Below are positions 1 through 36,116 of a stretch of DNA of 36,116 nucleotides, one piece after another (the stretch's first letter is position 1; every line of letters starts with the position of its first letter). The DNA lies in the NCBI GenBank assembly GCA_903884345.1, contig CAISEE010000056.1, forward strand, positions 1 through 36,116, read 5' to 3'. Below the pieces are notes generated by a model that was not told the origin of the DNA, searched no databases, and was given only the letters and a program-made list of their open reading frames with translations. Origin of the DNA: Candidatus Adlerbacteria bacterium (GTDB lineage: Bacteria > Patescibacteriota > Minisyncoccia > Phycocordibacterales > SBAW01). The translations under genes were made by a program, and so were the position numbers.

Positions 1-87
1 CGCGGGAATTGGAAGACCGTCGAACGCTACGTCGCAAACCAAGGAAAGACGACGTCGAGCACCACGCAACTCACACTGTGGCAGTGA
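1..87 (+). CDS. C-terminal end of a probable IS200-like/REP-associated tyrosine transposase (partial)
   Basis: The frame is open from base 1 and stops at TGA 85-87. The 28 visible residues include NWKTVERYV and NQGK and end in QLTLW-Q. To me this resembles the C-terminus of Y1-type (IS200-like or RAYT) transposases of CPR genomes, whose last segment often reads WKTVE-YV-NQGK and ends QL-LF. The catalytic HUH and Tyr motifs lie outside the window. A GC-rich hairpin follows at 105-127, as expected for a REP-associated element. A transposase start is also seen at the opposite end of the window (36066). Family assignment from so short a tail is uncertain. Confidence 0.45.
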   Translation, partial: RGNWKTVERYVANQGKTTSSTTQLTLWQ

Positions 88-104
88 GCCTGTGTTCCTT
101 TTAT

Positions 105-127
105 ACCCCGTCCGCTTGCGGCGGGGT
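105..127. repeat. REP-like hairpin after the transposase tail
   Basis: The outer arms ACCCCG (105-110) and CGGGGT (122-127) pair, and the inner arms CCGC (112-115) and GCGG (118-121) pair around a TT loop with one bulged T. The hairpin at 35998-36015 near the other transposase fragment has the same look (CCGC-type arms around a TT loop). It could also act as a terminator, since TTCTT follows. Confidence 0.5.
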
Positions 128-128
128 T

Positions 129-539
129 CTTGATTGGCGCAAAGCTCTTGCTTCAAGCGAATACGCAAAAGAAGTTTCTTCTTGGATTGAGGGTCCGCTT
201 GACGGAATATTGTTTGATGTCGAGCACAATAATTTTTGGTTTGATGAATGGGGTGCGAAGCCAGAAAGCTTTGAGAAGCAAACAGAGCTTGTAAAGGAAA
301 AATATAAAACGTATCCAGTATTGATTCCAATTTATTCTCACCGATACATTCCATCAGAACCAACTGACGCTGGTAACCCTATATTTTCTGTGCACCAGAC
401 AGATATTATTTATTATGGTAACAATTTAACAAATTACTTCCTCCACGAATTTCTTATTGATGCGCCAGAGCATTTTACTATTATGGAGAAGCCTAAGACG
501 ATTCGTTTTTGGACAAATATTGCAGAGTTAAATAATTAA
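129..539 (+). pseudogene. 5'-truncated SUKH (SMI1/KNR4-like) gene
   Basis: From LDWRKAL onward the protein matches the SMI1/KNR4 (SUKH) family as I know it: a GILFDVEHN-FW-EWG block, then a PIYSHRYIPSEP block, then GNPIFSVHQTDIIYYG and a short tail. SUKH proteins are often immunity proteins against toxins or nucleases. About 50 N-terminal residues of the usual fold are missing. The frame continues upstream only by reading through the hairpin at 105-127 and the transposase tail. The only in-frame ATG upstream (9) lies inside the transposase frame, so no plausible start is left. DNA is AT-rich compared with the rest of the window, which suggests transfer. No toxin partner is visible. I read it as a remnant cut by the transposon end. 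Confidence 0.6.
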
Positions 540-568
540 TTGTGCGCTCAAGACGCGTTAATTAATTC

Positions 569-919
569 ATGAAATTTTTTTACAGAGTGGGTGCAGATAG
601 TATCTGGTTAATACATTTTCTTGTTGTCGCTCTTGTATTGTTCGGGTGGCTTTTTCCGGTTTTATGGTACCCGTATATGGTTGTCCTAGCGGGGACGCTC
701 ATTTCGGAAATCATTTGGAATTACTGTATCTTAAGCAAATGGGAATTTGACTTGAGGAAGAAGGTAGATTCAAACACTTCCTATGATTTTACTTATGCCA
801 GTTATTATACCTACCGACTTACTCAAGGTCGATTGTCTCCACACTTTTTAGGTCGGGCAGGTCTCGTGTTTACAAGCCTATCTTTATTAATAAATCTTTA
901 CTTTAAATTTTGGTTTTAA
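569..919 (+). CDS. DUF2784-like small membrane protein
   Basis: 116 residues. Hydrophobic segments fall at about 12-32 and 36-55, followed by a charged loop (KWEFDLRKKVD) and a final hydrophobic stretch at about 96-116. The order LIHFLVV, then P-L-Y-Y, then a conserved W and C before a charged loop resembles the DUF2784 family, whose function is unknown. The ATG at 569 has no clear Shine-Dalgarno. The DNA is AT-rich like its two neighbours, so the three probably arrived together. The gene starts only 29 nt after the SUKH remnant. Family assignment is from memory of the pattern and is moderate at best. Confidence 0.5.
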   Translation: MKFFYRVGADSIWLIHFLVVALVLFGWLFPVLWYPYMVVLAGTLISEIIWNYCILSKWEFDLRKKVDSNTSYDFTYASYYTYRLTQGRLSPHFLGRAGLVFTSLSLLINLYFKFWF

Positions 920-991
920 TAACGCTCAAGTCGCGTCGTTTGGGTCGTGTAGAATATAGCTACAGCGCCTTGCAGAGCTTGGCCGACGACG

Positions 992-1012
992 ATTCGAGCA
1001 CGAGTCGGCCAG
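992..1012. repeat. Inverted repeat between AT-rich genes
   Basis: In the 122-nt gap after the DUF2784-like gene, TGGCCGAC (about 980-987) and GTCGGCCA (about 1004-1011) form an 8-bp stem with a loop of about 16 nt. No T-tract follows, so it is not a standard terminator. It may belong to a recombination site, as discussed in the findings. Confidence 0.3.
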
Positions 1013-1041
1013 CAAGTACATATTGGCGATAATAATTGGTC

Positions 1042-1317
1042 ATGAAAAGCAACGCTAATACACAAGCATTTGACGGAGATTTTGAAATAATTTTTAGCGA
1101 CTCTTTCCTTCATTATTCTTACCCAAATAAAATCAAGAAGAACAAGTTCCATATTATCGATGCCGATGTTTTCAATCGAGCAAATGAGAACTGCGCGCTC
1201 TCAAAAAATCATTTCGCGGAACTCGTCGAAAGTGGAGGTATTAAGGTCGACGACGGCGAATTCTTAAAAATCTTTTCGGTCGTTCGATCAATAATTTTAG
1301 CCAAAAACTTGAGGTAA
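1042..1317 (+). CDS. Hypothetical protein (AT-rich block)
   Basis: 91 residues when begun at ATG 1042 (MKSNANTQ). A TTG two codons upstream is possible but less likely. I do not recognise a family. The protein is soluble, with aromatic and acidic patches (DFEIIFSDSF, FHIIDADVF) and a basic C-terminus (AKNLR). It lies in the same orientation as the two preceding AT-rich genes and shares their base composition. A 207-nt gap follows before the convergent gene ending at 1525. I see nothing in that gap except the terminator at 1441-1474. Confidence 0.45.
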   Translation: MKSNANTQAFDGDFEIIFSDSFLHYSYPNKIKKNKFHIIDADVFNRANENCALSKNHFAELVESGGIKVDDGEFLKIFSVVRSIILAKNLR

Positions 1318-1440
1318 TGGGGAGACGTCCGATTTATAGCAGAAAGATGTGTTGTAATTTGAACATAGAAATTGCCAAAATATCGGGCTTATGCCAATTT
1401 CCTCGAGTACGGAGCTGACGCAGTCGGTTTGTAACAATAC

Positions 1441-1474
1441 AAAAAAAGAGACCCACCTTTGCGGGGCGGGTCTC
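1441..1474 (-). terminator. Rho-independent terminator
   Basis: Read on the minus strand, GAGACCCGCC and GGTGGGTCTC form a stem followed by seven Ts. It lies about 50 nt past the stop of the minus-strand gene at 1525-2055. Confidence 0.85.
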
Positions 1475-1524
1475 GAAGTGGGCGGGGCACGAATGAGCGT
1501 CATTGCCACCTCCTTGGGTTGGCG

Positions 1525-2055
1525 TCAGGCGTTCTCGAAGTAGCGCAGCTCGGGCTTGCCGAACTCGCGCAAGACGGCGTCGAGATACGACAGCGTCTTG
1601 TTGCCGGCGAACCGGCTCTGCGGGCCCGTGATCTCGGAGCGTTTCAGCTTGGCGATGTCGCCGAGCGTCGTCACTTCGAGTTCCCGGCAGACCCGCGGCA
1701 TGTCGCGCTGAGCGAACGAGATGAGGCCGCCGTAGTCGAAGGTCTCGAGGATCTCGCCGATCGGAGCATCGTCGCCCATTGCGATGAGCTGCTCCTTAGG
1801 CAGACGTTCCGACTTCGGACGACGCAGCGAGCTGCGTAAGGCCGACTGGGTCATGTCCCACACACGCCTCGGCTCGTTGGCGAAGACGATCCAGAAGATC
1901 TCGTCGTTGTCGCCGTCACGCGAGGTGTCGTCGAACGCACGGGCCTTCTCGATCACCTGATCGACGAAGAGGATGTTGTAGGGCTTGTCTTTTTCCTCGA
2001 TGACGATGGCCTGACGGGCAGGGCAGTTCGGCACTGGCGGGTAATCGACAAACAT
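1525..2055 (-). CDS. Hypothetical protein with an RNAP alpha-CTD-like C-terminal helical domain
   Basis: 176 residues. The start at 2055 is supported by a strong Shine-Dalgarno (AAGGGAGAA) about 6 nt upstream. I recognise no family for the first 110 residues. The last 50 (LEVTTLGDIAKLKRSEI through NKTLSYLDAVLREFG) have the spacing of the helix-hairpin-helix C-terminal domain of RNA polymerase alpha (ELGI-TVGDLA-L-K-EL, then K-L-EI-E-L-ELG). That suggests DNA or protein contact, but it is inference. The gene lies downstream of a secreted-protein gene on the same strand (gap 113 nt, with a hairpin at 2131-2152) and ends before its own terminator. Confidence 0.6.
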   Translation of the reverse strand: MFVDYPPVPNCPARQAIVIEEKDKPYNILFVDQVIEKARAFDDTSRDGDNDEIFWIVFANEPRRVWDMTQSALRSSLRRPKSERLPKEQLIAMGDDAPIGEILETFDYGGLISFAQRDMPRVCRELEVTTLGDIAKLKRSEITGPQSRFAGNKTLSYLDAVLREFGKPELRYFENA

Positions 2056-2130
2056 GGCTATTCTCCCTTGCTGATGTGAATGTGCAGTTTGCTCTCAGAG
2101 ACAGCAACCGAAGTTGTGGTCTCAGTAGAG

Positions 2131-2152
2131 GGGAGCATTTAGCCGTGCTCCC
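2131..2152. terminator. Intercistronic hairpin
   Basis: GGGAGCA and TGCTCCC form a perfect 7-bp stem with an 8-nt loop between the two minus-strand genes. No T-tract follows on the minus strand, so it is more likely an attenuator or mRNA-stability element than a full terminator. Confidence 0.45.
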
Positions 2153-2168
2153 AAATCGGCCGGCGGTG

Positions 2169-2651
2169 TTAGCGCCACTGCGTCTTCACTGCTTCGGCCG
2201 TCAGATCATCGTTCTTGAACAGTTTGACGTTCTTCAGGATGGCCGCCGCCAGCATGTCGTTCTGGGACGGATGGCCGATGAAGCCATCGTCCGGGAAGAC
2301 ATCGTCGGCGCGACGCTCGGTGTAATACGGGTTCGTGCCGCCACTGGCCGGGAAGAGCCCCTTACCGTTGACGGTCAGAAACATAGACACCGTGATGCGC
2401 GTGTTGTAGTCGCAGGTCAGCTTGATGGCCTTGAGAGCCGTGCACACCTTCCTGAGACCCGGCGTGTTGACGGGCTTCCAGTAGGGGTTGGTTGCCCCGA
2501 GGAAGTCCTTCTCGGCCGCAATCGCGGCACGCAGCGTGGTCGGAACCGGCCCTTCGAAGCCCTTCTCGTACCAGACCTTGCGGTCGGCAGCGGAAGCGCC
2601 AGCGATGGTGGCCAGAAGTAGTGAAGTGACAAGGAACATGCGAGCGAACAT
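2169..2651 (-). CDS. Secreted hypothetical protein
   Basis: 160 residues from ATG 2651, chosen because AAGGGGG lies just upstream and because MFARMFLVTSLLLATIAGASA is a clean signal peptide with an AxA cleavage site. A longer frame to 2693 overlaps the promoter. The mature part has two Cys (in RKVCTAL and KLTCDYN) about 15 residues apart that may form a disulfide, and an aromatic, proline-rich middle. I know no family for it. Transcription should start from the consensus promoter at 2692-2721. It probably shares a transcript with the gene at 1525-2055. Confidence 0.6.
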   Translation of the reverse strand: MFARMFLVTSLLLATIAGASAADRKVWYEKGFEGPVPTTLRAAIAAEKDFLGATNPYWKPVNTPGLRKVCTALKAIKLTCDYNTRITVSMFLTVNGKGLFPASGGTNPYYTERRADDVFPDDGFIGHPSQNDMLAAAILKNVKLFKNDDLTAEAVKTQWR

Positions 2652-2691
2652 GGGGAACCCCCTTGGTTGAACCCGGTTGAAACTACATTTC

Positions 2692-2721
2692 ATTATACAC
2701 CTTACAACACGCCCTTGTCAA
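2692..2721 (-). promoter_or_regulatory. Sigma70-type promoter for the secreted hypothetical gene
   Basis: On the minus strand, TTGACA (2721-2716) and TATAAT (2697-2692) are both perfect consensus with an 18-nt spacer and GTG just before the -10. The leader is about 34 nt and carries a Shine-Dalgarno sequence. Confidence 0.85.
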
Positions 2722-2799
2722 GTAGTCAAGGTGGCCTAAAATAAGGACTTCTTTGCCATCGCAACAGCGGCGCTTTAGAGCTACAATCAAGACGATTTT

Positions 2800-3078
2800 A
2801 TGCCCCCGCAAACCATCAACTACGAGATTGACTTCCTTCCGGTTGGCACCGGTGAAAAGAGCGGCGATGCCATCGCGTTGCGTATCTGGAATAACCTCAA
2901 CCAGCAGGTGTTTGTTATCGACGGGGGCACAAAGGATGCAGGCAAGATGCTCGTACAACACATCCCGGCGTTCTGTGGCACAAGAGCAGTAGACGCTGTC
3001 ATCTCTACGCACCCCGACGGTGACCACGCTTCCGGAATCGGGGTCAGACCCCCAACATTTGTAAAATCTGTGGTGTAA
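2800..3078 (+). pseudogene. Truncated metallo-beta-lactamase-fold hydrolase (ComEC/MBL type)
   Basis: The first 80 residues are a good N-terminus of a metallo-beta-lactamase-fold protein: YEIDFLPVGTGEKSGDA, then VFVIDGGTKDAGK, then the metal-binding STHPDGDHASG (HxDxDH). Right after the motif, the frame enters the 47-bp repeat at 3033-3079 and stops after about 14 repeat-encoded residues. The rest of the fold, including the remaining metal ligands, is absent, so the product cannot be a working enzyme. A TACAAT box at 2782-2787 precedes the ATG by 12 nt. A short peptide could still be made. Confidence 0.75.
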
Positions 3079-3079
3079 T
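3033..3079. repeat. 47-bp dispersed repeat, copy 1
   Basis: The element starts CGGAATCGGGGTCAGACCCC and continues through TTTGTAAAATCTGTGG to GTAAT. Copy 2 at 3591-3637 matches at 45 of 47 positions in the same orientation. Its core GGGGTCAGACCCC is a palindrome. This copy interrupts the metallo-beta-lactamase gene. Confidence 0.9.
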
Positions 3080-3119
3080 ATTGTGTAGCCCGTGGCGGCG
3101 GAGAATCCGAATCCCATAT

Positions 3120-3152
3120 AAAAAAGCGCTAGCATTTCGCTAACGCTTTTTT
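3120..3152. terminator. Bidirectional terminator
   Basis: AAAAAAGCG and CGCTTTTTT flank an inner TAGC/GCTA stem, giving a hairpin with a T-tract on both strands. It ends the minus-strand gene at 3187-3540. Confidence 0.85.
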
Positions 3153-3186
3153 GCGATTGGGTCTCGATTACTGTGCAGGTTTACGG

Positions 3187-3540
3187 TTATTCGCACTTCT
3201 TCCACGTTTTCGTTGTTTCGTTAAATTCAGCCACAGAGGTTCCGCTAACTGGCATGCCGTTCTCCAAGTAGGTGACGTTTATATTCGTGTGGTTTCTCAC
3301 GCTGCCATCCGGCCGTGTGCCTTTTCGTTGGTAGATATATTCGGTCGTATCACCCGGCACAGCGTCCTTCTTCTCGACTTCCAAAAGGTACAGCCCGTCC
3401 TCATCTCGCAGCTCGCGCTTTATGGTCGCGCGTTCGCAGTCTTTATCGATTTCGAAGAGAAAAGCCAGCACCTCCTGTTTGGTAGGGAATTGCTCGATGC
3501 TCTTTTCCTGTCGGCTGCTGCCGGGATTTTCCATGGACAT
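3187..3540 (-). CDS. Hypothetical protein, possibly an N-terminally truncated lipoprotein
   Basis: 117 residues from ATG 3540 (MSMENPG). The frame is open upstream through GIYSGITVAVAYSGC, which looks like the end of a signal sequence with a lipobox-like Cys, and then runs directly into repeat copy 2 at 3591-3637. It may therefore be a lipoprotein whose signal peptide was cut by the repeat, or a cytosolic protein starting at 3540. Downstream are charged helices (QEVLAFLFEIDKDCERATIKREL), a beta-rich segment (TEYIYQRKGTRPDGS) and a C-terminal WKKCE. I recognise no family. A solid terminator follows at 3120-3152. Confidence 0.5.
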   Translation of the reverse strand: MSMENPGSSRQEKSIEQFPTKQEVLAFLFEIDKDCERATIKRELRDEDGLYLLEVEKKDAVPGDTTEYIYQRKGTRPDGSVRNHTNINVTYLENGMPVSGTSVAEFNETTKTWKKCE

Positions 3541-3590
3541 ACAGCCAGAGTATGCCACAGCAACCGTGATACCACTATAAATGCCTACTG

Positions 3591-3637
3591 CGGAATCGGG
3601 GTCAGACCCCCAACTTTTGTAAAATCTGTGGCGTAAT
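3591..3637. repeat. 47-bp dispersed repeat, copy 2
   Basis: Same orientation as copy 1 at 3033-3079, with two substitutions (A to T after CCCCCAAC, and T to C before GTAAT). The two are 511 bp apart. Left and right flanks of the two copies differ, so each looks like an independent insertion and not a duplicated segment. Confidence 0.9.
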
Positions 3638-3664
3638 CTTCCTAGGCGACCCCATAAACGACAT

Positions 3665-3683
3665 GCGGAGGACTGTCCTCCGC
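3665..3683. repeat. Short palindrome, GGAGG-N5-CCTCC family
   Basis: Arms GCGGAGG and CCTCCGC surround the 5-nt centre ACTGT. The preceding CGACAT is shared with the copy at 4691-4709. No T-tract follows. Confidence 0.8.
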
Positions 3684-3744
3684 TATGATACACTTAATTC
3701 GCTCGGCTGAGAGTGTGTTTTATTCTTAAGTAGTGATCATATAT

Positions 3745-4212
3745 ATGAATAGTGAAGGCATGGGCTCTGGCTCGCAATTTAATCGTCACACGAATACCCT
3801 CGAAAGTCGGCCGCCAGAGAACTTCGAAGAAATAAAAAGTCAACTCTCGGCATACTTACAAGAAGTATTGGACGACTATAATGAGAAAAACGAAAGCCAT
3901 TACGCCTTTTTGAGAGATTCGTGGGACACTACTAAAGCAGTTGAAGGTCAAGAATTTACGGTTCCAAACATGCCTGCTAATGACGCAGTATGTTTGGCGC
4001 TATTCGCAATGAATGCTGTTTTAGGATTGATTGAAGACGGTAAAAAAGACAAAATCAAAGCCGTAAATTTCAAACATTTGGTCGCAAAGAACGCGCCGAG
4101 TGGTATGCTCGATCGGGTTTTTACAATACTACAGGTCACTGGCGTGTTTAATGAAGGTGAAATCGAAACATTTCGCAGTGAGATTGAGTTAACATACAAG
4201 GTAACTAAATAG
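3745..4212 (+). CDS. Hypothetical protein, AT-rich
   Basis: 155 residues from ATG 3745 (MNSEGMGSGSQ); an in-frame GTG at 3733 is the alternative. Neither start has a Shine-Dalgarno sequence. The product looks soluble and mostly helical: an N-terminal region with a predicted amphipathic helix (NFEEIKSQLSAYLQEVLDDYNEKNE), a hydrophobic helix near DAVCLALFAMNAVLGLIEDGKKDK, and a charged C-terminus. I know no family. Base composition is AT-rich compared with the following genes. A hairpin lies 22 nt after the stop. Confidence 0.5.
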   Translation: MNSEGMGSGSQFNRHTNTLESRPPENFEEIKSQLSAYLQEVLDDYNEKNESHYAFLRDSWDTTKAVEGQEFTVPNMPANDAVCLALFAMNAVLGLIEDGKKDKIKAVNFKHLVAKNAPSGMLDRVFTILQVTGVFNEGEIETFRSEIELTYKVTK

Positions 4213-4234
4213 CCATTGCTGATAGTGTTGTGAC

Positions 4235-4253
4235 CCGCAGGTTTAACCTGCGG
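4235..4253 (+). terminator. Hairpin after the hypothetical gene
   Basis: CCGCAGGTT and AACCTGCGG form a perfect 9-bp inverted repeat with a single T between them. There is no T-tract, so termination would need help. Confidence 0.5.
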
Positions 4254-4279
4254 TAGAGAAGTTGTGCGCTGGCCGTAAG

Positions 4280-4305
4280 AAAAACCTCCGGCACTGGGCC
4301 GGAGG
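4280..4305 (-). terminator. Rho-independent terminator
   Basis: On the minus strand, CCTCCGGC and GCCGGAGG form a stem followed by TTTTT, about 27 nt past the stop of the gene at 4332-4574. Confidence 0.85.
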
Positions 4306-4331
4306 AGTACCTGCGAAAACAATCGGAAGAG

Positions 4332-4574
4332 TCAGGGCAGGCTGATGATTTGATCGTTGAGCCACGCGTTCTCGACCTCGGGCAAGGCTTCGAAATTGGC
4401 GACCATAGCTTCGTCGTCGCCTGGTTTGACGACAACGACATTGACCGTGCTTGAGCCATCAAACCCGACTTGCAACCTGCAAGTTTGTGCGGTAACAAGT
4501 TCACGTATCCGTTCGGCGGTAGTGCCTTGTCGAAATACGACAATAATAGCCCCGCGCCAAATTTCGGTCGACAT
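4332..4574 (-). CDS. Small hypothetical protein
   Basis: 80 residues. ATG 4574 is preceded by a strong Shine-Dalgarno (GGAGGG, 7 nt away). The sequence alternates beta and helix: GAIIVVFRQG, TTAERIRELV, TVNVVVVKPGDDEAMVANFEALPEVENAWLN. That beta-alpha-beta-beta-alpha-beta order with a final LPEVENAWLN resembles the ferredoxin-like fold of subtilisin propeptides and I9-type inhibitors (whose end reads LP-V--VE-D). The resemblance is only topological, so I leave the function open. It is monocistronic, with its own terminator. Confidence 0.6.
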   Translation of the reverse strand: MSTEIWRGAIIVVFRQGTTAERIRELVTAQTCRLQVGFDGSSTVNVVVVKPGDDEAMVANFEALPEVENAWLNDQIISLP

Positions 4575-4690
4575 TAGTTACCCTCCTATCACACCTGACT
4601 CGACGGTAACATAAAAGCGTTATCCTGTATAGAAAAACCTCCGGAAACGGGGCCGGGCCCCAGAAAGGGTGATGTACTAGTAAGCGACAT

Positions 4691-4709
4691 GCGGAGGTCG
4701 GTCCTCCGC
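4691..4709. repeat. Short palindrome, GGAGG-N5-CCTCC family
   Basis: Arms GCGGAGG and CCTCCGC flank the centre TCGGT; T and A extend the stem by one pair. The flank CGACAT is shared with the copy at 3665-3683. A decayed-looking stem (AAAAACCTCCGG with GGGCCGG, about 4632-4660) lies just before it. I see no gene between 4575 and 4755. Confidence 0.8.
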
Positions 4710-4755
4710 AGGATGGTTAGGGGTTTGATTACCTAGATAAATAAACGTTACACGT

Positions 4756-5178
4756 ATGACAATGACGTACATCGCGATACTGGTTGCGACGCTCGCGCAG
4801 TTTTTTATCGGGGCGGTGTGGTACATGCCGGTGTTTGGGAAGCTCTGGGGCACGATTCATGGCTTTGATGCGGTGAGTCCCGACATGCAAAAGGAGATGC
4901 AAAAGAAGATGCCGCCCTTGCTTGGGGTGCAGTTTGTGGCGACGATTGTGACGACAGTGGTGCTCGCGATTTTCATCGCCAACCTGCCGACCAACTGGAA
5001 CGTCTACGCGCTCGCGGGATTCTTTTGGATTGGCTTTGTCGTCCCGACGCAAATCAGCGCGGTTTTATTTGGTGGCACCAAGCCCGAGTGGGTGGTGACG
5101 AAGTCGCTCATCATGGCGGGCGGCTCGATACTCTGCCTTGAAGCCGCGGCGGTGATTCTTAAGGTGATGCTGGTATAA
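4756..5178 (+). CDS. DUF1761 family membrane protein
   Basis: 140 residues with four predicted membrane segments, at about 3-24, 56-78, 83-105 and 115-138. The signature AQFFIGAVWYMPVFGKLW near the N-terminus, the WIGFVVPTQISAVLFGG segment and the final long hydrophobic helix match the DUF1761 family as I know it. Function is unknown. It sits in the cytoplasmic membrane. The start could be ATG 4756 or ATG 4762. Its stop codon overlaps the -10 box of the next gene. Confidence 0.7.
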   Translation: MTMTYIAILVATLAQFFIGAVWYMPVFGKLWGTIHGFDAVSPDMQKEMQKKMPPLLGVQFVATIVTTVVLAIFIANLPTNWNVYALAGFFWIGFVVPTQISAVLFGGTKPEWVVTKSLIMAGGSILCLEAAAVILKVMLV

Positions 5179-5179
5179 T
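5174..5179 (+). promoter_or_regulatory. -10 box for a leaderless transcript
   Basis: TATAAT ends 8 nt before ATG 5188, so transcription should begin at or within a base or two of the start codon. The box overlaps the TAA stop of the upstream gene. Confidence 0.7.
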
Positions 5180-5187
5180 TGTCGTAT

Positions 5188-5595
5188 ATGCGCACAGATT
5201 CAGAACCCAAACTGCCGGCCGATGTACGGGCGGCACTGGTGGGCGACCCCAAGGCCAAGGCACTGTGGGATACTCTTACGCCGATCGGGCGGCGGGATTT
5301 TATGCTGTGGATTGATTCGGCAAAACAGGCCGAGACGCGCAAGCGACGCATCGACAGCTTGGCGAGTCGGCTGAAGTCGGGCAAGCGCCGACCCTGCTGC
5401 TTTGCGGTGGTGCCGATGCATGTGTATACCGCGCTCAAAGAAAATCCCAAGGCACAGGCGGTATGGAAGGGGCTCTCGCCCGACGAGAAGCGAGACGTCG
5501 TCGATTGGGTCGACAAAGTTAAAGACGTCGAGGCACGCGCAGCGCGGATTGCGGAGGTGTGCGCCAAGTTGGCAGCCGGCGCGCGACGTTTTTAA
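5188..5595 (+). CDS. Tandem YdeI/OmdA-domain protein
   Basis: 135 residues from ATG 5188. It contains two copies of one module: about 8-63 (PADVRAALVGDPKAKALWDTL, then RRDFMLWIDSAKQAETRKRRI) and about 75-134 (PMHVYTALKENPKAQAVWKGL, then KRDVVDWVDKVKDVEARAARI). Each fits the YdeI/OmpD-associated (OmdA) family: a L---P-A---W--L segment followed by a W-----K--ET---RI helix. The family is linked to bacteriocin or peptide protection in some bacteria, but its biochemistry is poorly known. The copies have diverged, so the duplication is old. Only two bases separate its stop from the next start. Confidence 0.75.
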   Translation: MRTDSEPKLPADVRAALVGDPKAKALWDTLTPIGRRDFMLWIDSAKQAETRKRRIDSLASRLKSGKRRPCCFAVVPMHVYTALKENPKAQAVWKGLSPDEKRDVVDWVDKVKDVEARAARIAEVCAKLAAGARRF

Positions 5596-5597
5596 AC

Positions 5598-6056
5598 ATG
5601 AGAAAGAATGTCACGAACTCTGGCGCGCTCGAGGCGCTTTTCAAGCCCGAGCTCACGCCCAAAGAGATGCTCGAGCTGGGGGTGTTCGGCGGGCTCTACT
5701 TTTCAGACAAGCCCAAAGAATTTCCGCGCGCGTGGTTTGCGCATGCGAAGTTGTCGCCCGATAAAAAGCGACATGCGGAGTTGAACTACTTTAAGGTCAA
5801 CGCCTCGCAGCCACTGCGGGTTTGGCAGGCCAAGGGATGGATTCACCCACAAGATCCGCGGGGATGGTTTCAGTGGTACTGCCGCTACTACTTGGGGCGG
5901 CGCACCGACGACGATGCCCGGCAGATCAACCGCTGGCTCGCGATGCGTCGCCACATTTCGCAAATCAAAAACAACTGCCGCGCAGGCGACATCTTCTGCC
6001 GCCCTCGCCAACGCCAAGCGCTCCTTCACTGGGCCTACGACTCGCGGGTGATGTAA
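5598..6056 (+). CDS. Conserved hypothetical protein (WFQWYCRYYLGRR family)
   Basis: 152 residues from ATG 5598, directly after the preceding stop; the pair is probably one operon. I recall the motif GWFQWYCRYYLGRR followed by a D-DA-QI-RW helix, H--QI--NC-AGD--CRPRQRQALL-WAYD from uncharacterised proteins in bacteria and some eukaryotes, without a known function. Many Trp, Tyr and Arg residues and three conserved Cys (in WYCRYY, NNCRAG and IFCRPR) suggest a compact nucleic-acid- or metal-binding fold, which is inference. A terminator follows at 6135-6167. Confidence 0.65.
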   Translation: MRKNVTNSGALEALFKPELTPKEMLELGVFGGLYFSDKPKEFPRAWFAHAKLSPDKKRHAELNYFKVNASQPLRVWQAKGWIHPQDPRGWFQWYCRYYLGRRTDDDARQINRWLAMRRHISQIKNNCRAGDIFCRPRQRQALLHWAYDSRVM

Positions 6057-6134
6057 GAGTGCTACGTCCTGATCCAAAACGTCGTGTTGGGTAAGGGCCC
6101 GACCCTGTAATGCAAAGCCGCTTCCAAACCGTGC

Positions 6135-6167
6135 AGCCGCCCTCCTTCGTGGGGGCGGCTCTTTTTA
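6135..6167 (+). terminator. Rho-independent terminator
   Basis: AGCCGCC and GGCGGCT form the stem, followed by CTTTTTATT. It ends the 4756-6056 gene group and isolates phaC. Confidence 0.9.
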
Positions 6168-6187
6168 TTGATTGAAAAGCAGACAGG

Positions 6188-6215
6188 TTGCATTTTTCGT
6201 GGTTTGAACTATGCT
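6188..6215 (+). promoter_or_regulatory. Promoter of the PHA-synthase-like gene
   Basis: TTGCAT (6188-6193) and TATGCT (6210-6215) with a 16-nt spacer. The predicted leader is about 55 nt. Confidence 0.6.
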
Positions 6216-6229
6216 GCCGCTGGACCAAC

Positions 6230-6248
6230 CCGGCGCCTCCCACGCCGG
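6230..6248 (+). promoter_or_regulatory. 5' UTR hairpin of the PHA-synthase-like gene
   Basis: CCGGCG and CGCCGG form a 6-bp GC stem with a 7-nt loop, between the predicted transcription start and the Shine-Dalgarno sequence (GAGAAGGGAAG, about 6260-6270). Confidence 0.5.
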
Positions 6249-6276
6249 AGATCCTTGAAGAGAAGGGAAGAATTCG

Positions 6277-7608
6277 ATGCCTTACGATGGTATGCAGAAT
6301 GCATTCGACCCCCGCAGTTTTCTGCTGCAGGCTGAAAGGACGATGCTGCCGGTATACGCCGGCGTGGCGCGACGTTCCGCGACGGGCAAGTTGTCCTCGC
6401 TTTTGTCGGCTTTCATGCTCGACAAAATGTTGGACTACAAGGCTGCTCAAGAAATGTTTTTCCCGTTTGCGCCGCGCTTCGATTTCGAACGTTTCGCGGC
6501 GCTGAACGGTGAGGTTACCCATCAAGCGGTAAGCTCGTGGATGTTGCTCTGTGACTTGCTGAGCCGCGACCCTGCGGCGGGTAGGTTGGCGTTGCAGCAT
6601 CTCGAAGAGTTTCAACGCGTTACGACGACGCCGTTCCCGATTGCGCAGACTCCGCGCGAGTGCGTCGCGCAGTTCGGAATCGTGAAACTGTATCGCTATC
6701 TGCCGATGCCCGGCGTCATCAGCGGGGGTATCCCACTGCTGCTGTCGTACGCCATCATGAACACGCCAGGCATTCTCGATCTCCGGCGTGGCGGCTCGTT
6801 GATCGAGCGCTTGGTCCGCGAGGGCTTCATCGTGTATCTCATCGACTGGGGTCATCCCACAGCCAGTGAGAGCGGTTGGTCCTTCGAAACCTACGCGCTC
6901 GAACTTCTCCCGAAGATCGTCGCCCGGGTAAAGGAACTCTCCAATAGTAAGGAGCTTTCCATCCTTGGGTGGTGCCTGGGTGCGCTGATCAGCGTCATCT
7001 ATGCGTCGATGTTGCCGGACGAGGGACTCAGAAACCTCATCATACTTACGGCACCGCTCGACTTTTCGTGCGAGGGGCTTACGTTCAAAAACTTGCTCGA
7101 GCGCGTCGACGTCGAGAAAGTGCTTCGCGCGTACGGCGGCAACATGCCGGCCTGGCTCATCAATGAGGGGGCTCAGGGATTGAGTCCAGTCGACAACACG
7201 TACGGCAGCCTCCTGGCCTTGGTGCGTAGTCTTGGTAATCCGGACGCCGTTGATCGGTGGCACGCGATGGATACCTGGCTTCGGTTGAAGGTGCCGATGG
7301 CAGGAGGTGCATTCCGGCAACTCGCATCGCTGTATCGCGACAACCTGCTCACTACCGATAGACTCGTCATGGCGGGTCGCGTCGTCGATCTTCGCAACGT
7401 GCAGGCGTCGGTCCGGGCTATCGTCGCGAAAGGGGACCGCATCACGCCAGACTGGCAGACGAGGATTGGGGTCAAAAAGATGACCGGCAGTCCCGACGTG
7501 AGTCTTGCAGAAGTGGAAGGCGGTCACATCGGCGGGATCGTTGGTCCCCAGGCGCAGCAGAAAGTGTGGCCAGAAATGGTCGCGTGGCTCGCTGAGCGTT
7601 CGAACTAA
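6277..7608 (+). CDS. phaC: Poly(3-hydroxyalkanoate) synthase-like alpha/beta hydrolase (PhaC family)
   Basis: 443 residues. PhaC polymerises hydroxyacyl-CoA into storage polyester on granule surfaces. Visible hallmarks are YLIDWGHP (188-194), the lipase-like box GWCLG with the nucleophile Cys233, an Asp in KGDRITPD (Asp387) and the catalytic His in GGHIGG (His417). Class III/IV enzymes are about 360 residues, so this has an extra N-terminal part of about 80-100 residues; class I is about 590. No phaA, phaB, phaE, phaR or phasin gene is nearby, so the CoA substrate supply is unknown. ATG 6277 has an upstream AGAAGGGAAG. It stands alone between terminators, which fits lateral gain. It could be a PhaC-related hydrolase with another substrate. 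Confidence 0.75.
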   Translation: MPYDGMQNAFDPRSFLLQAERTMLPVYAGVARRSATGKLSSLLSAFMLDKMLDYKAAQEMFFPFAPRFDFERFAALNGEVTHQAVSSWMLLCDLLSRDPAAGRLALQHLEEFQRVTTTPFPIAQTPRECVAQFGIVKLYRYLPMPGVISGGIPLLLSYAIMNTPGILDLRRGGSLIERLVREGFIVYLIDWGHPTASESGWSFETYALELLPKIVARVKELSNSKELSILGWCLGALISVIYASMLPDEGLRNLIILTAPLDFSCEGLTFKNLLERVDVEKVLRAYGGNMPAWLINEGAQGLSPVDNTYGSLLALVRSLGNPDAVDRWHAMDTWLRLKVPMAGGAFRQLASLYRDNLLTTDRLVMAGRVVDLRNVQASVRAIVAKGDRITPDWQTRIGVKKMTGSPDVSLAEVEGGHIGGIVGPQAQQKVWPEMVAWLAERSN

Positions 7609-7630
7609 CCTGTTCGTGTGAGACTATCGG

Positions 7631-7662
7631 AGCCCGGCGTGCGTATGCCGGGCTCTTTTTTT
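7631..7662 (+). terminator. Rho-independent terminator after phaC
   Basis: AGCCCGGC and GCCGGGCT form a perfect 8-bp stem, followed by seven Ts. Confidence 0.95.
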
Positions 7663-7671
7663 GTGGCGCGA

Positions 7672-7699
7672 TTGCCGTCGCGGTGTGGCGTTGTATCAT
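7672..7699 (+). promoter_or_regulatory. Leaderless promoter of the decarboxylase gene
   Basis: TTGCCG (7672-7677) and TATCAT (7694-7699) with a 16-nt spacer. The -10 ends 6 nt before ATG 7706, so the transcript should begin at the start codon. Confidence 0.7.
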
Positions 7700-7705
7700 T
7701 ATCGT

Positions 7706-8830
7706 ATGCAAACTCCGCGCTACGAGTACAGCCGTGCGGGGATTCAGGAGCGGATCGATTATTTACTCGAGCTCTCGCTGCCGTTTGGGTTGGTGGTGCG
7801 CTACGCTGTCAAAGCCAATCCATTCCCCGAAATTATTTCGATGATGCACGGCGCGGGCATCCACTTTGATGCGAGTTCAAGTTACGAGGCGACCGAACTC
7901 CTAGCACAGGGCGTGCCGGGCGAGCGCATCTCGCTCTCGTCACAGCAGTCGGCCCACAACCTCGAGGCGCTGCTGAGGCAGGGTGTCCTCTTCGTCGCCA
8001 CATCGTTAAAGCAGCTTCGGTTGTTTGTCGCAACACCGGGGCGACCCGCGAGCGTCGGTGTGCGCATCAATCCCGACATGGGGCACGGGCACAACAAACG
8101 CACGTCAACGGGCGGGACGAGTGCGAGCTTCGGCATCTGGCACGAGTACATCCCCGAGGTTCTCGCTGCCGCGAAAGAGGCCGGCCTCACCATCGATCGA
8201 TTGCACCTCCACATCGGGTCGGGTGCCGACCCCAGCGTGTGGGGTAGTGTTATGGATCGCGCGCTCGAGGTTGTCGCGCGTTTCCCCGACGTGACCTCGC
8301 TTGACCTTGGTGGCGGCTTCAAGGTGCACCGCTACGGCACCGAGGTCGAGGCCGACATGGTCTCGATTGCCACTATTTTTTCCGAAAAGTTGCGCGCGTT
8401 TGAAACGCAGACAGGGCGCGCACTGCGACTTGAAATCGAGCCGGGCACCTATTTTGTCGCACATGCGGGCGTGCTCGTGGCAACGATCGATGACATCGTC
8501 GACACGGGGGAGACCGGCCACATCTTTCTGCGGCTGAACACCGGCATGAACGACTTTTTGCGTAGTGCCATCTATGGCGCGCAGCATCGCATCGAAGTCA
8601 TGAACGATTCGGCCGAAACGGGGGAGTATGTCGTCGTCGGCCACAACTGCGAGTCGGGCGACCTCTTTACGCCCGTCCCCGGCAACCCCGAAGAAATCGC
8701 GCCGCGCACTTTGCGTATGGCCTCAATCGGCGACGAGGTGCGCATCTATGACACCGGCGCCTACTGCGCCTCGATGCGCACCCGCGGCTACAACTCCTAC
8801 CCCGACGCCCACGAATACATGGTTGCGTGA
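7706..8830 (+). CDS. lysA: Diaminopimelate decarboxylase-like PLP enzyme
   Basis: 374 residues from ATG 7706, chosen because the -10 box sits 6 nt upstream and the longer frame would read through the phaC terminator. It is a fold-type III decarboxylase: PLP Lys36 in RYAVKANP, HIGSG in the barrel, the phosphate-binding GGGFKV loop, EPGTYFVAHAG, MNDFLRSAIYGAQH and CESGDLF. The final DTGAYCASM is the dimer-interface segment. LysA makes lysine from meso-diaminopimelate. It is shorter than typical LysA (about 415), and no other lysine genes are in the window, so another amino-acid decarboxylase specificity is possible. Confidence 0.75.
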   Translation: MQTPRYEYSRAGIQERIDYLLELSLPFGLVVRYAVKANPFPEIISMMHGAGIHFDASSSYEATELLAQGVPGERISLSSQQSAHNLEALLRQGVLFVATSLKQLRLFVATPGRPASVGVRINPDMGHGHNKRTSTGGTSASFGIWHEYIPEVLAAAKEAGLTIDRLHLHIGSGADPSVWGSVMDRALEVVARFPDVTSLDLGGGFKVHRYGTEVEADMVSIATIFSEKLRAFETQTGRALRLEIEPGTYFVAHAGVLVATIDDIVDTGETGHIFLRLNTGMNDFLRSAIYGAQHRIEVMNDSAETGEYVVVGHNCESGDLFTPVPGNPEEIAPRTLRMASIGDEVRIYDTGAYCASMRTRGYNSYPDAHEYMVA

Positions 8831-8849
8831 GATCCTGTTAAAAAATGAG

Positions 8850-8879
8850 AAACCCCCGGGGACCTAGTCCCGGGGGTTT
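8850..8879. terminator. Bidirectional terminator
   Basis: AAACCCCCGGGGAC and GTCCCGGGGGTTT are near-perfect arms. It lies between the convergent decarboxylase and GNAT genes and can serve both. Confidence 0.85.
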
Positions 8880-8891
8880 GTTGCGTGCCGC

Positions 8892-9431
8892 TTAGGCGGC
8901 GATGTGTGTGTCGGCGAGGTCGAGCGTCATGGCGTCTGGTATTGACCTGAATTTCTTGTTCAGGAGCAGCTTAAGCATCCGCGGATCGGGCGCGACTGCG
9001 AAATCAGCGCGCAAAAGGCGGAGCTCCATCTCTTGCGCGACGCACAGGATAGTCTCGACCAGCATGTGGCCGATGCCGTGACCTTGTTCGTGGTCGACGA
9101 CGAGGAAGGCGACTTCCGCGTCATCTCTTTGGTGTATGATACTCAGTCGCCCGACGCCGACTATTTCCTCAGCAATCTCAACTACGAGTGCGAATTCCGT
9201 ATCACTGATTGTGCAACGCTCTTTCAAGCGTCCGCTTTCGGTGCGCGACTCGAGTGAGAGGTAGCCACCGTAGCGGTGTCTCACCGTCTCAGAGCTAATG
9301 CGCGTATGCATTGCTGCGAGTGCCTTTGTGTCGGTGAGGGCGATTGGGCGGCATACGATGTGTGTGCCGTCCTCGGTCTCGCCGGTCCACAGATGTGTTG
9401 TGGGGTCCGGTCGAACTATCGTGACAGGCAT
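8892..9431 (-). CDS. GNAT family N-acetyltransferase
   Basis: 179 residues. Motif A, the acetyl-CoA phosphate-binding loop, is EQGHGIG (115-121, with the Q-x-x-G-x-G pattern) preceded by the beta-strand DAEVAFLVVD. The earlier segment VCRPIALTDTKALAAMHTRIS is the usual GNAT N-terminal start (L-RP---D-----). The substrate cannot be told from sequence. An AAAGGA Shine-Dalgarno lies upstream of ATG 9431. The promoter at 9474-9501 gives a leader of about 40 nt. Monocistronic, ending at the shared terminator 8850-8879. Confidence 0.8.
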   Translation of the reverse strand: MPVTIVRPDPTTHLWTGETEDGTHIVCRPIALTDTKALAAMHTRISSETVRHRYGGYLSLESRTESGRLKERCTISDTEFALVVEIAEEIVGVGRLSIIHQRDDAEVAFLVVDHEQGHGIGHMLVETILCVAQEMELRLLRADFAVAPDPRMLKLLLNKKFRSIPDAMTLDLADTHIAA

Positions 9432-9473
9432 CGAGAGTCCTTTCTTAATACAGGTTTAATGAGCTTTGAGTGA

Positions 9474-9501
9474 ATTATACACCAAAACCTACTTTTGTCC
9501 A
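9474..9501 (-). promoter_or_regulatory. Promoter of the GNAT gene
   Basis: On the minus strand, TGGACA (9501-9496) and TATAAT (9479-9474) with a 16-nt spacer and GGTG just before the -10. It resembles the promoters at 2692-2721 and 23601-23628. Confidence 0.8.
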
Positions 9502-10226
9502 GTCCCGCTTGGGATACCGATTGATTTAAGAAATGACTGCAATTCGGCACCTTCAATTGTGCGGTACTCGCCGGGGGCGATGTGGCCGAGTGTGATGTTC
9601 ATGATGCGCACGCGCTTGAGGTCCTCGGCACTCTGGCCGAAGGCGCCGCACATGCGACGAATCTGATGTTTCTTGCCCTCGGTCAGGGTGATCGAGAAAT
9701 TCTTTTTGCCAAGAATCTCGACGCGGCACGGTTTGGTCACGTAGTCGCCGATGTCGACGCCGCGCTCCATCTTGTGTTTGAAGTCCGCAGGCAGCGCGTC
9801 GAGGCAGGTGACGACGTACTCCTTTTCGTGCGCGTACTTGGGGTTGAGGAGTGCGTCGGTGACGCGGCCATCGTCGGTGAGGATAATCAGGCCGTAGGAA
9901 TCTTTGTCGAGTCGGCCCATGGGGAAGACGCCTTTGACGGGTGAGATGTCCTCGATCGATTCTTCGCCCGCCTGCGCCGAGTGCGTGATGACTCCGCGTG
10001 GTTTGTTGTACGCGAGGTAGCGATACTTCTTGGGATGAAAGCGCACCTCGACCGAGTCGCGCTCGTAGACCTTGTCGCCGAGTTGTGCGAGCGCGCCGTT
10101 GATATAGACACGACGCTTCTCGATCAGCGTATCCGCCTCGCGTCTGGTGCTGTACTTCTTCCACGCCAGATACTTGTTGATCCGCATAGGGAAGACCGGC
10201 TGCTCGTCTTGCTCGGTTGGCTTCAT
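9489..10226 (-). CDS. 23S rRNA pseudouridine synthase, RsuA/RluB/RluF family
   Basis: 245 residues from ATG 10226. It modifies uridines in ribosomal RNA. An N-terminal S4 RNA-binding domain (MRINKYLAWKKYSTRREADTLI, about 14-60) is followed by the catalytic domain with GRLDKDSYGL, where Asp107 is the expected nucleophile. The KEYVVT strand and the later EGKKHQIRRMCGAFG motif are typical of this subfamily. RluF is the closest guess, but RluB or RsuA cannot be excluded. The start could instead be ATG 10187 (MRINKY). It is divergent from the patatin gene, with only 36 nt between the start codons. Confidence 0.85.
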   Translation of the reverse strand: MKPTEQDEQPVFPMRINKYLAWKKYSTRREADTLIEKRRVYINGALAQLGDKVYERDSVEVRFHPKKYRYLAYNKPRGVITHSAQAGEESIEDISPVKGVFPMGRLDKDSYGLIILTDDGRVTDALLNPKYAHEKEYVVTCLDALPADFKHKMERGVDIGDYVTKPCRVEILGKKNFSITLTEGKKHQIRRMCGAFGQSAEDLKRVRIMNITLGHIAPGEYRTIEGAELQSFLKSIGIPSGTGQK

Positions 10227-10234
10227 AGAGGCTA

Positions 10235-10256
10235 GGTATACCACATTTGTTACAAT
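10235..10256. promoter_or_regulatory. Divergent overlapping leaderless promoters
   Basis: On the plus strand, TACAAT (10251-10256) ends 6 nt before ATG 10263. On the minus strand, TATACC (10240-10235) ends 8 nt before ATG 10226. Both genes are served from a 36-nt gap, so the two polymerases cannot bind at once and the promoters probably compete. Confidence 0.6.
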
Positions 10257-10262
10257 GACTCC

Positions 10263-11111
10263 ATGAGATTCTTCTCCAAAAGCGTGGGGCCGCGGGTGGG
10301 GTTGGCGCTCTCGGGTGGGAGCGCGTTGGGGATCGCGCACATCGGGGTGCTGCGGGCCTTTCAAGAAAGCGGCATCGCGATCGATTGCATCTCGGGGACG
10401 AGTGCGGGGTCGGTCGCGGCGGCGTGTCTGGCTTTTGGTGTGCCGGTCGAGGCGATGCTCGATCGAGCAAAGAGTCTTCAGTGGCGCGCACTCTCCAAAC
10501 CTGCGTACTCGCGCATGGGCTGGGCGAGCACCGCGGGCATCGGCGCACTCATCGAGAGCTCGATCGGGAGCGTCAACATCGAGGACGCGAAGATCCCTCT
10601 GGCGATTGTCGCGACCGATATCGAGTCGGGCAAGCCGGTCGTCTTTCGCGAGGGGAGTCTTTCGCGTGCGGTCATGGCAAGCTGCTGCATACCCGGGTAC
10701 TTCGCGCCGGTCGCGCACGAAGGCAAACTGTTGGTTGACGGCGGCGTCGTCGAGAATCTGCCGGTCTCGCCGCTCCTTACCATGGGTGCCGAACTGACGA
10801 TCGGGGTCACGCTGCTTTCAAAGCGCGCCTTCAAAAAACCGCGGCATGTGCTCGATGTCATGCTCAACACCATGAGCATCATGACCAACGTGCAGACCGA
10901 GGCGCACGGCGCGCGGGCGGGGATAGTAATCGAGCCCGACGTCGAGGATTTCTCCTCCGGCGACTTCTCGCGGGCCGAGGAGTTGGTCGCGGCGGGCTAC
11001 CGGGCGGCGCTGGCGATGATGCCCACGATTCAGGAGACGCTCCGTGTGCGACGCAGGTCTCGTGGCGAAAAACTGCTTCGTCGATGGCTACCCCTTGCTT
11101 TTTCTAAATAA
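10263..11111 (+). CDS. Patatin-like phospholipase (RssA/YchK type)
   Basis: 282 residues. The oxyanion-hole glycine-rich motif is GGSALGIAHIGVL (18-30). The nucleophile elbow GTSAG holds Ser47, and DGG (159-161) carries the catalytic Asp, giving the patatin Ser-Asp dyad. This compact form is the bacterial RssA/YchK type of acyl hydrolase acting on membrane lipids. There is no signal peptide, so it is probably cytosolic or peripheral at the membrane. The C-terminus is very basic (RVRRRSRGEKLLRRW), which could bind membranes. ATG 10263 sits at the predicted transcription start. Confidence 0.85.
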   Translation: MRFFSKSVGPRVGLALSGGSALGIAHIGVLRAFQESGIAIDCISGTSAGSVAAACLAFGVPVEAMLDRAKSLQWRALSKPAYSRMGWASTAGIGALIESSIGSVNIEDAKIPLAIVATDIESGKPVVFREGSLSRAVMASCCIPGYFAPVAHEGKLLVDGGVVENLPVSPLLTMGAELTIGVTLLSKRAFKKPRHVLDVMLNTMSIMTNVQTEAHGARAGIVIEPDVEDFSSGDFSRAEELVAAGYRAALAMMPTIQETLRVRRRSRGEKLLRRWLPLAFSK

Positions 11112-11163
11112 AAGACTATAATAATATTCATTAGTCAAATAGTACGAAAAACGAAGAACCATT

Positions 11164-11784
11164 ATGGCATTTGAACGTTCAGGAGGATTTCGCGGAGGCA
11201 ACGACCGCCGTGGAGGGTTTGGAGGAGGTGACCGCCCGCGATTCGCAACCAAAGGATTCGGTGGTCAGGGTAATCGCGGCCGCGATGATCGCGGACCGGT
11301 GAAGATGCACGCAGCGACGTGCGCAGAATGCCAGAAGCCTTGCGAGGTGCCGTTTCGCCCCAATGGCGAGCGCCCTGTCTATTGCAAGGATTGCTTCGGA
11401 GAGAAGCGTGGTTCGTTCGACGGCGCAGATACGCGCCGCGAGCCGCAGACGCGCGAGTTCACCAAGCGCGAGTTCACGCCGCGCACCGACGCTCCGGCAT
11501 TCGCGCCGAAGGCTGCTCCGGTCGCGCACGACAATCGCATCGACGACCTCAAGCGTCAGGTCGAGTCGATGGGTCGCAAGCTCGACACCATCGTCTCGAT
11601 GATCGAAGGTCTCGCCCTCGCACCGGTCGCCGCAAAGGCTCCCGAGGTAAAGAAGGTCGCGGCGCCCGAGGTCAAGAAGGCGGTCGCGGTCGCCAAGAAG
11701 CCGGCTGTAAAGCCGGCACAGGTGCTCGCAAAGTCCCCGGTCAAAGTCGCCAAGAAGGTGGCGAAGAGCAAGGGCAAGAAATAA
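11164..11784 (+). CDS. RGG-rich, CxxC zinc-ribbon protein with a histone-H1-like tail
   Basis: 206 residues in three parts. Residues 1-45 are Gly/Arg/Phe-rich (RGG-like, e.g. GGNDRRGGFGGGDRPR). Residues about 48-80 form a zinc ribbon (MHAATCAECQKPCEVPF, then RPVYCKDCFGEKR) typical of a CPR-abundant CxxC family. A short coiled coil follows at about 128-152. Residues 155-206 are a Lys/Ala/Pro/Val-rich tail resembling histone H1. The parts suggest RNA or DNA binding, which is inference. A TATAAT-like box near 11114 predicts a leader of about 40 nt without a clear Shine-Dalgarno. EngB starts 7 nt after its stop. Confidence 0.75.
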   Translation: MAFERSGGFRGGNDRRGGFGGGDRPRFATKGFGGQGNRGRDDRGPVKMHAATCAECQKPCEVPFRPNGERPVYCKDCFGEKRGSFDGADTRREPQTREFTKREFTPRTDAPAFAPKAAPVAHDNRIDDLKRQVESMGRKLDTIVSMIEGLALAPVAAKAPEVKKVAAPEVKKAVAVAKKPAVKPAQVLAKSPVKVAKKVAKSKGKK

Positions 11785-11791
11785 ATCTACT

Positions 11792-12370
11792 GTGAAAATA
11801 ACGTCCGCTGAATTCATCAAAGGTATTCGGGGCACAGACGGGGTCACGCAAGACGGCGTGGCCCAGTTTGCATTCGTGGGTCGCTCCAACGTCGGCAAGT
11901 CCTCGCTCATCGTCTCGCTCACCAACAACAAGCAGTTGGTGAAGGTGAGCAACACGCCGGGCAAGACGCGCGAGATCAACTTCTTTCGCATCAACCATTC
12001 GTGGATGCTCGTTGACCTGCCCGGCTACGGCTACGCCAAGGTGAGTCCCCAGGAGAAGGAGAAGCTCCAGAAGCTCATCATCTGGTATTTGACCGACCGC
12101 TCGATCAAACCGACGCGCGTCTTCCTCGTCATCGACTGCAAGGTCGGCATCACTCCCTTCGACGAGCAGATGCTCGAGATTTTGCGCGACGAGCGCCACC
12201 CGTTCTCGATCGTCGTCAACAAGACCGACAAGCTGGGGCAGAAGGACTTGGCGTCGCAATTGAAACATATTCGCGAGGCGGCAGGCGACGCCGAACTGAT
12301 TCTCACTGCGGCCACGAAAGTGCATGGCGCCAAAGACGTGCTCGCCCGCATCGCACAAGCGCTCGAGTAA
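11792..12370 (+). CDS. engB: Ribosome biogenesis GTPase EngB (YihA/YsxC)
   Basis: 192 residues, the usual length of the family. GTP-binding motifs in order are GRSNVGKSS (G1), the switch region NTPGKTREINFF, DLPGYGYAKV (G3) and NKTDK (G4). EngB assists assembly of the large ribosomal subunit. It begins with GTG at 11792, directly after the zinc-ribbon gene with which it must be co-transcribed. No Shine-Dalgarno is present, so coupling to the upstream gene is likely. Confidence 0.93.
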   Translation: MKITSAEFIKGIRGTDGVTQDGVAQFAFVGRSNVGKSSLIVSLTNNKQLVKVSNTPGKTREINFFRINHSWMLVDLPGYGYAKVSPQEKEKLQKLIIWYLTDRSIKPTRVFLVIDCKVGITPFDEQMLEILRDERHPFSIVVNKTDKLGQKDLASQLKHIREAAGDAELILTAATKVHGAKDVLARIAQALE

Positions 12371-12444
12371 TGTGGTGCCACGCGCGTGTGCGTGCTAGTC
12401 TAAGACGGTGAGGTGTTTACTCGCGTGCGCTAACGACGACATCT

Positions 12445-12591
12445 ATGGCAGACGAATTGAATATCGACGCGGCACCCGAGGCCGCAGACGATGATGTGAT
12501 CATCGAAGAGGCAGTTTCGGAGATCGCGCCCGCGACCCAAAGCGACGAGGATACCGATGGGCTCGTCATCCCAGACGAATCAGCAGCCTAA
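12445..12591 (+). CDS. Very acidic 48-residue protein
   Basis: ATG 12445 to TAA 12589-12591. The peptide starts MADELNIDAAPEAADDDV and ends LVIPDESAA; about a third of its residues are Asp or Glu and there are no Lys or Arg residues. A good terminator lies immediately after the stop (12592-12627) and an upstream TAGTCT (about 12397) may be its -10. That is strong evidence for a real transcript. Similar acidic mini-proteins occur in CPR genomes without known function. A DNA mimic, a chaperone-like partner for the basic zinc-ribbon protein, or a ribosome-associated peptide are all guesses. Confidence 0.65.
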   Translation: MADELNIDAAPEAADDDVIIEEAVSEIAPATQSDEDTDGLVIPDESAA

Positions 12592-12627
12592 GCGACACCG
12601 GCCAATGTGCCGGTGTTTCGCTTTTTT
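12592..12627 (+). terminator. Rho-independent terminator
   Basis: CACCGGC (12596-12602) and GCCGGTG (12609-12615), extended by GCGA/TCGC, followed by a run of six Ts. Confidence 0.9.
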
Positions 12628-12645
12628 ATGTTTGTGTGTCCCTTT

Positions 12646-12663
12646 CTATTTTCGCGAAAATAG
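12646..12663. promoter_or_regulatory. 18-bp perfect palindrome, candidate operator
   Basis: CTATTTTCGCGAAAATAG is its own reverse complement. It sits just before the predicted -10 (TACGGT, 12666-12671) and 16 nt before the ABC-F start, where a repressor would block transcription. No T-tract follows it and the ABC-F gene begins at once, so it is not a terminator. Confidence 0.55.
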
Positions 12664-12678
12664 CGTACGGTGTAGTAC

Positions 12679-14133
12679 ATGGCGAAAGAAGAGACTATTT
12701 TACGGTTCGAGAAGGTGTCGTTCGGCTTCGGCATCAAGAAACCCATCCTCGATGAGGTGTCCTTCACCGTGCGTCGCGGCAAGAAGATCACCATCATGGG
12801 GCAAAACGGCGCAGGCAAGAGCACCATCTTCGGGCTCATCACCGGCGCCCACGAGCAGGAGTCGGGCATCATCAATAAGGTCAACGGCCTCACGGTGGCC
12901 TTGGGTCGCCAGGTCATTCCGCGCAATGAGATGGAATTGACCGTGCGCGAATTCTTTCAGCAGGCCTTCCCGCAAAAGGTCTACGACATCGACCCGCGTA
13001 TCGACAAGGTCCTCGACGTGGTCAACTTGGCGATTGCCGATCACGACAAGAAAATCGGTGCGTTTTCGGGCGGCCAGCAGGCACGCTTGCTTTTGGCGTA
13101 CGCGCTCATCCAAAATCCCGACCTGCTTCTTTTGGACGAGCCGACGAACAACCTCGACAAGGCGGGTATCGCGCACCTCACCAAGTTCTTGGTCGACTAC
13201 AAGAAGACGGTCATCGTCATCTCCCACGATGCGGAGTTTTTGAATGCCTTCACGCACGGCGTCCTCTATTTGGATGTGAACACGCACAAGGTCGAGCAGT
13301 ACGTCGGCGACTACCTCGACGTGGTCAAAGAGATCGCGGTTCGTATTGAAAAGGAGAACCGCAAGAACGCACTCCTCGCCAAAGAGATTCAGGAGAACAA
13401 AGACAAGGCGAACTTCTTCGCCAACAAGGGCGGTCAGATGCGTATGGTCGCCAAGCGCATGCGCGAGAAGGCCGAAGAACTCGAGGAAGAGAAGGTCGAC
13501 GTGCGCCGCGAAGACAAGACCATCCGCGCCTTTACCATCCCCGCACAAGAAGGCCTCTCGGGCGACGTCATCACCATCACTAGCTGCCTCGTCATCAAAG
13601 GGCACAAGGCAGTCGAGAAGAAGGTGAAGGTCGTGCTGCGCAAAAACCAGCACCTGCTCTTGCAGGGCCCCAACGGCATCGGCAAATCAACCTTGCTCGA
13701 GTCGATTGCCAACGGTACCGCCAAGGGGACCGAGATCGCCAAGGGTGTCACCGTGGGATACTACCGCCAAGATTTCTCCAACCTCGATTTCGACAAGACC
13801 GTGTACGACGAGTTGGCTGCGGTCATCGATCGCCCGACCGAGCACGCGGTGCGCGCCGCTGCGGCCTCGTTCCTCATCGCGGGCGAGCTCATCACGACCA
13901 AAATCGGCCACCTCTCGGAGGGGCAGAAGGGGCTCGTTGCGTTCGTGCGACTCATGCTGCTGAAACCCGGCCTGCTCATCCTCGACGAGCCGACCAACCA
14001 CATCAACTTCCGCCACCTGCCGGTCATTGCCAAAGCTTTGAGCGATTACGAGGGCGCCATGATCGTCGTCTCGCACGTGCCGGACTTCGTCTCGCAGATT
14101 CGCATCGACGAGGTGCTCGACCTCGACAAGTAG
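12679..14133 (+). CDS. ABC-F family ATPase
   Basis: 484 residues with two ABC domains and no membrane segments. First domain: Walker A GQNGAGKST (41-49), signature FSGGQQARLLLA and Walker B LLLLDEPTNNLD. The linker is a charged coiled coil with MRMVAKRMREKAEELEEE. Second domain: Walker A GPNGIGKST (about 330-338), an unusual signature LSEGQKGLVAFVRLML and Walker B LLILDEPTNHIN. ABC-F proteins act on the ribosome (EttA-like translation factors or antibiotic protection). It is shorter than typical EttA or Uup (530-640), and the final Asp of the second LD loop is Asn. Subfamily cannot be fixed. Confidence 0.9.
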   Translation: MAKEETILRFEKVSFGFGIKKPILDEVSFTVRRGKKITIMGQNGAGKSTIFGLITGAHEQESGIINKVNGLTVALGRQVIPRNEMELTVREFFQQAFPQKVYDIDPRIDKVLDVVNLAIADHDKKIGAFSGGQQARLLLAYALIQNPDLLLLDEPTNNLDKAGIAHLTKFLVDYKKTVIVISHDAEFLNAFTHGVLYLDVNTHKVEQYVGDYLDVVKEIAVRIEKENRKNALLAKEIQENKDKANFFANKGGQMRMVAKRMREKAEELEEEKVDVRREDKTIRAFTIPAQEGLSGDVITITSCLVIKGHKAVEKKVKVVLRKNQHLLLQGPNGIGKSTLLESIANGTAKGTEIAKGVTVGYYRQDFSNLDFDKTVYDELAAVIDRPTEHAVRAAAASFLIAGELITTKIGHLSEGQKGLVAFVRLMLLKPGLLILDEPTNHINFRHLPVIAKALSDYEGAMIVVSHVPDFVSQIRIDEVLDLDK

Positions 14134-14209
14134 CCGCGCTTTTTCATCAGCTAATGTGCAGGTTTGTTTTGCTATACTCGGCACATTAGCCGTAATACGA
14201 AACCACACC

Positions 14210-14584
14210 ATGATTGCACACACGTCGGTCGCGGTAAAAGATTACGAAAAATCCAAGGAATTGTACGCGCGAATGCTTGCGCCGCTTGGCTATTCAATCG
14301 GCATGGATGCGACCGAACACAAAGCGGTCGGCTTTAAAGATGCGAAGGCGCAGGATTTTTGGGTGAGTCAAAGCGAGTCGCCCGTGGGCACTCACGTGGC
14401 CTTCGCCGCGCAAAGTGCCGACGAGGTTGAGGCATTTTACGCCGCGGCACTCGCCGCCGGCGCCAAAGACAACGGCGAACCCGGCTATCGCACGTCGTAC
14501 GCCCACGGCTACTTCGCCGCGTTTGTGCACGACCTTGATGGCAACAACATCGAGGCGGTGTGGTTTGATCCGAGCAAAAAATAG
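14210..14584 (+). CDS. VOC/glyoxalase-fold protein
   Basis: 124 residues from ATG 14210. It begins MIAHTSVAVKDYEKSKELYARMLAPLGYS and ends HDLDGNNIEAVW, the standard N- and C-terminal signatures of the vicinal oxygen chelate (glyoxalase/bleomycin resistance) fold. Candidate metal ligands are His4 and the Glu of NIEAV. The substrate is unknown. A TATACT box (about 14173-14178) precedes the start by about 30 nt, and no Shine-Dalgarno is seen. The first frame-compatible ATG lies further upstream within the promoter, so I reject it. Confidence 0.8.
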   Translation: MIAHTSVAVKDYEKSKELYARMLAPLGYSIGMDATEHKAVGFKDAKAQDFWVSQSESPVGTHVAFAAQSADEVEAFYAAALAAGAKDNGEPGYRTSYAHGYFAAFVHDLDGNNIEAVWFDPSKK

Positions 14585-14589
14585 ACCGC

Positions 14590-14618
14590 TCGACAGGGCA
14601 AGGACAAGGCGGTAGACT
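14590..14618 (+). promoter_or_regulatory. Promoter of the 14649 gene
   Basis: TCGACA (14590-14595) and TAGACT (14613-14618), spacer 17 nt. The leader of about 25 nt carries GGAGGAGG. Confidence 0.65.
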
Positions 14619-14648
14619 CGCCTCCAGGATAGTAGGAGGAGGTTCTAC

Positions 14649-14990
14649 GTGGATACTGATCTTAAACGTGCTGAGATGCTGCTCGACGAACATGAGTCGC
14701 ACCTTAAGGCCGCGCTTACGGCTGTGCGGAGTGCACGGTTTGTGTTGCAGGCTTCCAAAGGAGCGGCAGGTCTATACGAGGTCACGCTGAAGCCGCTCGC
14801 TGCCTTCGAGGGAGAGAGGGTTGTGTCACTGCGGGGTCCATCTCTTGAACAGACGATGATAGATGCACAGGACGCGTTCAAGCGTGAAAATCATTGCCAT
14901 GATGTGCAGGCGCACTTTGAAGTAATGCTTGTGATCCGCGACTTTCGTGTGCCCATACCACAGGAGTACTGGGAGCACTATCGTACGTGA
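14649..14990 (+). CDS. Hypothetical protein with a strong Shine-Dalgarno
   Basis: 113 residues starting at GTG 14649, which is chosen because GGAGGAGG lies 6 nt upstream. I recognise no family. The N-terminal half is a predicted amphipathic helix (LKRAEMLLDEHESHLKAALTAVRSARFVLQ). The rest is mixed alpha/beta and contains EVTLKPLAAFEGERVVSLRGPSLEQTM, which resembles the beta-strand and helix start of DUF-type single-domain proteins of phages and plasmids. Flanked by its own promoter and terminator, so it is monocistronic. Confidence 0.55.
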   Translation: MDTDLKRAEMLLDEHESHLKAALTAVRSARFVLQASKGAAGLYEVTLKPLAAFEGERVVSLRGPSLEQTMIDAQDAFKRENHCHDVQAHFEVMLVIRDFRVPIPQEYWEHYRT

Positions 14991-15003
14991 CGGCAGCGAT
15001 TAT

Positions 15004-15041
15004 GGGCCGCTGGATTACTCCGGCGGCCCTTTTCTTTTTTT
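15004..15041 (+). terminator. Rho-independent terminator
   Basis: GGGCCGC and GCGGCCC form the stem, followed by two T-tracts. Confidence 0.9.
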
Positions 15042-15061
15042 CACCCGCGAGCCTCGCGTGC

Positions 15062-15067
15062 TAGACT
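15062..15067 (+). promoter_or_regulatory. -10 box for a leaderless Nudix transcript
   Basis: TAGACT ends 6 nt before ATG 15074. Confidence 0.6.
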
Positions 15068-15073
15068 GCGTGT

Positions 15074-15520
15074 ATGTCAGATTCAAATAAATTTGTGATA
15101 CGCGTGCGTGCAGTTATTTTGCACGAAGGGAAGTTGTTGGTGGTGCGTCACGCACACGACGCCAGTTACTACGCGCTCCCGGGTGGGCACCTGGAGTGGG
15201 GCGAGGATGCCAAGCAGTGCCTCGAGCGCGAGATCGTCGAGGAGCTCGGTGTGCGCCCCACAATCGGGCGACTGCTCTACGTTAATACGTTCATCGATGC
15301 GGCGCGCGGGACGCAGCCGTTTGAATTTTTCTTCGAGGTCACCAACGGTGGCGACTATGCCGACGTGGCGAAGCTGACCGGCACGCACTCGTTCGAATTG
15401 GCCGAAGTGGCGTGGGTCGCGCCCACTGACAACGCACGAATTTTGCCACGCCCGTTCGCGGCCGATTTCAACGCTAACGCGATGGATTTGTCTCAGGTGC
15501 GCTTCCTCAAAAATCTATAG
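15074..15520 (+). CDS. Nudix hydrolase
   Basis: 148 residues. The Nudix box is complete: GHLEWGEDAKQCLEREIVEELGV fits G-x5-E-x7-R-E-U-x-E-E-x-G-U, with the metal-binding glutamates in REIVEEL. It hydrolyses a nucleoside diphosphate linked to another group, but the exact substrate (oxidised nucleotides, ADP-ribose, others) cannot be read off. The C-terminus has FELAEVAWV, a typical Nudix strand. ATG 15074 follows a -10 box by 6 nt, and no Shine-Dalgarno is present. Confidence 0.9.
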   Translation: MSDSNKFVIRVRAVILHEGKLLVVRHAHDASYYALPGGHLEWGEDAKQCLEREIVEELGVRPTIGRLLYVNTFIDAARGTQPFEFFFEVTNGGDYADVAKLTGTHSFELAEVAWVAPTDNARILPRPFAADFNANAMDLSQVRFLKNL

Positions 15521-15615
15521 CGCGCATGCTATTTCGGTGAATTCGTGCTTCCGCGGCACAATGGTACTATGTAAAGTATTGCCCGACGTTTCGGGGCCAG
15601 GCGAGTCTTTATAGA

Positions 15616-17832
15616 ATGCAACGATACCACCGAAAGGAATACGCGGCGTCTCTCTTTTCAATCGAACAGCTATCGGTTGACGTCGCTCGCTATACGTTCA
15701 AATTGCAGCGGCCGTTCGCGTTTTTCTCGGGCCAGTATGTGTGGGTCGAGATTATGCCGAAGAAGGGTGAGGGTCGGGTGTCGATGCGTCGCGCCTTTTC
15801 AATTTGCGATGTACCGGGCGTCGACGAGATGCACGTCTCGATCGCGACGAAGATACGCGCGGGCGACTACAAGCAGGGTCTCGCCGCACTCGCGGTAGGC
15901 GACCGTGCGGTTATCCACGGGCCCTTCGGGAGCGCGTTCGTGCCCGAGTTCGCACAGCCGAAGAGGCTCATTATGATCGCCGGGGGGCTTGGCGTGACGA
16001 CGTTCCTCTCGATCGCCAAGACGGCCGCGGCGCGGCCTGCTCCCATGTTTCTGCGCTACCTCACCGATCCGTCGGGCGCGGCACCTTTCGTGAGGGAAAT
16101 CGAGCGGGCCGCAACCGCATCAGCATTTTCGTACAATGCCGCGCCGGGGCCGTTTTGCTGGGATGATGTGCGGGATGCATACGAGCGCATGGGGCCGGGC
16201 GTCTCGTGGTGGGTCTCGGGGTCCCAGGCATTGGTCGACGAGGTATTTGCCGTGCTCATTCGAAACGGCGTCTCGGTTCGCGACATCGCCTTCGAGCATC
16301 GCTACCCGAGCAACCTGCGCCAGCTGACCCACGAGACCATCACCGAGCACATGCGTTTGGAAGGGATGCTCACACAAACGATTCAAAACTCCACGAACCA
16401 CACCATCATCACCGACGCCAACGGGATCATCCTCTTCGCCAATCGCGCCGCCGAACGCATCACGGGGTACAGCGCCGAGGAGATGCTCGGCAACACGCCG
16501 CGCCTGTGGGGCGGCATGATGAGTCCGCGCTTCTATCGGGAGTTTTGGCAGAAGAAGTTGACCGGCGAAGCCTTCGACGGCGAGGTTGCCAACCGTCGCA
16601 AGAACGGTGAGATCTACTTCGCCATCGTCCATATCTCGCCCATCCTCGGTGATGACGGTGACGTCATCGGCTTCATCGGTACCGAGGAGGACGTCACGAA
16701 GATCCGGCACAATGAGCGGCGCATCCGTCGATTGAACGAACGCTTCACGATGGCGACTCGCTCGGCCGGCGTCGGCATCTTCGAGTACGATATCGCGACG
16801 GGGATGGTCTTCGCCGACGAGACGGTGGCGACGCTCTACGGCGCGCCGGGTGGCCCGCAGCGCATCGCCTACCACGAGTGGATGTCGTGCATCCACCCCG
16901 AGGACGTCCCGCGCGTCGCGGCAGAACTGTCGGCGGCGATCGATCGCACATGTGTGCTCAATACGTCGTTTCGCATCCCGCACACCGATGGCGAGCGGTT
17001 CGTCCGCTGCATCGCGCGGCTGGAGGAGGATGAGGGAGTGCTAACCATGTACGGTGCCGTGTGGGACGTCACGCTCGAGAAGCGGGTCGATCAGGCAAAG
17101 TCCGAGTTCGTGTCGTTCGCTTCGCACCAGCTGCGCGCTCCGCTCTCGGCCATCAGCTGGAGCGTCGAGGGGCTCCTCTCGGGTGGGCAGGGAGAACTCC
17201 TAGAGGAACAACGGTCGACCATGACCGAGCTTCACGCGATCGTGCAGCGTATGGGCTCGTTGATCGACTCGCTCCTTGATGCGTCGCGGCTCGAGCTAGG
17301 GACCTTCATCCTCGAACTCGTGCCGACCGACATCTTTGACCTCATGCAAAGCGTGCTTACCGAGCACGAGTCGGAGATTTTGCGCAAGCACATAACCCTC
17401 GCGGGCGAGTTCGATTCGTCGATACCGCGGCTTCCTGTCGATCCAAAACTCATGCGGGTGCTCTTTCAAAATTTGATATCCAATGCCGTGAAGTACTCGC
17501 ACGACGATGGTGTGATTGCGATCGATGTTTCGCAGGCGAGTCGCGGTGCGTGGTTTGGTGGTCGCCGGCTCGCCGAGGATAGTGTGACCTTCTCGATTGC
17601 CGACTCGGGCATAGGCATCCCGGCATCCGAGCAGGGGAAGATCTTCAGCAAGCTCTTTCGCGCCAAGAACGCGCGCCAGATGGAATTTAACGGGACGGGG
17701 CTCGGGCTCTACATCATCAAATCGATCGTCGATCAGTCCGGCGGCCAAGTGTGGTTTCAATCGCGCGAGGCGGCCGGCACCGTGTTTTATCTAACCTACC
17801 CCAAGACGGGGATGCGCAAGCGCGCGTCGTGA
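15616..17832 (+). CDS. Flavin reductase-PAS-PAS-histidine kinase fusion
   Basis: 738 residues, no membrane segment, so cytosolic. Residues 1-235 are a ferredoxin-NADP reductase-like module: FFSGQYVWVEI, the FAD-binding RAFSICDVP (59-67), HGPFGSAF and the nucleotide-binding MIAGGLGVTTFLSI (120-133). Two PAS domains follow, at about 255-365 (TDANGIILFANRAAERITGYSAEEMLG) and 375-490. The kinase has the H-box FVSFASHQLRAPLS with phosphorylated His504, then N-box LFQNLISNAVKYS, G1 DSGIGIP, F-box IFSKLFRA and G2 GTGLGLYII. This suggests a redox or NAD(P)H sensor kinase. No response regulator with a receiver domain is in the window. TACTAT near 15563 may be its -10. Confidence 0.85.
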   Translation: MQRYHRKEYAASLFSIEQLSVDVARYTFKLQRPFAFFSGQYVWVEIMPKKGEGRVSMRRAFSICDVPGVDEMHVSIATKIRAGDYKQGLAALAVGDRAVIHGPFGSAFVPEFAQPKRLIMIAGGLGVTTFLSIAKTAAARPAPMFLRYLTDPSGAAPFVREIERAATASAFSYNAAPGPFCWDDVRDAYERMGPGVSWWVSGSQALVDEVFAVLIRNGVSVRDIAFEHRYPSNLRQLTHETITEHMRLEGMLTQTIQNSTNHTIITDANGIILFANRAAERITGYSAEEMLGNTPRLWGGMMSPRFYREFWQKKLTGEAFDGEVANRRKNGEIYFAIVHISPILGDDGDVIGFIGTEEDVTKIRHNERRIRRLNERFTMATRSAGVGIFEYDIATGMVFADETVATLYGAPGGPQRIAYHEWMSCIHPEDVPRVAAELSAAIDRTCVLNTSFRIPHTDGERFVRCIARLEEDEGVLTMYGAVWDVTLEKRVDQAKSEFVSFASHQLRAPLSAISWSVEGLLSGGQGELLEEQRSTMTELHAIVQRMGSLIDSLLDASRLELGTFILELVPTDIFDLMQSVLTEHESEILRKHITLAGEFDSSIPRLPVDPKLMRVLFQNLISNAVKYSHDDGVIAIDVSQASRGAWFGGRRLAEDSVTFSIADSGIGIPASEQGKIFSKLFRAKNARQMEFNGTGLGLYIIKSIVDQSGGQVWFQSREAAGTVFYLTYPKTGMRKRAS

Positions 17833-17878
17833 GCTTCATATAAATCATACGCCGCACACGAAACAATGGGGAGACACT

Positions 17879-19081
17879 ATGAAGGACACATTCATGGCGT
17901 GGCTGCCTGTGTCGCCCCGAGCATACTGGGTGGCGGGCTCTTTACTGTTGCTTGTCTCGCTCGTCGTGCGGGCGCTCTCATACTCGGTCCAAACCTCCGA
18001 TTACATCTACTACGTAAGCAAGTGGTGCACGATGCTGAAAAGTACTCCCGGGCTCACCGCATTTTTGCATCCGTTCTCGGATTACGCGCCGCTGTATTTA
18101 TACCTCCTGAAACCGCTCGCGTTCGTGCCGGTCTCGACGCTCTATTCGACCAAGACGGTGTCGGTCCTCTTTGAAATTCTTGCGGCTGCGATTGCGGTGC
18201 GGCTGTTGCGACATGCTCGACCCGAGGTGTACGAGCGGCCCGAGCGGCGCTTCGTTGCCTTCGCGCTTTTTTTGTGCGTGCCGACACTCCTCCTCAACAG
18301 TTCGCTGTGGGGTCAGGCCGACGCGCTCTATGCGGCGGGCGTTATTGCGTCGCTCTATTTTCTCATCCTTGATCGACCGCTTGCGGCAACGCTCGCATTC
18401 GCCCTTGGCATCTGTGTCAAAGTGCAGGCGGTCTTCTTTCTGCCGATCCTGGCGGGGTACCTACTGCAAAAGTCGGGCGGGTGGCGCTACCTCGCACTGG
18501 TGCCGCTCGTCTATGTGCTGCTCATCATCCCTGCGTGGATGGGCGGCGGCTCGTTCGGTGATTTGTTGTTCGTGTACCTGCGCGAATCGGGTGAGTATCC
18601 CTACCTCTCGGTCTCGGCCCAGAGCATCTTTGCCTTCGCAAACGGCGTGGCACTTACACCTGGCGCCACCTCGGTGCTCTTTTGGATGGGGATACTCGCA
18701 GCCCTCGCCGCAGCCATGCTCGTCATCGTGTACATCAAGCACGCGCCACAGGTACTTGCGCCGCGGCAGTGGGTGTTCATCAGTCTCGCCAGCGTGCTTT
18801 TGTTGCCGTACCTTTTGCCGCGCATGCACGAGCGCTATTTCTACCTGGCCGACCTGTTTGCGGTTTTGTACGCACTCCTCAGCCCTCGCGAGTGGTTCAT
18901 TGCGGTCGCGGTCGTTGTGGCGTCGCTCTTGTCGTACCTGCCGTACCTCGGCAATCAAACACCACTTCTGGCACCCGTTCGCGGCGTCGATCTGCGGGTG
19001 CCGAGCTTGCTGCTCCTCGTTGTGGTTTCGTACGTCGCGTATGCGCTTTGGCAGTCGTATCGAGCGAACATATCGAAATGA
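17879..19081 (+). CDS. GT-C fold membrane glycosyltransferase
   Basis: 400 residues with about ten hydrophobic segments. An early loop contains QTSDYIYYVSKW, where the Asp is the usual catalytic or metal position in GT-C enzymes, followed by YAPLYLYLLKPL and LNSSLWGQADALYA. Near the C-terminal half is LPRMHERYFYLADLFAVLY, a motif I associate with mannosyltransferase-like (GT87/DUF2029) integral membrane glycosyltransferases using polyprenyl-phosphate sugars. The acceptor is unknown, but it sits near other envelope genes. ATG 17879 is preceded by GGGGAG. The terminator overlaps its stop codon. Confidence 0.75.
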   Translation: MKDTFMAWLPVSPRAYWVAGSLLLLVSLVVRALSYSVQTSDYIYYVSKWCTMLKSTPGLTAFLHPFSDYAPLYLYLLKPLAFVPVSTLYSTKTVSVLFEILAAAIAVRLLRHARPEVYERPERRFVAFALFLCVPTLLLNSSLWGQADALYAAGVIASLYFLILDRPLAATLAFALGICVKVQAVFFLPILAGYLLQKSGGWRYLALVPLVYVLLIIPAWMGGGSFGDLLFVYLRESGEYPYLSVSAQSIFAFANGVALTPGATSVLFWMGILAALAAAMLVIVYIKHAPQVLAPRQWVFISLASVLLLPYLLPRMHERYFYLADLFAVLYALLSPREWFIAVAVVVASLLSYLPYLGNQTPLLAPVRGVDLRVPSLLLLVVVSYVAYALWQSYRANISK

Positions 19082-19112
19082 CGCGCGGTCCCGAGGGTGC
19101 CGCGCGTCATTT
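19078..19112 (+). terminator. Terminator overlapping the stop codon
   Basis: ATGACGCGCGG and CCGCGCGTCAT form a perfect 11-bp stem that includes the TGA stop at 19079-19081, followed by TTTCAT. Confidence 0.75.
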
Positions 19113-19146
19113 CATATACGCCAGAAAATAGTCGTTGGTCCTGCTA

Positions 19147-19395
19147 TCACGTCTCGAGATCCTCAAGGTCCTCGTCCTCCTCTTGGCCGAGTATCACGCC
19201 TGCCTCAAGAAGGTCGTCCACCATCTGCTGATTGAACCCCGGTACGGTCTTAACCTCATCCCAACTTTCGAATGGCCCGTTCTCTTCGCGATACTCTATG
19301 AGGTCGCGTACTCGATCGGGACTCATGTGTTGAATGTTAGCCCGCACTATCTCCTCGGCACTCGCTCGATTGAGATCGATGTTTTTCACCGTCAT
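19147..19395 (-). CDS. ComEA-like helix-hairpin-helix protein
   Basis: 82 residues. It contains LNRASAEEIVRANIQHMSPDRVRDLIEYREENGPFESWDEVKTVPGFNQQMVDDLLEAG, the pattern of ComEA-type tandem HhH domains (DLN-A---EL---PGI----A--II-YR-E-G-F-S-EEL--V-GI). Such domains bind DNA without sequence specificity. There is no signal peptide or membrane anchor, so it is a cytosolic or truncated version, not a full ComEA competence receptor. The C-terminus is acidic (GQEEDEDLEDLET). No Shine-Dalgarno is obvious. Start ATG 19395. Confidence 0.7.
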   Translation of the reverse strand: MTVKNIDLNRASAEEIVRANIQHMSPDRVRDLIEYREENGPFESWDEVKTVPGFNQQMVDDLLEAGVILGQEEDEDLEDLET

Positions 19396-19494
19396 AACTA
19401 GTCGCGTTAACTGCTAAGTCGCGCGTACGCTAGGGCTCGCACGTGGGCAGTATACGTCTCACGAACTGAATGGGCGCTGAAGTTTTGCGCGCGG

Positions 19495-20370
19495 CTATTT
19501 AGCGAAGGCGACCATCCACTCGAAGTCGCGCAAATCACGATGGACGAGAAACCCGGTGAGTGCGAACTGGTCCTCTTGCGAGTGCGAGGCACCGGGGTAG
19601 GTCGTGCGGCCGCTGACGTAGCCCGCACTTTTGAGTAACGAGACGAGCGCGTCACTGGTGTAGCCAAAGGGTGAGGCGAAGTGGGTGACGGGTTGCCCTA
19701 GCTCCTGCTCGAGCACGGTCTTGCTACCCACAACCTCGTGCGTGAGTTGCGCGGGTGTGAGTTTCGAGAGGTAGGGGTGGGTGTAGGTGTGGTCGCCGAT
19801 GGTCATCCCCCCGTCACGCAACTCGCGTACCTGATCCCACGTCATGAAGCGCGGGTCGCGGCCGATGGGGTTGGGGTAGATGAAGAACGTCGCCGTCATG
19901 TGGTACTTCTTGAGGAGCGGGAAGGCGTACGCGTACTGACTCTCCCACCCGTCGTCGAAGGTCAGCACAATGGGTTTCGCGACCGGTGAGGTGGTGCCGA
20001 CGGCGATGTCATGCACGAGTTCGTCCATCGAGATGGCGGTGTACCCGTGGTCGCTGAGGTAGGCGAGTTGCGCCTCGAGGATCTGCGGCGTCACGCTGAA
20101 GGCGATCTGCTCATTGGTGATGCCGGGGCGGTCGGGCGAGGCGGTGTGGTAGATGAGGATGGGGACGCGAATCTTCTCTTCCGTGCTGGTGGCCTCTGGT
20201 TGGGTCACCGGTATTGCGGCGGCATCGTCGAGCGCCGCATCCATCTCGGCGTCGTGGACGATCGCCTGACCTTGCGTCGTGTTGACCTGCACACTAAAAA
20301 CGGCACCCAGGGTACCGAGGGAACAGACGCCGACCGCGAGGGTCAGTGCAAAATAGCGCGGCAGTCGCAT
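19495..20370 (-). CDS. Polysaccharide deacetylase (NodB domain), secreted or membrane-anchored
   Basis: 291 residues with an N-terminal hydrophobic segment (ALTLAVGVCSLGTLGAVF, 8-25) that is a signal anchor. The NodB motifs are present: VLTFDDGW (motif 1, metal Asp), GDHTYTHPYL (motif 2, with the His pair) and FASPFGY (motif 3). It removes acetyl groups from envelope polysaccharide or peptidoglycan outside the membrane. The usual Arg of motif 3 is Ala, as in several Parcubacterial relatives to my memory. The start fits a -10 box 6 nt away. It is 17 nt downstream of the methyltransferase gene stop. Confidence 0.88.
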   Translation of the reverse strand: MRLPRYFALTLAVGVCSLGTLGAVFSVQVNTTQGQAIVHDAEMDAALDDAAAIPVTQPEATSTEEKIRVPILIYHTASPDRPGITNEQIAFSVTPQILEAQLAYLSDHGYTAISMDELVHDIAVGTTSPVAKPIVLTFDDGWESQYAYAFPLLKKYHMTATFFIYPNPIGRDPRFMTWDQVRELRDGGMTIGDHTYTHPYLSKLTPAQLTHEVVGSKTVLEQELGQPVTHFASPFGYTSDALVSLLKSAGYVSGRTTYPGASHSQEDQFALTGFLVHRDLRDFEWMVAFAK

Positions 20371-20376
20371 ATCGCC

Positions 20377-20382
20377 ATTGTA
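20377..20382 (-). promoter_or_regulatory. -10 box for a leaderless deacetylase transcript
   Basis: On the minus strand, TACAAT ends 6 nt before ATG 20370. Confidence 0.7.
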
Positions 20383-20387
20383 CTCGA

Positions 20388-20966
20388 TTACGCGCCGGAG
20401 GGAATACGTGCCGCCGAAACGCGCGCCTCCATCGCGATCCGGCGTGCCTCCCCGGCAAGCAACAGGGCTTTTTTGGACGCGCCGAAGCGGTAGTTGCCCG
20501 ACCTGCCGTCGCTGCGCACGGCGCGATGGCAGGGAATCAGCACCGCGATGTGGTTTTTATTGCAGGCGTTCCCCACGGCGCGCACGGCGCTCGGCCGCCC
20601 CACCCGGCGAGCCAGCTCGGCGTATGTCACGGTGCTCCCGTGGGGCACCTCCATGAGCGCCTGCCAGACCGCCAACTCAAAATCGGTCCCGCGCACGAGG
20701 AGCGAGAGCGACAAGCCGTCGCGCGCGGCATCGTTGAGGAGTGCCGCGACGAGCCTCGTTTTGGCGTCGTCTCGAACGAGTCTGGCCCGTGCCCAGACGC
20801 GCGCCAACTGACGCTCCGCTCGCCCCTCCTCGGCGGGTTCGATGAGTGCGAGGTAGCAGATGTGTGTATCGGTGACGCCCACGACGCACGTCCCGAGCGA
20901 CGTCTCGTGGACGCCGAAGGCAATCGTCGTGGGGTCGTCGTCGATTTGTTGCAGAGTGTGTGCCAT
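20388..20966 (-). CDS. ogt: Methylated-DNA-protein cysteine methyltransferase
   Basis: 192 residues. The active site IPCHRAV holds Cys146, which accepts the alkyl group from O6-methylguanine. The helix-turn-helix and arginine finger region YAELARRVGRPSAVRAVGNACNKN precedes it, as usual. The N-terminal half is a divergent ribonuclease-like domain without the AdaA cysteine cluster. The start ATG 20966 is chosen because TATGAT (20982-20977) lies 10 nt upstream. A longer frame to 21035 would read through that box. It is single-turnover DNA repair and stands near lexA, but on the opposite strand. Confidence 0.9.
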   Translation of the reverse strand: MAHTLQQIDDDPTTIAFGVHETSLGTCVVGVTDTHICYLALIEPAEEGRAERQLARVWARARLVRDDAKTRLVAALLNDAARDGLSLSLLVRGTDFELAVWQALMEVPHGSTVTYAELARRVGRPSAVRAVGNACNKNHIAVLIPCHRAVRSDGRSGNYRFGASKKALLLAGEARRIAMEARVSAARIPSGA

Positions 20967-21139
20967 GTGTGCCCTCATCATACCGCTCGCCGCTGTCGCC
21001 GCCATTAACACCCGCTTGCGGCGCGTCTTTATCAAAACTTCATGCTCGGTGCTCTACGTTGTGGTGCAAGGGGAGCGCCTGCGGCGCGAACGCTCCCGAC
21101 CAAGCAAGAACTATCAGATAACACGATACAACCAGTATT

Positions 21140-21493
21140 ATGGCGGTGCAAGCGAAACGTACGACCGAACATGAGGTCATCCGAGCGTGGGTCGAGGAGC
21201 GTGGCGGCCTTCCCGCGGTCGTGGCAGGCACGCGCGACGGCGAGGAAGGCGGCGTCTTACGCGTCGACTTCGGCGATCACGAGGAAGATCTCGAGGAGGT
21301 GTCTTGGGACGAGTTCTTCAAACTATTCGAGGAGCATGATCTGGCCTTCCTGTACACCGAGCAGACGGCGACGGGTGGCGAGAGTTACTTCCACAAGTTC
21401 GTCGAGCGCGAAGACGCCGATGTCGAGGATGAGATCGACGAGCTCGACCTGGAGATGGCCGATGTCGAAACCGACGAGGACGACGCGCTCTAA
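21140..21493 (+). CDS. Acidic conserved hypothetical protein
   Basis: 117 residues. The core (TTEHEVIRAWVEERGGLPAVVAGT, LRVDFGDHEEDLEEVSWDEFF, LAFLYTEQTATGGESYFHKFVERE) matches a widespread small family that databases have sometimes mislabelled as 1,4-alpha-glucan branching enzyme; the real function is unknown. The tail EDADVEDEIDELDLEMADVETDEDD is extremely acidic and looks disordered. The start ATG 21140 has TACAAC 7 nt upstream, which may be a weak leaderless -10. Confidence 0.7.
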   Translation: MAVQAKRTTEHEVIRAWVEERGGLPAVVAGTRDGEEGGVLRVDFGDHEEDLEEVSWDEFFKLFEEHDLAFLYTEQTATGGESYFHKFVEREDADVEDEIDELDLEMADVETDEDDAL

Positions 21494-21595
21494 CGGCACT
21501 CGTTTCATATTCGCTTCAGTAGGTCGTCTCTATAGTCCTATGAGTATCGGTCGAATCGGGTCGGTGTGCACGATTATGAATAATCACTTACGAAA

Positions 21596-21880
21596 ATGGT
21601 TTTACGAAAGATTGCGGGCGGTGCCGCGCTAGCGGCTGCTCTGTTCGGTGGAGGTGCGTTCGTGGCATTTGCCCAGACGGGCGCGACCAGCACCATGCAG
21701 GTTGCAACCTCGACCTCGGGGATGGGTGGTGTCGGGACCTATACCACGACGACGGTCCCGACTGCGCCGAACACCGGCGCTGGCGGAGATGCAGAGGCGA
21801 ACGTGCTGCTCATCGGCGTGTCGGCAGTCATTGCCGTGGCGAGCGGTGTCTATATCGCACGAAAATTACGAGCGCACTAA
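21596..21880 (+). CDS. Small sortase substrate with an APNTG sorting signal
   Basis: 94 residues. A signal peptide (VLRKIAGGAALAAALFGGGAFVAFAQ) is followed by about 40 Thr/Ser/Gly-rich residues (TTTTVPT), then the sorting signal APNTGAGG (about 57-64), a hydrophobic segment VLLIGVSAVIAVASGVYIA and a positive tail RKLRAH. This is the standard layout of proteins that a sortase cuts between Thr and Gly and attaches to the cell surface. The mature part is only about 35 residues, so it is a short spacer or surface peptide. It lies 60 nt upstream of a sortase gene. Confidence 0.8.
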   Translation: MVLRKIAGGAALAAALFGGGAFVAFAQTGATSTMQVATSTSGMGGVGTYTTTTVPTAPNTGAGGDAEANVLLIGVSAVIAVASGVYIARKLRAH

Positions 21881-21912
21881 CTCTTAACCACGGGACGAAC
21901 GGCTCCGAGGCA

Positions 21913-21918
21913 TATAAT
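21913..21918 (+). promoter_or_regulatory. -10 box upstream of the first sortase
   Basis: TATAAT followed by CGGGGC, 22 nt before ATG 21941. The same TATAATCGGGGC occurs before the RRM gene (34474-34485). No good -35 is visible. Confidence 0.5.
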
Positions 21919-21940
21919 CGGGGCCGTCTCTCGTCTCTTT

Positions 21941-22543
21941 ATGTCTGATAGAACGCGAATCGTCATCGCAGCCGCGGTCGGTTCGGTTGCCGTCTTCGTC
22001 ATGGCGACCACGCTGGTGCATGCGCTGTGGTACGCGCCCGACGACTCGGGTGCCACGCCTGCCGTCGTGACTGCGACCCCGGCCGTCGACTCAACCGCCG
22101 ATGACTATCCGGTGCGCCTCGTCGTGCCCACCTTGGCGATCGATGCGGCCGTGCAGCGAGTCGGCATCACCAAAAAGGGGAGCATGGGTGTGCCGAGCAA
22201 CTTTACCGACGTCGCGTGGTATCGCGACGGCGTGACGCCCGGCCAGTATGGGAGCGCGGTCATCGATGGGCACGTCGACAACGGCTTGGGATTAAGCGGC
22301 GTCTTCAAGCACTTGCCCGATCTTGCCGTCGGCGATTCGGTGTACGTCGTCACGGTGACGGGCAAGCGGCTCCACTTCGTGGTCGACGCGGTCAAGGTGT
22401 ACTCCTACGAGGACGTGCCGGCCGACGTCTTTGCTCAGAGCGACGTGTCGCGCCTCAACCTCATTACCTGCGAGGGCAAATGGGTGCCGAAAGATCGTAC
22501 CTATGACCACCGCTTGGTGGTCTTTACCTCCTTGCGCGAGTAG
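21941..22543 (+). CDS. Sortase family transpeptidase (first of two)
   Basis: 200 residues. An N-terminal membrane anchor (about 7-30) is followed by a linker and the catalytic domain with DGHVDNG (catalytic His) and LNLITCEG (catalytic Cys), then TYDHRLVVF (catalytic Arg). The compact domain, with NFTDVAWYRDG and the TC-G-W signature, fits class E/F-type sortases. It should attach the APNTG protein encoded just upstream to the surface. A TATAAT box gives it a leader of about 15 nt, so it may also be transcribed separately from its substrate. Confidence 0.88.
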   Translation: MSDRTRIVIAAAVGSVAVFVMATTLVHALWYAPDDSGATPAVVTATPAVDSTADDYPVRLVVPTLAIDAAVQRVGITKKGSMGVPSNFTDVAWYRDGVTPGQYGSAVIDGHVDNGLGLSGVFKHLPDLAVGDSVYVVTVTGKRLHFVVDAVKVYSYEDVPADVFAQSDVSRLNLITCEGKWVPKDRTYDHRLVVFTSLRE

Positions 22544-22570
22544 TGGTTCATGTTGTGCTGCGGCGCTTCT

Positions 22571-22598
22571 TTGATTCTTCATGAAAGGCGATTATCAT
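22571..22598 (+). promoter_or_regulatory. Leaderless promoter of the MliC-domain gene
   Basis: TTGATT (22571-22576) and TATCAT (22593-22598), spacer 16 nt. The -10 ends 7 nt before ATG 22606. Confidence 0.7.
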
Positions 22599-22605
22599 TC
22601 AGGAT

Positions 22606-23583
22606 ATGCCTATGGACTCGCTATTTGATCGCCCGCCGCGCTCGGGGTTCGTGCGCGTCGGTGTGATTCTCATCATCATTATCATCCTCGCACTCGCCGC
22701 GTTTTGTGTATGGAAGTATCGCAACTCGGTCTTGCTCGCCCAATTTTTAGGTACCGATAATCATCAGGGGCAGTTGGTGAGCACTGCGACGTACTCGTGC
22801 GATGGCGGCAAAACCATCTCGGCCGCCTACTACGCCGGTGTCACCAAAGCGCCTCAGCCGCAAACGCCCGACGAGTTGCCCACGCCGACCGGCAGCGTCT
22901 CGCTCACGTTAAGCGACGGCCGCAAGATGATTCTGCCCCAGACCGTCTCGGGATCGGGTGCGCGCTACGCCAACGCGGGCGAGTCATTCATCTTTTGGAA
23001 CAAGGGCGAGACCGCCTTCGTCGAGGAGGGTGCCGATCAAACGCAAACGTACACTAACTGCACCACCGGCACGGGTACGCAAGATGGGACGCAGGGTTGG
23101 AGCAGCTACGCGTCATCGACGCTGGGTTTCTCGGTCCGCTACCCGCAGAAGTACGCCGTGGCGCAGTACCTCTACACCAATCTTGGCCCCACGGTACCCG
23201 CGATCCCCGGCGTGAAATTCACCATCCCGCCGACTGAAAGCGCCGGCACCAACCTTGGTGGCGACACGTACGTGGGCGTCGAGCAGATCGCCACATCGAC
23301 CTGCTCGGCCGACCTCTTTCTCGATAATCCGCAAAACATGCGCACCATAACCGACAACGGCGTGACCTACTCGGTTGCCAGCACCAGCGGCGCCGGGGCA
23401 GGGAACTTTTACGAAGAAACGGTCTACGCCATCCCCAACAGTCGCCCGTGCGTCGGTGTGCGCTACTTCGTCCACTCGACCAACATCGGCAACTACACCC
23501 CCGGCACCGTCACCCCATTCGACCACGCCGCGCTCATAATCGAGTTCGACAAAATTCGCCAATCTTTAGTATTGGGGATGTGA
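22606..23583 (+). CDS. Membrane-anchored MliC (lysozyme-inhibitor-like) protein
   Basis: 325 residues. A membrane anchor lies at about 15-36 (VRVGVILIIIIILALAAFCVW). Residues about 62-153 form a MliC domain: ATYSCDGGKTISAAYY, SVSLTLSDGRKMILPQTVSGSGARYANAGESFIFWNKGETAFVEEG and a Cys near NCTT, so the two Cys can pair as in MliC/PliC. Known MliC proteins inhibit C-type lysozyme. Residues 167-325 are a second domain starting YASSTLGFSVRYPQKY, a pattern I know from secreted PsbP-like modules. It would protect the envelope from host or competitor lysozyme. That role is an inference. Confidence 0.8.
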   Translation: MPMDSLFDRPPRSGFVRVGVILIIIIILALAAFCVWKYRNSVLLAQFLGTDNHQGQLVSTATYSCDGGKTISAAYYAGVTKAPQPQTPDELPTPTGSVSLTLSDGRKMILPQTVSGSGARYANAGESFIFWNKGETAFVEEGADQTQTYTNCTTGTGTQDGTQGWSSYASSTLGFSVRYPQKYAVAQYLYTNLGPTVPAIPGVKFTIPPTESAGTNLGGDTYVGVEQIATSTCSADLFLDNPQNMRTITDNGVTYSVASTSGAGAGNFYEETVYAIPNSRPCVGVRYFVHSTNIGNYTPGTVTPFDHAALIIEFDKIRQSLVLGM

Positions 23584-23600
23584 TTATCTGGGTGTAGCCG

Positions 23601-23628
23601 TTGACAAATAGTCAATCAGGTGTACAAT
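23601..23628 (+). promoter_or_regulatory. Promoter of the small cysteine-containing protein gene
   Basis: TTGACA (23601-23606) and TACAAT (23623-23628), spacer 16 nt, with GGTG before the -10. The leader includes GGAGGG at 23641-23646. Confidence 0.8.
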
Positions 23629-23654
23629 AAAGCTCGGAACGGAGGGTACAAGTA

Positions 23655-23921
23655 ATGATGCGAATCTTGGATGTTTTGATTGGGTGCGCCATTATCCTAG
23701 CGCTGGTTGCAATTTGTGAGGCTGTCGGGCGTCTAAGCCCTGAGCAAATTGCTCAGAGGGAGGATGAGCACCGAGTGTGGTGCAACAGTAACTACCACCG
23801 GTACCCCGAATGCCCCAAGTATGGGAAATTCAGAGACCCGTGGGCATCGCACTACAGCAACGATCCGGACCATCTCGCGTGGTGCGGAGCGTTTGGAGGC
23901 GGCGACTGTCCGAACCATTAG
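23655..23921 (+). CDS. Small membrane-anchored or secreted Cys-containing protein
   Basis: 88 residues from ATG 23655 (MMRILDV), with GGAGGG about 8 nt upstream. A hydrophobic segment (LDVLIGCAIILALVAICEAVG, 5-25) is followed by a polar domain with Cys in VWCNSNYHRYPECPKYG, LAWCGAF and GGDCPNH, which could form two disulfides outside the cell. I recognise no family. A small GGTTC/GAACC hairpin follows at 23924-23936. The gap to lexA (215 nt) holds a palindrome at 24002-24038 and possible LexA operators. Confidence 0.6.
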   Translation: MMRILDVLIGCAIILALVAICEAVGRLSPEQIAQREDEHRVWCNSNYHRYPECPKYGKFRDPWASHYSNDPDHLAWCGAFGGGDCPNH

Positions 23922-24001
23922 AGGGTTCGGTGAACCGCAAAAACAAGACTGTGACTTCGTCTGGCAAAGAGCCGACCCGGAGGAACGGTCTTTTTGCTTT
24001 T

Positions 24002-24038
24002 CCAAACTACGGAGGACGGACCTCCGCGTGGAGTTTGG
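24002..24038. repeat. Palindrome, GGAGG-N5-CCTCC family with an extended stem
   Basis: Core arms CGGAGG and CCTCCG flank the centre ACGGA (24010-24026). Outer arms CCAAACT (24002-24008) and AGTTTGG (24032-24038) extend the stem. Confidence 0.75.
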
Positions 24039-24096
24039 TTGTAGACAACTCGCGCGGATTCTTTTCTAAACTGCTGTCCACAGTAATTTGTGTATC

Positions 24097-24130
24097 TTGT
24101 GTATTGCGGACGCGAATGGCGCGGTAATAT
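24097..24130 (+). promoter_or_regulatory. lexA-like promoter region with candidate operators
   Basis: TAATAT (24125-24130) ends 6 nt before ATG 24137, and TTGCGG (24104-24109) is a possible -35. The region repeats TTGTGTAT (about 24088-24104), and ATGTG and CACAT arms flank the start codon. One of these may be the repressor's own operator; neither is a known SOS box. Confidence 0.45.
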
Positions 24131-24136
24131 GTGTAT

Positions 24137-24808
24137 ATGCACATCACACCACTCACGTTCAAGCAAAAGTGCGTTTTAGACATTTTACGAGATTTCGAGA
24201 GGCAGGGGTTGGAGTCGCCGACGCTCAAGCAGTTGCGGCTACGGTTAGCGTGTAAGTCGCTGCGCACGGTGACGCAGTACCTCGACGTGCTGGAGCGCAA
24301 GGGCTACCTCGTTCGGCATCCGGGGATGAAGCGCAACATCGAGTTGCGCAACGTCGACGGGGCGTGGGGCACCGTGAGCATCCCGGTCGTGGCCAATGTG
24401 GGCTGCGACGACTTGAGCCTTTTTGCGCAGCAAAACTATGACGAGTTCATGGAGGTCGACAAGCAAATCGTCGAAGACGCGGGCGGCGACATTGTGGCGG
24501 TGCGTGCCATCGGCGACAGTATGAACGACGCGGGTATTAATACCGGCGACTACGTGCTCATTCGCTTCACCGAGCAGGCCGAGAACGGCGACCGCGTGGC
24601 GGCCATCGTCAACGACATGGTCACGGTCAAGCGCCTCGAGCGTCGCGATGGGATGACCATCCTTTGGCCCGAGTCCAAGGATCCAAAGTTTAAACCCATC
24701 ATTTTGCGCGAGAACTTCAAAATCGCGGGCAAGGTGCTGTGCGTCATTCCTGCGCCGCAGATGGAAGTGACTGAGGTCGTGCCGCTGCAGGAGGAGTCCG
24801 AGTGGTAG
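24137..24808 (+). CDS. lexA: LexA-like repressor/S24 peptidase
   Basis: 223 residues from ATG 24137, because the -10 box is 6 nt away. The N-terminal winged helix (about 1-70) contains LTFKQKCVLDILRDF and SLRTVTQYLDVLERKGYL. The C-terminal S24 domain has Ser128 in AIGDSMNDAGI and Lys165 in MVTVKRL, 37 residues apart as in E. coli LexA (S119, K156). The self-cleavage region reads VVANVGCDD instead of the usual V-AG, so the scissile bond is not Ala-Gly. It should repress DNA-damage genes and cleave itself after RecA activation, or it may belong to an S24 regulator group with other triggers. Confidence 0.8.
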   Translation: MHITPLTFKQKCVLDILRDFERQGLESPTLKQLRLRLACKSLRTVTQYLDVLERKGYLVRHPGMKRNIELRNVDGAWGTVSIPVVANVGCDDLSLFAQQNYDEFMEVDKQIVEDAGGDIVAVRAIGDSMNDAGINTGDYVLIRFTEQAENGDRVAAIVNDMVTVKRLERRDGMTILWPESKDPKFKPIILRENFKIAGKVLCVIPAPQMEVTEVVPLQEESEW

Positions 24809-24823
24809 GCCACGCGGCGATGC

Positions 24824-24829
24824 TACACT
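24824..24829 (+). promoter_or_regulatory. -10 box for a leaderless SanA/DUF218 transcript
   Basis: TACACT ends 6 nt before ATG 24836. Confidence 0.65.
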
Positions 24830-24835
24830 AGACCT

Positions 24836-25546
24836 ATGGCAACCTTTACCAGGATGCGTATCATCGGTTTGTCCTTCCTGCGCGTGGCCGTGCTTCTGGC
24901 GCTGTGGCTGGCCGTGGCGTCGCTCGCGGTCTCACTCTACTTTGTTGCCGTGACCTACCGCAGCATGTACTCCTCGGTCGCGGCCGTGCCCGAGGCGCAG
25001 GTGGCACTTTTGCTGGGTGCGTCAATCAGCGCCGACGGGACGCCTTCGGTGGTGCTGAAAGAGCGCGCCGACAAGGCGATCGACCTCTATCGCGCAGGCA
25101 AGGTCAAAAAGATTCTCGTGTCGGGCGACAACGGGACGCAACAGTACGACGAGGTGTACCCGGTCGGCAAGTACCTGCGCGCGGTCGGCATCCCCGAAAG
25201 CGACATCTTCCTCGACTACGCGGGGTTCGATACCTTCAGCAGCATGTACCGGGCCAAGACGGTTTTCGACGCGCCCTCGATCATCGTGGTCTCGCAGCGA
25301 TTCCACCTGCCGCGCGCGCTCTACATCGCGCACCGCCTGGGGCTTGTGGCGTACGGTATCGATGCGGGCGGCAACGAGCACTACCTCGACAACTTTCTGC
25401 GCGAGATTCCGGCCTCGGTCAAAGCGCTCTTCGACGTCTATGACGGCCGCCTGCCCAAGTACCTGGGCGCGCAGTACCCGGTCTCGGGCGATGGGAGTGA
25501 CACCTGGGTCGGGCCCAAGTTGCAGGGTAACTACTTCAAAATCTGA
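24836..25546 (+). CDS. SanA/YdcF-like DUF218 membrane protein
   Basis: 236 residues. A membrane anchor (about 12-40) is followed by a Rossmann-like DUF218 domain: QVALLLGASISADGTPSVVLKERADKAIDLYRAGKVKKILVSGDNG, then YDEVYPVGKYLRAVGIPESDIFLDYAGFDTFSSMYRAK, then IIVVSQRFHLPRALYIA. These are the conserved blocks of the SanA family (vancomycin sensitivity in E. coli, envelope integrity). The biochemical activity is not known. It starts 27 nt after lexA but with its own -10 box. Confidence 0.85.
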   Translation: MATFTRMRIIGLSFLRVAVLLALWLAVASLAVSLYFVAVTYRSMYSSVAAVPEAQVALLLGASISADGTPSVVLKERADKAIDLYRAGKVKKILVSGDNGTQQYDEVYPVGKYLRAVGIPESDIFLDYAGFDTFSSMYRAKTVFDAPSIIVVSQRFHLPRALYIAHRLGLVAYGIDAGGNEHYLDNFLREIPASVKALFDVYDGRLPKYLGAQYPVSGDGSDTWVGPKLQGNYFKI

Positions 25547-25644
25547 AAATGCATGGTCTCTCGTGTGGATAGCGCTCTCCGCATGGGTGTACTATTAAGA
25601 GGTTCGGGCTTTTTAGTAGTTTCTAAATAAAAATAAGTCTATCT

Positions 25645-25965
25645 ATGTCTTCGGCAGTAAAATGGGTCATCGCCCTGCTCGTCGTCGTGGCAGCCGTCTG
25701 GTTGTTGTGGTACAGCGGGTGGGTCAAGCTTCCCCTTGGGCAATCGACCGACCAGTCAGCGGCGATAAATCAGGCGGCCACGTCGACCGCGAATGCGACG
25801 CCGCAAGCCGCGCCGACAAACGGCATGAGCGCACAAAACGACGCCAGCGACGCGGGGCTCGCACAGGATGCGGCCGCAATCGACGCGCAGGCGCAAGGTC
25901 TCTCGAGCGACGCGTCGAACATCGATGCCAGCCTCAATGACAAGCCTGTGACGCAGGCGTACTAA
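25645..25965 (+). CDS. Small membrane-anchored Ala/Ser/Thr-rich protein
   Basis: 106 residues. The N-terminal segment VKWVIALLVVVAAVWLLWYSGW (5-26) is a membrane anchor. The remaining 80 residues are low-complexity, Ala/Gln/Asp/Ser-rich and likely extracytoplasmic and helical or disordered. I have seen this layout in Parcubacterial gene pairs with the next gene, but know no function. The next gene starts 11 nt after the stop, so both are probably one transcript. A TACTAT box (about 25589-25594) would give a leader of about 45 nt. Confidence 0.6.
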   Translation: MSSAVKWVIALLVVVAAVWLLWYSGWVKLPLGQSTDQSAAINQAATSTANATPQAAPTNGMSAQNDASDAGLAQDAAAIDAQAQGLSSDASNIDASLNDKPVTQAY

Positions 25966-25976
25966 TCACATTGATC

Positions 25977-26828
25977 ATGACTATGAAAACGAACTCATTG
26001 CTTCGATGGAGTATCTCGCTCGCGCTTTTCGGGGGCGCGCTCGTCCCGGCGCTCGCGTCGGCACAGACCGCTTCAACCACGACCGTCGCGCATCCCAAAC
26101 TTGAGGCGCGCATGGCGGCACGCGCACTTGCCACCTCGACCGCGGCCACCAAGGCGATTGCCAATGCGCAGGCCAAAGCCGACCAAGAAATCACGCGCCG
26201 CATCGCGTCGCTCAACGACCTCAATACGCGCGTCCAGGCGATGCAGAAGGTGACCGACGCCTTCAAGCAGAGTCTCAGCACCAATGTGCAGGCGCAGATC
26301 GCGGGACTTACCGCACTTAAAGCCAAGATCGACGCCGACACCGACGTTGCGACGCTTAAGACCGACATCAAGGCGATTGCCGACTCCTACCGCGTCTACC
26401 TGCTCGTGCTCCCGCAGTCGCGCATCGCCGCGGCCGCAGACCGCGTCGTGACGATTGCGGGCATGATGACGACTTTGGGAGCCAAGCTCCAGACCCGCAT
26501 CGCGGCGGCACAGGGGGCGGGCACCGATGTGACTGCGCTCACGGCGGCACTCAACGATGTGACGTCGAAGCTCACCGACGCCGTGGCACAGGCACAAAAG
26601 GCCGTCTCGACGACTGCGCCGCTCACGCCCGACAACGGCGACAAGACCAAAGCCGCAGCCAACACTGCGTCACTCAAAGCGGCGAAGGGTGATATCCAGA
26701 CGGCGACGAAGGATCTTCAGGCCGCACGCAAGGACGTTCAGACCATCCTCGCGGGCCTCAAGAAGCTCCCGAAGGCCACGGGCTCCGCGACCAGCACCGC
26801 TCCGACGAGTGCGCCCGCGTCGCTTTAA
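25977..26828 (+). CDS. Secreted helical coiled-coil protein
   Basis: 283 residues from ATG 25977 (ATG 25983 also possible). A signal peptide ends near LVPALASAQT. The mature protein is Ala/Lys/Thr/Asp-rich with long amphipathic helices (e.g. AIANAQAKADQEITRRIASLNDLNTRVQAMQKV and ATKDLQAARKDVQTILAGLKKL) and a Thr/Ser/Ala-rich C-terminus. No enzyme motif is seen. It may be a structural envelope protein or pilus accessory. It follows the small membrane protein, probably in the same transcript, and ends at a shared terminator. Confidence 0.65.
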   Translation: MTMKTNSLLRWSISLALFGGALVPALASAQTASTTTVAHPKLEARMAARALATSTAATKAIANAQAKADQEITRRIASLNDLNTRVQAMQKVTDAFKQSLSTNVQAQIAGLTALKAKIDADTDVATLKTDIKAIADSYRVYLLVLPQSRIAAAADRVVTIAGMMTTLGAKLQTRIAAAQGAGTDVTALTAALNDVTSKLTDAVAQAQKAVSTTAPLTPDNGDKTKAAANTASLKAAKGDIQTATKDLQAARKDVQTILAGLKKLPKATGSATSTAPTSAPASL

Positions 26829-26846
26829 GAAAAGTTTCGTTACGGT

Positions 26847-26891
26847 AAAAAAATTGCCCGTCCCACAGAGTACGTGGTCGGGCGATTTTTT
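26847..26891. terminator. Bidirectional terminator
   Basis: ATTGCCCG and CGGGCGAT with inner CCAC/GTGG form the stem, with A7 on one side and T6 on the other. It serves the plus-strand gene ending at 26828 and the minus-strand gene ending at 26917. Confidence 0.9.
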
Positions 26892-26916
26892 GTCCCGAGG
26901 TCGAGATTACTCTCCT

Positions 26917-27540
26917 TCACTCCGGGATGACTAGTTTGTAACCGTGAACGCTTCGTACAATCGACGCGTCGGTAGTTTCAAGACGCTCTTTAAGGTTGTG
27001 CAAGCCTACGTCCATCGTGCGCGATAGCATCTCGGGGTGGATATCCGGCCATACCTTTGCCATGATTTGGTTTCGCGATGAGAAGACGTTCTGGTGATGG
27101 AAGAAGAACGCGAACAGATTGGACCTACGTACCTCGCGGGAGCCGATGAGAACTCTGTCGTCGAAGTGTACTTCGAAACTTCGCCGTCGGATGTCGATTT
27201 TGTTCCTGTCTTCCGGGGTCAGATGCAGTGACCTACGGCGTTTATGAGGAGTTGTCAGGACTCTCCACACCGGCAGTACGAGCCCGAATCGGAACAGTTC
27301 CGAGCTTACGTCATGCAAATCTACGGGATGATCCGGGTACATTTCTTTCCACAACACCTCGTCGGGCAAACTTTCTCCCCTCGCATTAAACAGAGTGATA
27401 AATAGGGTGGTCGCGGCGGGAGACAAACGCAAGGACGTGTTGTCGTAGAAAACTTCCTCCAATCCTTTGTAGATTTTGAACCTTCCTTTTGTCCAAAGAT
27501 GCTCGCGCGTAGGAGGAAGCGCGAGTACAGCGCAGTTCAT
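26917..27540 (-). CDS. Dual winged-helix (OmpR-type) regulator, copy A
   Basis: 207 residues from ATG 27540, preceded by GAAGGAG. It has no receiver domain. Two OmpR/PhoB-type winged helices are visible. N-terminal, about 18-90: GRFKIYKGLEEVFYDNTSLRLSPAATTLFITLF through ELFRFG. C-terminal, about 125-207: EVHFDDRVLIGSREVRRSNLFAFFFHH through RTMDVGLHNLKERL, ending VHGYKLVI. It is a paralogue of the adjacent 27775-28404 gene, with the same domain order and related promoters. The longer frame to 27729 runs through its promoter and is rejected. Its DNA target is unknown. It should be a monomeric or pseudo-dimeric DNA binder. Confidence 0.75.
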   Translation of the reverse strand: MNCAVLALPPTREHLWTKGRFKIYKGLEEVFYDNTSLRLSPAATTLFITLFNARGESLPDEVLWKEMYPDHPVDLHDVSSELFRFGLVLPVWRVLTTPHKRRRSLHLTPEDRNKIDIRRRSFEVHFDDRVLIGSREVRRSNLFAFFFHHQNVFSSRNQIMAKVWPDIHPEMLSRTMDVGLHNLKERLETTDASIVRSVHGYKLVIPE

Positions 27541-27578
27541 GTCGAGTACTCCTTCGTCCTGTGTTGTTAAAAAGCTAC

Positions 27579-27595
27579 GTCTGAGTTGTATATAC
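27579..27595. promoter_or_regulatory. Shared promoter element, copy A
   Basis: GTCTGAGTTGTATATAC (plus strand) covers the -10 and the start region of the copy A promoter. It matches the 28441-28457 element at 16 of 17 positions. Confidence 0.7.
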
Positions 27596-27617
27596 GTGAC
27601 GAGACATGCATCGTCAA
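27589..27617 (-). promoter_or_regulatory. Promoter of the copy A regulator
   Basis: On the minus strand, TTGACG (27617-27612) and TATATA (27594-27589), spacer 17 nt. Confidence 0.7.
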
Positions 27618-27716
27618 TGAGTCCTGTGTGGATATCGAGGCGGCGACGAAGGATCGTTGGGCCGCAATGTCGACCGTGATGACTGCGGTGCACTAAATAG
27701 CAATAAATAACGTAGC

Positions 27717-27750
27717 AACGCCCGTCCACAAGATATGTGGGCGGGCGTTT
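27717..27750 (-). terminator. Hairpin terminator of regulator copy B
   Basis: ACGCCCG and CGGGCGT with inner CCACA/TGTGG arms form a strong stem between the two regulator genes. The T-tract is weak (CGTT). Confidence 0.65.
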
Positions 27751-27774
27751 CGTGTGGCGGTGCCGAGTAGGCGT

Positions 27775-28404
27775 TCAGTCCAGCAGGTGCAGTATGTACC
27801 CGTTCTTGTTTGTAATTGTGGCTACCGTGGGTTCGATGCGTTTACGCAGTCGGGTCATGTGTGTTTCCAACGTGTGCGTACGTGCGTTAGGGGAGGTGTG
27901 CGGCCACACCGCCGCCATGATCTCGTGTTTCCTCGACGGCGTATTGCCACGATCGAGGAGGTATGCGAACAGGTGCGCGAGCGCAAGCTCGGTTGGGCTG
28001 ATGAGCGGCACATCGTCGCAGTGCACCTCGCCGCTCAATCGACGGATCTCGATGTTCTCCCTGTCTCCGGGGCTAAGCTGCAGCGAACGGCTGCCTAGGC
28101 AACCATCGTTCAGGCCGGCCCACGGCGGCAGCATCTTCTTGAGTCGGTGCAGTTCTGTGGCGAGGCGGTGCCTCTTTACGGGGCGACCCGGGTACGCTGC
28201 AAGCCACAGTGCCTCGTGGGGAAGGTTCTTCCCGTCGGCTTCAAACAGGATCGCAAAGAACGCAGCTTGGGTCCGTGGCATGCGCACGTATGTGCCGGCA
28301 AAATAGATTTCCACAGGCCCTTCGTAGATCTTGAATCTACCTCTCTGTACCATCTGTACCATCGGCTGGCGCAAGATTGGCGATTCAAGAACGGTGCAGT
28401 CCAT
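27775..28404 (-). CDS. Dual winged-helix (OmpR-type) regulator, copy B
   Basis: 209 residues from ATG 28404, preceded by GAAGGAG. Same architecture as copy A: no receiver, a first winged helix at about 20-95 (GRFKIYEGPVEIYFAGTYVRMPRTQAAFFAILFEADG, then RHRLATELHRLKKML) and a second at about 130-209 (EVHCDDVPLISPTELALAHLFAYLLDRG, HTLETHMTRLRKRI, ending NKNGYILHLL, the usual wing). The second domain is closer to textbook OmpR-type than the first. The pair most likely arose by tandem duplication and share a promoter element, so they may regulate each other or the efflux operon next door (stop at 28493). Confidence 0.75.
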   Translation of the reverse strand: MDCTVLESPILRQPMVQMVQRGRFKIYEGPVEIYFAGTYVRMPRTQAAFFAILFEADGKNLPHEALWLAAYPGRPVKRHRLATELHRLKKMLPPWAGLNDGCLGSRSLQLSPGDRENIEIRRLSGEVHCDDVPLISPTELALAHLFAYLLDRGNTPSRKHEIMAAVWPHTSPNARTHTLETHMTRLRKRIEPTVATITNKNGYILHLLD

Positions 28405-28440
28405 GTCGATACTCCTTCATGTTGGTGTCAAAACGCGGCA

Positions 28441-28459
28441 GTCTGAGCTGTATATACAG
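28441..28459. promoter_or_regulatory. Shared promoter element, copy B, with a 12-bp palindrome
   Basis: The plus strand reads GTCTGAGCTGTATATACAG. The 12-bp palindrome CTGTATATACAG spans 28448-28459 and covers the -10 box. Copy A keeps GTATATAC. Confidence 0.7.
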
Positions 28460-28479
28460 GCAAATCACACGCACGTCAA
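28451..28479 (-). promoter_or_regulatory. Promoter of the copy B regulator
   Basis: On the minus strand, TTGACG (28479-28474) and TATATA (28456-28451), spacer 17 nt, the same geometry as copy A. Confidence 0.7.
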
Positions 28480-28492
28480 CGGTTCGGCACCG

Positions 28493-29986
28493 TTATGCCT
28501 CGACGATGATGGGTTGCTCGAGTTTGCGCTCAGGGACTTTGAGCCAGAGTGCCGCCACGCCACCCAGCGCTACCAGCACCGAGGCGACGATGAAGATCGA
28601 GACGTACGCGTCGATTTGGGCTTTCAGTTCGATGAGTGCCACGAACTCCATGTAGGCCTGCCTCGTAGCGCCGTGGTAGACGCTGTTTTGGGTGATCGAG
28701 AGGACGTTGCTTTCGGTGAAATTCTTCAGCAAGGTGCCAAAGAGTGCGATGCCGAAGGCGCCGGCGATGTTGCGGGCCAGGGCCAAGATAGACGAGGCGA
28801 TGCCGATCTCTTTGGGTGGGACGGCGCCCGCGATCGCGTTGGTGCGCTGCGCCATGCCAAAGCCCAGGCCGAAGGCCATGACGAAGAGCGGGAACATGAT
28901 GTCGACGGGTGACGAGCGCACGTCGAGGAAGGAAAAGAGAAAGAGCCCGAGCGCGGCGACGAAGGTCGAGGCGGCGATGACGTAGCGCGTCTGTACTTTG
29001 CCGGTCAGTGCACCGCCGATCGGTGCGGCCAAGAGCATGCCGAAGGCCATCGGCATGAAGAGGTAGCCCGACTGCGTCGCGTCGTAGCCGAGGAAGGTCT
29101 GCGCGAAGACGGGGATCAAAAAGACGCTGCCCATCATGCCCATGAAGACGACGAAATTGTTGGCGAGCGTGTTGACGAAGACGGGATTTTTGAAGAATTT
29201 GAGGTCGACGATCGGCTCTTTGTGATGCTGCTCGATGTTGTAGAAGATGGTGCCGAAGACCAAGACCGCGAGGTAGCACAGGCTGCTCTCAAGCGATGTC
29301 CAGCCCCAGGTCGAGCCTTGGTCGAGTACTAGGACGAGGGCCGAGAGTGCGCCACCGAGGATGATGGCGCCCCACCAGTCGAAGCGGCGGTTGGGGTCGT
29401 ACGCAATTTTAGACTCCGACACGTATGCGAGCGCCAAGAGGAGCCCCACGATGCCGACGGGGATGTTCACCAGAAAGACCGATCGCCAACCGAAGTTATC
29501 AATCAGCGGGCCGCCGATGAGCGGGCCAAACACGGCAGCCGCCGCGAACGACGACGACCAGATGCCGAGCGCCTGTGCCCGTTCGCGCCCCTCGGCAAAG
29601 GTCACCGCGATGATGGCCATCGCGGTCGGGTAGTCGGCCGAGCCCGCAATTGCCTGAATGATGCGAAAGACGATCATGCTGTCGAGGTTCCACGCGAAGC
29701 CCGCCATGGCCGAGCCCAGGATGAAGACGCTGAAGCCGATGATGTAGACCTTCTTGCGGCCGATGGTGTCGCCGAGTTTGCCCCATACCGGCACGAAGAC
29801 CGCGTTGGCGAGGATATAGGCGGTCGCGATCCACCCGGCCGCCGAGACGGTGATCGAGAAATCGTTGATGATCTTGGGCAGCGCCAGGTTGACGATGGTC
29901 TGGTCGAGTCGCCCAAGGAAGGTGCCCACGATGACCGTGAAGAGCACCATCCAGCGGAGTGGATTTTTTTCTTTGGTCGGTTGCAT
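28493..29986 (-). CDS. MFS drug efflux transporter, DHA2 (EmrB/QacA) family
   Basis: 497 residues from ATG 29986, with about 14 membrane segments. Signatures are GRLDQTIVNLALP in the first segment (DHA2 motif D1), motif A GKLGDTIGRKKVY, motif C-like FGPLIGGPLIDNFGWRSVF and GYLFMPMAFGMLLAAPIGG. It exports drugs or other amphiphiles using the proton gradient. It is the last gene of an operon led by a MarR regulator with two membrane-fusion-type adaptor proteins upstream. It starts 16 nt after the short adaptor stop, and there is no Shine-Dalgarno. Confidence 0.92.
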   Translation of the reverse strand: MQPTKEKNPLRWMVLFTVIVGTFLGRLDQTIVNLALPKIINDFSITVSAAGWIATAYILANAVFVPVWGKLGDTIGRKKVYIIGFSVFILGSAMAGFAWNLDSMIVFRIIQAIAGSADYPTAMAIIAVTFAEGRERAQALGIWSSSFAAAAVFGPLIGGPLIDNFGWRSVFLVNIPVGIVGLLLALAYVSESKIAYDPNRRFDWWGAIILGGALSALVLVLDQGSTWGWTSLESSLCYLAVLVFGTIFYNIEQHHKEPIVDLKFFKNPVFVNTLANNFVVFMGMMGSVFLIPVFAQTFLGYDATQSGYLFMPMAFGMLLAAPIGGALTGKVQTRYVIAASTFVAALGLFLFSFLDVRSSPVDIMFPLFVMAFGLGFGMAQRTNAIAGAVPPKEIGIASSILALARNIAGAFGIALFGTLLKNFTESNVLSITQNSVYHGATRQAYMEFVALIELKAQIDAYVSIFIVASVLVALGGVAALWLKVPERKLEQPIIVEA

Positions 29987-30002
29987 GGGGCGGGAGGGGA
30001 GG

Positions 30003-30650
30003 TTAGTTCTTGTAGACCCAGATTTTTGCGGACATGCCGTTTCGCAGTTGCGAGTCGGCGATCGTGTCGAAGCGTACTTTGACGTCGAAGCTCTGCTGCT
30101 CGCGCTTGTCAGAGATGCTGAAGACGACGTCGCCGCTCTCGGCGGTGGGTGATACTTCGTCGACGGTGCCGACGAAGGTCTTCCCCCCGAACGCATCGAC
30201 GGTGAAGGCCGCGGGCTGGCCCGGCTTGATTGAAGTGAGACCCTTGTCTTCTTCGACTTCACCGACGACGCGAAGTTGCGCGGGGTCGATCATCTCGACG
30301 ACGGTTTCGCCCGGGTTCACGATTTTGCCAAGGTTGTCGTTGGTCGAGATGACGAGGCCACCGTCGATTGACTTGATGAGTTCGTTGCCGACCTGTGCCA
30401 CGACGGTGTTTGGAGGCACGACTTCGTTCGGCGAAACGAAGACCGAGCGAAGGACGCCGGGGACGGTGGGGCCCAAATCGACGGTGGGTGCCGAGACGTG
30501 CGCCTTCTCGATGTAGACGGTCTTTTGCGCGACCGCAAAGTACGCGGCGCCCGCGATTCCGCCACCTACGACGACCAAGAGGAAGGCCGCGGCGACGAGC
30601 ACGCGTCGGTCGAACGGTTTTTGCGTAGGTTGTGTGTGTTCGGTAGGCAT
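30003..30650 (-). CDS. Short HlyD/EmrA-type efflux adaptor
   Basis: 215 residues. A membrane anchor lies at about 17-40 (VLVAAAFLLVVVGGGIAGAAYFAV). The lipoyl-like and beta-barrel parts are present (VSAPTVDLGPTVPGVLRSVFVSPNEVVPPNTVVAQVG, then VVEMIDPAQLRVVGEVEEDK). The alpha-helical hairpin that normally joins the two lipoyl halves is missing or reduced to a few residues, so it is a minimal adaptor. It starts 1 nt after the stop of the longer adaptor and precedes the MFS gene, so all three should be co-translated. Confidence 0.8.
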   Translation of the reverse strand: MPTEHTQPTQKPFDRRVLVAAAFLLVVVGGGIAGAAYFAVAQKTVYIEKAHVSAPTVDLGPTVPGVLRSVFVSPNEVVPPNTVVAQVGNELIKSIDGGLVISTNDNLGKIVNPGETVVEMIDPAQLRVVGEVEEDKGLTSIKPGQPAAFTVDAFGGKTFVGTVDEVSPTAESGDVVFSISDKREQQSFDVKVRFDTIADSQLRNGMSAKIWVYKN

Positions 30651-30651
30651 A

Positions 30652-32052
30652 CTAGTTAGTTGGGTTGGTGATACTGATGGTTGCGTTGGCCGTTTGCCCT
30701 TGGGTGATGGCCGGGTCGTTGTGTGCAAACTGGAGCGTCACTTTGTAGGCAGGGATACCGTTTTGCATGGTGGGCGAGCGGTCGATGGTGACCACTGTCG
30801 CGGCGAATGTGCGAGCGCTGCCGTACGCGTCGAGCGTGACCGAGGCGCTGTTGCCCACAAGTAGTTTGGCGACGTCGATTTCGCTGACGAAGATCTCGAC
30901 TTGGAGCGCGCTCTCGGGTGTGAGCGACACGCCGACGGTGTTCGGTGCGACGATCTGCCCGGTCTTGACCGCGACACTCGAGACCGTGCCCGAGAAGGGT
31001 GCCACGATGACGGCGTTGGCAATTTGCGCGTTGACCGACTCGACCTGTGCCTCTGCGGCGCGAACTTGCGCCTGCTGGGCTTCAATATCTTGCGGGGCAG
31101 CGCCCGCGAGCGTTTGATTGAGCACGTCTTGTGCCGACTCAACCGCGAGTTTAGCCGAGGCAATCTGCTGCTGCGTCCCTTGGAGCGAGAGGATGAGTGC
31201 GTTGACGCTGGTGTTCAGGCCGCCGATCGAGGCTTGGGTGGCAGTGATGCTTGCCTGCGGGAAGGCGCCGGAGGGGACGGCGCTGGCGAGTGCCACGAGC
31301 AAATCGCCCGTGTACTGTCGCGTCATGACCAGCTCGTCGATTGCGTTTTGCAGCGCGGCATCCGCGGCGTCGGGCGAGCTCTGCGCCGAGAGTGCGGCGA
31401 CCTTCGTGCCCCAATCGGCCAACTTGCTGTTGAGCGTCACGCGGTCATTGGCGACGTTGATACCCGCCTGGCTGTTGCTCGTCTGAAAGAGAAGTGCCGG
31501 ATTGCTGGAGTTTGGCTGCGAGAAAAGCGTGTCGGTGGTGCTGCGAACCTGGTTGAACGCGTTTTGGTACGTGTTGGTGACTACATCCGGGACGTTAGCG
31601 TAGAGGTTATTGAGCGCGAGTTGTGCCTGCGCTACCGCCGTCTTTTTGACGCTGACATCCGTGTCGCGCGGGCCCGCCTGCATCCCGTCGAGTTTGGCCT
31701 GCGCTGCGGCGAGCGATGCTTCGGCCTGCGTCTTTTGTGCCGAGAGGCTGGCGAGGTCAAGCGACGCCAAGAGTTGCCCCGCGGCGACCGATTGCCCGAC
31801 CGCAACCGACACGCTGGCGACGCGACCACCGGCAGCGAAGGCCAGGTTCGGATTTTGAGCCGGGGTCACGACGCCGGTGCCGGTGACGGTAGCGGCGAGA
31901 GTCTGTTGGAGCGCCGACGCGGTGGTCGTTTTAGGGGCCTGCGAGGCGACGATGTAGTACGTCCCGCTGCCGACGCTAATGACTGCGACCGCGGCGAGCG
32001 ACGAGAGCACGATGGGGTGAGCGAGTATCTCTTTTTTGAAAAATGCCTTCAT
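30652..32052 (-). CDS. Long HlyD/RND-type efflux adaptor
   Basis: 466 residues with an N-terminal membrane anchor (about 13-35). The first lipoyl half is NLAFAAGGRVASVSVAVGQSVAAGQLLASLD. A long helical hairpin runs from about 105 to 335 (Ala/Gln-rich, e.g. SAQKTQAEASLAAAQAKLD and QAQVRAAEAQVESVNAQIANA). The second lipoyl half and barrel include VIVAPFSGTVSSVAVKTGQIV and LQVEIFVSEIDVAKL. It resembles MacA-type adaptors. The extra-long hairpin suggests it reaches through a thick envelope. It lies directly after the MarR gene (8-nt gap). Confidence 0.85.
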   Translation of the reverse strand: MKAFFKKEILAHPIVLSSLAAVAVISVGSGTYYIVASQAPKTTTASALQQTLAATVTGTGVVTPAQNPNLAFAAGGRVASVSVAVGQSVAAGQLLASLDLASLSAQKTQAEASLAAAQAKLDGMQAGPRDTDVSVKKTAVAQAQLALNNLYANVPDVVTNTYQNAFNQVRSTTDTLFSQPNSSNPALLFQTSNSQAGINVANDRVTLNSKLADWGTKVAALSAQSSPDAADAALQNAIDELVMTRQYTGDLLVALASAVPSGAFPQASITATQASIGGLNTSVNALILSLQGTQQQIASAKLAVESAQDVLNQTLAGAAPQDIEAQQAQVRAAEAQVESVNAQIANAVIVAPFSGTVSSVAVKTGQIVAPNTVGVSLTPESALQVEIFVSEIDVAKLLVGNSASVTLDAYGSARTFAATVVTIDRSPTMQNGIPAYKVTLQFAHNDPAITQGQTANATISITNPTN

Positions 32053-32060
32053 GAAGATGT

Positions 32061-32474
32061 TTATTTTTTCGTTATAAGAATCTTATCGAGCAGGGTATTG
32101 AACTGCGCACGCTCATTCGGCGAGAGTCCCGCCAAGAGTTCATCGATGATCTTTCGGCGACGCTCCATGTTGGTGCGGAGGATCTTTTTGCCGAGCGCCG
32201 TGGGCGCCAATCGCACGATGCGGCGGTCGCTTTGGTCGTGCTCGCGGGTGAGGTACCCCGGGGCCACGAGTTCGGCGATAAGCGCCGTGGCCGAGGGCGC
32301 CGTGATGCGGTGGTACTCGGCGACCTCTTGCATGGTGGGGCTTTTGGCCTCGACCACGAAGCGCAGGGTCTCAAGCTGCCCCAAGGGGAGCGAGCCGCCA
32401 AGCTCTGCGCGGCTGCGAATGAGCTTGCCGAGCGCGAACATGCGCACGAACGTGCTGTCGTCTTTGTGTGTCAT
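32061..32474 (-). CDS. MarR family transcriptional regulator
   Basis: 137 residues. The winged helix runs LPLGQLETLRFVVEAKSPTMQEVAEYHRITAPSATALIAELVAPGYLTREHDQSDRRIVRLAPTALGKKIL, with the typical wing DRR-V-L---G. It is the first gene of the efflux operon and should repress it, releasing DNA when an inducer binds. A TATACT box upstream (about 32501-32496 on the minus strand) is the likely -10 for the operon. I see no clear palindromic MarR operator. Confidence 0.9.
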   Translation of the reverse strand: MTHKDDSTFVRMFALGKLIRSRAELGGSLPLGQLETLRFVVEAKSPTMQEVAEYHRITAPSATALIAELVAPGYLTREHDQSDRRIVRLAPTALGKKILRTNMERRRKIIDELLAGLSPNERAQFNTLLDKILITKK

Positions 32475-32554
32475 ACTAATAGTTAGAGAGGCTAAGTATA
32501 TACCTGCGCCGCTTCGGCGTCAACGCCTGTGTATAACGGGTAGGGCATTGGGTG

Positions 32555-32560
32555 TACACT
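32555..32560 (+). promoter_or_regulatory. -10 box close to a start codon
   Basis: TACACT ends 9 nt before ATG 32570, giving a leader of 0-3 nt. Confidence 0.5.
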
Positions 32561-32569
32561 AGACGGTAT

Positions 32570-32782
32570 ATGAACGAACAGCTCGATCGCATCGAAGCGA
32601 AGCTCGCAGAACTTGAAACCCGGGTCGCGCTGACCTACGCCGCGGCCGAAAAGACACGAAAGATTCTCTGGTGGACGGGCGTCATCACCGTGGCGGCAAT
32701 CGCGATACCTGTGCTGCTTATTCCGCTGTTTCTCCCGGCATTTATGTCGTCGGTGAGCGGGTCCTTGCCGACCGGGGTGTAG
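32570..32782 (+). CDS. Small coiled-coil and membrane protein
   Basis: 70 residues. The first 30 (MNEQLDRIEAKLAELETRVALTYAAAEKTRK) form a coiled coil. ILWWTGVITVAAIAIPVLLIPLFLPAFM is one long or two short membrane segments. This layout is common in Parcubacteria and no function is known. The start ATG 32570 is preferred over upstream alternatives because it follows the -10 box TACACT. Confidence 0.65.
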   Translation: MNEQLDRIEAKLAELETRVALTYAAAEKTRKILWWTGVITVAAIAIPVLLIPLFLPAFMSSVSGSLPTGV

Positions 32783-32872
32783 CTATTGCGTTATAGGTAA
32801 AGATGTGGTAGGATTCGAGCGATTCGGTCCGATTCATCTTTATTTTAGGGCCGTACGATTAACCTTGAGCTT

Positions 32873-33772
32873 ATGACGAATTCACGCACGGTCGCCGTTT
32901 TGGTCGCCTCAGTCGCGCTCGCAGCCGCGCCTTTGTTCGCGTTTGCGCAGAGCACCCCGGTCTCTCAGGTCATGATTACGACGCAGCTCGCAAGCGGCGT
33001 ATCGGCGCCTGTAACGACGCCCGTCGTGACGGTCACGGCGACCCAGCCGTCGCTCTACGGCACGCCTAACGGCCAGTCGTCGACGCTCAATTTCACCTCC
33101 AATTTCGTAAACGACACGCGCACGGTCACCTTCGTGCCGGGTAGCTACGCGGTCACCGCATCGGCACCGGGCAACTACATGACGTACTCCACGGGCTGCG
33201 CCGGGTTTACACCGCTTCGCGGCACCGTCCAGAGCTGCGTCATCACGCTCACCAACACGCCGTCTGCGTCACCCACGACCTGCCCTGCGGGGATGGTCTG
33301 GTACGGCTCGAGCAACAGCTGCGGCATGCCGGTCACGACCTACTCGGGCCCCTTGGTCCAAAACCAGCTGACCTGCTCGCCGTCCTACCAGACGGTCCAG
33401 GCAGGACGCCCGGCGACCTTCTATGCTACGGGTGGCACGGGTGGGGCGGGCTACAACTGGACCACGGCTGATCGCACCTTCCTCAACGTCTCGCCGACCC
33501 TCTCGACTATTTTGCAGAACTCGGGCACGCAGACGGTCGTCGTCAGCAATGGCATCCAGACCGCCTCGTGCGTCGTCAACGTCAGCGGTATCGCCGGCAC
33601 GATGACGGGCTCGGGTGTGACGCCTGCGGTCATCTCGACCTTCATCCCTAAACTTCCGAACACCGGTTTTGAGCCGCACGACGCGGCAGCGATGACCTTC
33701 GCGGTCGTCCTTCTTATCAGCGCGGGAATCATGGCCTACCCATATGTCCGCCGAATTGTCGCAACGCTCTAA
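32873..33772 (+). CDS. LPNTG-anchored surface protein
   Basis: 299 residues. A signal peptide (VAVLVASVALAAAPLFAFAQS) is followed by a Thr/Ser/Pro/Val-rich exported domain with Cys in STGCAGF, QSCVIT, TTCPAGM, NSCGMP and LTCSPS. A C-terminal sorting signal LPNTGFEPHD (about 268-277), a hydrophobic segment (AMTFAVVLLISAGIMAYPYV) and RRIVATL follow. It should be cut and attached by the sortase encoded next. The middle (LTCSPSYQTVQAGRPATFYATGGTG) is an Ig-like fold pattern. Confidence 0.85.
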   Translation: MTNSRTVAVLVASVALAAAPLFAFAQSTPVSQVMITTQLASGVSAPVTTPVVTVTATQPSLYGTPNGQSSTLNFTSNFVNDTRTVTFVPGSYAVTASAPGNYMTYSTGCAGFTPLRGTVQSCVITLTNTPSASPTTCPAGMVWYGSSNSCGMPVTTYSGPLVQNQLTCSPSYQTVQAGRPATFYATGGTGGAGYNWTTADRTFLNVSPTLSTILQNSGTQTVVVSNGIQTASCVVNVSGIAGTMTGSGVTPAVISTFIPKLPNTGFEPHDAAAMTFAVVLLISAGIMAYPYVRRIVATL

Positions 33773-34433
33773 TACGGCCGTAGCGATACCGACCAGCACC
33801 ATGCCGAAGACTTCGCAAATGGTCTTCGCGGTCGTCGGTATTTTTGCGGTGCTCTACGGTGCCTTCGATGTGACCACACGCATCGCGGGGCTCGTTCGTA
33901 TGGGCGCGGATCCGGTCGAGGCGGCGCAGTCGACGGGCACCAACGCGTACTCGCTCATCCCACTCGTCGCGACGACCACACCGATTACGCCCGCGCACAT
34001 CAAAATCCCCGCGATCGGGGTTGATGCCACGGTCGAGTCGGTCGCCGAGAAGACAGACGGCTCGATGGCGACGCCGAAGGTATTTTCAAACGTCGGGTGG
34101 TACTCATTGGGTAGTCGCCCGGGCGAGGCGGGGAACGCGGTCATCGCGGGGCACGTCAACAATGCGCTCACGAAGGCGGGTGTCTTCGAGCACCTCTCCG
34201 ACCTCACAATGGGCGACTACATCAGCGTCTCGGATGCCTCGGGCAAAACGCTCCTCTACGTCGTTCGTGAAGTCGACACCTACCCGGCAGACCAGGCTCC
34301 GGCCTCGTCGATTTTCGCGACGGGAGGCACCAGCTCACAACTTGTTTTGATAACCTGCGATGGGACGTGGGACGCATCGGCGCACTCCTACACCAATCGT
34401 TTAGTGGTCTACGCGCGGCTCGCGGCACGCTAA
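33744..34433 (+). CDS. Sortase family transpeptidase (second of two)
   Basis: 229 residues from ATG 33744, which overlaps the substrate gene by 29 nt; ATG 33801 is the alternative. Membrane anchor at about 27-50, then catalytic AGHVNN (His) and LVLITCDG (Cys), followed by SYTNRLVVYARL (Arg). Class E/F-like, as with the first sortase, which it resembles around NVGWYSLGSRPGEAGNAVIAGHV. The overlap with the LPNTG gene shows translational coupling, so this enzyme should be dedicated to that substrate. Confidence 0.88.
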   Translation: MSAELSQRSNTAVAIPTSTMPKTSQMVFAVVGIFAVLYGAFDVTTRIAGLVRMGADPVEAAQSTGTNAYSLIPLVATTTPITPAHIKIPAIGVDATVESVAEKTDGSMATPKVFSNVGWYSLGSRPGEAGNAVIAGHVNNALTKAGVFEHLSDLTMGDYISVSDASGKTLLYVVREVDTYPADQAPASSIFATGGTSSQLVLITCDGTWDASAHSYTNRLVVYARLAAR

Positions 34434-34451
34434 ATGTGCATAATCAGCAAA

Positions 34452-34479
34452 TTGTCTTTTATGACCCATGTGCTATAAT
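34452..34479 (+). promoter_or_regulatory. Promoter of the RRM gene
   Basis: TTGTCT (34452-34457) and TATAAT (34474-34479), spacer 16 nt. It predicts a leader of about 100 nt, unlike most genes here. A second box TATACG (34574-34579) lies 6 nt before ATG 34586. Confidence 0.7.
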
Positions 34480-34547
34480 CGGGGCGTTCGAGTAAGTTCT
34501 CCATGTGCCCATTTGCGGTGTCAGGAGGGTCGCCTTACAAAGAACGG

Positions 34548-34560
34548 GGGTGTTACACCC
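34548..34560 (+). promoter_or_regulatory. Hairpin in the RRM leader
   Basis: GGGTGT and ACACCC pair around a single T, 26 nt before the start codon. A GGAGGG (34524-34529) in the leader has no start codon in range. Confidence 0.4.
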
Positions 34561-34585
34561 GATTAATTCATTGTATACGCACACT

Positions 34586-34846
34586 ATGGCACGCAAATTG
34601 TTCGTCGGCGGCCTTCCGTACCGCACCACGGGGGATGAGCTTCGCGACGCATTCGCAAAGGCTGGTGAAGTTGCAACAGCTTCGATCGTCACCGATCGCG
34701 AGACCGGTCGCTCACGCGGCTTTGGTTTCGTCGAGATGGCGGATGACGCTGGCGCCGACGCTGCTATTTCCATGTGGAATGGCAAGGAGTTCGGTGGCCG
34801 CATGCTCACTGTCTCTGACGCACGCCCGAAGTCTCCGCGCGAGTAA
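34586..34846 (+). CDS. Single RRM-domain RNA-binding protein
   Basis: 86 residues. RNP2 is KLFVGGLPY and RNP1 is RSRGFGFVEM, both complete; the intervening ELRDAFAKAGEVATASIVTDRETG is standard. Such bacterial RRM proteins resemble cyanobacterial Rbp proteins, which are often cold-inducible. It binds single-stranded RNA in the cytosol. ATG 34586 is the first start that gives a full RRM. The 5' leader is long and structured, which would fit autoregulation. Confidence 0.9.
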   Translation: MARKLFVGGLPYRTTGDELRDAFAKAGEVATASIVTDRETGRSRGFGFVEMADDAGADAAISMWNGKEFGGRMLTVSDARPKSPRE

Positions 34847-34863
34847 TCGCACAGAGGTTCGAC

Positions 34864-34899
34864 AAAAAATCCCTCAGCCTTCGGGTCGGGGGATTTTTT
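34864..34899 (+). terminator. Rho-independent terminator after the RRM gene
   Basis: AAAAAATCCC and GGGATTTTTT form the stem with an inner CCTTCGGG tetraloop-like region and a T6 tract. Confidence 0.9.
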
Positions 34900-34901
34900 G
34901 G

Positions 34902-34907
34902 TATGCT
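34902..34907 (+). promoter_or_regulatory. -10 box for a leaderless mutY transcript
   Basis: TATGCT ends 7 nt before ATG 34915 and overlaps the ATG at 34903, which is thus less likely to be the start. Confidence 0.6.
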
Positions 34908-34914
34908 GGGTGCG

Positions 34915-35826
34915 ATGCAACCGCACAAATGGGAACTCAAGCAATTGGTGCGCGACGTGATTGCGTATCACGAAACGCACGGCCGCGACCATTTGCCATG
35001 GCGCAAAACCCGCGACCCGTACCGCATCTTGGTCTCTGAGGTGATGCTTCAGCAGACCCAAGTCGACCGCGTAATCCCCAAGTACGAGGCGTTCACCGCG
35101 GCGTTCCCCGATGCGGCAACTCTTGCTCACGCGAGCTTTCCGCAGGTCTTGGCGCTTTGGAGCGGGCTTGGATACAATCGCCGTGCCAAATATTTGCATG
35201 AGGCGGCGAAGATGATTCGCTCCGCAAAAACACTTCGCGGAGGAGAGATAAACACGACCCCAACTCCTCCGCGAAGTGTTTTTTCTCCGCTCTTGAATCT
35301 TGAATTTCTTGAGTCTCTGCCCGGCGTCGGCACCTACACCGCGCGCGCCGTCATGACCTTTGCGTACGATAGCGATGAGGTCTTCATCGAAACGAACATC
35401 CGCACAATTTTCACGCATTACCTCTTTTGCGGAGGACTGTCCTCCGCAGACTCGGCGGCGCAGCGGGTCGGGGATGCAGAGCTGCTGCCGCTTGTTGCAG
35501 ACGCTCTGGCGCTCGCAAAGCAGGCCGGACTCTCGCCGCGGGAGTGGTACGGGGCGCTGATGGACTTTGGCTCGCACCTCAAACGCCAGGGTTTGCGCAT
35601 CAATAACCGAAGTGCGCACTACGCCAAGCAATCCACCTTCAAAGGCTCGGCTCGCCAACTGCGCGGCATGATCTTGCGCGAACTCCTCAAATCCGCAGCA
35701 ACGCCGAACGCACTCGAGAAGGCGACCGCGCGCCCGATTACAGAGGTCGAACATGAACTCGCTAAATTGGTGAAAGAAAACGTGCTCACAAAAATAGGTA
35801 AAAAGTACTCGATCGCCAACGCATAG
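34915..35826 (+). CDS. mutY: MutY-type adenine DNA glycosylase without an iron-sulfur cluster, carrying palindromic inserts
   Basis: 303 residues from ATG 34915. MutY motifs are VSEVMLQQTQVDRV, LWSGLGYNRRAKYLHEAA and the HhH LPGVGTYTARAV. It removes adenine opposite 8-oxoguanine. The usual four FeS-cluster cysteines after the HhH are absent; the region reads LMDFGSHLKRQGLRINNRSAHYAKQS, as in CPR relatives. The residue at the catalytic Asp position appears to be Glu (FIETNIR). Two palindromic elements lie in frame: a 58-bp one (35226-35283) encodes TLRGGEINTTPTPPRSVFSP just before the HhH, and a 21-bp one (35428-35448) encodes CGGLSSA. It lacks an obvious MutT-like C-terminal domain. Confidence 0.85.
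   Translation: MQPHKWELKQLVRDVIAYHETHGRDHLPWRKTRDPYRILVSEVMLQQTQVDRVIPKYEAFTAAFPDAATLAHASFPQVLALWSGLGYNRRAKYLHEAAKMIRSAKTLRGGEINTTPTPPRSVFSPLLNLEFLESLPGVGTYTARAVMTFAYDSDEVFIETNIRTIFTHYLFCGGLSSADSAAQRVGDAELLPLVADALALAKQAGLSPREWYGALMDFGSHLKRQGLRINNRSAHYAKQSTFKGSARQLRGMILRELLKSAATPNALEKATARPITEVEHELAKLVKENVLTKIGKKYSIANA
35226..35283. repeat. Perfect 20-bp inverted repeat inside mutY
   Basis: AAAAACACTTCGCGGAGGAG (35226-35245) is exactly complementary to 35264-35283, with an 18-nt loop. It is in frame and contains no stop codon. Its inner arms include CGGAGG/CCTCCG as in the small palindrome family. Confidence 0.95.
35428..35448. repeat. GGAGG-N5-CCTCC palindrome inside mutY
   Basis: TGCGGAGG and CCTCCGCA flank ACTGT. 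The 19-nt core is identical to that of the intergenic copy at 3665-3683. Confidence 0.95.
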
Positions 35827-35838
35827 GACGGACCTATG
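35822..35838. repeat. Related palindrome over the mutY stop codon
   Basis: CATAGG and CCTATG flank ACGGA, the same centre as the 24010-24026 copy, but with different arms. It includes the TAG stop (35824-35826). Confidence 0.6.
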
Positions 35839-35869
35839 TAAAAAATAACCCCGCCAACGTGGGCGGGGT
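35839..35869 (-). terminator. Terminator, best read on the minus strand
   Basis: ACCCCGCC (35848-35855) and GGCGGGGT (35862-35869) form an 8-bp stem. On the minus strand, TATTTTTT follows. It lies just past the stop of the small minus-strand ORF at 35879 and supports that gene. Confidence 0.75.
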
Positions 35870-35878
35870 CGAGTTTCA

Positions 35879-36067
35879 TCACGCTCGCGAGCGCTTCTTT
35901 TTTGGTAGCAAGCGTTTTCTTATCTGAATAGCTTTTCTTGATTTGCCATCCACCTGTACCCACGGGTCTGCGATGATATATTGGCGCCAGCCCTTACCCC
36001 GCGGCTTGCCGCGGGTTCCCTGTAGGAAAGTCTGAAAACCCTCGGTTTTCAGATATGATAGGCACAT
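35879..36067 (-). CDS. Small basic hypothetical protein, N-terminus uncertain
   Basis: About 62 residues from ATG 36067 (MCLSYLKTEGF). The last 40 residues (GKGWRQYIIADPWVQVDGKSRKAIQIRKRLLPKKKRSRA) are basic and look like a genuine conserved unit, and a good minus-strand terminator lies just beyond the stop. The first 20 codons run through the two hairpins upstream of the transposase (35998-36053), so the true N-terminus may have been replaced by the element or may start later with a non-ATG codon. I know no family. Confidence 0.4.
   Translation of the reverse strand: MCLSYLKTEGFQTFLQGTRGKPRGKGWRQYIIADPWVQVDGKSRKAIQIRKRLLPKKKRSRA
35998..36015. repeat. REP-like hairpin upstream of the transposase start
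   Basis: CCCGCGGC and GCCGCGGG form a perfect 8-bp stem around TT. Compare 105-127. Confidence 0.7.
36031..36053. repeat. Hairpin next to the transposase promoter
   Basis: TCTGAAAAC and GTTTTCAGA form a perfect 9-bp stem with a 5-nt loop, directly abutting the -10 box at 36054. It is a candidate left-end structure recognised by the transposase, or a regulatory hairpin. Confidence 0.65.
36054..36059 (+). promoter_or_regulatory. -10 box for a leaderless transposase transcript
   Basis: TATGAT ends 6 nt before ATG 36066. Confidence 0.65.
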
Positions 36068-36116
36068 GGGCGTCACCCGAAGCAACCACTGCGTCTATGA
36101 CACGCACTACCACGTC
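36066..36116 (+). CDS. N-terminus of an IS200-like (Y1) transposase (partial)
   Basis: Seventeen codons to the window edge: MGVTRSNHCVYDTHYHV. RSNHCVYDTHYHV is the usual first strand of Y1_Tnp transposases (H-VY---YHLV--TKYR), which cut and join single-stranded DNA with one Tyr and an HUH motif. The rest lies beyond the window. The two hairpins upstream fit an IS200/IS605 or REP-associated element. With the tail at 1-87 it suggests at least two such elements near this region. Confidence 0.75.
   Translation, partial: MGVTRSNHCVYDTHYHV

Follow-up and report, generated by a model that had tools for sequence, protein, structure and literature searches.

How two palindromes can lie inside a conserved protein gene and leave its reading frame intact is the question raised by mutY near one end of a 36,116-nucleotide contig of Candidatus Adlerbacteria, an ultra-small CPR bacterium. 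The whole of this stretch was analysed and is called the window below; its genome is denoted G000, and the related genomes carry corresponding numbers.

In-frame palindromes in mutY

The gene product was identified as an adenine DNA glycosylase by a HhH-GPD match in Pfam (1.2e-15) and by matches to solved adenine DNA glycosylases down to 8.4e-45. A first-pass annotation made from the letters of the DNA had placed a long and a short inverted repeat within its frame, and both were found exactly where it had put them, with the frame open through each. The features concerned are as follows:

34903–35826, forward strand: mutY, adenine DNA glycosylase, 307 aa, open across both palindromes; 34903 is the first in-frame ATG, and a later ATG at 34915 is also a possible start
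35226–35245, forward strand: 5' arm of the perfect stem, 20 bp, 100% complementary to 35264–35283
35264–35283, forward strand: 3' arm of the perfect stem, continuing into T6
35220–35289, forward strand: copy of the repeat here named element A, a full covariance-model match (77.2 bits, E 1.7e-16)
35242–35267, forward strand: conserved core GGAGAGATAAACACGACCCCAACTCC, in which GGAG/CTCC closes the 18-nt loop; mutY reads GEINTTPTP
35428–35448, no strand assigned: 21-bp REP palindrome TGCGGAGGACTGTCCTCCGCA, arms 35428–35437 and 35439–35448 around a 1-nt centre; mutY reads CGGLSSA

The large palindrome thus has a 20-bp stem and an 18-nt loop (35226–35283). Its perfect arm is not a product of chance at the composition of the window, since 60 dinucleotide shuffles of the window gave no perfect arm longer than 13 bp. 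When the protein was aligned to solved MutY structures, the segments encoded by both palindromes mapped to gaps. The residues encoded by the large palindrome, TLRGGEINTTPTPPRSVFSP, are extra relative to 33 of 36 relatives, as had been predicted; in the 36 aligned relatives, the extra segment of the window MutY, KTLRGGEINTTPTPPRSVFSP, sits between the helix ending AAKMI and the HhH motif LPGVG. A similar segment occurs among the relatives only in G012 (EMNTTPTPPR) and G008 (KTLRSGEIYRTPARKVF), where it is likewise encoded by copies of element A, with different arms. The sister genomes G005 and G012 offer the empty and the filled state of this site, and their mutY genes differ there by exactly 84 nt, or 28 codons. 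In MutY of G019, a copy of element A occupies a second site, which follows ETNIRTVF and corresponds to the position of the small palindrome in the window. For this small palindrome the earlier proposal stood in part: CGGLSSA is encoded by a repeat of the genome, and its insertion into mutY is likely but less clear, because the length of this MutY loop varies among relatives anyway. Large and small palindrome come from repeat families unrelated to each other, which the first-pass annotation had not recognised.

A dispersed hairpin with a shared core

The family of the large palindrome was detected through side matches of a protein search, in which MutY residues 95–135 matched places of other genomes outside mutY; these places are intergenic hairpins with the same core as in mutY. 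Element A is a dispersed hairpin of 60–70 nt, in which a core of ~26 nt (GGAG-AGATRAAC...-CTCC) lies between arms of 16–26 bp that differ among copies while staying complementary. Its most constant part is GGAG-AGATRWAC, and loops of 12–13 nt and longer were also found. The exact 20-bp arm of mutY, which had been proposed as the sequence to search for, is unique in the genome and was rejected as the repeat unit, the shared part being the core between the arms; it is this core that recurs, since each copy has arms of its own. Although the absence of the arm elsewhere had been named as a point against insertion, it does not refute it, since the arms are copy-specific and the core is shared.

The core GGAGAGAYRAACACGACCCCWACTCC, searched with up to 3 mismatches, was found at 38 places in 14 of 41 family genomes, against 1 for a reversed-pattern control. 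With an Infernal covariance model, element A was detected in 27 of the 35 genomes of the genus (Ca. Adlerbacteria and allies), at ~70 places and with 0 to about 12 copies per genome, and was absent from the other eight at E <= 0.01. Three copies lie in the window's genome, in mutY, at C23:1230–1293 upstream of a thioredoxin-reductase-like gene, and at C13:1680–1743. Another family of the order has an AT-rich version (...TTAGGGAGAGATRAACACYTATACTCCCA...) in two of its genomes, and a single genome from a different family of the class yielded a copy. When 84,980 species genomes were scanned for exact matches to one core variant, 30 hits were obtained, all in MAGs named Adlerbacteria, Kaiserbacteria, Ryanbacteria, Nomurabacteria or unclassified Parcubacteria/Patescibacteria, with no Rickettsiales among them. 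Rfam 15 contains no family for element A and gave only sub-threshold matches to microRNA-type hairpins. The family is apparently undescribed. At one locus of G027 (C24:8071–8215, L178), two short-loop copies are neighbours, oppositely oriented and separated by 20 nt.

Copies in frame within conserved genes

At least 25 copies of element A lie in frame inside conserved genes of at least 10 gene families:

MutY: four in-frame copies (G000, G008, G012, G019)
Tgt: seven in-frame copies (G004, G005, G008, G022, G025, G034; reversed in G030)
MPG: three in-frame copies (G005, G008; reversed in G002)
UvrC: two in-frame copies (G005, G009)
23S-rRNA-methyltransferase-like protein: three in-frame copies (G009, G020, G029)
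MnmA: two in-frame copies (G011; G608, of another family, at the same position in another frame)
TsaD: in-frame copy (G009)
LeuRS: in-frame copy (G012)
IleRS: in-frame copy (G034)
DusB: in-frame copy, reversed (G013)
ComEC: copy forming the C-terminus (G020)

Four reading frames are in use, giving GE(M/I)NTTPT, RRDEHDPNS, GVGVVFIS and SRAPVHLS, and both orientations occur, so that no peptide or frame is conserved within the family. A site is often filled in several species and empty in relatives. We propose that copies landing in frame in tolerant protein loops would survive as extra surface segments of predicted peptide, since four or five of the six frames of element A are open. The peptide itself would merely be tolerated and be neutral, given that neither frame nor orientation is conserved.

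We also considered that the hairpin might be transcribed and then skipped by byp-like translational bypassing or removed by splicing, so that the protein would lack the insert residues. Mobile hairpins skipped by the ribosome are known in Magnusiomyces mitochondria, according to a mention in PMC6649704. However, each copy found within a gene leaves one frame open across the junction, which neither process would demand, and the nameable neighbours of ten non-coding copies with same-strand or adjacent gene pairs are different genes, not split halves of one. We regard bypassing or splicing as extremely improbable.

All genes with an internal copy (ten families for element A; rnhB and tnpA for the REP palindrome) encode nucleic-acid enzymes, with tRNA modification, aminoacyl-tRNA synthetases, DNA repair and rRNA methylation among the classes hit. 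In an ungapped alignment of 38 copies of element A (A1), the copies with complete pairing beside the core, which have no TCC/TCC internal loop, all lie in genes (8 of 8), versus 8 of 30 of the rest (Fisher p 2.6e-4, kinship ignored); the copy in the window is of the fully paired type.

Copies outside genes

Most other copies lie a few nt from a stop codon, several of them between convergent genes, and copies recur in the ftsZ–trxB gap of several species. Such placement would suit a functional RNA or DNA hairpin, chiefly a terminator or protein-binding site, whose core is kept for a role in cis and whose in-gene copies act as attenuators. The A-rich and T-rich arm ends give terminator anatomy on both strands, and the mutY copy also has the anatomy of an intrinsic terminator, as its 3' arm runs into T6. 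Against this stand the copies within the coding regions of unrelated genes, in either orientation, the eight genomes of the genus without a copy, and the low copy number per genome. Together with the scarcity of G-U pairs described below, these observations make a functional hairpin unlikely in our judgement. If element A is instead a mobile hairpin, the copies that do not enter protein loops would settle directly after stop codons.

Four intergenic copies are found just upstream of a thioredoxin-reductase-like gene (L184 at G000:C23:1230, L103 in G002, L098 in G012 and L163 in G025), and those of G012 and G025 adjoin ftsZ. Two close copies in G021 were considered as the ends of a larger transposon, and this was rejected, as no transposase lies between them; by inspection, the intervening genes are metal-binding protease-like and VKOR-like ORFs.

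Filled and empty sites in the Tgt loop

The Tgt loop between SKF and YDEE has 18–19 aa and no hairpin in 13 genomes, and in the remaining genomes it holds element A or other long hairpins. Sister genomes differ here, G035/G030 and G017/G022 being empty/filled pairs. On a tree of MutY plus Tgt built with the inserts left out, several forks of which are weak, the states of element A require 7 changes for 7 copies in Tgt and 3 for 3 at MutY site 1. Judging from these sequences, either the Tgt loop was hit repeatedly, or states were lost and exchanged between genes.

Core and arms do not behave alike at this site. The inner arms of the G030 copy are the same as those of G004 and G008 (CAAAAG...CTTTTG), and its core is reversed; the core in MPG is likewise inverted between G002 and G008. 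The outer 5' arm of the G008 copy matches the empty G006 gene in register at 12 of 13 positions (shuffled p < 0.005), and that of G030 matches an empty gene in register at 12 of 14 (p 0.005), whereas the 3' arm does not match in either case. Host-derived outer arms are significant in only these 2 of the 7 Tgt copies, the other five being uninformative. Pre-existing palindromic target sites were rejected, as the empty Tgt genes contain no comparable hairpin.

Other hairpins are present in the same loop. Tgt of the window's genome carries a different in-frame hairpin (L218, C37:5420–5454) with the core GGTCTGGCCGAGCnnAGCGAGGAGAACCGAGGACC, which is common to two places in G024 (L276, L278) and, in degenerate form, to G014 (L239). 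It is possibly a second family of coding palindromes on this sequence evidence, but it is not established as a dispersed family, because the core used as a search pattern gave only 3 matches in 2 genomes. Tgt of G027, G021 and G028 (L233, L220 and L234) contains long perfect hairpins without a known core, with arms of 18 bp in G028. These coreless hairpins suggest that the Tgt loop is a general hotspot for hairpin insertions.

Paired changes in the arms

Stems maintained as RNA normally change via G-U pairs. In A1, 22 of 26 pairs have changed on both sides, and 187 double-change cells were counted versus 64 in shuffles and 47–80 in slid controls. In a larger alignment of 83 places (A2), 501 double Watson-Crick changes stand against 22 single changes to G-U; A2 was fitted to the model, and a few places may appear in it twice on opposite strands and inflate these counts, which does not affect A1. 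Since changes to G-U are nearly absent, unlike in stems selected as RNA, the sequences point to a process at the DNA level behind the arm changes. Multi-base compensation, stem extension and inverted loops are described as signatures of template switching (PMC8794818, PMC8604942), and the double changes seen here, together with the inverted loops and the extension of stems into host sequence, would form such a signature. We therefore propose that, after insertion, template switching between the arms during replication would keep the arms perfect while rewriting them, and would sometimes lengthen them into host DNA and invert the loop.

Template switching might even be the whole explanation, with short inverted repeats arising and growing in protein loops as a mutational by-product and no mobile element involved. 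Coreless long hairpins at the same Tgt loop (G021, G027, G028), and the other core shared by G000, G014 and G024, fit this account, and coding palindromes of Nematomorpha mitochondria have been explained by template switching (PMC6649704). The 26-nt core is, however, common to unrelated genes and genomes, so template switching within a gene explains the arms and not the core. For element A this account is already contradicted by the shared core, and we consider it very unlikely overall; it may still apply to the coreless Tgt hairpins.

The small palindrome and the search for a mobiliser

Apart from mutY, the small palindrome is found at three further places in the window, none of them assigned to a strand:

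3665–3683: second exact copy, in no recognised gene
4691–4709: variant with 2 mismatches, outside long ORFs
24009–24027: variant with 3 mismatches

With up to 3 mismatches, the 19-bp palindrome gives 8 strand-matches in the window, against 0.01 expected by chance. On another contig of the same genome, a Y1-type transposase gene of the RAYT kind (G000:C43:42094–42996) is flanked by six copies and contains another one in frame (KYGGRSSA). The gene rnhB (ribonuclease HII) also has an in-frame copy. By its sequence, the small palindrome at 35428–35448 is the REP of this RAYT (Y1/HUH) transposase. As in described REP/RAYT systems (PMC2817692, PMC3116915), small palindromes cluster around a Y1/HUH transposase gene; REPs are extragenic by name, whereas mutY, rnhB and the transposase gene itself all carry in-frame copies here. 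TTA (TTACGGAGG) often stands before the copies, in place of classical GTAG/CGTC-type tags. Of the 35 genomes of the genus, 26 contain RAYT genes, and short palindromes of different sequence flank them. At the end of the window (36066–36116), the contig breaks off within an IS200-type transposase-like ORF, of which only the start is present (MGVTRSNHCVYDTHYHV). Two hairpins precede it at 35998–36053 (CCCGCGGC/GCCGCGGG and TCTGAAAACC/GGTTTTCAGA), and the TCTGAAAACC hairpin also accompanies a complete IS200-like copy in G028.

We rejected the idea that element A serves as REP to a RAYT, as a model search gave no clear match at 30 RAYT loci, the best two matches (E 0.014 and 0.04) being unrelated short hairpins. 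Y1 transposases are present in 23 of 27 genomes with element A versus 3 of 8 without it (Fisher p 0.015, kinship ignored), indicating a loose association; G012 and G022 carry copies, yet gave no Y1 transposase hit. No target-site duplication was detected at the mutY site of the one pair compared, G005/G012, and neither a transposition event nor an excision product was seen for element A. Transposition would account for the spread of the element, most likely in the form of a folded single-stranded hairpin on which a nuclease or transposase acts.

Discussion

Our data make it probable that element A is a small mobile hairpin, non-autonomous and specific to its lineage, which persists in tolerant loops in the way of Rickettsia palindromic elements (RPEs). 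More tentatively, we advance as a serious possibility a new class of mobile coding palindrome in CPR bacteria, in which template switching rewrites the stem at every site and leaves only the loop to be inherited. A structure-reading hairpin enzyme would move such a palindrome, which would repeatedly enter the same loops in aminoacyl-tRNA synthetases and in enzymes of tRNA modification and DNA repair, adding surface segments to them in any frame or orientation.

To our knowledge, in-frame palindromic insertions are described as near-unique to Rickettsiales and are known mainly from Rickettsia and Wolbachia. RPEs were reportedly described by Ogata et al. in 2000 and 2002, and protein-coding palindromic repeats of Wolbachia reportedly in 2005. 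Like these repeats, element A consists of small dispersed stem-loop palindromes that lie in intergenic regions and in frame in conserved protein genes of a reduced genome, and no transposase is assigned to either. It is a dispersed palindromic repeat of one lineage whose in-frame insertions have empty counterparts in relatives, as expected of an RPE. RPEs are about 105–150 bp long and combine a conserved peptide with short, perfect inverted repeats (PMC2229807, PMC10969869); the identity between their repeats is reported to decay over time, as cited in PMC6649704. Element A, in contrast, has 60–70 nt, no conserved frame or orientation, arms that vary yet remain complementary, and a CPR bacterium as host. 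By analogy, it works like RPEs but is a different family, set apart by the peptide frame; to the extent of the exact core scan, its sequence appears unrelated. The palindromes of Nematomorpha mitochondria (PMC6649704) are also perfect inverted repeats in protein genes, with arms kept perfect and template switching proposed as the cause; unlike element A, they share no mobile core, have arms of up to 142 bp that both encode conserved protein, and belong to animal mitochondria.

Small non-autonomous repeats with open frames, some fused in frame to genes, are also found among bacterial MITEs, which element A resembles in these respects. MITEs such as ERIC, Correia/NEMIS (107 bp) and YPAL have fixed terminal inverted repeats and usually target-site duplications; the arms of element A are copy-specific and no duplication was detected in the one pair checked, which sets it apart from them.

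The first-pass annotation knew of no in-frame palindromes of this kind in CPR bacteria, and no description was found in the open-access literature. Their presence in an unrelated, uncultured phylum with minimal genomes would make this route to new protein segments a general one. Filled and empty orthologous sites number in the dozens, the core being constant and the arms, frames and orientations different; they amount to a natural experiment, which would allow a direct test of whether template switching or RNA selection keeps the hairpins perfect, and of whether the inserts are neutral.
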